From positions 77,292 to 141,291 of the forward strand of contig CAJNDT010005917.1 of NCBI GenBank assembly GCA_905221615.1: DNA of 64,000 nucleotides, written 5' to 3'. This DNA comes from Symbiodinium sp. CCMP2592. Lineage: Eukaryota; Sar; Dinophyceae; Suessiales; Symbiodiniaceae. Below the pieces are notes generated by a model. That model saw only the letters and a list, made by a program, of their open reading frames with translations, was not told where the DNA came from and did no database searches. A program made the translations under genes and the position numbers. This document shows, piece by piece, positions 1 to 64,000 of this stretch (position 1 is its first letter; each line of letters begins with the position of its first letter).

Positions 1-351
1 ATCACCCCACCCACCTCAGGGACACGATTTCGGTAACCAAGCCGATGTTCTTGAGTCATAACGCACGGAAGTTGAACGCTTTTGAGACATATTTGCCGAC
101 AGGACCATACCGCAACGCATCACTTTGACGCTGCGACTCTCTGGGCGCCGAGCCTTCGGTTGCATTCGTGCCCGGGAGTATCGTCAGCCTTGCGGTGACC
201 GTCCCGTTACTTCCACCCGATCGGCCCAAGCCAACATAGTCGTAGTTGCAGCAGCGGAAGTTGTAGAGGAATTGGCATCCCTCGAGTGCATCCACTTGCC
301 TGGGCAGGAACCTGACAGTGCAGCTCGAGCATGCACCCAGAAGAGGACTAC

Positions 352-383
352 TGCAGACTCCAATATCCCTTACTTAAGGAATA

Positions 384-424
<41 letters not shown>

Positions 425-478
425 CATATATATATATATAATCATAATAGGGATCCTACTGTAATCTAAGGTATATAC
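352..478. repeat. Family B MITE copy expanded by a TA microsatellite
   Basis: Begins with the family B end word ACTCCAATATCCCTTA at about 355 and keeps the inner block GGATCCTACT near 451. A (TA)n tract at about 385-440 fills the middle and the right end is eroded. Other family B copies are at 7923, 15353, 21208, 29887, 44692 and 49726. Confidence 0.6.
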
Positions 479-509
479 CGCCGCAAGAAGCCAAGTCTCC
501 CTATCTCAC

Positions 510-750
510 CAGTCTGAGCAAGTGCGCCGGGCAGAATCAGGTACAAGCGCCAAAAGCTCATCGCCCATGGAAACTTTTCTTCTGGTTTCGAAGCTTTGCT
601 TGGCTGTCCGCTTGTATAGATCTCCCATTCGGCCGTAGCTGTGCCAAACAGCTCGGTCTGTGCATGGCATGTATACAACTTGAACACTTGCAAGTTGAGC
701 CCAAGATCAGGCAGGCAATTGACAATGATGCTCTCCGCGTTCGAGTCGGT
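510..750 (-). CDS. Internal exon, unknown protein
   Basis: About 80 codons stay open on the minus strand from 750 down to a GTGAG donor at 505-509. The translation has normal protein texture (for example QVFKLYTCHAQTELFG, then EEKFPWAMSFWRLYLILPG) rather than repeat-like composition. No family is recognised. Orientation matches the other exons of the window. The acceptor lies within the first few codons and is not fixed. Confidence 0.45.
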
Positions 751-759
751 TTACTCCAA

Positions 760-2500
760 TCCCCCGCGATGGACCGCTTGCCATTTCACCCCGCCCTCAA
801 CAAGGCCGGCTACAATGTATCTTCAGGATTTGAAAGAAGTTTCGGCCACTACTGTTTGGGCCTTTGCAGGCTTTGGGAGGGTTCCTTTGACGGAGTTTTA
901 ATTGTAGAGAGCCACAACTATCGCCAGCTTTCCCCCTGAGGCCGCATTCGCACCTGCAAGAAACATGCGAAGTAAGATCTGCTTGTGCCCCGAGTGGGCG
1001 AGCTGTAGGGACATTGACCATAAGTGGGGTGGGTCCCTTATGAAACCCAAGAGCTTCAGCGCTGTTGCCCAGAAACCACCTCTTCGCTGCTTGATATGGT
1101 TGTCATTACTGTACAATCATCGCCGCTAGCATAAACCCCCAGCTCTGAAAGTCAAAACGGCTCGATTAAGATCGAGCGCAAGAGTGGGTGGGTGCCCGAA
1201 GAATACTTCCAGAGATGCGGACAAACACATATACTTGAGACTGCGGGCAGCACTTGCGCGGTAGCTCAAAATCCAAAAGGGAAAACTGTGGCCTTTCAAA
1301 CTCGGTGGTAAGGCCGTTGCTTGTGAACTGAGTCTATGCCGTCCGTCCCCGTGGCGATGGAAGTCACCAGCGGTGCGGCAGGTATCTGCGCAGCCAGCCG
1401 GAGGTTTTCAAGCGGTACGTTAAGATTCCGAGCTTGTAGAACACCGGCAAGATGCGGGGGCCTGGGTTTGACTTGCCGCAGACGCCATCACCTGGCATGT
1501 CAGAACAGTGAGAATTGCTAGGACCCAGCATGGCAGAAACATTCAAACAATATACAACATTGCACAGTATCACACTATAGTAATTCCCGTATAGAACAGA
1601 AACGATTAGAACACAACATAATATGATATAATATAACACAGTATGACATAGTAGAAATGATATAAGACAAATCAGTATAATAGAAATGATGTAAGACCAC
1701 ATAGTATCAAAAAACACAATAACATATGATATATAGAAATGTAGTATAATAATATATAGCATGATAAGGTATGATATGATGCAATACAATATGACAAATA
1801 CAACACAATATGACACAATATCATATAATATAGAAACATATAGACCAATATCATATTATATATGATGTTATATGATATTATATCAAATTATGCTATACTG
1901 CATTATATGCTATTACATCGCGTTCTTATCGTATAGTATAGTGTATTATCCATGAATCAGGCCGGCTGCTCCGGCTGGACGCTGCACTGCGTGCCGAATT
2001 CGGCTGTGCTGCAGGATCCTGAGGGGATCGTTGGCCGGGTAGGCGGTCGAAAGATTTTAAGTTTCATAGTATAATACGATCTAATACCATATACTGAAAT
2101 ATGATAGTATAATAGGGTATAGCACACAACATAGTATAATCTAATCCAACAGCTAGTCACTTCCAACATAAATTGCTGCAGTATTTGCGCAGCCAAAACT
2201 TTGGTTGAAACAAAGGCTTCCGCAGTGACAAACTGTGTTGCGCCGTCCTCCAGAGTCACCTATCATGTGCCTGACCTGGCCATGTTCAGCGATGCAACGT
2301 TCAACATCGAGTGTTTGCACTGTGCAACCTCCAACGACGAAACATGTATTCTCGCCGGCAAGCAAGTCGGCAGCGCCTTGAACAAAGATGCCCAGTTGCA
2401 AGCAGCTTCGCAAGAGAAGCTCTGTGCCCGAAGCTATGTGATCTGTTCTGTTTTACTCTGTTCGCTCTGCGCTACTGAGCTTCCTGAGACCATGCTTGGG
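760..2500. other. No gene recognised; AT-rich stretch 1560-1950
   Basis: Short overlapping ORFs on both strands, none convincing. From 1560 to 1950 and 2060 to 2150 the sequence is a low-complexity mixture of ATA, ACA and GATAT words (degenerate AT-rich satellite-like DNA). Confidence 0.5.
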
Positions 2501-2522
2501 CTCCCGAAGATGAATTCTTCAA

Positions 2523-2695
2523 CCAATAGTAATAGTAGTAATAGCAATAGCAATAGTAATAGTAATAGTAATAGTAATAGTAATAGTAATAGTAATAGTA
2601 ATAGTAATAGTAGTAGTAATCGTAATAGTAATAGTAATAGTAATCGTAATCGTAATAGTAATAGTAATAGTAATAGTAATAGTCATAGTAATAAG
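2523..2695. repeat. (AATAGT)n hexanucleotide microsatellite
   Basis: About 170 bp of AATAGT/AATCGT units. It creates an Asn-Ser run on the plus strand and Tyr runs on the minus strand, which I do not take as coding. Confidence 0.9.
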
Positions 2696-3166
2696 CTCTG
2701 GTCCTAGAGGTGCGGTGGAACACCTTCCACTCTGCAAGGCTGACCGCAAGTAGAGTGCTTCTAGAATGGCCTCGACTGACTTACCGTGCTAAGACCTTGC
2801 CTGGAGCCATTCAATCCAGCAAAACGGCTATATAAAAGCGAGAATGTAGGCATGCTGAACATTGACAGTGTCTCGGCTTTGTGGCTCCAAAGCAGAACCT
2901 TCTTAGATTTTCCTTGCGTGTTTTTGCTCCCGGTCTCACTAAGTCTCCACTCCATAGGCTTCCAGCTGCCTTCTCTCGCAGCTTTGCTTTGCCGAGGTTG
3001 CTCCGCTACGAAGGGGAATGTGGTGGCATGGCAGTCTAGTCAGCAAACACCAAGAAAACGACATGTAGTTTCGGAGCGCTTGCTCGTTGACGCAAAAATC
3101 GCTGCATTGCTTCTTTTTGCCGCTGACGACGGAGGGCTTGGAGCCTCAGGATCTTTTCTGCTGAAT

Positions 3167-3270
3167 GGGAGTTTCCGAAAATGGAGGACCCTAATCTAGT
3201 ACCCTAGATAGCAAGGTCCTTATTCTGAGGACCCCAAAATAAAAGGTACCGCTAATTTCCGGAACCTCCT
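3167..3270. mobile_element. Family A MITE
   Basis: Terminal inverted repeat GGGAGTTTCCGAAAA on the left and a diverged copy on the right (CCGGAACCTCC). Inner landmarks ACCCTAATCTAGTACCC and ACCCCAAAATAA are shared with the other copies. Likely 4-bp target duplication GAAT/AAAT, one mismatch. Confidence 0.75.
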
Positions 3271-3274
3271 AAAT

Positions 3275-4070
3275 CCATCCTCTATCGCTCACAATTCGAA
3301 CAGGGCAAACTCGGTCCAGTCCTTCACACGGAAGTGCATTGCGGAACACCTCAACTCGGCTCGGCAGTCCTCGTGGTTGATAGGGACAAGCTGGCAGAGC
3401 TTCCTGTCTGTTCTCACTGCTACGGTGAATTTGAGAAACACTGGTCAGAATTGTCTAAACCAGCCAAGACTACCCTGCCGTAGAAAGCCCTAAACGCGAA
3501 CATCAACAAACATCCCAAATACTGCCGACTGCAACAGGTGCACAACGCTGCTGGACACGCAGTTGGCTTCGGTCAGTTTCAGCGGTAAGTACTCGCTCCA
3601 AGCGCTGAAGACTGCAAACTAGCATTGGCCTCAAATTGAAGGGCGCCAGCGAGAAGTCGTACCTCTCTGAAGGTTTCACTCCAAGCCGTTGGTGTGAAAG
3701 CAGGAATAGGAATCAAGCACCATAGCGTGCATCAAGGCTTTATACAGCACTCTCCGACAGAGACTGATATTTCGAGATATTTCGAGCTTCATCCAATTTG
3801 CTGCCGAGGCACGGAACATAATGGGCATGGTGCCCCTTAGAGGCCCCAAGATTGTTTGGAGCTCCTCTGTGGATGTTCGTCACGAGGTACCTGCACAGCC
3901 GGATGGCATGCCAGAACAGTCTTCCAACGACGACTCAATCTTTCTTTGCCGTGCCTGGATGATCTTCGGAAGCATTTCAATGCCTGCACTGCGTCCTCCA
4001 CGAACATGTGGTTCAGAGTCTCCTGTCTGCTGCGACAAGGCAGCAACTCCGCTTCAAGTCAGCCCGGGTA
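3275..4070. other. No gene recognised
   Basis: Mixed-composition DNA with only short ORFs in all frames. Possible further exons of the gene at 4075-4394 could lie here but none stands out. Confidence 0.4.
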
Positions 4071-4074
4071 TCAC

Positions 4075-4394
4075 GGTGGGGCCTGTAGATACTGCAGCAT
4101 CCGAATGCTTTGATGGAGACTTGTGCACCACAGGCCCAACCTGGGACAGCCCTGCTTGGAGGTTCATGGGTAGTTATAAGTAGGGTAACTATACTTATAA
4201 GCCATATTAGGGGACTTATAACCCTACTTATAACTACCCCTGAACCTCCAAGCAAAACAGGCCCAACCTGGGACAGCCCTGAGCGATCAGATCCTTGGAG
4301 AAGACCACGTCTGCTGGCGGGAGCTCGACGTTGGAGCTGCAGTCCGCCGCTAGGAATCTCAGGGGCTTCACTCTGTAACCAAGCAATTTCCAAG
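4075..4394 (-). CDS. Two exons split by a MITE intron, unknown protein
   Basis: Exon a runs 4394 to 4268 after an acceptor in TTCCCCAG; exon b runs 4140 to 4075 and ends at a GTGA donor. The 127-nt intron 4267-4141 starts GT, ends AG and contains family C MITE 4155-4252. Joining the exons keeps one open frame of about 64 codons (segments KLLGYRVKPLRFLAADC, then PPADVVFSKDLIAQGC, then TSLHQSIRMLQYLQAP). The protein is not recognised. Both splice junctions sit at the same place inside a 25-bp direct repeat (4130-4154 and 4257-4281), so splicing anywhere in it would rebuild the same exon. Confidence 0.6.
4130..4154. repeat. 25-bp direct repeat, left copy
   Basis: Perfect match to 4257-4281, one copy on each side of the MITE 4155-4252 (plus four extra bases CAAA). 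On the minus strand each copy carries CCCAG|GTTGGG, giving the acceptor here and the donor in the other copy. Confidence 0.9.
4155..4252. mobile_element. Family C MITE inside an intron
   Basis: Inverted ends CTTGGAGGTTCATGGG and CCCCTGAACCTCCAAG, with the inner words TAGTTATAAGTAGGG and TTATAACTACC shared with copies at 48709, 52387 and 57315. It is flanked by 25-bp direct repeats instead of the TA/TA seen at the other copies. Confidence 0.85.
4257..4281. repeat. 25-bp direct repeat, right copy
   Basis: Second copy of the repeat at 4130-4154; supplies the 5' splice site (minus strand, GT at 4267-4266). Confidence 0.9.
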
Positions 4395-4559
4395 CTGGGG
4401 AAGGCAAAGTTAGCATACTATGGCATATTATTATAGTATGTGAAAGTATATTCTAGTAGATTATGGTATGTTCTAATATATTCTAGTACATTATAGTACC
4501 GGAGCTTCCAGGAAGTCGGGCAGGTGCTACTGTGTCGTAATAACCGGAGGCTTCCTTGT

Positions 4560-6000
4560 CATGGTTTAGGGTTTAGGGATAATGTATCGTTTCCCGAGTC
4601 ACCCCAAGCTCTGGCCTGTGGGATGGAAAACTCCGCTGGTTCTCCTGGGACTCGGACTCAGTAATATTTGTCGCAGGTTCGCTTTCAAGACTCTGTCAGA
4701 AGCCGGGCCTCAACCACGTGCTGCACTATGTCGACACCTGTGTACTGGACCTCAATTAGATCAGTAAATGCACGATGCAAGTTCGTGGTCGCCCTGGACC
4801 GCCCCGGTCAAGTAGCTTAGCATCGGAGGCTACAACGCCTGTGGAAGTAGCACCAACAAAGAACTAACTGCGCTACAACGCATGTGGAAGTAGCAGAAAC
4901 AAAGGTATAGTATAGCAGTGTGCTCGGGTGCCGCCAGCTGCTCTCGCAGCAGCAAAGAAGCGCACAGGCTTCCGGATTCCCTGCATCCACACAGCCGATT
5001 CACTGCAGTCAAGATGCAGACCTCCTCGACAGGACCGCTGTGACCATCCTGGCCACAACACAGGCTCACCAGCAAAGCACTTCGATTCTGCTTTGCCGGC
5101 CCAGTTTCTGTGATTGTAAAGTGTAAACCCTGGATAACAACAGAAGCAGCATGGGCAGGCCAGGCTGCGTCGCCGCAGGCCGCATCCAAAAGTGATCGAG
5201 CTGCCAACCTTACAAAATCTCTGCCTAAATCCCAAGCCCTGAGCCCTGAACCCTAAAGCTTGACTTCTCAAGAAACTTTGGAGGCCGTTAGCTAGCAGAA
5301 GTGTCGCAGGCCGCGCCGGGCCCTTTCAAGGAATGAAACGAGGAATTTGCTGCTGCCACAGCTACAAGTCCAGAGCCATGTCGATTGCAGTCACTGCGAT
5401 GCGCACCATCGGATGGAAGGGGTCGGACCTTGACCAGCACTTTGCTGCTCCACTGTAAAACCAAGAAACACATTCGACGCGACAGAAAGTTGAACAAGTC
5501 TTAAAGTGCAATCCGCATTTGTGCAGAGCCTTCCGGAAGGCTTCGAAAAAACTACCCAAGGAGGCATCACTTCATACTCTCCCCAGCTAGCTACGGGGTT
5601 CGATTGTGAAAGTAGACGAGCCATGGCTTCATGTCGGTCAAACAACTGCATCTACCATTGCCCCTTTCCGTAGTACACTACACGGCCATCGTTTGCAACT
5701 GCCACCAGTTCTCCTACTCTGATGCTTTTCTCCTCTTTTCAGCCTTGTGTAGGTACGGCAGAAGTGTTGAGGAAATCCATATCACACTTCATTATCATGG
5801 CACGAGATGTAGTAGAAATTGCTACTACCAGAGGCCAACTAAGCAAGCAGTCTGGGCTTAGCCTTTTGCAGTAGGCCGCAGTTGTGGAGCTGGCATCAAA
5901 ACTCCGCACGTTTTCATTTTCCGCTGGGCACGCAGTTGGTTTCGAATGTGCCGAATTGAATGATCTTTGCAGACACGGGCGGTAAAACAATGAAGCAACC
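4560..6000. other. No gene recognised
   Basis: Overlapping short ORFs on both strands without a clear winner; one TTTAGGG-like patch at about 4565-4580. Confidence 0.4.
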
Positions 6001-6033
6001 AGGCTTGCACTTCAAGTCCTGCGAAACTGCCCT

Positions 6034-6129
6034 GAACCCTAAACCCTAAACCCTAAACCCTAAACCCTAAGCCCTAAACCCCAAACCCTAAACCCGAAAC
6101 CCTAAATCCCTAAACCCTGAACCCTAAAC
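6034..6129. repeat. Interstitial telomere-type array (CCCTAAA)n
   Basis: About a dozen imperfect CCCTAAA units on the plus strand. A second array in the opposite orientation (TTTAGGG) lies at 6211-6251, so the two face each other about 80 bp apart. Confidence 0.9.
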
Positions 6130-6210
6130 CGATCAAAGCTGAGCACATTCCGTTTCAGCCTTTCTCAGGTCACGCTCGGCCTTGTACTCTCTCACCTGAA
6201 GGCTACAAAA

Positions 6211-6251
6211 CGGTTTAGGGTTTAGGGTTTAAGGTTTAGGGTTTAGGGTTT
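6211..6251. repeat. Interstitial telomere-type array (TTTAGGG)n
   Basis: Five to six TTTAGGG units, inverted relative to 6034-6129; another short one is at 6679-6699. Confidence 0.9.
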
Positions 6252-6393
6252 AAAAAAAGCTTGCGAAATCTGATACCAGAGGTGAGCGCCTCTGCGAAAC
6301 TATGCGAAACAAACAACAACTGAGTTGACAGCTTCTCTCCAAGTGCGGCAGTAGGACTGCCGCAAGGCCTCAAGAAGGGCATCTGCCTGGGGC

Positions 6394-6505
6394 CTACTAT
6401 AGGGTCCTTAATAATTAGAATAGGATTTTGGGGGCCATTATGCAAATATTGTAATAAGGACCCCCGAAATAGGATTGGTAATTGTATGTAATTGTTGAGG
6501 CCCCC
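6394..6505. repeat. Family H palindromic element
   Basis: Arms built from GGGTCCTTAATAATTAG and its complement with the centre GGGGGCCATTAT; the same words recur at 49474-49595. Ends too diverged for a firm target duplication. Confidence 0.5.
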
Positions 6506-7163
6506 TTTTGTATGCATCGCCAAGACATGGGCAAGTCGGGCTCGCGCCTGCAGAGTGCCTTCAGCATCCGCCTGATCCCAGCGCCTCTGCACCTGTGGCT
6601 GATCCATGTCACTCTCTGTTTAAGTCCGCTCCGCCTTCTTTCTGGCCTGTCAGATGCAACAACTTCAACAGGCAACGGTTTAGGGTTTAGGGTTTAGGGG
6701 TTTTTGGTGACGATGCATGTGTCAGAAGACGCACTCGCAAATTCGCTCCATCAATGCAGGGTTTGGGGCTTAGGGTACAGCGAACGCGTGAATCTCTGAG
6801 CGGTCCCGCTGCCGTATCCCCAAAGAGGCCGGCGACGGTCGCAGCATAGGAGCGACCCTGCAGGGGTTAGACGACTGGGTAGTTGTTTCAGATTTCGATT
6901 TGGGTCCCTTTCCTTCAATTAGCTTGCTTCTGATCGGAGTGACATGCTTTGTTCGAAACCCCAACTAACTTTCGGACCCCGAAACAGAGAACTACCCAGG
7001 CTGACGGCGAGATAAGTCCCAAGCCTTGATACTGGCAACCAGCGCGCTGCCCTTCTCGGAAACCAGGCTGTTCGGCACTGTCCGTGCTTGGTCCCACCTG
7101 AGCTCGGAGTGTCGAAAGAGCATGGATGAAGGGCCAAGTGGCACTTTGCGACTTCACGTGACC

Positions 7164-7243
7164 AGTTCCGAAAATTCGGGGATACCTTATTGTGGGGTCC
7201 TTAGAATAAGGCTCCTACTCTTTTAGGGTACCATATTAGGAGG
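7164..7243. mobile_element. Family A MITE, truncated
   Basis: Carries AGTTCCGAAAATT, the block ACCTTATTGTGGGGTCC and GGGTACCATATTAGG of family A, but lacks a clean right inverted repeat. Confidence 0.65.
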
Positions 7244-7922
7244 ACATCTTGTCTCTGGCCTGAACTTGGCACCACACCAGTCTATGAGCGATGCAAAGGA
7301 AAGTGGTCCGTCGGCCTGCCACGCATGTGGCGATTCTAGGACGTGGAGTGTATGTGCGGAAAGGCATGAGAGAAAGAATGCTGATGTTGTGACACCGAGC
7401 GTCTTTTCTGGCTCTGCTAACACTGCTGGCTGACAAGATTTAGGTGCCAGCGACTTTGCGTGGTGTCTCTACTCACTCGAAGGTCTCGCTGACCGGTGGT
7501 CGTCTCCTTCAGCGGCCAGAAACAATCAGTCCCACGAGTGAGATGCGTAATGCGCTGCCTGTGGCTGTGAGAATCCTGGCGCCGTTCTATGACTGTGACG
7601 CATTGCCATCACATGTTCGAGGGAAAGAAGCTGATCTCAGCAGCTTGCTCAGCCAGTGCTTCCGCGCAATACTACAGGTGCGATCGGGTGCGATACACAC
7701 GCCAACTGGTAGCAGGCACCTCATGACCGGGATCTGACTAGTCTGTAGCCTGTGCAATCGGGGGCTGTTTCACGCAAGACATCAAGAGACATCATGAGCA
7801 AACCCTGTTTCCTACAGGAGACCAGTACAACAAGCCGTCCTCGGAGGGAGAAATCGTAAAGTTTCAGGCCATCGACGTCTTGCACCTGGAGCGCATCGCT
7901 GCGCAGTCTGGCCATCACGCAA

Positions 7923-8065
7923 CCCAGAGACTCCAATTTCCCTTAATGAAGGAATATGTTTGTATACATATACCTTAATTAAGTCATAGTATCGATGCTA
8001 CTATAATTTCCCTCTCTCATAATTTAGGGTATATTCCTTAGTTAAGGGGGCATTGGAGTCTCTAA
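7923..8065. mobile_element. Family B MITE
   Basis: Left end CCCAGAGACTCCAAT; right end GCATTGGAGTCTCT. Inner words CCCTTAAT and TTAGTTAAGG are family B; the centre is expanded with AT-rich sequence. Confidence 0.75.
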
Positions 8066-8185
8066 AAACACGAAAGCCGCCCTTGTTTTGAACATTTCTC
8101 GGTTCAGGCACCAGGCGTCGCTCCCATCCGGGCACGTCAAAGAAGTGGCTCACCTGAACTGCCAAGGCTCCGGCAGTCCCAGCTC

Positions 8186-8248
8186 CCCTAAGCCCTAAAT
8201 CCCTAACCCCTAAACCCCCAACCCCTAAACCCCGAAACCCCTAAAAAC
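8186..8248. repeat. Interstitial telomere-type array
   Basis: CCCTAAA variants (CCCTAAACCCC, CCCTAAATCCC). A facing TTTAGGG-type patch follows at 8592-8670. Confidence 0.85.
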
Positions 8249-8503
8249 CTACGAGCTCCAGTCCAGCAGCAACCACCGTGAAGGCAAGCCTTTCAGCTCG
8301 CTTTCGCCAGAAAATCCCCAGCTCCAACAGGCCCCCCTTCCCCCCCATACTATATCCTTTTCATGGCTCTTATGATAGCCCTTATAGACCCTTTTAAAGG
8401 AACGCTATTCTGCTTCTTAAATCTTCTTAACCCCCCTTCCCCCCCGTCATCTCGGGCGCACCACAGCTGCATTTGGAGGCAGCTCCTGGCTCAATTCTGT
8501 GTT

Positions 8504-8595
8504 CCTTACCTTTGGTTAGTAGGGAATGGAAGAATGGTAGTGATAGTAGCTATAACTGTACCCCATTCCTCCATTCCCTACCAACCAAAGGTAAG
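8504..8595. repeat. Family G inverted-repeat element
   Basis: Arms CTTACCTTTGGTTAGTAGGG and CCCTACCAACCAAAGGTAAG enclose ATGGTAGTGATAGTAG. A half-length relative lies at 18990-19052. Confidence 0.75.
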
Positions 8596-8744
8596 GTTAG
8601 GGCTTAGGGCTTAGGGTTGCTGCTTAGGGCTTAGGGTTTAGGGTCGAGGGTTGGGGTTTAGGGTTTCTTCAAGATTATCCTGAAAACATGTCTGATGTCT
8701 TAGTCGTTCGTTACGCGCGGTGCTCGTATCCATCTATGTAGCTA

Positions 8745-8824
8745 CCTATCTGCCTATTATACCTATCTACCTACCTATCTTTAACGATCTATCTATCAAT
8801 GTTATGTTTGTGTGTATATACATA

Positions 8825-8863
<39 letters not shown>

Positions 8864-8865
8864 AC
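8745..8865. repeat. CTAT/CTAC and (TA)n microsatellites
   Basis: TACCTATCTACC-type tetranucleotides followed by TATATGTGTATATA and a pure TA run at about 8835-8862. A GGAAGGATGG tract follows at 8940-8990. Confidence 0.85.
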
Positions 8866-9315
8866 TTATCTTTCATACAGACACATGCGGGCACGCGCAT
8901 ATGAAGGCAGCAAGGTATGTTTGCATGCCTGCAAGCATGCATGGATGGAAGGACGGAACGACCGAAGGATGGAAGGAAGGAAGGATGGATGGAGACCGTA
9001 TACACAGCGGCAGTGGTAGCATACACGGCTATCTATATGTTTGCGCCTTAAACAACCTAACTGTATGTGTCAGTGACATGACATACTATAGGACGCCTGG
9101 TAGTTTGCCGCTCTCCCGCCAGTTAGGACTGTGCTCGTGACAGCGCCCCTAGCTTCTGAGCATGCGATTGAGAAACTCTTCACACATAAGACATACTATA
9201 CAGCATCATCTTTTCAGTCTCACAGCTCATGCCTCATCCAGCTTCTTGGCTGCATGCTCCATGAAGGAGTCGCCAGGTCTTCCGTACACCTCATGTTCTC
9301 GCCGCCTACCACTTC

Positions 9316-9432
9316 AAAGGGGTAACGGAGGGACCCTTAATGGGGACCCCTACCCTATAATGGGCTATATATTGAGTATATAAAGGGTATATACCTAGGG
9401 GTCCTTATTAAGGGTCCCTCCTTTTACCCTTG
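9316..9432. mobile_element. Family D MITE
   Basis: Inverted ends AAAGGGGTAACGGAGGGACC and GGGTCCCTCCTTTTACCCTT; centre contains TATATTGAGTATATA and GGGGTCC. Flanks ACCACTTC (left) and ATCACTGC (right) may be an eroded 8-bp duplication. Copies at 15115 and 56949 are the closest relatives; the last forms an intron. Confidence 0.8.
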
Positions 9433-10296
9433 GATCACTGCAACTTTAAACAGCCAGACAACTACACAGCAAAGGAGGTGGCTCTCACTCACTGACTAGC
9501 TACGGAGCTTCGGCGCTCATGACGACATGGAACCGGATATGCTGTGGCGGCGGCAGTCACGACATCAGCGTCTCGAAGATCCGCAGACCTTCGCAGCTCT
9601 CGCCAAGCCACCGTCGGGTTCAGGGTTTAGGGTTCAGGGGTTAGGGCAACGTGAGTTAAAGTAATTGTAAGTCCAGCATGTCTCACGAAAGCCCATGCTT
9701 TCACGAAGCCACACTGGACCACGGCGACTCTACGAGGCCTTCTCGACATGCTTAGAAAACACACACAATACAAAGGGATCCCAAGGACAACTTCAAGAGA
9801 CTATGTTCGCAACAGCCAGAGGCATACACGTGCACTGCGCGTAAACAAACCACCATGCACGGACGTGAGTAGTGGAGCAGCACCAGAACTCTGTCTTTGG
9901 GCGGTATCTTTTTGACGCATTCTCACCATCGAAAACCAACGCGACGATGACAAAACGGCTGAGTTCCTGAGGCCAAGGCCAGACATTTGCCCAGCGCAGC
10001 TGGCCCGAACCCGGGCCCGCGCGTAAGGCGCGAAAGCAGCGGAGCCGTGACCAAAGTACCAGGTACCTGGAGTTCACTACGAACTGTTGGCAGAGCCGCC
10101 TCCCCCGACTCCAGGATTTTCATGTCCCAGCACGGCTGGAGAGCACGGATTCAGCTCGTAGCCGGTTGCATGCATCCTGGGAACATACTTGCTCTTCAGA
10201 GAGAGCAACCGTACCCATCCCAAGATTGAAGCAATGTCCATTTTAGCGATGCTACGATTCTACGATGTGCGAACTGAAGCGAAAGATTCTTGCAAC

Positions 10297-10420
10297 CTGG
10301 TAGCCCGTGCTTTGCAGCAGCTGCAACAACACGTCCGTCGCCGCTGCCGAAATCCACCAGACGGAGTCCAGCTAAAGGTCCTCCCAACGATCCAGCGCAG
10401 AGTCCGTGCGCTCGCCAGAA
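10297..10420 (-). CDS. Exon with a class I SAM-methyltransferase motif
   Basis: The minus-strand frame from 10420 to a GT donor at 10296 contains LRLVDFGSGDGRVVAAAAK. This is the glycine-rich SAM-binding loop (motif I, hydrophobic-VDxGSGDGR) typical of class I methyltransferases, and its GSGDGRxVxAAAK form recalls the FAM173/ATPSCKMT lysine methyltransferases. Only this exon was found: no acidic-loop or substrate motif is visible nearby, so the subfamily is a guess. It could also be an isolated relic. Confidence 0.4.
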
Positions 10421-11127
10421 TCATCTGTCCCCCACAACATGCAACAGTGGAAGCTCGCGACTCTGAGCACGATTCTCCTGCTTTGCTCGAGGTACCACTT
10501 CCTTGAGGCTCAGGGCTCCATGCTTCAAGTCTCAACCCTGAACCTTTTCCCTGACTCCCGAAACATCTTTAAACTTTAAATCCTTGAAGAGGGAGAGGTA
10601 AACCTTTGAAGAGGGAGAGACTACCTCCACTAAGGTCAGGGCGACGCGCAGCCCAAGCAGGCAGCACTTGGCCGAAGAGCACCTCCGGAACGTGAGGATC
10701 CGGGCTCCGGCACTTCGTCACAGCTTTGAGGCTGGGAATGTCCGATTTGCCATCTTGCCTACATTCCTCAAGATAGGTGAAGGCTGATAGGGGAATCAGG
10801 GCTGATTCCAGCACAGGGATCCGCCAGTGAGCTGGTGCGAAAAGCTCTTTTCCTGCCCGCTACGACTTGAGCTGTGCCGCAGCCGCCCATGCCGTCCCAC
10901 AACAAGTCGAAGTCCTTCAAGGGGGGGTTCCATCAGCCCCCGTTATTAACGTCGGAGTTTCTGCTCGCGCTCGCAAGAGGCCGTCCTCTGATCGAAGACT
11001 GTGTAGGCGAAGCGCAAGTTTCTCTGCCACGTCTGCACGAATGCGATTCCTCAGCACGGTGCCGCCGGACACGAGCCCCTGGCAATCCTCTGGTAATATA
11101 GACATTTCGATAAATGATCACACAAGT

Positions 11128-11178
11128 ATATTGTTATACATATACATGTATATATATATATATATGTATATATATGTT
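11128..11178. repeat. TA/TATG microsatellite
   Basis: ATATACATG and TATATATG units of about 50 bp. Confidence 0.8.
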
Positions 11179-11999
11179 ATGCTGAAGCCGGTCATGGAAC
11201 ACAGCTTATTGACTTCTCGTAGACCTGAGCGCCGGTCTGGCGAATGTCCAGCGAGCGCAATGCGCTGCCATGCCCATCACGCAGAGCCTGCACAAGGCGG
11301 GCAGAGCTCAAGACAAACTGTGGGAAAGACACACTTCTAGTACATTCTTGTATATAGTATATGAGAGTATGGTCCATTATGGCTAAGTGGGCTACATGGT
11401 TCCTTTTTGAACTCGGTTCTGAAGTACCTTCAGGGCTGGCCTGAAGAAGCGTGCTGAACCACGCATCGGAGATCGGCCTAGCAAAGCCGTGCCGAGCGGT
11501 GCAGAGTGCAAGCCCTCAAGCTGTCGCCGGCGAAAGCCATCCCCTAAGAGCAGGATCCTTATTATAAGTCCCCCCAATATAAGGTATGAAGTTGAATGTG
11601 AACCGGATTAGGCGGAGCAGGAGCTGATCCTGTTCCACCGTCCGTGGAAAGTGCGCTGCTTCAAAGAACTGCAATAAAGGGACCTATAGGGGCTACCATG
11701 AGGGGTACTGTAAGGGGGGGGGGTACGATAATTCAACTTATACGGGTACAGTATAATCTGGCCAAGGGACGGGTACCAGGCAAGCGCTCCGCAGAGGCAG
11801 AAGTGCTCTAGGCCTCCAGGGTCCAAAGCACTCCAACCACGAAGTCCGAAAATCGCAACGAACGACATGCCTTTCGAAGTCTGCTCCCTAAACTTTAAGT
11901 CTACCTGGACCCCAAGAAGTTACATTTTTAGATTGTCCTTCAATAGGTTTCTTTTTGCAAGTCCTCAAAAAAGTAAGTTATTTGGTTATTTAGGGTCAA

Positions 12000-12150
12000 C
12001 GTATACTCCCATCTAAACCCTACACCCCGAGCCCTAAACTCAAATAAACTCTACATCCTAAACCCCAAACTTAAACTCTACGCTCCCAACGTACCCTCGA
12101 CATCGAACTAGAGCCCTAGACCCTGAACCCTACACCCTGAACCCTAAATC
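12000..12150. repeat. Degenerate CCCTAAA-type repeats
   Basis: CCCTA(A)A and CCCTACA variants at irregular spacing; an inverted TTTAGGG block lies at 12690-12880. Confidence 0.75.
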
Positions 12151-12155
12151 CTAAA

Positions 12156-12268
12156 TCCAAAGTAGTTCCTTTTTGGGGTTCATATATAGAATCCTATAAG
12201 GTAATCCCAAAAAAGAACTACGATGTATATAGAATCCTATAAGGTAACTATAAGGTAATCCCAAAAAG
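12156..12268. repeat. Family F palindromic repeat
   Basis: Words TTCCTTTTTGGGGTT, ATATAGAATCCTATAAGG and TAATCCCAAAAAAGAAC occur as an inverted pair with one extra internal copy. A related element is at 19160-19250. Confidence 0.6.
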
Positions 12269-12414
12269 GACCCTAAACCCTAGCATTTCAGTCTCTTCGT
12301 CTCCTGGAGCACCGCGCTCCAAGACGGCCCACACTGCATCCGAGGGCACCTCCCCTGGGCCATGCCTGGCATCTCCAGTCTCTTCAAGGGGATCATAACA
12401 ACAAGTTGACACCA

Positions 12415-12590
12415 GTAATATAATAACGATAGTATTCATAATAATAGTAATAACAATAATAATAATAGTAATAATAGTAATACTAATAATAATAATAATA
12501 GTAATAAGATAATGATAACAATAATAATAGAAACAGCAATAACAAGAGCAATAGCAACAACAACAACAACAATAACAGTACGAATAAGAA
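12415..12590. repeat. AAT/ACA trinucleotide microsatellite
   Basis: Runs of AATAATAAT, AGTAAT and CAACAACAA. The Tyr/Ile runs of the opposite strand are not taken as coding. Confidence 0.85.
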
Positions 12591-12689
12591 TCATAACCAC
12601 ATCCTATCAATGACAGCGTGTGGAGCTTCAGAGGTCGGACCTTGCATCGGTGATGCGGCCCCCAGGAGCTTCTCGGTGCCTTCGCAAGC

Positions 12690-12880
12690 AAAAGGTTTGG
12701 GGTTTAGGGCTTAGGATTTGTTTGTTTAGGGTTTAGGGTTAAGGGATTTAGGGTTTAAGGTTTAGGTGTTAATACAAGGGATTTACTGCTTTAGGGTTTG
12801 AGGTTCGAGGGTTTGGTTGGGGTTTAGGGGTTTAGGGTTTAGGGTTTCGGTGTTCAGGGTTTAGGGACTTAGGGCTTGCT
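12690..12880. repeat. Interstitial TTTAGGG array, degenerate
   Basis: More than a dozen TTTAGGG, TTTAAGG and TTTGGGG variants over about 190 bp. Confidence 0.9.
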
Positions 12881-13525
12881 AGTTACTAGTCCTTGTCTCA
12901 TTTTGCGCCGTCACACAGTTCAACATCGACATTCTTCGGTTTATTCAGCAGGTCTCTGCAATTTCAGGTCGATCCGGTATTAAGCTGCCAAGCGTCATGG
13001 ACAGGTCCAATTCCTGTTCGGCAATTACAATCCAAGCACAAATCCCAGGGAAGCAGGACTGAGCTGGCTCGAGTAACTGCAAGCCCCTGTCCTTCAGCTG
13101 CAGCATGGAACGGTTTCCCTTTGGTCCCAAAGCGCTCAGGACCTTGGGATTCAGCTTGTATGAGGTGAAGTGGAGTGCTGCCATACGACATGGGCGGGCT
13201 GTTCAGCTTGAGTACTAATTACGAAGACGGTAGCAAGCCATAAGTCATCATAAGTCAGTAATTACTTTGAAAGAAACACTATGAAGCTGATTTGGGGACG
13301 GCCGTTGTTTCGAGCTACTTTCTTTGGGAACTGGCAACTTCGTCATAAGAGGCTGTTAATTCCTAGACTGTAGACCTTCGCAGTCTTTGTCAGGTTGGGG
13401 TGTCCAGCGAACGTGTACCCGGTGCCACCACCACTCTTGGAGGTCGCTGAGTCATACGTGCGACGCATACGAAACAAGTCAATCCGGCATTCTGCAGGTC
13501 TCAGGCATCACGCAGCAGCCGAGCT

Positions 13526-14386
13526 GTGCCCCAAAGGCTCAGCACCTGCACCGCATGCGCAAGGATAAAAGCCTCGTACTTCACATATCTTAGCATGACC
13601 GGTGATCAGCCTCCAGAAATTTGCATGGAAGCCGTGCGACCAATGCACTTGATACTGCTTCCTTGGCTAGGACTTCCGTCAACAAACTGTGCGATTAACT
13701 GCTGCATGGCAGTTGCCCTTCCAGCGAGTCAAGGACTGCAGACACAGCATGACAAGTCGCGTTGTACTGGAGTGAACCCAAGTGAAGCCACAACTTCCGC
13801 AGGTTTCCTGCAGCAAAGACATGTTAACATGTACAACCTGAGCATGGTTGAGCAGCAATCGCGCAGCTGGATATCGCATAGACGGAATGCCATCAGCGGG
13901 CATGCACAGCACCAGTTGAGCCCACAAGAATCTGTGATGCCCAACCCTGTTCTGACCCGTTCTGTGGGTCGGTGTCAGAACATGTCTGGACCCCAAAAGT
14001 TTGACGCTGACCTAGAAAACTCTCGCGTCAGAGTTTGCAGATACATCACATTGAAACATCCCAAGGGAAATTTTGGTGAGGGACTTCCGTCTCTCCCTTT
14101 GCAAGCTGCTGGCACAGAATTTGTTCTACTCAAACCAGAGATGAGATCTCTTACTGCTCTTTCTGAATCCGAAGTCGAACCTGTTTTCTCAGGCTTGGTC
14201 GAAACGCGAATCAGAAAACGGGGAAACGGAGGCTCAAGTGTCCACACTACGGTTGCTTCCACGCTCGTTCGCATGCTAATCTGCCAATGTCCGGGTGACT
14301 CGAAGTGCAAGGGATGCCCTCGTAACTCTGTGCAGTACGCGCATTCATCCACTTCGATCTGGCTTCATCTTCGTAAAGTATCGTAA
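13526..14386 (+). CDS. Long open frame of unknown status (286 codons)
   Basis: The longest plus-strand open frame outside repeats, starting with ATG at 13526. It has mixed composition with no recognised motif, signal peptide or membrane segment; the C-terminal half contains a Cys cluster (ICQCPGDSKCKGCPRN). It opposes the direction of every other convincing coding segment, and the minus strand is also open over much of it (13975-14352), so a chance ORF or an antisense shadow is quite possible. Confidence 0.25.
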   Translation: MPQRLSTCTACARIKASYFTYLSMTGDQPPEICMEAVRPMHLILLPWLGLPSTNCAINCCMAVALPASQGLQTQHDKSRCTGVNPSEATTSAGFLQQRHVNMYNLSMVEQQSRSWISHRRNAISGHAQHQLSPQESVMPNPVLTRSVGRCQNMSGPQKFDADLENSRVRVCRYITLKHPKGNFGEGLPSLPLQAAGTEFVLLKPEMRSLTALSESEVEPVFSGLVETRIRKRGNGGSSVHTTVASTLVRMLICQCPGDSKCKGCPRNSVQYAHSSTSIWLHLRKVS

Positions 14387-14918
14387 AGTTGGGATGTACA
14401 TGTAAGTTGCCTCAGGGCCTCGGGCACTGAAACTGTTGTCTGAGCTATTGCTCGTGGAGCAATGTTCTTCAGCAGGATGCTCGGCCATCAATCCCCGGCA
14501 CACGGCAAGAGTTTGAAAAAAAAATCCAGCGCTCTGAACGTGGTTGTGCTGCATGGTTAGAGGAAGTGCGACTGGACTCCGAACCCAAATCCAAGCTTCA
14601 AAGCAACAGGTTGCTGCGTTTTCTTGTATCCACGTGTTGCGCTCTGCTTCTACTCTGATGGTAGGTGGTAGGTGTCGGCGAACCTCTTGCAACTCTCAAG
14701 AGTCCATTGCAAGTATGCGCAACCCCTGATCCTGCAATACCGAGCTGCATAATTAGCCCGAAACCACCAAACCAGAAGACTTGAAACTGTCATAGCCTTA
14801 ATCTTGGACCCACCACCAAACCATAGCGTTCTAGCTTTGCAGCAACCCGAAAGCCCTTGCTCCTAGTTGGGCCAGCGCTCCCAAAAGTGCGACCTGCAGG
14901 GCAGAACTTGGTGTCACC

Positions 14919-15114
14919 TTAGTCTATTTTCGCATAATTTTCGCTGCTTAAGACGTTGTCAGCTGGCAGATTTGGTGAGAGCTTGAACCTGTCCATGTCT
15001 CTGCTTGCTCCGACAGTGCTGCCATCCTGTTTGTGGAACAACTTGGACTGCCGGTCATCGAATTCTATGCAGAGCTCTTCCGTATCTCCCAGTGCGCTTG
15101 CAAGCAGTCTTTCC
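14919..15114 (-). CDS. Exon next to a family D MITE, unknown protein
   Basis: Translation includes LASALGDTEELCIEFDDRQS and GASRDMDRFKLSPNLPADNV, normal protein texture over about 60 codons. Its upstream side abuts the family D element at 15115-15242, whose far side is followed (minus strand) by another open segment ending CREFFKNQR, so the MITE probably forms or sits in the intron. Function unknown. Confidence 0.45.
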
Positions 15115-15242
15115 AAGGGTAAAAGGAGGGACCCTTAATAGGGACCCCTAGGTATATACCCTTAGTATAGCTATGATATACCCATTATATAGCCCCATTA
15201 TAGGGTCGGGGTCCCCATTAAGGGTCCCTCCTCTTCCCCTTT
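15115..15242. mobile_element. Family D MITE, probable intron
   Basis: Ends AAGGGTAAAAGGAGGGACCC and GGGTCCCTCCTCTTCCCCTTT, centre TATACCCTTAGTATAGC. Lies between two open minus-strand segments. Possible non-canonical GA..AG borders in the minus direction (GGG|GAAGAGG). Confidence 0.8.
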
Positions 15243-15352
15243 GATTCTTGAAGAACTCTCGGCACAGCCAAGCCTGGCCTCTAAGCAACAATGGTCTGTG
15301 GCGATGTACAGCTCTTGCAGCGCAGGAAGAGATCCTACCTGACAGCTAAGAC

Positions 15353-15461
15353 CCCAGAGAATCCAATATCCCTTAATTATGGAAGATACCTTAAATTATA
15401 GTAGGATCCCTAATATGACTTAAGGCATATTCCCTAATTAAGGGATATTGGAGTCTCTGGG
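15353..15461. mobile_element. Family B MITE, well preserved
   Basis: Ends CCCAGAGAATCCAATATCCC and GGGATATTGGAGTCTCTGGG, with inner GTAGGATCCC and TGACTTAAGG. Flanked by AC on both sides (2-bp duplication). Best reference copy for family B. Confidence 0.9.
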
Positions 15462-15619
15462 ACACTTGCGCAGACCTCATCGGCGCAAGAGTTGCTGCTA
15501 GTTCGCCAATTGAACCGAACCCTTCCAATACGGCACTACTGCAGAAAATTTTGAAAGTTAAAATGTGCGTCCCATGCCTTTGCAATGCTTACCAGAACAA
15601 GAGAATATGAAGACCAGAC

Positions 15620-16925
15620 TATACCCGGGCAGAAGGCGGAGGTTTTGGGCTGGGTGGCTTCGTAGACTTCCAGATCAGAAGGCACTCGTCCAAGGATGAA
15701 TGCGACGCATTCGGAGTGTGTGTTTTTTCATGTCGGGATAATCCGAAGCAAGAACAAAATCCCACAGTCTGGCTTACTCGAAACCATGGGGAAATAGGGT
15801 GCCTGTGGGCCGAGCCTGGTAGCTCTTATGCAGAAAGAAGCTTGGCTTCTTCGATACTAACGATTCAATACCTTGAAAGTCGTCTGCTCCAGCGCAGCAG
15901 AGACCACGAACACCAGACATCGGCAGACTACCCCGGCCATGACAAAATGTTCGCATCTAGCGCTAGCACCGTCGCCTCTTGAAGGCAGTTCGGCGCGCTG
16001 AGCCTGGACCCTTCGCCACGCATGTCTTCGTAGGACACGGCCAAGGACATGCGCCGCAAGGCCTGGCTAAGCACATGATGGCTGCGCCTTTGTGACTTAA
16101 CAACAACACTAAGCAGTAAGTGTTGGATGCAAACCGAGCGCTGGCCTTGAGTTGCTGATAGACTGGAGGCAGCATGGCGGCCAAGTCCTCAACTTCTTTG
16201 CAGGAAACTCTTTCTCGCGAAGATGCTAAACCTAGCTGCACTGGGACTGTGACGATCAAACGACGTACATCAATCTTTAAAAAGTCTCACCACACGGAGC
16301 CCATGTACAGAATACCGGTGGCCCAGTGCGCTTCACCAAACAAGGCTTATGATGTGCTGTGACAAAAAATCAAGAGTTTAGAAGAGTTTTGTAATAAGGC
16401 AGTCCGAGTATCATCCTCCACAATCCACATGGTGCCGTCCTCTGCCAAAGAGCGGCAAAGGCCACGTTTCAGACCAGAGCCGCCAAGTTCCAAAGTCTTC
16501 GCGAGATCCAGTGTCACGAGTCTCTCCCACCACACAAAGCTTCCTGATCAAGGACAATACAAACATCGATGCTGAATATCGGCAAGACGAACGACACAGC
16601 CACCCTATTCCCGAAGAGCTCATGCGATCTTTCATCTTTCATTACAGGCTGAAGTGAAGCAAGGTGTCCATACAAGCCCTAGCAGGTCCTAACATCAAAT
16701 CTTCAACGGCATCACCAGCAAAACAGCTGATGCACGTGGACCTCTCGAATCTGCAGCAACGCACTTGCAACCTCTACTCCTGCAAGAAATTTCGCCCTCC
16801 CCCTGCCTTTGAGCAGGGGTCTGAGCCTGTCAGCATCCTCGTGGAGGGCGGCGCACAGGAAGCGTCCTACATCTTTCAGAGCAAAGCTGCTTCCTTTGTG
16901 AGCCTTTCGCAGGGTCTGTGGCTAT
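15620..16925 (-). CDS. Exon cluster, unknown protein
   Basis: Four minus-strand segments look coding: about 16921-16712 (GSSFALKDVGRFLCAALHED, AKFLAGVEVASALLQ), 16540-16370 (VTLDLAKTLELGGSGLKR, EDGTMWIVEDDTRTALLQN), 15900-15774 (DDFQGIESLVSKKPSFFLHK) and 15725-15622 (ECVAFILGRVPSDLEVYEAT). All follow the direction of the glucoamylase upstream. I do not recognise a family; whether they are one gene or two, and the exact borders, are open. Confidence 0.4.
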
Positions 16926-17250
16926 TTCGGCAGGACAAGGCAGAACACCATGCAGACAGTGGGGCAATGGTATCGATGCGCTGCATGAGGAAGAGACACA
17001 ATCAGACACAGAGGGAGTCGGGGTGTGAGTGTGCGTGGTTCTGTTCCATCCCGCCAAGGTCTGGAAGTTCACCCGGGCATGGTGATTTCGGTAGCAAACT
17101 AAAGCAAAATGGATCAAAATGCAGCAAATTCTACATGTCTGTACACTACGGGCGCAGGAGCAGACTGCCCAAAAGGCATCATGCGCAAACAACACCCCCT
17201 ACATGCAGGACACAGCCTTTCACGCAAAAAGCGCTCTAAACTCTAAACCC

Positions 17251-18714
17251 TTACACCACCATGGTCAGCGCCGGCGTCAGCAAGTCTGCAGCAGCTCTTC
17301 GAGCATTCATGGCCTTGAGAATGTTGGAATAATTCCAAGTCAGGTCTCGGGCGGACTTGAGCTCGCCTGTGTTGCGATCGATCTGCTCGTTCATGTGCAT
17401 TCCATTCGTGAGGTACTTCTTCATGAGAAGCAGTAGAGCATCACCAGCTCCCAGCAGATTCTGCGACGTCGCCTCACGCCCCAACAAATCGGAAAGAAGC
17501 GTCTTCACCTCTCCTGTGGGCGGTGTATGAGCAGCAGCCGCCGCCTGGCGGTAGAGCAGCGTGGATGCAGAGGCCGTCAGCAACACCCAGGGATTTCCAC
17601 CGTCGTAGCTGTCGCCCTCGTAGCGGCCGAAGAGGACTCCCGGAAGGCCCTTGGATGCTGCCTGCTGATTGATGGCGTAGCTCCGGCAGAAGAGCTGGCT
17701 GAGCTCCGACAGTGTCGCCACGACCTCCTTGCTCAGGGGCGCAAACACTCCGTCATCCATGTCCCCAACGTTGAATGCCTCGATCACGGCAGTGTCCTTG
17801 CGGCGGTTCGAGGACTCGAAGACATAACCGGAGGAGTCGATGTGGGATGACAGCTGGCTGGCCAGGGCGGCGGCCGTCTCGCTGTACTTGGAAGCCCGGG
17901 CCTCATCACCGCCAACCGACTTGGCAAAGGCAGCACCCTGCTTCAATGCCTTGCGCATGGTGTAGCGGTTCCAGAAGAAGTCAGTAGAGCGCACCTCCTC
18001 CCAAAGATCGCAGGTCTCGCTGTCGTAGTTCTCCACCACCCAGTCAAGATTCTGCTTCACCAGGGCCCACACACGACCGCCCAGGCTCGGCTTCAGTCCG
18101 GCGTAGGCCATGGCAGTGATGGAGCGGAGACCTGGGCCATCGTTCTGCGGCCGGCACCAACCGCCAGTGTAAGGGGTGCCTTCCGGGATGAGGTACTTCG
18201 GCTCCACGAGGATGTTGATGTTGTTTGGGTCGGGCTGGTTCTGCGATTTCTCCAACCAAGAGATCCAAGCATCCATCTTCGCCTCCACCTCCGGCAGGGA
18301 GCCTTTAGCTTGCAAGTATGCATTCATGCTCAGAGCCCCGTCACGTGCCCATGCATAATAGTAATCGCCCCCGGGACCCGTGGCATGGTCGGGGGAAGCC
18401 ATGACCTCGCCGGTACCCTCTGCATCCAGGTTCGCCTCGAAGTACTTCGCGACCTCCTGCAGCTCTGCATCAGAAAAGGGAGTCTTTGGGTCTGCTCCGA
18501 TCTTGCAGCTCTGCACTTTCTTGTCGCTGAAGAAGCACCAGGGCAAGTTCTCTGGATTTGGATCTACAGGAGACCAGCAGCAGCCGGCGGCCGTGCAGGA
18601 GCCTTCGTCCATCTTCTGGCAGTCGACCCGCTCTGTTGGGGAGATCTGCTGGCATCCATCCGAAGAGGCCCAGATGGCTTGCAGGACGCTGGAAGCGCAC
18701 AGGGCCCTCAACAT
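17251..18714 (-). CDS. Secreted glucoamylase (GH15) with N-terminal trefoil domain
   Basis: A 487-residue intact, intronless ORF; glucoamylases release glucose from the non-reducing ends of starch and related glucans. Residues 1-18 form a short hydrophobic leader, so export or entry to an endomembrane compartment is likely. Residues 21-60 are a trefoil (P-type) domain with six Cys at 21, 32, 40, 45, 46 and 60 and the GCCW signature. The GH15 catalytic domain covers about 80-475: WARDG at 122-126, GGWCRPQNDGPGLRS at 184-198, DLWEEV at 236-241 with the general acid expected at Glu239, and HMNEQ with the catalytic base expected at Glu443, followed by ARDLTWNYSN. No starch-binding domain is visible, so length fits a catalytic domain plus trefoil. 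The start at 18714 is the ATG directly before the leader. The single exon in an intron-rich region suggests retroposition. The family assignment is firm; physiological role (own starch or external polysaccharide) is inference. Confidence 0.93.
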   Translation of the reverse strand: MLRALCASSVLQAIWASSDGCQQISPTERVDCQKMDEGSCTAAGCCWSPVDPNPENLPWCFFSDKKVQSCKIGADPKTPFSDAELQEVAKYFEANLDAEGTGEVMASPDHATGPGGDYYYAWARDGALSMNAYLQAKGSLPEVEAKMDAWISWLEKSQNQPDPNNINILVEPKYLIPEGTPYTGGWCRPQNDGPGLRSITAMAYAGLKPSLGGRVWALVKQNLDWVVENYDSETCDLWEEVRSTDFFWNRYTMRKALKQGAAFAKSVGGDEARASKYSETAAALASQLSSHIDSSGYVFESSNRRKDTAVIEAFNVGDMDDGVFAPLSKEVVATLSELSQLFCRSYAINQQAASKGLPGVLFGRYEGDSYDGGNPWVLLTASASTLLYRQAAAAAHTPPTGEVKTLLSDLLGREATSQNLLGAGDALLLLMKKYLTNGMHMNEQIDRNTGELKSARDLTWNYSNILKAMNARRAAADLLTPALTMVV

Positions 18715-18765
18715 GGCAATCAGCCGGCTCGGAGCTTTTTTAGGAGCTGCTTGGATGCTTTATCA

Positions 18766-18773
18766 CTTGAGCC
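18766..18773 (-). promoter_or_regulatory. Possible relict of the dinoflagellate spliced-leader 3' end
   Basis: GGCTCAAG, identical to the last 8 nt of the dinoflagellate spliced leader, lies 51 nt upstream of the glucoamylase ATG on its strand. Retroposed dinoflagellate genes often keep truncated leader relics. The same 8-mer occurs elsewhere in the window about as often as chance predicts, so this is weak. Confidence 0.15.
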
Positions 18774-18799
18774 CCGGATTCAGAGAGAAGCCAGATAAC

Positions 18800-18905
18800 A
18801 TTTAAGTTATAAATGTATGATATGACATGGTATATGTGTAATATACATATGTATATACATTATACAATATATAACATGTGATGTGTCATATCTAATATAC
18901 AATTT
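18800..18905. repeat. AT-rich tract upstream of the glucoamylase gene
   Basis: TATGTATATACATTATACAA-type low-complexity sequence, about 100 bp. No TATA-box meaning is claimed, since dinoflagellate promoters generally lack one. Confidence 0.6.
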
Positions 18906-18989
18906 CATAAAGTCTCAGCGCTGCTCTGTCGTTCGCCGGTGCCATCGCTGCCTCCAGGTTCTCGCCCGACAAAGCGCAAGAGCCTCAAG

Positions 18990-19260
18990 GCAATGGTAGT
19001 ACTAGTAGTTATAATTCTACCCCATTCCTCCATTCCCTACTAGCCAAAGGTAAGGTCTTGAGGACGTTCTACTTGGAGCCTTAGTTGGGGGCTATACGTA
19101 GCTAGACGTATAGCTTCCCTAATAATACTAATAGTAACCTAAGCTTTAATTCCTTGCCCATAGGCCCCATAGTAGGTCCTTTTTTGGGATTACCTTAAAG
19201 GATTAAAAGTATGAAACCCAAACAGGAACCACTACGGAGCCTATGGGTAATTGAGGTTAT
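18990..19260. repeat. Nested fragments of families G and F
   Basis: 18990-19052 ends with ATTCCCTACTAGCCAAAGGT, the right arm of family G. 19085-19260 contains the inverted pair CATAGGCCCCATAGTAGG / ACTACGGAGCCTATGG with TTTTTTGGGATTACC of family F. Confidence 0.5.
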
Positions 19261-19292
19261 AAGTTTAAGTACAGCTATAAGTATAGTTTCCC

Positions 19293-20795
19293 TTAATGAT
19301 AGCCTGAGTCACGACGTCCCATGATCCTTTGAGTACCACATGTAATTATGACCGTTGGTGCTGGCACAAACTGCTCGATCCGAGGCAAAAAATCTGCAAC
19401 TCCACGTGCTTCGTGATTTTGCAGGGCCATCGTGCAGCCCGGGTTTGCAAAACGCAAAACCGAAAGCAGAATGCTGGTAGTGTGGACCCGATCTGAGAGC
19501 AATTTCCACCCTGAACATAATGTAATGTGCAACTTCTTTGACTGGCCTGCTGCAGCAGCGCAGGCGTCCGGCCGCGGTGTTTGTCAGGACCTGCAACTGC
19601 TCAGTTTGCATACTGTGCAGTGACCGCGTCTGCTGTCCTAAATGGTGAGCACCGTCACTGGGAGAGTCTGAACAAGTGGATTGAGAAAAAGGTCTCATGC
19701 CACATGGCATGTGCCTCAGCAAGGCTAGCCGCATCCAGCACCGCTGCTGCACGATCCATGGGGCTATGCCACTAAAGGCCAACGTGCTTGGCACCTGTGC
19801 AACTCTCGCATTGTAGCTGCTTGTCGGTTAGTATTTGCAACGGAAGTGGGAGTTTCCGAAAATAGGGGACCCTAATATAGTACCCTCAATAGTAGGATCC
19901 TCATTATAAGGAACCCCAAAATAAGGTTCCCCTATTTTCGGAAACTCCCAAGTATCAGCCTGCGGAAGACCTGACTGTTTCGACGGTCTTGGCTCCAGCT
20001 ATGCTTCCGTCTCATTTTGTCATGGCTTGGTCTACGATGGCTCTTCTTGAGCAAGTAAAGCCGGCATGCAGCTCTGGAACAGACATGGAATGTATTTCCT
20101 TGGTCTGTGCATATCACCCATGCAAACTTGCATGGTTGGACCTGTTGCAACACCTCCCTCTGAGCCTCCACGGCGTTGCGCTTCATGGGGACGTATGGCG
20201 CCCCCAGAAAACGTCGCAGCTTCGGCAAGGCGAACGGCAACTCAGTCAGTTCAGCGAAAGTCGTTTGTTGTCTCATGTTGGGCAGACGAGAATACTTCAC
20301 CCGGGAACGCCATGCTCTGGCAGCCTGGCACTTCTCGTCTTGCAGCTCAGCACCCTATGCTCCATGCATGAAGAGACGCATGGATGCGAGTTTTCTCCGC
20401 AGTAAGGATGATCATAAGGATACTACCCCACTGGTAGGAACGACGACGTACTGCCTCGGCTTTCCCTCCAGTCGCGGGCCCTTTGCTGAGACATGCATCA
20501 CGTTTTTCGCACTCGACTCATTTCTTTGTTCCTCGGTTTTTTGCGACTGCAGATGCTGTCCTAATCCCGATTTGGGAGAACCTTGGTTGCTGGAGACGGC
20601 TGCCCTGTAGATACGGGAACCTTGACCCCATCCAGTACCACGACCCGTCCCCTCAGCAACTCCAGCGACAACTTTCTGAAGCTCACGTGACAAGGATCCA
20701 TAGTGAACCAGCGTCAGAATGCATAATGCAGAATCCTGCACGCCGAAGATCCACAAGGAATCATCACCGTCAACTCCGACATTCAACATCTAGGT
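19293..20795 (-). CDS. Exon cluster interrupted by a family A MITE, unknown protein
   Basis: Three minus-strand segments: 20789-20640 (DDSLWIFGVQDSALCILTLV, then SRELQKVVAGVAEGTG), 20300-20030 (KYSRLPNMRQQTTFAELTEL, RRFLGAPYVPMKRNAVEAQ) and 19525-19305 (VHTTSILLSVLRFANPGC, GVADFLPRIEQFVPAPTVII). Family A MITE 19848-19949 lies between the last two, evidently in an intron. Not recognised; the three may be one gene. Texture is clearly protein-like, so coding status is more secure than borders. Confidence 0.45.
19848..19949. mobile_element. Family A MITE, well preserved
   Basis: Ends GGGAGTTTCCGAAAATAGGG and TATTTTCGGAAACTCCC, centre TAGTAGGATCCTCATTATAAG. Exact 4-bp target duplication AAGT (19844-19847 and 19950-19953). 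Best reference copy for family A. Confidence 0.92.
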
Positions 20796-21136
20796 GTTGA
20801 CACGGGAAGGTATCCTTTTTACTGGTGGCAACCCTCATCTATCCTGTGCAACACAGGCACGGTCAAGCTGTTAAAGATGATGAAGAAGCCCGTTGCACCC
20901 AGGAAGACTTTCCGTACCTTGTTCTCGGCCACTGCGACCTGGTCGAAGAATGAGCTGGGGTTGGGGGTATGGGAGTTTCGGCTTTGCAGGGCATAAAGTT
21001 TCAGAATGTTCCGGACCTAGTCTGCTTGGGGGAGGCAAGAGGTTTCGGACAGGATGCATGAAGTGTCTCTCGCGAAACGTCGAGGTTCGTGAAGTCTGTG
21101 CGATCTGCGCCTCAAAGCCAAGAACATTGATGCGCT

Positions 21137-24100
21137 TCTTCTTGACCTGCAGGGAGTTGCAACCACAAGGAAGCTTTCTTCTACGCACAGTTGCTCGGGA
21201 TCCGGAGCCCAGAGACTCCACTATCCCCTTAATTACAAACTACACCTTAAACTGCAGTAGGATCCCGAATATGATTTAAGGAATATTCCTTCATTGAGGG
21301 ACATTGGAGTCTCTGGGAACTCAATCCCTGCACCAGTGCCCTCCGCCCTAAACCCTTAACCCTCGGCTTGTATTCCAGTCGTCCCGAATGATGCAGCTCT
21401 CTCCAGGGCCTCTTGGGGGAGGCCATCGGGCGTCGGAGCCTGAGAGGGGTGCCAGGTGGGACTTTCCGAAAATTATGGGGAAACTTTAGGGTTCCTTTAA
21501 AGGGTAATTACTGTAAGGGTGCCCTATTTTGGCGGTCCTTATAATAAGGATCCTACTATTCAGGGTACTATACTAGGGTCCCATTTTTTCGGAAACTCCC
21601 AAGTCGCCCTGATTGATTTCAATAGGGGAACACATTGAGGAAGCGTGGGGAGGTCTCCATGCTGCAGAACCACACAGATGAGCACAGCTTTGATGCTCAA
21701 CGCGACTCGAGACTGACTGAAAACCTGTCTCCCCGTCCCTACGGTTAGATGATACAAATCCTGCATTACCTTAAGGACCCTAAACTGTGGGAATTATGGT
21801 ATATTCCTTATTATGGGTAACGCAGGATTTATATCATCAACAGTAGGACTAGGATTGACCCTGCTTGGCGCCGTGGCCTCCGAGCTTCCGTCAGCCATCA
21901 CAGGCCTCCCGTTGCAGCGACATCTGAAAACATCTGAATCCGCGGAAAGTTTCCGGGCCAGATCAGGGCAGCTCACTGCAGTTTACCAGTAGCAGTCAAC
22001 AGCAAATCCGAAGCATCCGAAGTCTTCGTTCCTGGGCTGTTTTGCCCACGTTGACGCGTCAGGCCGGAGGTGACGGCATGGTCTCACTAATCCAATCTTT
22101 TACAGATGTCATGAACTTGCAAGTAGCCTAAAAAGACAGTCGGAGGCTAGCTTTGCTCTGCACCGTCATGTGCTGGTGCGCTGGGAGGAGTGTAAAACAC
22201 GGCAGATTGCTTGTGCAGATGTCAGCTTTGGGACTTCCCAAGTTCAGCACGCACCGAGAGGCTTTATGTCTGTTGTTGTTCATTCGTTCCGAGATGCGTG
22301 TCCTGCTTGGCTGGTGGAGCTAGGTCGATCAGCGAATTCATATCGCTGGGCTCCCTCCCGTCGATTGAGCCCCAAAATTCGCCTCCGGTCCATGATGTTA
22401 TTGATAGATCAACATACAGCCATGGCCATGACCTGCACGCGGTCTGCAAGGCTTTGAGGCAATAATCATGCCGAGCAAAGCCAGGTTGATCTCTGACACG
22501 TACCGACGAAGGTCTTCCTCCAGAAAGGGGTGCATGGGAGCCATGCAGTTGATAGCTGGTGTGAGCAAACTCCAGGCAGTTACACTAGCGGTTACACATT
22601 ATGGAGGGGCATGAAGGGTTCATGTCAGGGTACTCACTGGTCCCAGGTCGAAGGAATTCGATATTACGATCATCATGCCCCTCTGACGCCGAGGGCAGGA
22701 CCGGGGTCGCCCCGGTATCCATCTTGCGGAGCATGATCTCCACCTCCCCCAAGTATGAGACGCGTACTCTTTTGATATTACATTTTCAGAGTGTGCACGG
22801 CAGGAGCTGCGATGTATGATGCCTCGCGCTCCTCTAGCATAAGATTGTTGGACTCATCCACCTGCAAAGCGGCATGCCGCTTGTCTCAGTCTTGCATGGG
22901 CCACGTCACTTCTCAAAATCAGCAGCAAGCCCATGCTTGCGATCACGTGTCACGAATCCCTGGCATGAGTGCAAGATCTTTGAGGCCCAGAACAACTCGC
23001 CTCACAGAAGAGCTCGAACAGCAGCTCCTTTCAAGGCTCCGCACTGCCATGCAGGTGAACCCCCGTAAATAAGGTTCGTCTTCCAAAGTTTTGGCGATGT
23101 GCACGAAGGAGGTTTCTAGAAACGCTGGGGTTGGCACTTGCCTATCTATACATCTGCTTAGGCAGCGAAGCTGCGAGAACTTCTTAGACAGGCTTTGGCT
23201 ATTGCTGGGAGCACCCTCACGGACCTACTGTATCCTTCCTTTAGTGGCATCTTCCACTGCCCACTGGCCTGGGGAATTCGACGCCCCTTTGCCCTGCCAC
23301 CCTGGTGTCTTTAGCTGCTTGGTGGGGTTCAAACTTCAATCATGTATGCTTTTCTCCTTTTCCCTGCCTGCCTTACCCCCCCCCCCCCCGGCTGGTGTCG
23401 CTAGGTGGTTGGCTAATCATCTGGAGAATGTCGTATGTATATAGACAGACGAACCCGTGCCATCCATTTGCGCTGCACTGGACGAAGCTAGCATGCCACG
23501 TGTTTCAGGCCATCACCCCACATCCTCGAGAAATATCGCCTGTGACATGAAACGCTGTTCAATCGATCTTAGACCATAAAAGGCCGTGTCTTGTCGCGGG
23601 TCCATATCACCCTCGAACTCTTTGGCGAGCAGTTTGTAGTACCTTGGCATCGTCAGATCTGCTGGCAGTGCGCGATTCTTCAAATGCAGCTCAGCATTCG
23701 CAGTTACCGACGGAAATGCCTGCTCTAACAACTTCGGCATCGAAACTCTGCATGAGCCGATCCCAGTGAGGACCTCCTGCCACTTGTGCAGGCTGCCCAA
23801 CTGTTCGTGCGCATGGAAGCTCCCCAACCCGAAACCCTAAACCGATGCTTGGTATCGGCATTTTCGGCTCCCGGGCCCCGGGCTCCGGCATGGTCTCCAG
23901 AAGCCCGGCTTGGCTGGAGCAGAGACAAAGCTCAAAAAGACTTGGAATGGAACTATACAGCAGTTGGGGGGGCGGGGGCGGGGTGGCTTACAGGTTTTGT
24001 ATAGGGCATTGGGGCTTGAATAAATAGAACGTGGGTGAGCAGTCCGACACAGCAGGCAGCTCAGATTCAACAAGTCAACATGCAGGTAGCAGGCGAACGA

Positions 24101-24650
24101 AGCAGCGCCTTTTGTCCGGAGACGGTACAACACACAGCTCAAAGTGTTGGGTTCAGTGGTAGAAGTCGGTGGACAAGTTGCTCCAGCTCAATCACACGCG
24201 GATGCGTCGACATTTTTGCAGCGATCAACACGAAGCCTTTCCCTGCTGAAAGCCGGGTTTGTCGTATTACCCTCACAGGGGTCTCGGCACTGCTGTACGA
24301 TGTTCTTTTCCATCGCTGACAATATCCAAGGCCGTTTACTTGGATTGTATGCCACCTTATGCAATCTTGAACCTAGATGTATGAATCGAAGGTACAGGCA
24401 TGCACAACGCGAATGTGAGCTATCGTCGAGCCTCTCTTTCTCCATGATCATCGTCACCATTTTCTCTTCCTGCGAGGTTTCTGAAGACAACTGGGGCAGG
24501 ACTGTGTCACGTCACCTCTTTCAAACTTGCAACACGTGTGCAGAGTCTTCTAGTCTCGTGATGTCTTATAGATTCAGCTGGCTCACCTTGAGTTCGCGAA
24601 GCTGGCTGTAGATCCTGCGGTATCCCATGACCTCGCAGCTATGTTTCGGC
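21137..24650 (-). CDS. Exon cluster(s), unknown protein(s)
   Basis: Minus-strand segments with good protein texture: 24645-24590 (VMGYRRIYSQLRELK before a GTGAGC donor), 24515-24420 (SSETSQEEKMVTMIMEKERL, helical and possibly coiled coil), 23790-23513 (LPADLTMPRYYKLLAKEFEG, FYGLRSIEQRFMSQAIFLED), 23130-22946 (TSFVHIAKTLEDEPYLRG), 22440-22267 (EFWGSIDGREPSDMNSLIDL) and 21207-21137 (DPEQLCVEESFLVVATP). One long gene or several; family unknown. No catalytic motif stands out. Confidence 0.4.
21208..21317. mobile_element. Family B MITE
   Basis: Ends CCCAGAGACTCCACTATCCC and GGGACATTGGAGTCTCTGGG, centre GTAGGATCCCGAATATGA. Flanks AG/AA (imperfect 2-bp duplication). Directly abuts a minus-strand exon ending at 21207. 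Confidence 0.88.
21458..21600. mobile_element. Family A MITE with an internal expansion
   Basis: Ends GGGACTTTCCGAAAATTATG and TTTTTTCGGAAACTCCC. The left half carries about 40 extra bp of GGGTTCCTTTAAAGGG type. Flanks AGGT/AAGT (one mismatch). Confidence 0.85.
23376..23392. repeat. Poly-C/CCCCG tract
   Basis: Short cytosine run preceded by TTACC; noted as a likely sequencing-difficult site. Confidence 0.7.
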
Positions 24651-24812
24651 GGAAGAATCCCAGGTCACAGATCTCATGCTCCAAATCTGGATGCTCCGTC
24701 TATATACTCAGCTGAAGGCATTCCTCCGCAGCGACAGCCAATCAAGTGCCTGGCATAGATACAGTCACATGTCAATCCAGACTGCGACGCCCACCGAGTC
24801 CCGCATCTACTT

Positions 24813-24914
24813 GGGAGTTTACAAAGACAGGGGAGCCTAGAATGGTACTCTAAATAGTAGGATCCTTATTATCAGGACCCCAAAATAAGGTACCCCTAAT
24901 TTTCGGAAACTCCC
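24813..24914. mobile_element. Family A MITE
   Basis: Right half is intact (AATAAGGTACCCCTAATTTT, CGGAAACTCCC); left end eroded (GGGAGTTTACAAAG). Exact 4-bp duplication ACTT on both sides. Confidence 0.88.
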
Positions 24915-25109
24915 ACTTGGCTCGCGTTTTCGTCAGCTCTGATTCACTGATACAAGTAACGGAGCCTGCAGCCTCGCGTCGCAGCCGACGACTCCAGAAC
25001 CCAGAAGACCGGTGAGGAGCGTCGCGGCACTGAAGCTATAGGAGGAGGCCTCGGGGGAGGCATCTGCGAAGCAGAGATGACAATCCCACCAGAAGACCAG
25101 CATTCATGA

Positions 25110-25210
25110 GGGTAGTTGTCAAAATTGTGGCCCCTTATTGGGTAACCTCAATATTAGGTGCCGTATCATAATAAGGAGCCCAAAAGGGACCCTAATTTTG
25201 ACAACCACCC
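25110..25210. mobile_element. Family E MITE
   Basis: Ends GGGTAGTTGTCAAAATTG and AATTTTGACAACCACCC, centre AGGTGCCGTATCATAATAAG. Sister copy at 29147-29247. Lies immediately downstream of the exon ending at about 25224. Confidence 0.85.
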
Positions 25211-25223
25211 AATGAGTCTCTCA

Positions 25224-26250
25224 AACTCTCGAGGCCTTATGCTCGGATCCGCTCGAGCCGGTGTACCACCGCAGCAGCGAAACCAAAGAGATCGAACCAT
25301 CCTCCGTCATGCGTTCTGTTAAGAGCCGACAGAGCCATCCACCCATGATGGGAACACCCCCCTTGCCTTGCGCTGCGGAGTGCTCTCGGTGAGGCTGCCC
25401 GGTGCGCAATCCTCGATTGCCTGGAAGCAGAGCCGTGCTCTCACTCTCGCAAAACTGGCAGTCTCCACATAGAAACATCTTAACAGGGAGAGGGAGGTGG
25501 ACAGAGAGAGAGAAACCCTAAACCCCAAAGACGAGCGCTCAGGCCACAGGCCTGCATCAACTTGGTGGCCTCGTCTCCACGGACACGGCCGTCCAAGTTG
25601 GCATCGTGTTGCACAAACACGGCAAACAAGGCCTCCCAAGCTTGGCTTTCAGCTCAGAACAAAAAAAGGTTCAAGATCCCATGGTGACACAGGCGGCAGG
25701 CCCTTCGCACTGAATTGTCGTGTCTTACAAAGACAGTTTGCTGCTACCTCAGCTCGACATCCTCACCACCGTTCCACGCATCGCTCGTAAGGGCTGCCGC
25801 CGGCCTCTTCGCTTCGATCCAGCTCCATTGTGAGAAGCCGATGGATCTCGGGCGATCGCCGAAGTCAGCATGAGCTACGCTTTGTGTCTTCGTGCGTGGT
25901 GCCGTCAAGTTCGCTAAGACCTCTGCGGAGGGCTGATTTCTGCGGTTGAGGTGTTTCAAGAAAACTCCAAGCTTCGACAGACAGAGATGTGTGGTGCTTG
26001 GAGGTCGAAGAAGGCTCGAAGTGAAGATGCTTTCAGGATTGGAGGGGGTCAGGTGTGGGAGAAGGTGCGTGCTTGGGATAGGACAGATACGAAAGGACGT
26101 GAGCAATGCAAATGCAGGAGGCTTCCAGACACGGACCACGGAGTTTGAAACTGTACAGTCCCCAAAGTGCCGCCGTGCCACTCTCATCGCGAGCCGTCTG
26201 AGGTAGTGCAGCTCCCATTCTCGATAGGCCTGCGTCGGCCCCAAACGCAA
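25224..26250 (-). CDS. Exon segments, unknown protein
   Basis: 25470-25224 reads CGDCQFCESESTALLPGN, then VPIMGGWLCRLLTERMTEDG and SLVSLLRWYTGSSGSEHKA; 25960-25744 reads LNRRNQPSAEVLANLTAP and FSQWSWIEAKRPAAALTSDA; 26250-26150 reads AYREWELHYLRRLAMRVARR. All are protein-like on the minus strand and may belong to one gene. No family recognised. Confidence 0.4.
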
Positions 26251-26283
26251 AACGCAAAAGCAGCCGCATTGGGAGGGGGAAGA

Positions 26284-26498
26284 GGAGGAGAAGGAGGAGT
26301 AGCAGCAGCAACGTGCTGCTGCTGTCGCTGCTGTTGCTGATGTTGTTGCTGCTTTGATCGGTTTTGCTGTTACTGTTGCTGTTGCTGCTGCGGCTGTTGC
26401 TGCGTTTGCTTCTGTTGTGGCAGTTGTTACTGTTCACTGTTGCTGCAGTTGTTGCTGCAGGTCCCGGTGCCGGTGCCCGTTGTTGCTGTTGTTGTTGC

Positions 26499-26544
<46 letters not shown>

Positions 26545-26615
26545 GCGTTTGTGGCGGTGGTGACGGCGGGTGTTGTGGTCGTTGTTGTTGCTGTTGTTGC
26601 TGCTGATGTTGACCG
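26284..26615. repeat. TTG/TGC trinucleotide microsatellite
   Basis: Long GTT, GCT and TGC runs, purest at 26470-26545. Gives poly-Gln/poly-Asn on the minus strand and poly-Leu/Cys/Val on the plus strand; not taken as coding. Confidence 0.9.
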
Positions 26616-26629
26616 GTACTAGGGGGACC

Positions 26630-27185
26630 CCTTCGCGGGGGTGGGGGGGTGGGGGGGTCCCCCCAAATAGGTGGGCCACCTATTTCCGGGTACATGGAAT
26701 GCTGGGGGGGGGGGTCCGCTCAGATGCAAAGGTGTGAGACGAGTCAGGTCTAGGTTTCTGCTGTCTCTGCTACAGGAACCCTAGAGCCAGCCCTCTGGCA
26801 GCCACCTATATTCGTACCGCGATCCTTGACGTAGACACTGGTCGGGTGGACTAGGGAAAGATCCGGATATAGGGGGATTCCAGGGGGAGGACCCTACGGT
26901 TTGTGTGGTCTCTGCTACACGAAACCTAGACTTGGCGCCAGGCCCGCCACCTATTTCTCCGTGTGGATTCTACCACCACATTGTACCTACTTCCCTGGCA
27001 TTCCTCCTACTAGTTATTCACACAGCACACGGCTTCACGCTCGAAACACGGATCTAAGCCCTCCAAACCTACCGATCGCCACCTATTTTCTCAACCCCCC
27101 CCCACGGTGGAAAAATAGGTGGCGCGTCCCCAGGAAGAATAGGTGGGAATCCTACTCACGTCCCCCCACCAACCACCTATTCGAA
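26630..27185. repeat. Cluster of CCACCTATT words with G/C homopolymers
   Basis: About eight copies of CCACCTATT or its complement AATAGGTGG within 550 bp, including a palindrome at 26665-26685 and a facing pair at about 27078-27121. Two diverged direct repeats share CTCTGCTACA and CCTAGA. G7-G10 and C9 runs occur at 26643-26660, 26704-26713 and 27097-27105. Confidence 0.55.
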
Positions 27186-27189
27186 TCCT

Positions 27190-28085
27190 GATAACGCCGA
27201 TATGACCCGGGGGTTATCGAGGGGCACCTCCGAGAGGTAAACGGCCTCGTCGTCTTCGGGATCCTCACCAAACTCCAAAGCTCTTCCTATTTCGGCTTAG
27301 GGGCTTAGGGGTTTAGGGTTTAGGGTTTACTCCAAAGCTCTTCCTATTTCGGCTTTGGGGAATGCGAAGGCGATTGAAATCCTCTTCTGGATGATCCTCT
27401 TCGAAGTAGTCTGCACCGTTCTCCTCAGCCATAGCAGTGGGAGCTGCAGTCCCTCTGCCCCGAACGGAGATGAAAGGAGATTCTTCCAGATTTTCTGAGA
27501 TGCCCATGGGTTGGATTATCAGACTTTGGTGAGACTTCTTGCATGCCGATGGTCCTCCAAGTTCTCGCTGTCCTCGTCGTCACCTAGATCGTTGGAACCG
27601 ACGCACGAGTCTTCCGCCGCTGGAACACAGAAGGCCTTCATCGCCTTCAAGAAGTGCGTCTTGTTTCCGCACCTCGCGGCTAATATCGGCGCTTTCTGCG
27701 CTGGTTCGTACAGCGTTCCAAAGCTGCGCTGTCTGGCAATTGGATCTGCTTAAACAAGTAGACGATGTCGCAGGCTTGCTTTGCACGTGAAAAGGGCTTC
27801 TACATTGCCATCCATATTGACATTATGGAGTCGTTATATCTGAAATCCACCCACTGCAGCTGCGGCACCTCCGGGCTTGAAGGGGAGAACAAGGCGTCCT
27901 GCGGCAAGCAGTAGCAGCAGATCTCGTGAATACGTTCCGCATTGTTGTAGTCTCGTAAAAGCTGACCCATTTCGAGGAGGGTCACGGACGTGTGTTGGCT
28001 TGAACCCTTGTAAGAATGTCCCACCATGTCCCACCCATCACGCGCAGTGTAGAGTTCCCACTCCTGCGCACCCGCCAGCACGGAG
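27190..28085 (-). CDS. Multi-exon gene, unknown acidic protein
   Basis: Minus-strand segments in order: 28085-27810 (WELYTARDGWDMVGHSYKG, LLRDYNNAERIHEICCYC, VPQLQWVDFRYNDSIMSIWM), 27785-27700 (QACDIVYLFKQIQLPDSAAL), 27690-27535 (THFLKAMKAFCVPAAEDSC and an acidic run DDEDSENLED), 27507-27356 (NGADYFEEDHPEEDFNRL) and 27298-27195 (EFGEDPEDDEAVYLSEVPLD). Strong protein texture, family unknown. A telomere-type insertion with a 27-bp direct repeat lies between the last two. Intron borders are not fixed. Confidence 0.5.
27272..27355. repeat. Telomere-type insertion flanked by a 27-bp direct repeat
   Basis: Positions 27272-27298 and 27329-27355 are identical over 27 bp. The 30 bp between them are TTTAGGG-type units only (27299-27328). 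On the minus strand each copy carries AATAG|GAAGAG, so a GA..AG intron could remove one copy plus the insert. Lies inside the gene at 27190-28085. Confidence 0.9.
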
Positions 28086-28953
28086 GCACGATCCCTCGGA
28101 GCCTTGAAGGTGGTGCCAACTGCAGTTTCTTCGTGTGGATTTTACAAAAAACAAACGACAGTTCGATGCGTGGCTGTGAAAGAAACTAAGGGCATCGCGA
28201 TTTCACTGGCTTCATCTTTGGAGTACACCGAGACCTTGCCATCTCGCCTTGGGTGCCATCAATCAGGGCACTCTTGCATGTGCATTTAGTCATGTATCGT
28301 GGCGATCTCAGCTTGGCGCATGAGTCCGGAGCTGTCTTGCCTGAACCACGCAACCGAGAGGCGAGGGGCGTGCTTCGCCACATGTCGAAGGTCTAACGGT
28401 CGTGCACTGGAAGCTCAACAAGGAATCACTCCTTTCAATCTGTGGAACGGAAGATAGGCCGAGGCTTTGGCTTGGGCTGAAGCGCTTTGTCTTCAGTCGA
28501 AGCAGCAGCAGTCCGCAGCGCGAAACGATTCCACTGCTGCGGGGTTCCAATTGGACGGGTTGACTTGTTTGTGGTAGCCTCACGAACGAATTATCTTGGA
28601 AGCTGCTGCGTGTTCGTGAGTTCGTGGTGCATGGGCCAGGTCTCCAAGGCTGCGTCATGATCTGCGGCTGGTACTTAGCGATGATGCAACAATCATAACA
28701 CGGCAGGGATGCATAGCTAGACTCGCACAGTTTCTGTCAGCCTGGCTGCAAGATAACAGAACACGCAGAACGAAAGAGCTTGGCAGGCGATCGGTGCTTT
28801 AGCCAAACGGGGCTGCAATCCACATCATGGTGCCGGACTTGCTCGCTTCATCGGGCCGAATGGCTGCCGATCTGCCAATGTCATCTGCCGCTCCAGTGTG
28901 CCATTCCCATAGCCCCGGCTGCCATTCCAGCCTAGATCCGGTGGGACCCATAT

Positions 28954-29055
28954 GGGAGTTTCCGAAAATTAGGGCTACCTTATTTTGGGGTCCGTATAAT
29001 AAGGATCCTTCTACTTAGGGTACTACATTTGGGTCCCCTATTTTCGGAAACTCCC
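28954..29055. mobile_element. Family A MITE, well preserved
   Basis: Ends GGGAGTTTCCGAAAATTAGG and CTATTTTCGGAAACTCCC; exact ATAT duplication on both sides (28950-28953, 29056-29059). Confidence 0.92.
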
Positions 29056-29146
29056 ATATGTGGTACAATGATGATAAGGCCCGCTTTCCATCACTTCCTT
29101 GCTGGATTCCTTGCACTCCAAAGAGGGCCTTCTCTGAAACTGACAT

Positions 29147-29247
29147 GGGTGGTTGCCAAAATTAGGATCCCTTTTTGGGTCATCAATATAATACGGCACC
29201 TATTATTTAGGGCACCCAAAAAGGGGACCTTATTTTGAGAACCACCC
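29147..29247. mobile_element. Family E MITE
   Basis: Ends GGGTGGTTGCCAAAATTAGG and TTATTTTGAGAACCACCC; centre ATACGGCACCTATTATTTAG. Flanks ACAT/AAAT (one mismatch). It lies about 90 bp from a family A copy, yet the two share no end sequence. Confidence 0.85.
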
Positions 29248-29507
29248 AAATGCAAAAGACTGGAGAGTCAGGGGATCCGGACCCCGGCCCGGAGCGGGAA
29301 AGCAATCCGGGCCAGACCTGGCAAGCAACGCACCACGACTTCAGAACCAAAGGGAACCAACTCACAGAATGGAGACTAGCACCACGTCTGTCTTCGGCGG
29401 TCCACCCCAGGAATCCCAGAACCCCGCATGTCAGGCAGACATTCCGTCTGTAGATCTCAGAGAAGGCCTCTGCCTCACCAGGACAGACCCAGCTGCCCAG
29501 TCTAAGC

Positions 29508-29876
29508 TTAAAACCTCAAATCATTGACAAGTACCAGCGAACACTCACGTAGCCAATCAGGTCTTGCTTGCTTCAAAAAGCCTCGGTGTGTTTGCGCGCG
29601 TGCACGTGCATCTGCAATATCGAACTGCCGGCTGCATCCTGCAGCACTGGCCTTCGACAGGGCCGTTCCAGTGTCCTGTTTTGCAGAAGTGAAGGCTTGC
29701 CGACCACATCTTGCCCCGTTCCGACGCCAACTGCCGCCTACACCTGCCAGAAAATCCTCCTGGCTCCAAAGACACCTGGTACCCTCACCCCTCACGCATG
29801 CGGGGAGATGCTGCAAGCTCCGGTCCTCTGTTTGGGCTGCCTGTGCTGAATCCGGGCCATTCCTTTGTGCCTGCAT
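29508..29876 (-). CDS. Possible exon, unknown protein
   Basis: 122 codons open on the minus strand. The C-terminal part has the best texture (SRQFDIADARARAQTHRGF, then WLRECSLVLVNDLRF). The opposite strand is also open here, so only the direction shared with the neighbours favours this reading. Confidence 0.3.
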   Translation of the reverse strand: MQAQRNGPDSAQAAQTEDRSLQHLPACVRGEGTRCLWSQEDFLAGVGGSWRRNGARCGRQAFTSAKQDTGTALSKASAAGCSRQFDIADARARAQTHRGFLKQARPDWLRECSLVLVNDLRF

Positions 29877-29886
29877 CCAGACGAAT

Positions 29887-30044
29887 CCCAGAGACCCCGA
29901 TATCCCTTAATTCAGGAATATACCCCTAAGGGTTCCGTAAAGGGATCTACATGGTTGCTGTAAGGGAGTATACCTTAATTATAGTAGGATCCCGAATATG
30001 GTTTAAGCAATATTCCCTGACTAAGGGATGTTGGAGTCTCTGGG
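29887..30044. mobile_element. Family B MITE with an internal expansion
   Basis: Ends CCCAGAGACCCCGATATCCC and GATGTTGGAGTCTCTGGG, flanked by AT/AT. The extra middle segment contains GGGTTCCGTAAAGGGATC. Confidence 0.85.
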
Positions 30045-30211
30045 ATCCCAGCATTCTGGAAACGTCTGTACACGGAAGTGCACACACTTTCGAAGCAAAC
30101 GATGGATGTCCAGTATAGATGAGACAACGCACCTCCGCTCCAGCCGGCGCCACAGTGGCAAGATTGAACAATGGCCTTGAGGTTGACATGCTTTGGCTGA
30201 TCTGAATGTGT

Positions 30212-30228
30212 ACATATATATATACATG

Positions 30229-30265
<37 letters not shown>
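30212..30265. repeat. (TA)n microsatellite
   Basis: ATATATATATACATG followed by a TA run of about 35 bp. Confidence 0.85.
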
Positions 30266-30266
<1 letters not shown>

Positions 30267-30339
30267 CTACCCCGCCTCATGTACCCACGCTTTGTGCTTG
30301 AATTGTGCGGGATCGTCGTCGTGGCCCGACAAACCTTTC

Positions 30340-32000
30340 CAATCATCACTATTCTTGGTTATATGCAAAGTACACTACAGTACTAATATGTTCTTCTATG
30401 CCAGCAGCAAGTGTAGTTTCACTGTTACATTTACCAATGATGCTCTTCCTGTGACCACTGTCTTAAATACTATGGTTATACTCACCGTTCTGATTGCTTC
30501 AGTAATACCAACCCGGCTGACACTCCTTATTCCCCCCTGTCTTACGATGTCTGAATAGAAACTTTCCTAGGTACACAACCCAGCTAACACTCTTTAGTTC
30601 CCCCTGTCATAGTATGTCTGAAAAAGACTTTCCTAGGTACAGTACGCTAGTCCCGCGGCTACTATTCACACTGTTGAGTGTGCGAACCGACGCGTAAAAG
30701 TAAATGTATTAGTTCTTGAATCCTATGTTTATTTACATTTTGATAAAGTATAAGCCTACGAGCTACTACTTTTCGATTACTTGCACCTGTGCTTGCACGA
30801 TTTGCCAACATACACAAACACTCTCACTAGAATTATGGCTTATTTTGCTGACATATTTGCTCTTAGAAGCCAGCTGAAAGAGGCGAAGACCGAAGATAAT
30901 TCAACATGTTTTGGCTGAGTATTGAACTTTCTACTCCATTCTACTCCACTTTGGTTAAGCTCTATTACAATTGGTACTGCTTAAATGAGTTTGTTGTTCT
31001 CGCTGTCTTGTATTGATATCAACTGCAAGCATTACGTGTTTATTTGTTCTGTGTTTAGGCAACCTTTAGCCTATGCATCGTTTGATTCATGTCCATGCTA
31101 TCGAACTGGGGCTTGTCTGTTCTTACAGCGTCGTTTACAAGTTTCGCACCTAATACATGAGGACCAATAAAGTCTTTCTCGTGTCAGAGTTTTGCGGTGA
31201 CTGCAGTGGGTAGTGCTCTCTACTGTAAGCAACAGTTAACGATGTACAAAAATGAAAGTGCACCAACCAGAGACACCCCCATGCAAGCATGAAGCACCAC
31301 AAGTTATACATGTACCTTTAGGAAAGTGTAAGCGAAGCCAATACATGTCCCATCTAACACTACGTAAAGGCTTCAGCCGTAGACAAAAGCAGACGATACG
31401 TATAGTCCCGCGCACGGTAAAGGACGAAGACAATCAATGACGTGGTCTTCCTAAAGGATCTAACGTCTTCAGGCAGAGATTCAAGCCCAGTCTTGTACAG
31501 CATGAAAAGATTGATCTCATGAACATGTTCGCAAAACATGCAGCAACTTATGTGCATATGTAATCACATCGCAAGAGCACATATGTGTGCCCAACAATTG
31601 AATGTGGCCAATCCGTCAAACTATGAAACTAGTGGCTAGGCCGACTATATTTCATCATCATTGTTGCACATGTCAAAAGGGTATTAATGGGAATTAACAG
31701 TTCTATCAAGATGAAATTCAGTTTTCCTAGTTGTACGATGCAGCTGGAATGGAATTGCTGTGCTAGTCTACATGTCTATAAGCAATAAAACATAAATGAC
31801 GGGATGAATCACGGCAATCACGGCTGTATGATAAGGTAAATGTGTTCTGAAAGAGTCAAACACATACAAAGCTTGTGGATGTATTACCTCGCAAAGCACT
31901 ACCGGTGTTAAGCTTTTGAATTGACCGCGCTATCTGTAGTATCTACACCTGTAGTATCTACAGAGCAGAAAACGACGACTATCCACAGAACAGCGACAGG
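30340..32000. other. AT-rich stretch without recognisable genes
   Basis: Lower GC than its surroundings, free of the MITE families, only short ORFs. It contains a tandem pair of about 66 bp (30509-30575 and 30577-30641, sharing TTTCCTAGGTACA and CCCCCTGTC). May be an old mobile element of a type I cannot identify. Confidence 0.5.
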
Positions 32001-32009
32001 CTCGAAATA

Positions 32010-32230
32010 CAAAATGCAACGGTCAAACCGCAAGGTTCGGTATTCAAACGTACTCAAAACGTATTCTGTTGAATAAGCCTCGGATCCAAGATTCAAGATT
32101 CAAGGTGCAGGGCAAAGTCCTCCCTGGCACCTTGAATCTTGAATCTTGGATCCGAGGCGTATTCAACAGAATACGGTTTGCATACGTTGGAATGCGCCCT
32201 ATCTTGGTCCGCGGCGAGAGTTTTGTATTT
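32010..32230. repeat. Long inverted duplication, potential RNA hairpin
   Basis: The central arms 32058-32113 and 32124-32182 are near-perfect complements (GCCTCGGATCCAAGATTCAA against its reverse complement) with a loop of about 10 nt. Weaker complementarity extends outward to about 32010 and 32230 (AAATACAAAA on the left, TTTTGTATTT on the right). Unlike the MITE families in length, tight loop and absence of family ends. Confidence 0.8.
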
Positions 32231-32410
32231 AAAGATAAGGAAGAAACATACGATCTACAGGCACTCCCCCGATCCCATTAACCCGCGCCGTTCTGCAGCT
32301 GAGATTTAGGAGAAAGGAATGGGAACAAGGGCATCCCAAGAACCCATCCCTTCCCAAAGCCGAGATTGAGAAGACAGGCGTGGGTACATGGAGGGTGGGG
32401 CTAACATATG

Positions 32411-32430
32411 TGTATATATATATATATATA
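32411..32430. repeat. Short (TA)n tract
   Basis: TATATATATATATATATAC. Confidence 0.8.
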
Positions 32431-32984
32431 CATACAAAACCCTATGCTAACTATTAAGGCGCCCTATGTTCTTCTGAGATATGCAGCTGTCATGGGCTCT
32501 GCGCCGCAACCACGAAAGAGCTCTTGCGCTGGGAAACAGTCTGTGTCGAAATTGGCATGACTGACACTGAAACTGGGGCTTTGGCTTGGCAGCTGAGCCT
32601 TTGGCACCTGCTTCTGAGCAATGCGATGTGTACATACTGTCCGAGATGGATGGGAGGGATGGATGGGTAGATAGCTAGATAGTCAGTGAATACGCAGCAT
32701 CTCAAGTGCCGAGCAATCCTGCCTGCCAGCGTTGTGGGAACCCAGAAGGATTCCCAATAAACCCACGCGCTCCTGCCAAGTGTATCCAAGTGTGTGAGTC
32801 CAAGCAAACTGACTCGAGTTTGATGGGTGCTTTTTGTCTGGGGCCGCTTCGCTTGAGGTGTAGGCCTGGAACAAACAGGGGCGTCCTGTCAAACTCCTTG
32901 CGCTGGTAGAGGTCGGCAAGAGGGCCAACCCTTGCCCCTATCCTGACACGGCCACGGCATGATGGATTCTATATGCTGTATACT

Positions 32985-33064
32985 GTACTACACACATATA
33001 TACATACACAGTTTACTTATACATCTATATATACATATATTCACTTTATAAAATTATGTATATA

Positions 33065-33111
<47 letters not shown>

Positions 33112-33168
33112 GCTGTGTATATATATATATATATATAGATATACATATATATATATATATATATATCA
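32985..33168. repeat. TA/CATA microsatellite
   Basis: ACACATATATACATACAC grading into two long TA tracts (33065-33108 and 33118-33167). Confidence 0.9.
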
Positions 33169-33254
33169 CTGATCGCATCTGCTCCCAATATGAGGGCCTC
33201 CCGGGGCTCAAGGAGTCGCCGGCGCGGACCTGCGAAACCTTGGGGGCCAAACGG

Positions 33255-33417
33255 TAGGTTTTTTCGAAAATTACGGGGTACCTAAGGGTTCCCTTAAAGC
33301 ATTGCTATAAGGGTTCGCTTAAAGGGTCACTAAAAGGGTACCTTAGGGGTTACTAACAGGGATTCCCTAAAAGGGTTACTTAAGGGTACTATAAGGGTTC
33401 CTTTAGAGGGCTGGTTT
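33255..33417. repeat. AAGGGTT/TAAGGGTA short-unit array
   Basis: About ten units of AAGGGTT, AAGGGTA or GGGTTCC spaced 10-25 bp, preceded by a family A-like start (TTTCGAAAATTACGGGG). Resembles the internal expansions of the longer family A and B copies. Confidence 0.6.
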
Positions 33418-33517
33418 GGAGTTTCTGAAAATTGGGGTTACCTTATTTTGGGGTCCCTTTCTTAAGGTTCCTACTATTTCGTGTACTATATGAAGGTCCC
33501 CTATTTTCGAAAACTCC
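33418..33517. mobile_element. Family A MITE
   Basis: Ends GGAGTTTCTGAAAATTGGGG and CTATTTTCGAAAACTCC, inner ACCTTATTTTGGGGTCCC. Flanks eroded. Confidence 0.82.
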
Positions 33518-33559
33518 TAATTACTTGTAAACGAAGCCGCAGGATGCTCCAGTTCGAAG

Positions 33560-33663
33560 CCTCAAAAGGTGGGATGAAGGTAAATATAATATAATACACA
33601 CTATAACACATACTATCATATATTATAACATGGCAGGATTCCTTCATCCTACCTTTTGAGGCC
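33560..33663. repeat. Family K inverted-repeat element
   Basis: Arms GCCTCAAAAGGTGGGATGAA and TTCATCCTACCTTTTGAGGC around an AT-rich middle of about 60 bp. Only copy seen in the window. Confidence 0.75.
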
Positions 33664-33954
33664 CCTGATGCAAAGAGCTCGCAAACTCTGGTGCCCCATG
33701 CGGCACTCGGTCGACATTCCTTCGGCTACAAGTGTCCCATATCTGCGCATGCACAATGCTGGGTCGCATGCATGGAAAGGAGACGACTCACCAGGCTGCC
33801 TGGCATAAGCCGATTCGGGAGACAGCCCCTCCCCCATGTTCTCTGTCTGTGTGTGTGTATGTATGTTGATAATAGCAACGTGTAGACTCGCTTTAATGTA
33901 TGCACACATACATGTCCATACGTTATACAATTACCATATATCGTCCACCCGATA

Positions 33955-34103
33955 TCGACCGATGCGACGAGCAGAGGAATCAGAGCAGAGCGTTCACAAC
34001 TCGTCTTGTGCCTCCAAGGACGATGGACGCTCCGGGGAGCCACAAGCATTTCAAGAATTTCATCATGGGGCCGGCGTGGCAGTGTTGAAACGAGATCTTG
34101 CAA
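33955..34103 (-). CDS. Possible exon, unknown protein
   Basis: Minus-strand frame reads TLPRRPHDEILEMLVAPRS and then SALIPLLVASVDIG. Short, protein-like, no family. Confidence 0.3.
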
Positions 34104-34424
34104 AAACCATAGTATATCTAATTGTCTGCAGTAGCTAGAAGCAGCTGTGGCCTACAGCACTGTGTCTATTGATCAGCCATGCCTGTAACCGGCACCGACA
34201 ACATCTCCCAGCTGCCGCCACACAGCCACCTGCAACCAAACTTGGCATTTGCTTCAGCAAGTATCACAACCACGAAACTGCCGTCTGTATGCAGCCTGGT
34301 AACGAAAACCAAGTGAAGAAGCTGAAGTTACACAGCTGACACAGAAGGAGTTATGCGTGGTCACATGTTTTACGAGACTCTTACAAGTAGTACGCGCCAC
34401 CACACCACGAAAATGGAAGCTGCC

Positions 34425-34679
34425 TTAAAAGTCTGATGGCTGCCAATCTGTCGTTGCCATGCAGCCCTCAGGGTCTTTCTTGGATGGGAAGAATGGGATG
34501 GCCCCTCCCAGTGGGAGCACACATGCTACAACCGTCGCAACAATGAAATGCATAGACTGTATAAGGACCGATGCATGGAGAAGAGAGCTCGACGAGAAGA
34601 AGCTTCCTGTCCGCGCTGTAGTTCGGCAGGAGGCCTGGATGGTGTCCTCGTGGGGAGCGGTGAAAGCATAGAACTCCAC
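34425..34679 (-). CDS. Possible terminal exon with a hydrophobic segment
   Basis: Minus-strand ORF with a predicted membrane or signal-like stretch (MHFIVATVVACVLPLGGAI) followed by FFPSKKDPEGCMATTDWQP and a stop at 34425. Family unknown. Confidence 0.35.
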   Translation of the reverse strand: MEFYAFTAPHEDTIQASCRTTARTGSFFSSSSLLHASVLIQSMHFIVATVVACVLPLGGAIPFFPSKKDPEGCMATTDWQPSDF

Positions 34680-34739
34680 ACCCTGGCAGGCGTCAGTTCG
34701 GTTGTGCTCTTTCTGCTGTCTTCTGGTCCAAAACTATCC

Positions 34740-34885
34740 TCTCCATCATCATCATCATCGTCATCGTCACCATCATCATCTCCATCACTGCAGCTGCTAC
34801 GGTCCTCGTCGGCATCATCATCATCAGCAGCACTGAAACAGTAGCAGCTGCAGCAGCAGCGGCAGTATCAGCAGTAGTAGTAGAC
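34740..34885. repeat. ATC/CAG trinucleotide microsatellite
   Basis: CATCATCATCATCG and GCAGCTGCAGCAGCAGC runs; the encoded Met and Ala runs are not taken as coding. Confidence 0.85.
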
Positions 34886-35300
34886 ATTGTGACAATATTC
34901 GCGATGGCAGTGGGTAACTGAAATGATAATTCTAGTGACTTTGCCAGCAGTTGCTGCAATCGGAGCACACACGCATATACACACGCACACACACAAGCCA
35001 CACTCGGAGGCATGAAGCAGCATGTCGGTAGCCAGGCCGGCGCGCCCGCAATTTCACCATGCGAGTGCCAGCAAGAGGGCGAGTGTATCCAGCGAAGACG
35101 AAACAGCCAGGCTGCCTGCCAAGCGATGTGCATGAAAGCAAGTCTTCAAGCTGACAGACAAACCATTTGCAGATGATCCCAGATGCACTTCTTGAGGAAG
35201 TGCCGGGAAGGCTTCGTCGAGCTCACCCAGCCTCGCTACCGACCGGTGCAGCACCTGCACTCAGGCTGAATCCAGAAGAGAAGTGCCTGGAGGACACTGC

Positions 35301-35515
35301 TCAGCGAGTCTGAGGTACCTCCAGCGTGCAGCCGTCAGGCCCGCCCCTCACGTGGACCACTAGCACCTCAGCAACAACATCCACCCAAGGACGAAGCTTC
35401 TGCTGACTGCCGCAAGTACCAACGTTCAAAAACCACCAGCCGATCATTGCAAGGCAGCCTATAGACAGCCCAGGGCCCAGCTGGGTGTCGCAAAGACCGC
35501 CTGGCCACAAAGTAA
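35301..35515 (-). CDS. Exon with one membrane segment, unknown protein
   Basis: Minus-strand frame reads LSIGCLAMIGWWFLNVGTCG (one hydrophobic helix), then LRPWVDVVAEVLVVHVRGG and DGCTLEVPQTR before a stop at 35301. Texture strongly protein-like. The same direction as the other exons supports it. Confidence 0.45.
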
Positions 35516-35809
35516 TAACAAGAATCATCATCATAACAACAGGGTTGTCAATAGTAGCAGAAATCATGATAGTAGTGCGTTGGCCATGTCTCTGCTTCGG
35601 TCGGAAGAAGCTTTGGCTGCGGAAGGCCACATTTTTGCATCAGCTCTTCTCGTCGGGCTTCATGCGTCTCAGCTCAGTTGCTTGCGGCCTTCCTCGGAAG
35701 TTCACAAACCTGGGCTCGCCGAGTCAAGATGAGCGCTCTTGCCCCAAAGTACCGGACCACAAGGACCACGAGCATGCAGATAACTGGAAGCATGCGGCTT
35801 TGTTCTTCG

Positions 35810-36075
35810 AGACTTCAGAACATGGGATCTCTGCTATGGCAGTGGCAAGCTTGGCTTATGAAGGTGGCTCCAGGTTGGCAAACAAGCGGCACTGCAAAGG
35901 TGACCTCATCACCTTTCTTGAAGTGCCTGCTCCGACAGCGTCATAACGGTCTCCGAAACACTGGCTCGGCAAGCCCGGGCTCAGGTGTGAGTGCCCTGCC
36001 TTCTCTGGCTGTCGTGCAGGAACACGCCATCTTGGCCCGGAAACTTGAGCCGGACCTCGCAACAGGAGTGCAAAA
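35810..36075 (-). CDS. Possible exons, cold-shock-like texture
   Basis: Two minus-strand frames look coding: about 36070-36000 (CEVRLKFPGQDGVFLHDSQ) and 35945-35830 (FKKGDEVTFAVPLVCQPG). The pattern G-x-GVFxH followed by F-x-x-GDEVTF recalls cold-shock or other OB-fold nucleic-acid-binding domains, but the full signature is not visible and the two lie in different frames. Confidence 0.25.
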
Positions 36076-36720
36076 GTGAATCCGCCATTTCTGTCAATCA
36101 GCCTCAAATGCTCAGCTGCCCGCCTCCTCACATTCAATTAAACCATGGCCCTTCGAGTCCCACCACAATCGGATCTTGCCTGCACAAGGGCTGCAGATGA
36201 GTCCCGCATCGCTGGCATTTAGAAAAATTCTAATCCCGCAGCCGTGCTGCAAAGTGCAAAGAGTCTACTGCTACTTGCTGCGATCTCGATAGCTTGTTGC
36301 CATGTAAAACAAGCAGATGACACATGCCAGCAGCCCGAATGTAGTAAAACGTAATCAGTCAGGCTTCAAGTTAACCTGGCACGAAGTTGTTACAAGGAAG
36401 TGGGCCGCGGCGGACATGTCACTGGGTAACTCGGCGCAATTGGCGAAAAGACGGGCGATGAGTTAGCAAGCAAGACAACCGAGTGAAAAGCGTAGCATGG
36501 AGTGTGACCATGGACCCAACCTGTTGTTCCTCTCACGACCTCCTTGCATTCCGAAGCTGTGTGTACCTTTCACATAACTCTAACCTTCGGCCAACCAATG
36601 TCGAACTCGGAGCTGTCGCATGATAAGCGAATATTGCAGCGGTACGAATTTTTCGTCGGACTAAGGTCGAGATATGAGGCGAACTACCTCCGATGCATGA
36701 ACCGGTTGCGTAAACCCTAA

Positions 36721-37020
36721 TTACACCCGAAACCAGAAGCTCCTGAGTTCGCCAAAAACTGGCGATGAAAACACGAACCCCACAATAGCTGCTGATTCAT
36801 TAACCCTGGTGACATAGGTGCCAACTCTACCCCATCGACACCTCCGTGAAACGGGAACCCTCCCGAAAAGCGCTCGGAAATGAACACGAAGTCCATCCGG
36901 GCCTTCGAACCGTTTGTCGGTGACCCCCGGAATCCTCAGCTGTGGAAGCACTGTGCGGCTATAGCCGAATGTATCCTGCCGCACGCGCAGTTTGCAGCCT
37001 GCAGTCGAAGGAACGCACAC
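36721..37020 (-). CDS. Possible exon, unknown protein
   Basis: 100 codons open; KLRVRQDTFGYSRTVLPQLR and RFEGPDGLRVHFRALFGR look protein-like. No family. Confidence 0.3.
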   Translation of the reverse strand: MCVPSTAGCKLRVRQDTFGYSRTVLPQLRIPGVTDKRFEGPDGLRVHFRALFGRVPVSRRCRWGRVGTYVTRVNESAAIVGFVFSSPVFGELRSFWFRV

Positions 37021-37429
37021 TCACCGATGCCTAATCATCACTGGACTCGAAAGCGGGAGGCAAGCGTCTGGTCCGCATCCGGAGGGCGGTAGTTTGGGTG
37101 GCCGACTGTCGACGAGGGGCCTCGTAGATCAGAGGGATTCACAGGGTGACATCGTGGGGATACCCTCGCAGATGGGCTGATGATCTAAAGCATGTGCTCG
37201 GTGCGTGCATCTCAGAACGGTCCAACCCTGATTCTTGACATCCACCCGTCAGCATGAAATCTCCAACAGCTACACATGCTCAGGCCTGGAGGGACGTCGA
37301 CCTCCTGCGCTACGACGGTCAACAGGCATAGGTGAGTGATGCTTGGGCGAGCGTGTGAACGCGCGAGCTGCCGAATTCATGTACGTGCTGCCCCTAACGC
37401 TTGTGGCACAGCAGATCTCCAGTAAATCC

Positions 37430-37995
37430 CCTAAGTCCTCAGCCCTGCATGTACAGATCATCGTGGCGTGGCTCATGCGGCTCCTCTTCCTCCTCCTCGG
37501 CCTGCGCCCCCGTGGCCATCATGGCCATGGGATCGAAACTGGGCACCGATGGCACTCCAGGCACCCCGGGCACTGCAGGCACACCGCCGGCGCCCATCAT
37601 GTTGAACCTCACAGCCACATAAAGAACTCTAAGCGCTCGGCTCTTGATTTTTCTTTATCTAAGGGATGTCTGGGGCTGCGGTTGCAGTTGAGTGGGTAAT
37701 GTATCGAAGTGTGCTGACAAGACAATATGCAATGCATGCTGCAGGTGCGTGTGGTGACTTCGGGACACCCTGAACCCTGCCCAGTGCTAGCCACGAAGCA
37801 TGTTGCCCATCATCATCCCCATGCCGACCATCCTCAGCAAAGCACTACTCACCTACCTTGGAGCACGCATGACTTGCACCTTTCTGCATCGCGAGGCACT
37901 GCTGCATCTGCTGCATTTGCATCATTTGCATCTGCTGCATCTGCAGCATCGGATTCACCATACACGGTCCCGTCGGGCAGGGGCCCATGCCTCAG
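37430..37995 (-). CDS. Exons of a Met/Gln/Pro-rich protein
   Basis: Minus-strand segments: 37985-37885 (MGPCPTGPCMVNPM followed by repeated QMQQMQM units), 37840-37795 (MVGMGMMMGNMLRG) and 37625-37440 (NMMGAGGVPAVPGVPGVPSV, then MAMMATGAQ and a run of Glu). Low-complexity composition of this kind is common in RNA-binding or scaffold proteins, but no domain is visible. A segment of similar style sits at 39594-39471, on the far side of the capsid-bearing insertion. Confidence 0.45.
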
Positions 37996-38079
37996 CAGGA
38001 AATACCACTACTCTTTGAATCTAATGTAGATGCGGACGGCGGCTACAGTCTCCTCAGGGTCTATGGTGGACTGAGGTTT

Positions 38080-39459
38080 CTTGGAGGTTCAGGAATAGCT
38101 ATAAGTGGGGTTATACCCGAATACAAACTGACGGTCGCGATACTGCTGAAAATTGATCGCCATTGACTGTTGATGAAATGTAGGAAGATTAAACGCTTTT
38201 CGTAAATGATAAAATGCTTCTGTGATGGATTTACAGGGATATCAGGCATCAGTTTAGAACCCAGTTGAATTTGAAACTCTAAGTCTTTATTAGCATCATA
38301 CATGCCTTGGTCTAATGCGTCGTGCGATTGGTGGGGATGATAAAACCTGAAAAATTCTTTGTCCGCATATTCATAACCCTCGCTTGGGTCTCCCTGCTTG
38401 AAACTTGTAAAGAATGTAGCACCTAATTTAGATACAGAGCCAATTGCTTGAACATTAATATCTGTTAATCCTTTTACTGTTTGCGATTGAGTAATATGAG
38501 TTGTATAAGTAATTGGTAGTCCCTTTCCTTGTAAAAGATGCTGAACATATTCATTGTGCAAATATTGTTATCAAGGGTGCAAACATCACAGACAATGCGA
38601 GCGTTAGATATTTCCCAGTCTATTGATGTATTTGTTCCTTTTCCTACATCGCCTGCTACTGCTACTGTAAAACGATTTCGTAGGTCAGTTGTAATGCCTG
38701 TGTCGCTTTCATCATAATTGTTAGGGTCAATAATACAATCAACAGCAGAATTAACCAGCTCCAATTCAATAGTCAAATTACCCATATACTTTAATGGAAG
38801 ATACTTAAATTGAGAAAACCTGCCCGCCAATGGTTTAAAACAAACAGTCATTTCATTATAAAAGCCCTGACAATCTTCAGCATTAACTTCATAGACCAAT
38901 GCCGTGCTTCCAGCGTTATTTACTAATGTATTTAATGCGTCATCATATCTATATCCAAAACCTTCGCTCGCTTCGTCTTTTCGTGCTCCTGGAGACATTA
39001 ATTTAGAAAACATATGATGAACTCGATTAGAATTATCAAAATCTTCTACTACTTGATTACCAGCAATAATTCGCATTCTTCGGAAGAAAGAATACGGTGG
39101 TGATAGAGGACGAAGCTTTCTAAAACTAGTGCCGTCTTTGTTATTCAATGAAAAAAATTCTCGGACTGATTGAGGGTCTAACCAACGAGCCTGAAATCCG
39201 CCGAAGAGGAGGATGTTCGCGCAGGCCGCTTGCTTCATAGCGGGCGGGGCAATCTAGAGCCCAACCTAAACCCCTAAATTGAATAAGAACCCCCTCGCCT
39301 ACTCTGGGCTATGGCACCGAGGTAGATAGGAGTATTGAGAAACAGTCCTTCCTAAGATTGTAATTCTAAAATCGGGGCGGGTGGTGCCCTGTACCCAAAC
39401 TGGGCGAAGGGGGTCCTAACTCTTTCTACCCTACTTATAGCTACCCATGAACCTCCAAA
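38080..39459. mobile_element. 1.38-kb insertion with family C ends carrying a viral capsid gene fragment
   Basis: The left end 38080-38112 (CTTGGAGGTTCAGGAATAGC, then TATAAGTGGGGTTAT) and the reverse complement of the right end 39424-39459 (TTGGAGGTTCATGGGTAGCT, then ATAAGTAGGGT) match each other and the ends of family C MITEs. The interior is AT-rich against a GC-richer neighbourhood and holds the broken capsid gene (38110-39238) plus about 180 bp of unassigned DNA. No TA/TA duplication is seen at the borders. Confidence 0.7.
38110..39238 (-). pseudogene. Major capsid protein fragment, polinton-like-virus type, frameshifted
   Basis: From 39238 to 38474 one frame reads SPPYSFFRRMRIIAGNQVVE, NRVHHMFSKLMSPGARKDE, FSQFKYLPLKYMGNLTIELE and DWEISNARIVCDVCTLDN; the next frame, 38561 to about 38220, reads YVQHLLQGKGLPITY, SKLGATFFTSF and LEFQIQLGSKLMPDIPVNP. 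These blocks, in this order, are what I know from double-jelly-roll capsid proteins of polinton-like viruses and relatives. The frame changes near 38565 and again near 38220, so the copy is dead as it stands. The N-terminal part of the first jelly roll and the C-terminus are missing. Such viruses infect or integrate in protists. No packaging ATPase, penton, protease or integrase is in the window. Confidence 0.82.
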
Positions 39460-39470
39460 TCAGCCAGCAT

Positions 39471-39594
39471 GCAAGGCCCGCAGGGCGGACACGGCGCCAC
39501 CGGACTGCCCGGCAGCCCGAGACCGGCAGGCGTGCCATTTGAAGGTAGGGCAGGTGGCGCAGGGACGCCGGCGCATGGGGCCACCGCCTCATGG
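39471..39594 (-). CDS. Possible exon of the Pro/Gly/Cys-rich protein
   Basis: Minus-strand frame reads APCAGVPAPPALPSNGTPAG and LPGSPVAPCPPCGPCM. The CGPCM ending resembles the start of the segment at 37985 (GPCPTGPCM), which suggests that both belong to one gene and the viral insertion lies in the intron between them. All three frames are open here, so this is tentative. Confidence 0.3.
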
Positions 39595-39599
39595 AGTCA

Positions 39600-41640
39600 G
39601 TAGTTTAAACGACATGACATGCTATGAACACCGCCTGGTGTGCTCCGGCCTCAACACTTTCTGCTGCATCGCTTGCGAAGACCTTGGGTAGATTCAGATT
39701 CCTAACTCCAAGTTAGGCATAGACTCTTAGGGAGTCCGAGCCTCCGCATTGCCCTTGCCACTACCTGAGCCACAGGTTCGGTTGACTTACTGAGGTGCTT
39801 AGATATGTGTAGGGGAGCAGCTACGCCAAACTGCAAGGGTTGACACTTGAGTTCGCTCCGCATGGTCAAGGCTCTACTCGGCTTGAAACGCCATGCTCGA
39901 CATCGTGAGAAATACCGCGATGGAAATGCGCTCATGTCGCACTTCGAGTCTGGATGCTGCTACATGCTGCATAGATGTACATGCCGGTGCCTTGCGGACT
40001 TCTGCTGCGCTCGCGGCCATTGCTCCCAGAGCCACAAGCTCCGTTCCTGCGATACGAGCTGGTTCCATAAGACACAGATTGGAAGCTGTTCATAAGGGAC
40101 CGAGCACAGTTGGGTCGGAGTTCACTGGGATCTTTTCGGTCTGGACACCAGATCTGCGAGGGACCTACCTGAAACTTTTCGTGAGGAGTTCGTGCCTGGC
40201 TGTGCCTGGATCCGTGGCCATCGCTTCGGCGGCAGCGATGCAGGAAGTGCAACTATGAAACTGCATGGTAGTCCTAGTACTGCTCACGCCGGTTTTTGCG
40301 GCACAGCAAAAAATGGATCCCTATACTCTATACTGGGAATCGGGTATCATGTGTGCTTCATTCATATCCGCAGGGCAGGCACAAGAATATCACTTTTTGC
40401 CACTGCCTACGGCTGCGGATCTTTCGCGATCCAGTTAACATATGTTAACATGCTTGTTTAAGGCTATTATATCTAGTAAGTATGCTGGCCTCTTTCATCA
40501 CAACCGTTGCCGGCTATCCAGTAGGTAAGCTTGAGACCGGGGAGAGAAAGCCTGTTTTGCCCCGCCACTGTAGATACATCATCACGCACACGGCACTGCC
40601 GCACAGCACCTGGCTTCGTTCATCTCCGTTCCCTCCTGCCTCTCACGTCGCCACCCTTCGCGACGCCCGGTGCAACAGGAACACGGGCCAAGGCGGCCTA
40701 GCGAGGAGCATTCAACTCCAAGCCATAGGTGACCAAAGATCCAAAGCTTGTCTGGAATGTGCTGTGAGGCTGACACCTCGAGGGGCACGCTGATGGCCGC
40801 CACGGCTGGGAAGCCTTGGGTCCAGGAAAGACTCCAAGAAGAACAAGCCACGGAGTCTTGTTGCGAGCGCTCAAGCTGTCAAGGACTGCTCGAAACGAGA
40901 TACAGATCAAGCAAACTGGCAACATGATACCAACTACTGCACACCCCTCTCGCCTCCCCACCCCACCCCACGGCCCAAGGAACACTCCATCGCAAATCCG
41001 CCTGTCAATCCTAAAAAGAATCTGGCGAGCACCTCAGTAAGGCGTTGACATGCTCACCGCGGCTCATTCGCATGTCGAAACAGGGTCAGCATGTTGACAT
41101 GAAGGCGAATCGTGCTCGAATTTCTGAACTTGACGGGAGTTGATTGCTGGCTAAAGGTTGTGTAAGTCTATCCGCACACGGCCTTCAAACATCTGGACTT
41201 GTCAGCGTTGTCCTGCTCTATGGGGTTGTTTTCAGCAGCAACGAAACTTCCGGCTCTACCGAGTCATGCGAACGTCGTCCCGATATGCTACTCGCCTGAT
41301 GGCTATACGGAACCGAAATGCAACCTCACGGCGATCCAACCCTAAACCCCTCAACCCCTCAACCATGTCCCCCAGACCCCTGACAGTACGGACCAAGTTT
41401 CGGCATGCGACCCATGCAAGTGCGATGCAGCGCAAAACCCTCAGCGCAACGAGCTGGGAATGGAATCCAAGGACGGCTCTTTTCCTCCATGTCTTTGCAT
41501 GTCTAGCCGCAGACTGTCTGAGCTGCGCGATGTTTTGCGCAGCTGCTCGACATGTCTCCGTGCGACACTAAAGCACTGAAGGCCCTTGCCACGTAGCTTT
41601 CATGCTTACCCTCTTGTGCCCTGAAGCCCCAGGACTTGGC
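39600..41640. other. No gene recognised
   Basis: Many short overlapping ORFs on both strands. A minus-strand RERSRSPQGTG stretch at about 39990-40030 hints at an RS-type exon but is too short to call. Confidence 0.4.
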
Positions 41641-41719
41641 CTTCCCTCAACCCTATAAGGAATTATATTTGTACTCATACTATAGGCTTCTGTAGCATAA
41701 TGATAGTATGATATACCCC

Positions 41720-41950
41720 AAATACTCCCAAAACCCTCTCAAAACCCTAAACTCTAAACACTAAATTCAGGACGTAGCCCTCCCTTAGACCTATAACTAT
41801 GGCACAATATACCCCAAATACCCCAAAAAAATCCTCTCAGAACCCTAAACTCTAAACCCTAAACCCGAATAGACCCCCAAAATACCACCCCCAAAAAAAA
41901 CCTCTCAGAACCCTAAACCCTAAACTCTAAACCCTAAACCGGAATAGACC
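41720..41950. repeat. CCCTAAA arrays with CCCCAAATA spacers
   Basis: Three tandem units of about 75-80 bp, each with ACCCCCAAATA, an A-run, CCTCTCAGAACCC and CTAAACCCTAAAC. Confidence 0.8.
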
Positions 41951-42069
41951 CCCAAATAGCACCCGCCCACAAAAAAAAACCTCTCAGACCGGTGCGTGGC
42001 TGGCGGCCTCAGACTCGAATTGGGTTTCTTCCCATTGCCGCGCTGCCGAAGCTCCGGAGTCCCAACCTG

Positions 42070-42193
42070 GGCGGGGCTTAGGGGAGGGTTTAGGGGGTGT
42101 TTAGGGGGGGTTTGGGGGGTTTGGGGGGGTTTAGGGGGGTTTGGGGGGGTTTAGGGGGGTTAGGGGGGTTTAAGGGGGGTTTAGGGGGGTTTA
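42070..42193. repeat. G-rich TTTAGGGGGG array
   Basis: About twelve units of GGGGGGTTT(A/G)GG with G-runs of 4-7. On the plus strand this is a dense series of potential G-quadruplex tracts. Confidence 0.85.
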
Positions 42194-42287
42194 GGATCAT
42201 GGGACTGAGTAACTAACGTTATCATACTTTGACCTGCTTATAACCCCAAATTAGGGTACTTATAACCATACTTATAATCCTCCAAGT
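42194..42287. mobile_element. Family C2 MITE, partly eroded
   Basis: Left GGATCATGGGACTGAGTAAC, right TTATAATCCTCCAAGTA. C2 has GGATCATGGGAC where family C has GGTTCATGGGTAG. Followed directly by more TTTAGGG words (42298-42390). Confidence 0.65.
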
Positions 42288-43034
42288 AGGGTGCCGGGTT
42301 TAGGGCGCCTAGAAAAAGGGGATGTCATCTTTGAGACATTACGGTTTAGGGCCAGTTTAGGGTTTAGGGAGGTTTGGGGTTTAGGGTTTGGGGAGGTAAA
42401 GCTTCCAGGGATTTTGTTCTTGCGTACTGTAACTTCGAGAGATGGCTCGCAACTGATGGTACCGTGGTATTTCCGGCACATTGGAACCACGATGCTGGGG
42501 ATCGGGTACTTGCCTTTCGAAGTTTGGGGGCCAATCTGGGGTAGAGGTAAACCAAAACCGTTACAGCACCTCACCCCTGAAGCTCGCAAAAAGCCATGTT
42601 AAGAGCGTCTTGCTGAAACGCAATCACACTTTTGGCATCTTGAGACTCTCAGGTGCCATGGCCCGGGCTGTGGAGCTTCAGCCAGGTCTTGTGTTCTTTC
42701 AAATATCGCTTCACCTTAGAACAGAAAGCAAGAAGCTGCTCCTCTTTGGACTGTTGTCGGCTTTTCCTCTTGGGCCAGGACGTCCAACAGTGTCCAGTCG
42801 GGAGGGTGACTGTGACCCATGGCCGACGACTCGTCTTTCGATCGCAACGCCTGACCAGCTGCATACGCCTTCAACTCTGCCCAAGATCTGCGCAGAGCTT
42901 GAGGAATGACTGTCTTCGAGGACCTTCTGGGATATCAACATAACGAAATTCTTTGGCTTAGTGGTAAGTGAAGCTACAGATGGCATGTCCAGAATTTACA
43001 AAACTAAACATGCCTACCAGTGTGTGCAATGCAT

Positions 43035-43038
43035 GTAC

Positions 43039-43072
<34 letters not shown>

Positions 43073-43265
43073 GTGTGTGTGTGTGTGTATGTGTATGCAT
43101 ATATCGGCATATATCTATATATATATACATACACACATACATACATGCATGCATACATACATACATACATATGTACATATATGTGTGTGCGTAAAGCTGA
43201 GTGTGCGCACATCCATTCAGCCATATCGCTCCGTCCGTCCGTCCGTCCCTCCCTCCCTCCATCCA
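43035..43265. repeat. TA, CATA and CCGT/CCCT microsatellite complex
   Basis: TA run at 43038-43072, GTGTGTGT at 43071-43090, CATA units to about 43180, then CCGTCCGTCCGT and CCCTCCCTCC at 43220-43262. Confidence 0.9.
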
Positions 43266-43779
43266 AGCACCCATACACACTTACTTACATGCCCACATGC
43301 ACAAAGACAGACATGAGTTATATGGAAGCAACTTGAGTCTCTGGAGAGACTCGGCGCCGGCCTTGGCGAAGGTGTTGTAAATTCTTTCTTCCTCTGGATC
43401 GAAGGACATGGTTCGATGACCTGGGCAGCTGCACAAGTCTGCGCGCTGGCCTGCATCTGGTTCAGGGTTTGGGGCTTAGGGCAGACGGCTTTATCCAAAT
43501 GCAACTAGTCAGCTAATGCTTCCTGATTGGTATTTCCTGCAGGGCCTGTAGTTGGCAATCGCATGCTCTGATGCCAAGATGCTCCAAGCCAGGCACAGCA
43601 GCACGAGCGCTACGGAATCAGTGTTCAGCGTGTGCTCTGCCACCGTCTCCTGTCAGCGTATCAAAACGTCAGCCATGCTTGTCCTTGGTGCGCTCACACA
43701 TCTCTCCACCCATACGCCATGATAAGCATTCGTACTTGTGTTATAAGCTGTAGCTGTTGTCATATTCGCCTGAATCGCT

Positions 43780-43798
43780 GTGTGTGTGTGTGTGTGCG
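43780..43798. repeat. (GT)n microsatellite
   Basis: TGTGTGTGTGTGTGTGTG. Confidence 0.85.
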
Positions 43799-44035
43799 AT
43801 GCGATGCGGCCTGCTTGGTGCAAAACAAAACGACAAACAAGACCTACGGAGGCTTGTGGTCTGGCAAGGTAATAAGCTCAGGTAGGGCCCGACGTCGTGG
43901 CGAGATGGGGAAGGGCTTCCATCGATGGTCATGCAGCAGAGTTGCCGTACCGGTTGCCTCGTTGTGACCGACAGCACGTCTAAACTTACAACTCTCTCGA
44001 CTGTTCTGCTCAACGACTTGGTACAATCCTGGCGT

Positions 44036-44100
44036 GCTCACACACACACACACACACCCACGCACGCATGCACGCACGCACGCACGCACGCACGCACGAG
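44036..44100. repeat. (CA)n and (CACG)n microsatellite
   Basis: CACACACACACACAC followed by eight CACG units. Confidence 0.9.
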
Positions 44101-44524
44101 CTGCACTCAAGCCGTGCACACGTAGGCTTGCTGCAGAAAGCAGGCTTGCGATGGACCTCCTAAGTACCGTTCAACTTCAGCGATGTGACGAGGTGCTTGG
44201 CAAACTTGTTGCCGGTGCTCGCAGACCGTACGGCAAACACATGCAATCAGGTTTGCTGCAACTTCGAGTCTCTTGACTCAGAACATGATGGCTTGCTCAC
44301 CCGTCTACCCCTTCAAGCCTTCGGAGACATGCGCCCCCTCCTCTGCCCAGAACCCCAACCAATTCGTCGTCGTATGTTCTCTGAACCTGTACCTGTGCCT
44401 TTATGTGGAGACTTATCTTGCAAGGTCTGAAAACTGGACTGCATCAGCGTCCTGGTCGACATCCCCGTGCAAACCGGCCTTCTCCTGCCGACAGGTAATA
44501 CGCACTTCAGCATGCAAGACTTAA

Positions 44525-44613
44525 GTGATAGGGACCCTTAGGAGGGGTAGGGGGCTTTATTTAAGGAGCCCCCTCCCCCGTACCCCCCCTTCAAGGGTCC
44601 CTATGATTAAAGA
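44525..44613. repeat. Family I palindrome
   Basis: Arms GATAGGGACCCTTAGGAGGG and CCTTCAAGGGTCCCTATGA with the inner pair GGGGGCTTTATTTAAGGAGC. GC-richer than the other palindromes. Confidence 0.65.
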
Positions 44614-44691
44614 TCAGCCTGGTGCTCTGAAAACATCCCTGTACCCCATCTGGCCCTTTCTTCGTCGACAGGAACCAGGAACACTGATCTC

Positions 44692-44800
44692 CCCAGAGAG
44701 CCCAAGACCCCTTAACTAAGGAATATGGCTTAAATTATATAGGGCTTCATATTATGATTTAAGCTATCTTCCTTAATTAAGGGGTATTGGGCTCTCTGGG
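44692..44800. mobile_element. Family B MITE
   Basis: Ends CCCAGAGAGCCCAAGACCCC and GGGGTATTGGGCTCTCTGGG with compensating changes on both arms (GAGAGCCC/GGGCTCTC). Flanked by TC/TC. Confidence 0.9.
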
Positions 44801-44934
44801 TCGCTTCGGCAGAGCTGACCCAAGGTCCTCGATAGTGCTTCTGTCCAGCTGAATCTGGGCGTAGACACCAAGTAGACCGTCCGCCACTCAAAACTATGTA
44901 TCTATGATCTGTCGGTGTTTGCGTAACAAGGAGC

Positions 44935-45195
44935 ATACGAACAATACGAATAGGACTAACATTACTGATGATAAGAATAATAACAATACAAATGATAAAA
45001 ACAATAACGAAAAACTTACTATTAGAAACAGTAATACGACGACTACTACGACTATGACGAGTATGACGACCACCACGACTACTACGGCTGTGACGATGTA
45101 CTACGACTATGATACGGCCACGACTATGACCATCACGACGACGACTACGACCATGACGACTGTGACTACTACGACTACGACTACGACCACTACTT
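44935..45195. repeat. AAT then CGACTA/TACGAC microsatellite
   Basis: AATAATAACAATAC followed by about 130 bp of ACTACGACTA-type units; the Thr-rich ORF across it is not taken as coding. Confidence 0.85.
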
Positions 45196-45939
45196 ACTGC
45201 CAGACTGTCTCTTCTCCACCACTCAAGGCAGATCGCAAGAAGACGACCGGATATCGTCCCGTTTCCCCGAAGACAGCCGAGCTCCTGGCACCGAGGAAAG
45301 GACGGCGGTGATCCTGGCCAGCGGCTGGCTTAGCGTTTACAGCTTAGAGCTGTGAATGCTGGCTGCTGGCGGACACCTCACCGGAGTCGACAATCTTTTG
45401 CTTCGCCGTGCCGACGTTCTGGCCCTCGTACGACAACCTTGCCGTTTCGAAGTACTCGACACTGCAAGTCAAGGAGGCTGGGGCGAGACGGTAAGGGAGT
45501 AGTCCCTCGGAGGGCAAAAGTGGGGCACAACGGTACATCACGTCTACTGTGATTTCTCTTTCTTGCACGGCAGATTCAGCGGGCTTTTATCGTAAGTGGC
45601 AGTTGGAATGCATAGCTGCGCAAGTGGACTCTGCGGTCATGCCTTCCAGCAGCTACCAGCTGGCAAGATCGAATGCATGCCTTGCTGTCAGAATTGGGCT
45701 CGAGCTTGATCTCGCACAAAGCACCAGGACTGCTTTGCCTGAGGCACTCACTGCACGAGAGCAGGGTACTTCATGCGACAAATCATACTACGTCAATGTA
45801 CTTGGCTTCGAAACATACATCGCCACTCGAGTCTGAGATTCTAGATTTGCAATGCCCGACGTCACAAGAAGGCACCATCGCCGGGAAAAAGTAAGTGTCA
45901 GGCATGGTCTTTTTGTTCCAGATCGAGAGCGCGGGGTTG

Positions 45940-46160
45940 TCAGTGCTGATGGTTTGAACCCACCTGCGAAAGACATGGTCCCGAGCATCTGAAAGTCCGG
46001 AGAGGAACGCCAAAAGCTGGAAGCTTTTGTAACCCTAAACCCTGACCTCTCGCTCTTGCTGTCCAGGTTCTCGTTCTCCTCACCCTCATCAAAGTCGATC
46101 TTCGCCTGGGCGAAAGCGGCCGCGCTCCGGAGTGGCGGCCCGGAACTGCGGAGTTTTTTG
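45940..46160 (-). CDS. Possible exon segments, unknown protein
   Basis: Minus-strand AAAFAQAKIDFDEGEENENL (about 46125-46062) and FQMLGTMSFAGGFKPSAL (about 45990-45935) look coding. A further open stretch upstream (VMHVAIATQAANQKT) is in another frame. No family. Confidence 0.25.
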
Positions 46161-47283
46161 GTTGGCGGCCTGGGTGGCAATCGCGACGTGCATCACGAAG
46201 GAATCGGAATCCTTGGAGCTGTAACACTCAGCCCTGGCTTGATCCAGACCTCGACAAGGGCCACCCACTGGGGTCTGAAGGAGCTCAGAGCTCGGCAGAG
46301 GGCAGCACCCGTCGCTTTCGCTTATCCCTGGCAGCACGAACTGTGAGGAAGCATCGTCTGAGCCTAGACCGTCTAAACCAAAGAAACTAAGACTAAGAAT
46401 TGGCACAGACCCTTTGGCTTACTGTACTCACACACTGGAGAGCCTCGAAATATCGTCTATTCTAACTCGCAGCCGTAAGCAATGCGAGTTGACAGTCGAT
46501 GAAGCACCCACTGATTCCGAGAATCGGGCGTCCACTGCAAACCGTTGCATACCATCTTCCACAACTGGATGCTGAGAAACCTTCACATTGCAAAGGAGCT
46601 TGCTTGCAGACAATGAGCTATGCCGTCAGCCCCTTGCACAGTCTATCTTGCAATCGTCGTGGACGCTACCGATGGTGAGCACCAGCTGGACACAACTGGA
46701 TCCTAGGCCCCGAAACTCAGGATCGTACTCACCGGACTTCGCGCGGACGACGGTATCAAGCTTTTCCATGCGACCTTGTGCGACAGATTCTTGCTGTGAT
46801 CATGTTCGTTCTGCTGTTGGGATGGAGGTTTGTCAAGGGTGCCATGCAGCCCAACCCTGAGTCATCGTTCACATAGACTTCTTTTATCCTCAAGCCAGGA
46901 AAAGGTCACCAAAGTAATTAACCACATGTGCCACATGCACTGCAGACGCACTGGAAAAGAACGTAGTTCAGTAGCTCTCTAGCTGCAAAATCGTGCTCGC
47001 CGCTGCAATGCAGTTGCAGACGACCAGCTAGGCCCAAGGTCCACACCCACGACCGCTGGTCGCGGCATGGTCTTGTTCCTGATTTCCATAACGAAGCGTG
47101 GAACCTGCGGCGTCAACGGACAAACTGTCAAGCTCTTGCTTTGCAGACCCTGTCTAAATTGCCACGAACTGCTATGCAACGGATTCGCGCGACTTCGACG
47201 CTTCAGGAACCTTACGTGTTGTAAATATCTCACCAACACTGATCACAACCGTCATATCGGGCTGACACCGCAATGGAGTGGAT

Positions 47284-47379
47284 CCAGGATCATGAGACTT
47301 AAACTTAGGGTTAGTTGCAAACTCCATTGCTTACAACCCCGGTTAAGGTACGTATAACCTTACATACTCCTGATCCTGC
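47284..47379. mobile_element. Family C2 MITE, diverged
   Basis: Left CCAGGATCATGAGACTTAAA, right ATACTCCTGATCCTG, centre TTACAACCCCGGTTAAGGTA. Confidence 0.6.
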
Positions 47380-47484
47380 ACGGGCGACCTTATTGTGCGA
47401 AGTAGCTGCAAGCGACTGCCACTAGAAACTGTCGTACCAGTAAATGCAGGAGACGTCGTCGTAGTAGCCGCAGCAGCAAAGGGC

Positions 47485-47705
47485 AGCAATAAGCAGCAGC
47501 AGCAGCAGCAGTCAGTCGGGATAAGAGTTGTGGCAGCGGCGGTGGTGGGCACTGGCCGTCGTAGTGGTAGCGATAGTGATAGTGGCAGTGGTCGTCGTAG
47601 TGGTTGTAGTCGTGGTTATAGTAGTGGTAGGAGTGGTAGCAGTAGCAGTAGGAAGAGTCGTCGTCGTCGTAGTAGCAGTAGTAGTAGCAGCAGAAGTGGC
47701 AGTGG
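47485..47705. repeat. AGC and GTAGTG/GTCGTA microsatellite
   Basis: AAGCAGCAGCAGCAGCAG then about 150 bp of GTGGTAGC/GTCGTCGTAG units. Confidence 0.85.
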
Positions 47706-48160
47706 CCGTGGCAATCATTGCTAAAAGCTCGTCGTCCGGTGCACACTCCCTTCCGCAAGCTCGAAGATGCTTGTGGACCCTTCCGCGCACTTTTCTTCAT
47801 GCAGCCCCTTACGCTGGCTACCTCTCCGAGAGTTGTCTCATGATCGTGAGCCTTTCGTCTCGGAATCGAGTTATGAACAATAACAGTTTCCGACTTCAGT
47901 GATACGCACACACGACCAAGCACACCGTGACCGAAACCCCCCACCCCCCTCCGCCTCTCTGGGTGCTGTGTGGTTGCATTTGTGCCTTCTGCCCGTGGGT
48001 GTGGGTCGAACTCAATCCCCCTCCCCGCATGGGCTCAATCTCTTTACGTTGCTTCGGATGGGTTTGGGCGTGCTTTCGGTGGGGCTGCGACCGTCCCGTG
48101 TAAGCGTGAACGGATTTCGGTTCAATCTCGCCTTGCCATTTTGTCGGCTCTTGCTGATGT

Positions 48161-48261
48161 GGGATTTTCCGAAAATTAGGGGTACCTTATTTTGGGGGTC
48201 CTTATTAAGGATCCTACTATTTAGAGTACTATATTAGAGTCCCCTATTTTCGGAAACTCCC
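48161..48261. mobile_element. Family A MITE, well preserved
   Basis: Ends GGGATTTTCCGAAAATTAGG and CCTATTTTCGGAAACTCCC; exact ATGT duplication on both sides. Confidence 0.92.
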
Positions 48262-48342
48262 ATGTATTGGGTTTGGATCTGATCAATACTGGCTCCTCCC
48301 TGTGGGTGCGGGCACCGGGCGCAATGGGATGGTTTGGCAAAT

Positions 48343-48434
48343 GAAAATAGGGGACCCTAATAAGAAACTCCAAATAGTAGGATCCTTATTATAAGGACCC
48401 CATAATATGGTACCCCTAATTTTCGGAAACTCCT
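48343..48434. mobile_element. Family A MITE, left end truncated
   Basis: Starts inside the left arm (GAAAATAGGGGACCCTAA) and ends TTTTCGGAAACTCC. Only 80 bp from the intact copy at 48161, in the opposite orientation. Confidence 0.85.
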
Positions 48435-48708
48435 ATTTGGATAACCATAAGAAGGGAAACCATGTCGGAGAGAGCTGAGGCAGCAGCATAAGGGCTGTAG
48501 GAGACACCTGACACATCCAGAGCATCCACAATCGCTGGACAATCAAATGCTGGCGTTGCTGCGTACATCATGAAATGTGGCCCACAGGCGGTAACTCTGT
48601 CTGATGGACGTAACCGAACCCCTAAACCCTAAACCCTAAACCCTATCATCAACACAGGTCGGTCCTCTGTCCTACGGTCCGGGGAGCAAGGCTCACGACC
48701 TCATCATA

Positions 48709-48818
48709 CTTGGAGGTTCATGGGTAGTTATAAGTAGGGTTATAAGTCCCCGAATATGGGTTATAAGTATAGTTACCCTACTTATAACCCTACTTATAAC
48801 TACCCCTGAAGCTCCAAG
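48709..48818. mobile_element. Family C MITE, well preserved
   Basis: Ends CTTGGAGGTTCATGGGTAGT and CTACCCCTGAAGCTCCAAG, flanked by TA/TA. Centre CCCGAATATGGGTTATAAGT. Confidence 0.92.
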
Positions 48819-48933
48819 TAGACTTGCCTTTCTGAGCCCGGCACTTCTGAGGACCGTGTACTGCAACTCAGATCATGCGCCAGGCGCGGGCCGCTTTCTC
48901 AAGGCTTGGGCAGATCTATCCGGGCATGGATCT

Positions 48934-49096
48934 GGGAGTTTCCAGGAGCTTTGCGGCGCGCTGCTTCTTTAGAGCGCGCCCGGGCCGCGAACCCCCATGC
49001 AATCCGAAAATTGGGGGTACCATATTTTGGGGTCCTTATAATAAGGATCCTACTATTTAGGGTACTTTATTACGGTCCCTATTCGCGGAAGCTCCC
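48934..49096. mobile_element. Family A MITE split by a GC-rich insert
   Basis: Left end GGGAGTTTCC, then about 62 bp of GC-rich DNA (48944-49005, AGGAGCTTTGCGG to CCCATGCAAT), then CCGAAAATTGGGGGTACC onward to GCGGAAGCTCCC. Flanks ATCT/ATAT. Looks like a later insertion into the MITE. Confidence 0.8.
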
Positions 49097-49317
49097 ATAT
49101 GACGGATATGATCAGCAAGAGATCAAGAAACTTTTCTGCGGCCTCCCGGACGAGGCCCTGACGGAGCCTCCGCGATGATCGCCCTCCACGTAGTTGCGGA
49201 CATTGCAACCAGCAACCTGGCCATGCATGTGAGTAGCTGTTTGGGTTATGATCACGTTTGGGGTCTCCGACGGAGTGCATCAATCATAGAATCAGGACTC
49301 CAGAAGGGAGAACCCCA

Positions 49318-49382
49318 TAAACTCTAAGCCCTAAACCCCTAAACCCGAAACCCTAAGCCCGAAACCCCCAAACCCTAAACTC
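49318..49382. repeat. CCCTAAA-type array
   Basis: Seven to eight CCCTAAA, CCCGAAA and CCCCAAA units; a shorter one is at 48615-48650. Confidence 0.85.
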
Positions 49383-49473
49383 TCACCTCCGGGCAGCACA
49401 GGAGCTCCAGCCAGCCAAGGTACAGCCTCGCAAGAAATCGCGCAGACTGAACGGGCACCCTTCCTGTAATGCG

Positions 49474-49670
49474 CCGGAAATATAGGGGCTTAAATAATTA
49501 CCAATACTATTCTTGGGGGTTCCTTATTGTAACTATAGTATAATGGGCCCCAAAAGCCTATTCTAATTACTAAGGCCCCTACATAAAGCCGTTACAGGAA
49601 CCCTAACTATAGATCCCTTTAAAGGAACCCTTTTTTTGGAACGCTAGTCTGATTATTAAGGCCCTATAGA
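49474..49670. repeat. Family H palindromic element
   Basis: AGGGGCTTAAATAATTACCA and TAATTACTAAGGCCCCT form the arms, with inner TTCTTGGGGGTTCC. Followed by a second partial copy. Related to 6394-6505. Confidence 0.6.
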
Positions 49671-49725
49671 AATGTCTTCCGAAACTCAATCTGTCCGAAA
49701 GACGCTCAGAAGGATGTGGCATCAG

Positions 49726-49933
49726 CCCAGAGACTCCAATATCCCTTAATTAAGGAATATACCCCTGAGGGTTCCTTAAAGGGTTCCTTTAAAGGGATCT
49801 GTAAGGAATCTATAGGGATCTATAAGGGATCTATAGGGTTCAGGAGACTCCAATATCCCTTACTTAAGGGATGGTCGGATCCCTAATATGATTTAAGGTC
49901 TACTCCTTGATTCAGGTTTTTGTTGTCTCTGAG
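49726..49933. mobile_element. Family B MITE, nested double copy
   Basis: Starts CCCAGAGACTCCAATATCCC; at about 49850 a second GACTCCAATATCCCTTA begins, and the element ends TTGTTGTCTCTGAG. The inner part holds four GGGATCTATAAGG-like repeats. Confidence 0.8.
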
Positions 49934-49939
49934 AGGCAT

Positions 49940-51100
49940 ACGAACCAAAAACGCATTCCATTCACTGAAACTAAATGCAAGTTCACAGTCCATAGTTAGA
50001 ACGACTCCCCATTCCCGTCATCGTAGCAATATCCCCCTCGTAGTCGCTATCTGGCTATAGTAGAAGGTGTTTAAAAATCCTACTCAATATGCGCGACCCT
50101 CCTGTTGATCTGTAGTGATTTGCGCAGCTCAGGTCGAGGCCTCTCACTGAAGTAGAGATGACGGCCAGAGTCTGGCAGTGGCCGCCCATACATGAAAGAG
50201 GCGACCACCTCGAAATTGCGAAGGTGCGGGGAATTAGCGACTTTGTAGAAAAGAACAGCGCAAAAGGTGCAGTCCAGCCGACGCTACGCAAAAGCATCAA
50301 ATCGCGCTAGCATGAGTAAGCTGCGATCTGATAGATTCTCAAGAGTGAGACACTTGCGGCATTGGCCAAGTTATCAAAAGGCCAGGCTATCGGCCACTTC
50401 ACAGTCGGTGACAGGCAAGAGGCTTGGCCTGGGGTGTCCTTGGCATTTAAGCTACAGCGCACACATCCAAGGCCGCGGCCCCCATGATTCAAAGAGAACG
50501 GCGGATGTGTAAGTTGTGAAGCTGTTTTTTCCCGATAGATTTGCCAATGCACTTTTGGGATACTGCGATGGAATCCATGCGGCCAGCTGGCACGCAGCTC
50601 ACAAATCAGTGGAATGAATGTGCCAGCATGCCTGTGGAGCTTTGACAGTGTACAAGTTCCAGACAACCAGTGCTAGTAGGCCAGCGATTCGGTAGCGTGC
50701 GTGCGCCTGGCTCTTTGGCTCAGCCTTCAGCGTGGGAGACATCTGAGCCAAAGCGAATAAACCCCGGGTGATTACGGCAGTTTCCTTCTCCCAATCAAAG
50801 CAACTACTTAGCCTGGAAAGCTCCTTCTGGTCATTGAGCCGTTGACCCGGCTTACCCACTGCCCCCTTCCTCTTTGTGGCTGCACGAAGCAAGTTCTGGG
50901 ACAACGCTGGTCTCGCACTCCGCACTGTACGAAGCTCGCAGGAGCGGAACGTTATCCCTATGCATTAGTAGGACCAAGCATGAAGTCCCAAGAAGGCGAT
51001 CAAACTCGCCTTCCACGATGATCATCCGATGCCATCTCCGTCTTATGGCGAAATGTCCGAAGGCAGTTCTGCATCCAGAGACTCGGTTACCGAGCCAGTG
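49940..51100. other. No gene recognised
   Basis: Short ORFs on both strands, none with better texture than its shadow. Confidence 0.4.
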
Positions 51101-51344
51101 CCATCCTCAAGAGCCTCAGCTCAAGCTCCAAAAACCCTGTTTTATTTATTAGGGCCTCTATATTATAGTACCCTTGTAGCTCCTTTATAGTAACCCTTAT
51201 AGACCCCTTTAAAGGAACCCCCCCCCTCTCTCTGGCGTTTGCCACTGAGCGTCGCGTGTCAGGGCCGCCACGAAGGCCTCCGGATCCTCGAATAACTGAA
51301 ACTGACGGTGAGCAAAGCTCGAGATCAGTCTCCGAAACACAGAC

Positions 51345-51456
51345 GGGAGCTTCCAAAAAGAGGGGACCCCTAGTATTACTAGTATACCACCCTAAATAGT
51401 AGGATCCTGTTTATGAGCACCCCAAAATACGGTAGCCCGCATTTTCGGAAACTCCC
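51345..51456. mobile_element. Family A MITE
   Basis: Ends GGGAGCTTCCAAAAAGAGGG and GCATTTTCGGAAACTCCC; flanks AGAC/AGAT (one mismatch). Confidence 0.88.
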
Positions 51457-51507
51457 AGATCACACAATCAGAGAGCGGCCTGGGCCTTGAGATCATCCTC
51501 AGCTCTA

Positions 51508-51626
51508 CTTGAAGGATCATGGGACTTGTAACTAAGGTTATTATTAGGGTAACTATACTTATAACTACTTATAACCCCAATTAAGGTACTTATAACCATA
51601 CTTACTAAGTCCCATGATCCTCCAAG
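51508..51626. mobile_element. Family C2 MITE, well preserved
   Basis: Ends CTTGAAGGATCATGGGACTT and AAGTCCCATGATCCTCCAAG, flanked by TA/TA. Reference copy of C2. Followed by a CCCTAAA patch at 51629-51712. Confidence 0.9.
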
Positions 51627-51924
51627 TAATCCCTAAACCCTAAACCCTATAGATCCCTTGAAGGAACCCTATAGATCCCTTTAAGGAGCCCTTAAAGGGT
51701 AAACCCTAAACGTAAACTACAGCTTGGGAGCTTCCTGCCTGGAGTCGAGAGTCGAGCGAAGCTCGCGCAAGGGAAAAGGAACAACCGAGCAATCCCGTGC
51801 AATCATTCATATCATTGCTGTTATTACCAGGATTGTCATGATGATTATTATTTCTAGTTTGTTTTATGATTTCTTATTATTTCTACTAATATTACGATTA
51901 TTGTTCTGCTGGATTTTCCAGATC

Positions 51925-52884
51925 GGCTCGGGCCTGAGCCAGTTCAGCCGCCGGGTGCGGGCCAGGCCCCGGGGCGACGGAGCGCGTCGTCAGCGCCCCC
52001 GCTGCAGCATCGGCTTCCTCCGCGGCCTCAGACAGCGCAAGCTTTGTCAACAAAATACTAGTAAGAATATGTAAGAATGATAGCAAGAATAGTAACAATG
52101 ATAAGAATGATAATAATCATAATGACAATAGTACTCAGAAGTATCATAACAGAAAAAAACATAATGAGTCCATAAGCCCTTAGACCTCCAACCACATCCC
52201 TTGCCGGCAAGCGTCGACATCTGCCCGATCTCCGCGAGCCTTCAGGCGGGCCAAGCGTGCAGCTTCCACGAGGACGTTCAGGCAGCGACCGAAATACTTC
52301 GCATCGCTTTGAGAGAGGAAGATGAACTCGCAGAACCGGTCATCTTCCAGTTCCAGACCTTGGGTCAAAGCACTTCGGGCATCCTACTTGGAGGTTCATG
52401 GGTAGGTTATACGTAGGGTTTTAAGTAGGGTAACTATACTATACTTATAACCCATATTAGGGGACTTATAGCCCTACTTATAACTACCCTCATTGAACCT
52501 CCAAGTAAGTTTGTCAATTCGGGATTCGCAGTTTGGCGCTGCCAGAGCACGGACTGCCCAGAAGGGGTCGCTTGATGCCTCCAGCTGCTCAAGCCTCCGG
52601 TAGGGGCCAGAGTTCTTGTACCTTAGCCGCCCTTAGGATCAAAACAGAAATCACATGGTTCATATTCTCTTCGTCTTTAGATGAACAGAAACACAAAATT
52701 TCCAAGAAGACTTTAGGTACACGGAGACATGCTGCACGCCCCCAAGGCGTATGGTCTTCTCTACGCCGTTGAAGACCAGCGTCAAAGTCTCCCAGGGCTG
52801 GTCCAGCTTGGCGTCCACATCGAGGCCAATTCCATCCAAGCTCAGGATGAGGCGAACGCCACTATTCATCTGCTCAACGAAGAC
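51925..52884 (-). CDS. Exons of a protein with a PH-like fold, MITE in the intron
   Basis: Exon 52884-52723 (162 nt, phase 0, acceptor CTCTGCAG|G, donor GTGTAC) encodes SGVRLILSLDGIGLDVDAKL and LTLVFNGVEKTIRLGGVQHV, a run of beta strands. Exon about 52384-52206 encodes LELEDDRFCEFIFLSQSDAK and FGRCLNVLVEAARLARLKA, which looks like the last strands and C-terminal helix of a pleckstrin-homology-type domain. A third segment, 52050-51925, encodes KLALSEAAEEADAAAGALTT. Family C MITE 52387-52505 ends exactly at the acceptor of the second exon (CCAAGTAG|G). The PH assignment is by fold texture only. Confidence 0.5.
52080..52165. repeat. AT-rich AAGAATGATA low-complexity tract
   Basis: Degenerate AATGATAAT-type units; a TTATT-rich counterpart precedes at 51825-51905. 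Confidence 0.6.
52387..52505. mobile_element. Family C MITE at an intron 3' end
   Basis: Ends CTTGGAGGTTCATGGGTAGG and TTGAACCTCCAAG, flanked by TA/TA. The left end borders an exon of the PH-like gene. Confidence 0.9.
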
Positions 52885-52899
52885 CTGCAGAGGCAGACT

Positions 52900-54600
52900 C
52901 ATTCAACGACATCTGCGAAGGCTTCCCTGGCACTGTGAATGACGGTGATGGACCATCTTATGAACCATAATTCTTTGGACCTTGCACAGACTATAGAAGC
53001 TATCACCCCCGCACCTGCATGGTTGGAAGAGAGTCGTCCTCCATCCCTGCATCCTCAGCAGAACAGAAACTAAGTGACGGTATGTTTCAGCAATGACCTG
53101 CACCGGAGTGCAGCAGGCTTACTTACAGGCAACAGTCTGGCGGCGCGGCGTAGAAGTGCAGCATTTAACGTGAGCATCCATGAAAGCTCCATGTCAAGTC
53201 AGTCTTTGAGTCTGGACTACACACCACAGATGAGCACTAGGGCTTGCAGTCAAGATGGAAGCCCGCATCCAAAGCAACCACTGAGAAGTTCCTTTCCAGA
53301 GCCCACAAGTGCTTGCCAACAAGCGGTGGCAAAGACTGTGGGAGTCCGTCGCTGAGCTTCCTCAATGAAGGAAAGGCCCAGAGCAAGCAGTAAAGCCAAG
53401 GATTAGGAAATTCATAGCCACTCACAAAGGCAAAGGCTTGCCGAGGAGGGAGTGACAAGAACCGGACAACCTCAAGAACACACAGAGAACACCGGAAGAG
53501 CGCTTCAATGGCGGCACCAAAGAACCGAAAAAGCCCTTGGACCGGAATGCTAAGCAGCTGATACAACCACAATGATGGTTTTGCACACGGTCACCGGAGC
53601 ACAGCGTCTACCGAGCATGACAGTAACTTTAGTCTGCCTGGCGTCCGGTGCTCCAGATGAGCTAGAGGCAGTTGTGGAACACCGCAAGAGCTGAGACACG
53701 CATTGAGTGCCTTGTCAGCACATGTCGCATGACGAGGTGCTCCTTTGCATGGTCTTTGTTAGTGGCTTCCATGAGTTTCAGGCACAGCCTTCCCCTCCAC
53801 CGTCCACTGGCAGACGCGGCGGGCATCGGCAGTTTGGGAAGGGGCTTGTCTGGCCCATGGCATCCTTCAAGTGAGACTGTTTAGCCTACCCGCTGTAGCC
53901 GTGCGCTGGCTCGTGCTGCTTGTAGCCGGACCTCCTGTCCCGGAGTCCCACGGCCGTGGATCACAGACACTACGAGTTTAAAGTACTAGTCCAGGCACGC
54001 ACATTCTCGGAGTTCCAGTAGATAACTCACCAACACAGGAGCGCTCCACCTGTCTGCTCAGCTGCGGCTTCGGGCAAGTGGCTACCGGCCCGCAATGCTC
54101 GACCCACAGGTGCGGCTGCATTGCCGTTTCGCCAACATATAGCAAAATCTGCCGGAATCCAACTGTCTCTGTCTTACCAGTCTTTTCTGTTGGGAGACCC
54201 TTGTGCGCTTTGCACTTTGCGCCAGGCAACACCTGGCGTGTGCTGGGCTGCAGAGCCTTTAAAGTTTCCTGACAAGCTATGCCAGCCGCAGTAGACTGCG
54301 GTACCACTGCTAGCGTCGCCAATACTGATCTTTCAGACCGGCGACGCGTGACCGCGACAGGATGTTAAAAGACTTCTGCCGAGTGGAGCATCTTGGCAAT
54401 GGCACACTGCGAAGGCGGCACGGCAGAATGACCACAAATCAGCAAAATGTATAGGAATTCGTTTACATTGGACAGACCCAGCCTGCAGCCCGACGTCAGT
54501 GTGTTCAGGTTCTGTGATATGCAACTCAAATTCGTGTCCGTGGCCCCTAAAAGGAACCATCATGACAAGATTTAAATCCTCGCAAAAGACAGCTCCTCCC
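52900..54600. other. No gene recognised
   Basis: Probably intron or intergenic sequence of the minus-strand gene(s) around it. No repeat family copy identified. Confidence 0.35.
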
Positions 54601-54674
54601 CTCCAGATATGGAAGGGCGAGCTGGATGCTCAATGCTCCATGGGTCCCTCTTAAAGATCACCCACTTCTGCGAC

Positions 54675-57600
54675 TACTCCGGCTCATCTTCAGAGGGAGC
54701 TTCATCATCGGTTTGCTCGTCTGCTTCCGACTGTGTCTTCCTCGAGTCCTGCCAGGTGTGGAGGGTGGAAATCGGCCGCAAAAAACTTAGCCATCCGTGA
54801 GGAAGCGGACTTCGAGAGCCTGCAGTCATGGGCAAGTGTCCTGCCGGCCCTCAGGATAGAGCTGCTTGAACTTCGGTGTCGGTGCCAACTCTCCTCATTG
54901 AGGCACCACTCATGTCATTTCTCGTTCCAAAACGCTCAGATCCCGTCTTAAGGGTTTTGAGGGCCTGGGGCCTGGTCACATTTCTTCGAGGCTTTTGTCT
55001 CAGCCTAGGCTTTATTCTGACAGGTTGCCTAGCGCAAGCCGCCAGAGGCGTTGAGAATGACTGTGTGATACTCCGATACTCCTTCATGCTTTTGGGGGTT
55101 AGCACCGGGGTCCTTACCCTCAACCCTAAACCTTAAACCCGAAATCCCGGAAAGCCTCCAGAATGCCAGGTCACCCTGGTTGGAGCGACTCAGGAGATCG
55201 CCGTCGGTGTGCACCGTCCCCACATCTGCGAAAGAAGGGATCATGTCTCCGGAATTTCCTTAGAAGGCTCGCAGGTGATCTCTTGCATGTGCAATCTCTC
55301 CATTCAGTCGAAAGTCCTGTTGAAAGCGCCGTCCTATTCAATACTGCGACTTGTCTCGAGCCGTCTAGCCCAGAACGGAAAAGAGAAACCACTCCGAGGT
55401 GTTTGACAAGATGACAGAGCCCAACCTAGAGCAAAGCTCGTCAGGGGCCAGGTGTCGGTGAACTCGCCGTGCTTGCCTGCTATCCTCTTCTGACCTAAGC
55501 GACACCGGCCAAGCAGCTCCACCATGCTGTTCTTTCGGGCTCGAAACAATTATTCCTCTGACTTCTCTGAATATTTTGCCGCCTTTTTCTGATTTTCGTG
55601 GTGTTTCGTTGCTGCTCTCGTGGTCCTGAGCTACAAGTACTGGTTTTTCTGAGGCCGACACCGCTCTGACTCCGAGGCAGAGTCTGTCTCCTCCTCCTCA
55701 GCACCTGAGCTGCACCGAGGTGTCAATAGGGGAGTTTCCGAGAATTCATCAGGGTGCGTTATTTTCGGGCCCCTATAATGAGGATCCTACTATTTAGGGT
55801 TTTAGATTAGGGTCCACTATTTTCGGAAAGGGCAGATGCTCAACGGGTCCCAGCTCTTCCGGAACAACGCGACCGCGTCACCGATATCGCCAGAAGCCCA
55901 GGACTCGGCCTCAGAGTGGATTCGGGTGTTTCAGAATGGGGGACCCGAATATAGTAATATAGCACCCGAAATGGCAGGATCCTTAATCTAAGCATCCCAA
56001 AATAAGGTATCCCTATTTTCGGAGACTCCCATTTGGCTGTGTGCCATGCTGGCGCTCAAGTGCTGTTTCTTCATCTCAGCTTTTGACCCTCACTCAATGT
56101 GGACAAGACTTTGCGGACACACGGTAAGCTCCAGCAAGTGCTTCATGACTTTTTCTGTGTGAGCATGTGTGAAGTGGATTCGTTGCCGTCGAGTGGCGGT
56201 GCGGGTCTCTAGCCACTCCTCCTTGGCCACAACTCTTCGGACGCCCGTCGCAGTGTTGGCAAAGGTCACCCAACCGTCCTCCAGAGCGCACTAAAGAACC
56301 TCGCCTAAAGAAAGTGTGTACTGGTTAACTTCGCGTGGGCCATCTTCAGAGAGTGCAACCAGTCATCGTTCAGAGGTTCGGCGTGTGCCGGCATCACAAG
56401 TACCAGCAACAGCATACTACAGCGCGCTGCCCAGTTCTGCTGTACCCGAGACTGGGCTCTACTACATGCCGGATGGACTGACTGTCACTATTCAACAAAC
56501 CCCCACTGCCCGGCGGTCCGGCTGATGGAGACGAGCTCGCCTGAGCTCTGATGAAAGCATAACCGCATTGACCGCAAGGTAGAGAACAGCATTGTTACAA
56601 CACACTTTCGGTAACCAGCGTGTAAAAGTGCCATCATACTGGGACCTATTGCAGGTCGGGAAAATGCCGCATATCCCAGAGGTAGACAGCCTCAACGTTC
56701 CATCACTCGGTCCAACATGCACCGCACCACCCAAACCACGACTGAGCCAAGCCTTCAAGGGAACCCTTACAGGATCCCTTAAAGGAGCCCGTAAAGGGAA
56801 CCCTTATAGATCCCTTAAAGGAACCCTTAAAGGGATCTTCTGAGCTCGGAACACTCGTTTCTCTTCCTTCAGCTCCACGATTTCCACCGCGCGAACCTCT
56901 TGGCCTGCGACGACCCGACCATGCGCCCAGGGAGGCTTGGACCCTCTCAAAGGGAAAAAGGAGCAACCCTTCATAAGGACCCCTAGGTCTAGAAGCTTAA
57001 TATAGCTATTATTATATACCCATTAAATGGTCCATTATAGGGTAGGGGTCCCCATTAAGGGTCCCTCCTTTTGCCCTTGCTTGCACTCTGGGAAGTTCGC
57101 CTTCCTCGAGCTCCTCGACGACCTCATCGTCATCCTGCTCCAGGCTCAAGGTTCAGGGCGTTTGAATGTCTCACAGCCTGATTTCGTAAGTCTTAGTGTT
57201 AGTTAGTCACAGTGGATTGCTTCCTGGGGTCTGGGCTCGTCACCTCGCTGCTCGGGATGCGTGTCGCCATACACACAGCTCCACCGATCTCTATGGACGA
57301 AGTTGCAGAATGTACTTGGAGGTTCAGGGGTAGTTATAAGTAGGGTTACAAGTCCCCTACCATGGGTTATAAGTGTAATTATCCTAATTGTAACTGTACT
57401 TATAACGACCCATGAACCTCCAAGTAGGAACCCACGTACGCAGCTAAGCTGCAGGATCAAAGGTCTTTGCATCGCGGGCAACGAAAGCCGGGCGCAGCAA
57501 GATGTACCTTATGCAGCTGCTAGCTCCATCGCAAGTCCAGTAACATACATGCCGATAAATTGGTCTCGAGACAGTTTCACGATCGTTTGAACAGCTCCAG

Positions 57601-57935
57601 CCTTGCTGTTTGGTTTGCTATACCAAACCTTATGCCCCCGATTCCACACCTAGATGGCAAGAAGCAGCCGGCAGACCACAGACGGAAACAAGGGCTTCAA
57701 GAATTTTCAAGTGCAGAGTGAACTTGCTCTCAAGATGCTCTCCCACGTCATAGGCCATCCTCTGCCGCCTGCAGACATTGACATCAGCAAAGAACTACAG
57801 CGAGTTCCGGGATCCCTTGCAGTGCCTGGGCCGCGGATTTCCGTCCTCATCTTCCGAATAGGAGTAGTCATCGTCAGATTCACCTTCTTCGGTGCTGCGG
57901 GGCAGGCCGAGTCCAGAATCTGAGGCTTTTGTTGA
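54675..57935 (-). CDS. Exons of acidic protein(s), unknown
   Basis: Minus-strand segments: 57920-57810 (EEGESDDDYSYSEDEDGN), 57312-57205 (FCNFVHRDRWSCVYGDTHPE), 57150-57087 (QDDDEVVEELEEGELPR), 56935-56840 (HGRVVAGQEVRAVEIVELKE), 56290-56093 (66 codons after CTTTAG: WVTFANTATGVRRVVAKEEW, HTEKVMKHLLELTVCPQSL), 55924-55831 (AESWASGDIGDAVALFRKSW), 55714-55634 (GAEEEETDSASESERC), 55262-55150 (FADVGTVHTDGDLLSRSNQG), 55120-55050 (HEGVSEYHTVILNASGG) and 54766-54679 (SEADEQTDDEAPSEDEPE). Texture is convincing; the family is unknown, and one or several genes are possible. Introns repeatedly contain MITEs of families A, C and D. Confidence 0.5.
55731..55829. mobile_element. Family A MITE, right end clipped
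   Basis: GGAGTTTCCGAGAATTCATC on the left, CTATTTTCGGAAA on the right; lies just downstream of an exon ending about 55831. Confidence 0.82.
55924..56030. mobile_element. Family A MITE
   Basis: Ends GGGTGTTTCAGAATGGGGGA and CTATTTTCGGAGACTCCC; flanks ATTC/ATTT. With the copy at 55731 it brackets a single short exon (55831-55924). Confidence 0.85.
56755..56832. repeat. AAGGGAACCCTTA short-unit array
   Basis: Five units of GGAACCCTTANAGG/GATCCCTTAAAGG spaced about 15 bp; similar to arrays at 33255, 49790 and 51640-51700. Confidence 0.7.
56949..57079. mobile_element. Family D MITE forming an intron
   Basis: Ends AAAGGGAAAAAGGAGCAACC and GGTCCCTCCTTTTGCCCTT. Flanked by the 8-bp direct repeat GCTTGSAC (56935-56942 and 57079-57086). 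On the minus strand the repeat gives GT at 57086-57085 and AG at 56937-56936, so a 151-nt GT..AG intron would join the acidic exon at 57087 to the exon starting at 56935 in an open frame. Confidence 0.8.
57315..57424. mobile_element. Family C MITE, well preserved
   Basis: Ends CTTGGAGGTTCAGGGGTAGT and CGACCCATGAACCTCCAAG, flanked by TA/TA; abuts a coding segment at 57312. Confidence 0.92.
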
Positions 57936-58067
57936 GCTGCAGCTTCGCTAAGCATACCACCGAGAATGGTAATAAGAGAACCTATTTAACTAGCCTGTGG
58001 AGTAGGCTAACTCCTCGCATGCTGGAGCTCCAAGTAACAAAGCAATCAAAAGGCAAGATAACTTGCG

Positions 58068-58137
58068 CACACACACATACATACATACATGCATACATAC
58101 ATACCCACCTACATACAGACATACATAGATACAAACA
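58068..58137. repeat. (CATA)n microsatellite
   Basis: ACACACACATACATACATAC and related units, ending directly at the terminal repeat of the retroelement. Confidence 0.9.
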
Positions 58138-58304
58138 GACAAGCTATGCTTCACAAGCTTGTGTGCATCCGCACGGACTAACTTTTTGTCCACTCTTCCC
58201 TTCCGGATAGTGGCGAACTAAGTCCTCGGTCGTAAGCTCACTGCGACCTCGAACTGCAAAGTTCCGAAACGAAAAGGCTTCACAGGAGGCGCAACGAACT
58301 AACC
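58138..58304 (-). repeat. Terminal direct repeat, distal copy (B2)
   Basis: 167 bp matching 58451-58617 with a single difference (C at 58292, T at 58605). Starts GACAAGCTATGCTTCACAAG, ends AACGAACTAACC. With the 146-bp spacer it forms a B1-A2-B2 arrangement as in Ngaro/PAT-type split direct repeats. Its outer edge at 58138 is the likely 3' end of the element. Confidence 0.85.
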
Positions 58305-58450
58305 GGACTGTAACTCCGGGTGGGAGAGGTGGGAAAAGCGAAAAAGCGCTAGCTCGTACTGTAGGCTCGGGCCTCGTTCTGCGACCGCGGCACGAACTGT
58401 TCTCTACAGTACTCGCTACGCTTGTCACTACGAACACACGTGTTCTGCAC
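58305..58450 (-). repeat. Spacer between the terminal repeats (candidate A2)
   Basis: 146 bp, unique within the window. If the split-repeat model is right, an A1 copy of this segment should open the 5' end of the element beyond position 64000. Confidence 0.6.
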
Positions 58451-58617
58451 GACAAGCTATGCTTCACAAGCTTGTGTGCATCCGCACGGACTAACTTTTT
58501 GTCCACTCTTCCCTTCCGGATAGTGGCGAACTAAGTCCTCGGTCGTAAGCTCACTGCGACCTCGAACTGCAAAGTTCCGAAACGAAAAGGCTTCACAGGA
58601 GGCGTAACGAACTAACC
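58451..58617 (-). repeat. Terminal direct repeat, proximal copy (B1)
   Basis: Lies 35 bp downstream of the RNase H stop at 58653. Near-identity to 58138-58304 indicates a recent insertion or homogenisation. Confidence 0.85.
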
Positions 58618-58652
58618 ACCTCAAGCGCACCGTGAAGCCACCCTCGTGCGCT

Positions 58653-59744
58653 TTAGCGAAGTTGGGTTGCTAGAATTGCGACCAGCTGAGCGAACTCTTC
58701 TTGGTAGCTTCTGCAGTCGTCTTGGAAACGCTCCAGCAGCGGCCACACTTCCTTGAAGGAGACTTCGTAGAACTCGCCCTCGGCGGCCTGAAGGTCTCCG
58801 AGATCGCCCCTGGAAATCCCATCGGAGATGTTCTCTTCACTGGAGACTCTATGAAAGGAGACTGAAAGCGACCTAGAAGCGGCCCAAACCCAAAAAGCTC
58901 CGATGATAGCCGAGAGTCTCAGGTCCTTGGAGTATCCTTTGTTGAGCGCGTGCTCGGCCGCCGTATTATCGACCCAACAGCACAAGTGGGTATCGACCAG
59001 GTTGCAAACGACGGCCAGCGACACCAGCTGAGCCAATGCCTCCAACCAAAATATATACGCCCTGGAGGTGGCTAGGCTGGCTAGCACGGCAGAGGGTATT
59101 TCGCCACGAAACCCTAGCGGGTGGCGACCTTGCACGAACACAATCGCCCCGAAGCCGTTCGTGGCTGTGTTAAGCTCCTGTGCCGGTGGGAGTTCTGGCA
59201 GCCACTTGTTAGCTACACGGCGAACCCCGTGGACTGTCAGGAAGGCATCGGCATACAAATGCGCGACCGGTCGTCTGCGCTCACTGGCACCTATAGCGAA
59301 ACGTCTCGGCTGCAACCTTGGCAACAAGTCGCTCAGCTGATGCAGTGCTTGCTGCTGCCTGGGAGTCAACGGACTCGAGCCAGGCGACCCGTTATGCTGT
59401 CTCTGGTACAAAGGTTGGAGTAGCATACGGCCTACATGGTTGAAAACCCATGTACATGTAAAGCACAGCTTGCCTGTGAGCTGCGAACATTCGGAGGATG
59501 ACATGCGGCCGCTCGCAAGAAACTCCTGGATCGTAGCGACCAGCTTCGCCACTCTGCGCGTCCCGGGCGAAGCGAAAATAGCCTCGGTGGTCAACGTCCA
59601 TTCTATGCCCAAGAGTGTCTGAGCGAACCAGGGTTCTTTCGATTTCTCCTCCTTCATGCGGAATCCCAGGACTCGATGAAATGCTTGGAAAACAGCGAAC
59701 CCGGAAAGTGCTGTCTGGGATCGCTCTAGGGAGAAAAAAGTCAT
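58653..59744 (-). CDS. RT thumb/connection and RNase H, retroelement
   Basis: Continues the reverse transcriptase after the YVDDFF motif in the +1 frame (GFAVFQAFHRVLGFRMKEEK, then LLGIEW, the hydrophobic block of RT motif D/E). The RNase H domain follows: Asp in HLYADAF (about 59250), Glu in WLEALAQL (about 59030), Asp in CWVDNTAAEHAL (about 58970) and Asp in NISDGISRGDL (about 58820), the set used in DIRS-type RNase H. It degrades the RNA strand of the RNA-DNA hybrid. The listed start is the first ATG of this frame, not a real initiator. The stop at 58653 is the end of the coding part of the element. Confidence 0.85.
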   Translation of the reverse strand: MTFFSLERSQTALSGFAVFQAFHRVLGFRMKEEKSKEPWFAQTLLGIEWTLTTEAIFASPGTRRVAKLVATIQEFLASGRMSSSECSQLTGKLCFTCTWVFNHVGRMLLQPLYQRQHNGSPGSSPLTPRQQQALHQLSDLLPRLQPRRFAIGASERRRPVAHLYADAFLTVHGVRRVANKWLPELPPAQELNTATNGFGAIVFVQGRHPLGFRGEIPSAVLASLATSRAYIFWLEALAQLVSLAVVCNLVDTHLCCWVDNTAAEHALNKGYSKDLRLSAIIGAFWVWAASRSLSVSFHRVSSEENISDGISRGDLGDLQAAEGEFYEVSFKEVWPLLERFQDDCRSYQEEFAQLVAILATQLR

Positions 59745-60903
59745 CGACGTAGTGAGCCGCGAACATCAGTAGCAACGTTACGGTAAGGAACGATACTACG
59801 TCTGCGACCCGAAGGTATGCCCAAACGGAGCCCACGGACCCGAAGGGGAGGGCGTTGTGGGTCCACAGGCTGGGCGGCTTTCCTGGCATCACCAGTCCGC
59901 ACTCTGTAGGCTCGCGAACCGGTAGAGACCTGTAAGCACCTTCATGGTCAATGGCGCCCAGGAGCACCGGCTCTTCGAAAGTCTCTGAGCACTGCAACAC
60001 TCCGCCCACAACTGTAGGGCCACCGAGGTACGGCGGTGTATCGACCGCTGAGATGGTACTATTGTGAAACGACCGAAGCCAGTCGTCTGCTCTGCGAACC
60101 TTGTCGTTCTGTACCACGGCAAAACCCCTAGCAACCTGAACTGAAGCTGGCTCTTGCTGGTCACCTAAGAGCGACAGGGGAAGAGGACCTTGCACGCGAC
60201 CTAGGCTTCGTTCCTTCTGCAGCTCAGCCATCATCGACTCGTGATGTTCGGGCTGAGGGGAGGTCTGGCGTAGGGTCAGGGCCAGTTGTCTGTTGGCGGA
60301 CAGGAAATCCTGCTTTGCAAGGGGACGAGCGTACTTGGCATCGTCCCGGTTAAGCCAGCCGGAGCCGCGAACCATGGGTCCTAGTAACCTAAAACCCCAA
60401 AACAACTCGGATAGAAGCTCCTTGCGACCTGGGAACTGGCACAATTCCAGAAGCCATGCGAGAGGCAAAAGCTGAAACTTCAGTTGTGGCGAACCTTGCT
60501 GGTAGACTGAGGCCACGTGCGCCGGAAGGGCTTGCAGTGCTTCTGCTTGGTCCTCGTGCAGCTCTGCGACCAAGTCTTGCAGGTCCTGTAGGACAGCTTG
60601 GCGAACTTGTACGACCTTGAGACCTAACCTTGCTTGCACCTGAAATGTCCACGACAGGCAGGGGTTGAGCGGTGCAGGGAACACATCTGCGAACGTGAGC
60701 TGCTTGGCCCATAGAAAATGTGCGCTTGCACCTGCGCCTGGTGACCGGAAGGGAGGAACGTAGCCACCACGAAGCGACCCTTTGGAGAGGGCGGCTACCA
60801 TCGGGGTGCCATCGGACCTGAAAACAAGGGTCCGGTACGCTGGGGTACCACTCTTCAACACGAACCGGGTGTGCGTCCATGACTCCTGCTTGGCACAAGA
60901 TCA
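59739..60903 (-). CDS. Reverse transcriptase, retroelement
   Basis: Frame opens at 60903 (after a stop) and overlaps the end of the methyltransferase frame. RT signatures: motif A LLGAIDHEGAYRSLPV (about 59955-59915), motif B HNALPFGSVGSVWAYLRV (about 59860-59815), motif C AHYVDDFF (about 59760-59740) with the two catalytic Asp. The DIRS-like style is shown by the AYR after motif A and LPFGS in motif B. The same frame runs on to 59392 as an unrelated reading because the frame changes at a T6 run (59739-59744); the true continuation is the ORF ending at 58653. Upstream residues (about 60800-60100) are a poorly conserved linker. Confidence 0.85.
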
Positions 60904-62425
60904 GCAGCACGAGAAGTCTGGCGACCCCCGCGTGCCAGGCGTTACCCAGCAACTTTGCTCTCGCATGGGGCGAAACTGAGGCTGTGTAACCGCTTGGCAG
61001 GAGCTGTAGCCACTCACGAGTGGCAGGGTCGGGGAGGTCTTTCTTGCCCGCGACCTGAACCAAGGCGTGCGTACGAAACTGCCAAGGTGGGTAGGAGCGG
61101 TTGGCTGCTTTCCAGCGTTCCATTGTACCCGGGCTCTCGGAACGGCGCTTCTTGCCTGGAGGTTCACGACCCTGTGTGCTCTCAGCTGGTGTCGTGAGAC
61201 ACGGAAACCTTATCCGCCCTGAAGTGACCTCTTCACTAAAGGTTGCGAACGGGCAGGACTGCGCAACCTGTCGGGGAAACAGGGTGCTGTTGGGTATGAG
61301 CTCCCAATGTCTGTTCAGGCGGCGCCAGCGTGCTTGACCTCCCAACGCGACCGGAGGTTCGCGAACATTCTCCGGGGGAGGGGAAACCATGTTCGACCAC
61401 CAAAGTCTCGGTCGTGACACGACGCCCCAACAGGACGCGTCGCATGCGAATGCGCGGCAGCCCAGAGCCTTGTCAAGCTCTTGCTGCTGGGAAGCGGACA
61501 TGTGCACGTTCTCTACCAAAAACAGAACCCTAAAATTCGAAGCCTGAACGAACTCCAGGAGCCAGGCAGCGAACTGAGTGAACTTAGAGCCCTCCTTTCC
61601 TTGTGTACCTGGAGGATCGCTGCGCATCCTGGAGAAATCATGGCAAGGAGGGGCAGCGAACAGTAGGAGCACCGTGTCCTTGGGCACTGACGCGGCGAGC
61701 GCTGCGAGAACCTCGTGAGGCTTGCGGCCGAACGCATCGCCGTGATGAATCATCTCGGGGTGTTGCGAGGAGGCGACCTTGATGGCATCAGGGTCTAGCT
61801 CCCAGGACCAAGACAGGACCGGTCTTATGGCCCAGCTCTTGACCGCGTGGAGAGCGGTGGCTATGCCGTCGAAGAAGCTGAGAACTGCGACCGGGAAGCG
61901 AGGTTGTTGTGCATGAGGTGTTGGTGTAGTGGCCTGACTCCCAGGGATTGTGGTCGGCGGAGCCACGTGAGGCTGCAACGCCTGATGGGGTATGTTGAGA
62001 CGCGGAGCCACGAGAGGCTGCGACGCGTGATGCGAGGATTGATGGGGCGGAGTCACGTGAGACGTCAACGCCTGTGCTGCTGGGTTAGGGGTGAGTACGA
62101 CTGGTATGCGTGCTCCCTGTGACGACTCAGCTGTTGCCGTGTCGTTGACGCGGACTGGCACGGGAGGGGGGGGTGGAAAAGGCGGTTTGGCTCGTGGCGG
62201 AGCCGACAGAGGCTCGGACGCCGGGGCCTTGCGCTGCACTCTTGCTGTATCCTTCTGGGACGTTGGCCGTTGTGCCATGGTTGGGACCTGGTTGCTGCAA
62301 CGACTCGGCACCTGCGAACCTAACCTGTTACCAGGGATTAAGGGTCCGGGCGCCAAAGGCGGAGCACACGGGGCAAGGCTTAGGGTCTTAGGGGGGGAAA
62401 AGGCTGGACTACCGTCTTTGCTCAT
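60389..62425 (-). CDS. C5 cytosine DNA methyltransferase, retroelement-encoded
   Basis: 678-codon frame starting MSKDGSPAF at 62425, 42 nt after the Gag stop. Residues 1-178 are Pro/Ser/His-rich linker. The methyltransferase core starts at about 180: motif I VLSFFDGIATALHAV (SAM binding), WELDPDAIKVA at 208-218, GDAF at 229-232, motif IV FAAPPCHDFSRM with catalytic Cys261 (codon 61645-61643), motif VI LVENV at 303-307, motif VIII CWGVVSRPRLWW at 332-343 and a motif X-like KLLGNAWHAGVARLL near the end of the domain. Key residues of C5 methyltransferases are present. The last ~160 codons (after 60900) overlap the RT frame and look non-coding, so the domain probably ends near 60900 with a frame change into RT. 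It would methylate cytosine in DNA, perhaps the element's own copies. Confidence 0.88.
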   Translation of the reverse strand: MSKDGSPAFSPPKTLSLAPCAPPLAPGPLIPGNRLGSQVPSRCSNQVPTMAQRPTSQKDTARVQRKAPASEPLSAPPRAKPPFPPPPPVPVRVNDTATAESSQGARIPVVLTPNPAAQALTSHVTPPHQSSHHASQPLVAPRLNIPHQALQPHVAPPTTIPGSQATTPTPHAQQPRFPVAVLSFFDGIATALHAVKSWAIRPVLSWSWELDPDAIKVASSQHPEMIHHGDAFGRKPHEVLAALAASVPKDTVLLLFAAPPCHDFSRMRSDPPGTQGKEGSKFTQFAAWLLEFVQASNFRVLFLVENVHMSASQQQELDKALGCRAFACDASCWGVVSRPRLWWSNMVSPPPENVREPPVALGGQARWRRLNRHWELIPNSTLFPRQVAQSCPFATFSEEVTSGRIRFPCLTTPAESTQGREPPGKKRRSESPGTMERWKAANRSYPPWQFRTHALVQVAGKKDLPDPATREWLQLLPSGYTASVSPHARAKLLGNAWHAGVARLLVLLILCQAGVMDAHPVRVEEWYPSVPDPCFQVRWHPDGSRPLQRVASWWLRSSLPVTRRRCKRTFSMGQAAHVRRCVPCTAQPLPVVDISGASKVRSQGRTSSPSCPTGPARLGRRAARGPSRSTASPSGARGLSLPARFATTEVSAFASRMASGIVPVPRSQGASIRVVLGF

Positions 62426-62467
62426 TGCGGGTGTCGCCCCCGACGGCTGAGGCGGTCCGAGCTGTCC

Positions 62468-63412
62468 CTAGGCGGACGGGGGAGGGGGGACGGCCCCTTG
62501 ATGCTGGGTAGGGTTGCCGTGCGCAAATTTGCAGCTTGCACCGAACCTGCAGTAACCTGCTGCGAACAACCTACACTGGGGAGCTGCCTGCGCGAATGTA
62601 TGACCCGACCGAAGAGCCATTGCCATCTCCCAGCTTGCATTGTCGCGGGTGAGGTCTTCCCAAAACGCGAAGTAGTCGCAGACCTCAGCGTTCGGTCCCC
62701 AGCGAGCAAACATAAAGGCGAACTTGCAGGCCTCGAACGCATCCAGCATCGTAACCATGCGTTGAGGCTCGGGTATAACCCGAGAAACCTTGGAGAGGGT
62801 GCCGTCCTCTGCCGCGAACAACTTGGTTGAGGTCTCCGGCTTAGTCGTCGAAGAGAACGGGTTCACCTGACGGGAGGAAGTGAAGTGTCGCGAAAACAGA
62901 ACTTCTCCTAGCGGTAGTGCTGTGTAAAGGCCCGACTTCTTCTCGGCGACCATGCGACCCAAGGTCTTCTCCGCGCCCAAGAGCAAGTGGGCCGGGAACC
63001 GACGGTTCCTGCCGTCGACCACTGTGGCCTCGTAGTCTGTCACGAAGTCGTTCCAGTAACCTGCTGGGAGCTCCTGAGACTTGTCAGTCGAACTTGCTGA
63101 AGTCGAGGTAAGGGTTGCAGCCGGGGTTGGTGTCGGGGAAGCGGCGGCCTTGCTCTGTGCGATGATATCGAGAAGCTCCAAAACGGTAGCATGGTCAATC
63201 AGGAGCTCGTCGACCGACCTGCGCCTCGTCGAACCGTCGATCTCGATGCCTCCTCGAAGAGGGTCCAGAAAGGTCGTCACCTTGTCTCTGTCGGCGAACA
63301 GGTGGTGGAGGACGCCTGGCACATCGACCCCTTTGGCCTTGAAGAGCAGCCTCACTGTGGGGTGCACTGCGGCCCGGTCACACATCGTGTCGAACGGGAC
63401 AGGCGCGGCCAT
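62468..63412 (-). CDS. Gag-like protein with C-terminal CCCH zinc finger
   Basis: 314 codons from the ATG at 63412 (MAAPVPFDTM), chosen because it follows the recombinase stop by 13 nt; the open frame extends further upstream but there overlaps the recombinase. N-terminal half mostly helical (VHPTVRLLFKAKGVDVPG), then a Ser/Thr/Pro linker, a middle region GYWNDFVTDYEATVVDG / LLLGAEKTLGRMVAEKK, and near the end a zinc finger C-x7-C-x5-C-x3-H (CRLFAAGYCRFGASCKFAH). Position and finger suggest an RNA-binding structural protein, the Gag counterpart. Function is inferred from context. Confidence 0.7.
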   Translation of the reverse strand: MAAPVPFDTMCDRAAVHPTVRLLFKAKGVDVPGVLHHLFADRDKVTTFLDPLRGGIEIDGSTRRRSVDELLIDHATVLELLDIIAQSKAAASPTPTPAATLTSTSASSTDKSQELPAGYWNDFVTDYEATVVDGRNRRFPAHLLLGAEKTLGRMVAEKKSGLYTALPLGEVLFSRHFTSSRQVNPFSSTTKPETSTKLFAAEDGTLSKVSRVIPEPQRMVTMLDAFEACKFAFMFARWGPNAEVCDYFAFWEDLTRDNASWEMAMALRSGHTFAQAAPQCRLFAAGYCRFGASCKFAHGNPTQHQGAVPPPPSA

Positions 63413-63425
63413 GGCCCAGGCTATC

Positions 63426-64000
63426 CTACGAGGACGACGACGACGAGTTGGACGCTTCCTGCTGTGCGTCCCTGGACTCGAGCACTTCAGCAACCGAACT
63501 CTCTTCAGGAAAACACACTGGGCAGTAACGAAATCCTGGCAAAAGTGTGGGGTTCCTCTGGCAGCTGGCCTTTCCGTACTTCCACAAACCGCAGGACGAT
63601 CTCCACTCGCCCGAAGGCGTCGAACACTCCGTGCTACACGGTTTGTGCGCCAGCTTAGAGCGAACATTATGTACAAGGACACCTTGTCCTCGGAAGCAAT
63701 CTGCGACCACGGCTCGAACTTGGTCGAGGGCGGCCGGAAGCAATGCAAGCTGTTGTGACCTGGGAACCTGAAAGCTCGATGGCGCGACCGATGTGCGATT
63801 CGCCACGGCCTGTGCTGCTCTGGTGGGGTTGGCCAACGCTGCCTCTTGGACGTAGCGGCAGATCGATGCACTCCCCCAGCGACCGATGAGCATGATAACA
63901 TGTAAATCCAGGTCTGCACGTGCGAACAGTTGGGCGCCAGCGACCCGGAATGCATGTTGGGCCCACCTCTGCACCACTTGTCGGGGCCAGTCTTTGAGGT
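63426..64000 (-). CDS. Tyrosine recombinase C-terminus, retroelement (5' partial)
   Basis: Open from the window edge to a stop at 63426. Close to the edge: HAFRVAGAQLFARADLDLHV then IMLIGRWGSASICRYVQEA. This is the HxxR ... (H/W) ... Tyr end of tyrosine recombinases: His and Arg of HAFR, Trp of GRWGS and the nucleophile Tyr of CRYVQ. The first catalytic Arg lies outside the window. A Cys-rich tail follows (SCGLWKYGKASCQRN, FRYCPVCFPEES), possibly zinc-binding, and a Ser run before the stop. The recombinase would insert the circular DNA copy in place of an integrase. Placement ahead of Gag is unusual. Confidence 0.8.
   Translation of the reverse strand, partial: LKDWPRQVVQRWAQHAFRVAGAQLFARADLDLHVIMLIGRWGSASICRYVQEAALANPTRAAQAVANRTSVAPSSFQVPRSQQLALLPAALDQVRAVVADCFRGQGVLVHNVRSKLAHKPCSTECSTPSGEWRSSCGLWKYGKASCQRNPTLLPGFRYCPVCFPEESSVAEVLESRDAQQEASNSSSSSS

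Follow-up and report, generated by a model that had tools for sequence, protein, structure and literature searches.

Are the MITEs of family C the shrunken remains of polinton-like viruses, or did a MITE come to hold viral DNA? An earlier note had put forward both readings for a composite at 38080-39459 of the window (the whole stretch of 64,000 nucleotides analyzed here, C5055:77292-141291), where family C ends enclose a minus-strand capsid-gene fragment (Table 1). The genome searched, presumably that of a dinoflagellate, comprises 1.098 Gb in 5383 contigs. The left end carries the family C 12-mer CTTGGAGGTTCA at 38080-38091 (plus strand), and the right end carries TTTGGAGGTTCA at 39448-39459 (minus strand), with one mismatch; inward of each 12-mer stands TATAAGT(G/A)GGGT. 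As the note had stated, the ends match each other and those of family C. The arms at 38081-38111 and 39428-39458 are 87% complementary over 31 nucleotides (27/31 identical, matched by none of 500 letter shuffles of both end stretches), and five more small C elements within the window have like ends. With up to two mismatches allowed, the C 12-mer occurs 26 times in the window versus 6.19 expected, a count reached in none of 100 shuffles.

Table 1. Features of the composite and other family C elements in the window
Feature	Position	Strand	Description
Stretch left of C end	38042..38079	+	38 bp; part of repeat nest
Left family C end	38080..38116	+	C positions 1-36/37
Capsid gene fragment	38117..39185	-	Codons ~61-416 of ~479; two frame breaks
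Unmatched 63-bp stretch	39186..39248	none	65% GC
Family D repeat, right end part	39249..39425	+	177 bp; nested in C
Right family C end	39426..39459	-	C similarity inward to C position 69, past D border
Open frame P0002	38474..39253	-	5' part of capsid fragment plus nonviral letters beyond 39185
Open frame P0001	38061..38567	-	Middle of capsid fragment, extends into C end
Small C element	4155-4252		
Small C element	48709-48818		
Small C element	51508-51626		
Small C element	52387-52505		
Small C element	57315-57424		

Family C elements are about 98 to 120 bp long and have inverted ends. Elsewhere, TA stood on both sides of the element in 15 of the 31 rows (some of them overlapping), on one side in 12, and on neither side in 4; we take the family to be Tc1/mariner-like by its TA target only. 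No transposase for family C was found. A Pfam scan of 19 of the 48 other window frames of at least 130 amino acids (a set that leaves out both capsid frames), plus one 51-amino-acid frame beside the insert, gave no transposase and no capsid-type viral gene. Farther away in the window, a 502-amino-acid frame at 17251-18759 (minus strand) has a glycosyl hydrolase family 15 domain (4.1e-49) and a trefoil domain (8.3e-10), and a 692-amino-acid frame at 60389-62467 (minus strand) has a weak C-5 cytosine DNA methylase match (0.0013, below Pfam's cutoff). Cysteine-, glycine-, and proline-rich frames flank the insert at 37845-37991 and 39441-39596 (both on the minus strand; no Pfam match for the latter). 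By eye, these two frames look as if they may be parts of one gene, and the insert may therefore lie in an intron.

The enclosed gene had been described as a broken double-jelly-roll capsid gene of polinton-like-virus type, and this description held up, including the minus-strand frames, the two frame breaks, and the missing ends. P0002 and P0001 align consecutively to the same homologous proteins, with P0001 taking up where P0002 ends, and a further frame break lies near the 3' end of the fragment. P0002 has 178 protein homologues at an E value of ≤0.001 (the 120 listed all come from ENA) and 147 scored places among 395 candidates in the genome. Judged by eye, the genome matches are mostly open frames of about 470 to 520 residues, so open capsid copies exist in number. 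On C5211, two of these related capsid genes are separated by 19.5 kb.

The proposed profile and structure check gave a divided result. Searched apart, the two frames matched no Pfam family, had only two weak matches in PHROGs, and had only chance-level sequence matches in the PDB. A scan of viral contigs with P0002 found none, and one with alignment A1 yielded 73 stretches that fit a pattern, none of which was confirmed. Structure comparison was more informative and was done on a relative of the window fragment, P0021 (450 residues), which was folded from 34 sequences into a modest model (mean pLDDT, 55.1; pTM, 0.54). Foldseek gave 66 PDB matches to this model at an E value of ≤0.001; the 50 listed are all double-jelly-roll capsid or D13 scaffold entries, and the entries matched include iridovirus, chlorovirus, Sputnik, and mavirus. 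In a viral library, 24 of the 42 matches are named capsid or coat protein, and the best match (2.0e-10) is named BTB-domain protein. TM-scores were low (0.20 to 0.42), so the fold class is supported rather than its detail. The modeled relative is thus predicted to share the fold of known double-jelly-roll major capsid proteins. With the 178 homologues, the 147 genome places, and the Foldseek matches of the longer relative, we consider the identification of the fragment as capsid a good one.

The viral piece is about 1.07 kb long. DNA homology to its seven nearest copies spans about 38117 to 39185. In the genome searches across the junctions, the right viral limit again fell at 39185, and the left limit fell at 38117 for most viral rows, with two or three rows beginning up to 8 bases earlier. 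The locus does not hold a complete viral element, as only part of one gene is present and the ends are those of family C. The earlier picture of a single AT-rich insertion filling 38080-39459 needs narrowing. The C ends do enclose viral DNA, and the viral part is indeed AT rich (37.0% GC, with 56.8% and 55.2% in the flanking kilobases), but viral homology stops at 39185, the following stretch to 39248 has 65.1% GC, and 39249-39425 is a second repeat. Similarly, a C end does stand at 38080, but this position is not the outer limit, as 38042-38079 is also repeat.

The fragment is 88 to 90% identical to its five nearest copies. Its private changes at codon positions 1, 2, and 3 number 17/341, 12/352, and 49/288, compared with 6/347, 2/355, and 43/331 in the open copy L002. 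This codon-position pattern suggests that, since its separation from the other copies, the fragment was a gene for most of the time and then evolved without constraint for a shorter period. In its present state, it has no evident function.

Were C MITEs reduced viruses, complete viruses would be expected to carry C at their ends, and the tested ones do not. The complete virus on C1580 has inverted ends (208 columns, 94%) that lie 20.5 kb apart, and its end tip is unrelated to C. The downstream end of this virus is common to copies on C126, C724, C3413, and C3546. A virus of another lineage, on C5049, has inverted ends of a third sequence (626 columns, 93.8%) bounding 20.3 kb. In Pfam, the C1580 element matched an A32-type ATPase (8e-12), a GIY-YIG domain (2.5e-5), and, below Pfam's cutoff, an integrase core (1.6e-4), while no polymerase family was matched. 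This gene set fits a polinton-like virus, and hallmark genes are present in one related copy. The window insert holds none of the ATPase, GIY-YIG, and integrase genes.

C ends were also missing around other capsid genes. Even with generous mismatch, none was found in 16 10-kb flanks of eight capsid copies (160 kb; for three copies, gaps of up to about 2 kb between flank and capsid match were left out) or in the seven capsid loci L002 to L008, and the C-end pattern had no exact match in the viral contigs. Conversely, among 62 sampled C ends (two small samples), none lay within 30 kb of a place on the capsid list, which is a lower bound, and the nearest was 123 kb away. The first sample comprised 32 ends (44 rows less the own locus, 7 D-only rows, and 4 second ends). 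The second comprised 30 ends (41 rows less the own locus, 9 viral rows, and 1 second end) and was compared with 146 capsid places and one further place from the left-junction search. Short capsid matches on C406, C246, and C4884 were considered as further composites and rejected, as they have no C end and viral homology runs through most of each piece. The proposal that family C arose from the virus by internal deletion is thus contradicted, as judged from sequence comparison, for the two lineages tested. The note had itself listed complete viral copies with different ends among the observations that would count against the proposal, and both lineages have them.

On its left side, the composite has a virus-free counterpart on C558. 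This counterpart (177 bp, L060:264-440, with TA on both sides) consists of an outer C tip, then a stretch of 35 to 38 bp, and then a nearly whole inner C element, which is uninterrupted over C positions 3 to 104 and contains neither viral DNA nor D. The window matches it at 90% over 72 bp (38042-38113). Within 38042-38079, 36 of 38 positions are identical, and this stretch precedes the C end there too; at C558:1015500, the 20 letters left of the window C end occur together with the C end. Because of this sharing, 38042-38079 is part of a repeat nest and not unique flank. Where C continues in C558, viral DNA starts in the window; since the left sequence of C558 runs on as uninterrupted C, the window state is the derived one on this side. 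The outer C tip of the C558 composite was not seen in the window, and therefore the true outer left end has been lost or is unrecognized there. The dinucleotides at the window composite are TT at 38080 and TC at 39459. As C558 shows that 38080 is not the outer end, the TT says nothing on TA-target insertion, and the lack of TA at 38078-38079 does not speak against movement, since the outer left end was not located. The right flank of the composite is single copy in the genome, so there is no paralogous empty site. Among 41 scored rows, only the window's own row spans the left junction. Short shared letters at this junction were considered as microhomology and rejected, as they prove nothing.

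On the right side, 39186-39248 had no match elsewhere in the genome search, and only the window itself spans the right junction among 18 scored rows. Neither this stretch nor D had a viral match. Among the eight D places examined (L010 to L015, L021, and L031), a C end adjoins D in L031 only. L031 is part of a 2030-bp element at C1446:913977-916006 that has C ends and TA on both sides, and in which a D element with inverted ends (85%) is nested inside C. After D, C resumes at about position 69 to 73 in both the C1446 element and the window. Because the C1446 element has this arrangement, we take the window D to be nested in C as well. Inside the D of the C1446 element (L031/L055) lie GC-rich sequence and also a smaller inverted repeat (TTGATGATATAAATCCTGCA...), which occurs within the 215-bp C element of L026 too. 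MITEs thus nest inside MITEs in this genome (C1446 element and L026).

On our best reading, the C ends belong to a MITE and not to the virus, and what is left at the locus stems from two unrelated sources. The viral fragment was, in our estimation, probably joined in place into an old MITE nest, likely by illegitimate repair. A family C MITE of the TA-target type would first have held a family D repeat inside and adjoined the 38-bp stretch known from the other C composite. Later, the capsid-gene piece of an endogenous polinton-like virus, together with 63 bp of other DNA, would have joined in, and C would have lost its middle and D its left part. Most likely, a break inside the MITE was repaired by illegitimate end joining or with template switching, and the presumed donor was one of the many viral copies; the junctions bear no clear signature of the mechanism. 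We favor this reading because viral homology stops sharply on both sides, because C558 has the same left sequence as virus-free C, because D sits in C as in the C1446 element, because complete viruses have other ends, and because neither junction has a second copy among the scored matches. Against it stands the D parallel, which comes from one of eight D places and is only 69% similar to the window. Of the earlier note's second option, a MITE holding viral DNA survives, but the holder was already a nested MITE, and active capture or transport was not shown.

Joining in place is preferred to transport with cargo, in which a C-ended element of Pack type would have acquired the capsid fragment at another site and, moving by its ends, brought it to this one. 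We regard such transport as unlikely. Inverted C ends do lie on both sides of the cargo, and both C1446 and C558 have C elements that contain nested sequence and are flanked by TA on either side; however, neither junction has a second copy, TC and not TA follows the right end, and the left end is not an outer end. That composite C elements take up endogenous viral gene pieces and carry them to new places seems, as a general proposition, quite doubtful. If true, the MITE population would spread viral coding sequence, and this locus would represent a viral Pack-type element in a worn state.

A chance neighborhood, in which the viral fragment is flanked by two independent C elements that were both truncated on the inner side, is very unlikely. 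The density of C elements (five others in 64 kb) and the 4 differences among 31 arm positions would agree with it, but two separate truncations would be needed, one of them meeting the viral piece exactly at C position ~37, along with outward-facing tips. Moreover, the left and right C parts (positions 1 to 37 and 69 to 109) are what one C element gives. We consider an assembly artefact joining viral and MITE sequence highly improbable. Both sequences are high copy in the genome, and excerpts of Bellas et al. (2023; PMC10120064) report assembly errors at such viral copies, but with 88 to 90% identity to its five nearest copies, the fragment is not a misplaced piece of one of them, and between it and D lie 63 bp that occur only at this site. 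The derivation of family C from the virus by internal deletion, for which C ends on both sides of viral DNA would speak, is the least credible reading and extremely improbable, given the other ends of two complete copies and four kin, the empty flanks and capsid loci, the 0 of 62 C ends near listed capsid places, the lack of an exact C-end match in viral contigs, and the lack of viral matches to D and the 63 bp.

On this evidence, the tempting link does not hold, and MITE family C is not a reduced form of the polinton-like viruses abundant in this genome. The locus also shows that, where two large repeat populations have left a composite relic, an interpretation from the ends alone can go astray. 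What remains is a modest finding, namely, a decayed viral fragment set in an unusual nest whose left side has a virus-free counterpart at another place in the genome.

Like TA-target MITEs in general, family C combines a small size, inverted ends, and, in about half of the rows (15/31), TA on both sides, whereas D and viral DNA interrupt the window copy. At the window composite, the inverted ends are present, the neighbors are TT and TC, and the outer left end is either lost or situated beyond 38080. Integration of polinton-like viruses on a massive scale in protists, dinoflagellates among them, has been published (Bellas et al. 2023; PMC10120064), and excerpts of that article describe a "Dino group" capsid cluster of endogenous polinton-like viruses of protists and thousands of capsid genes in Polarella. 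According to similar excerpts, further cases of integration come from Oxyrrhis (PMC12721341) and Karenia brevis blooms (PMC13037468), Maverick elements occur in Breviolum (PMC11071213), and introner elements with inverted repeats occur in Amoebophrya (PMC7789003). Among the titles and abstract openings retrieved by word searches of the open-access literature, none concerned a viral capsid fragment inside a MITE. This genome resembles the excerpted account of the Dino group viruses (PMC10120064) in its many integrated viruses of ~20 kb with a double-jelly-roll capsid gene and long inverted ends, a likeness drawn without sequence comparison to the cluster; the window, in contrast, has one truncated capsid piece without viral ends. 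Compared with the Pack-TYPE transposons of plants, as excerpted from PMC8903248 and PMC13317346, the window cargo comes from an endogenous virus, the host is not a plant, and no second junction copy was found; the likeness lies in a foreign coding fragment held between the inverted ends of a nonautonomous element.
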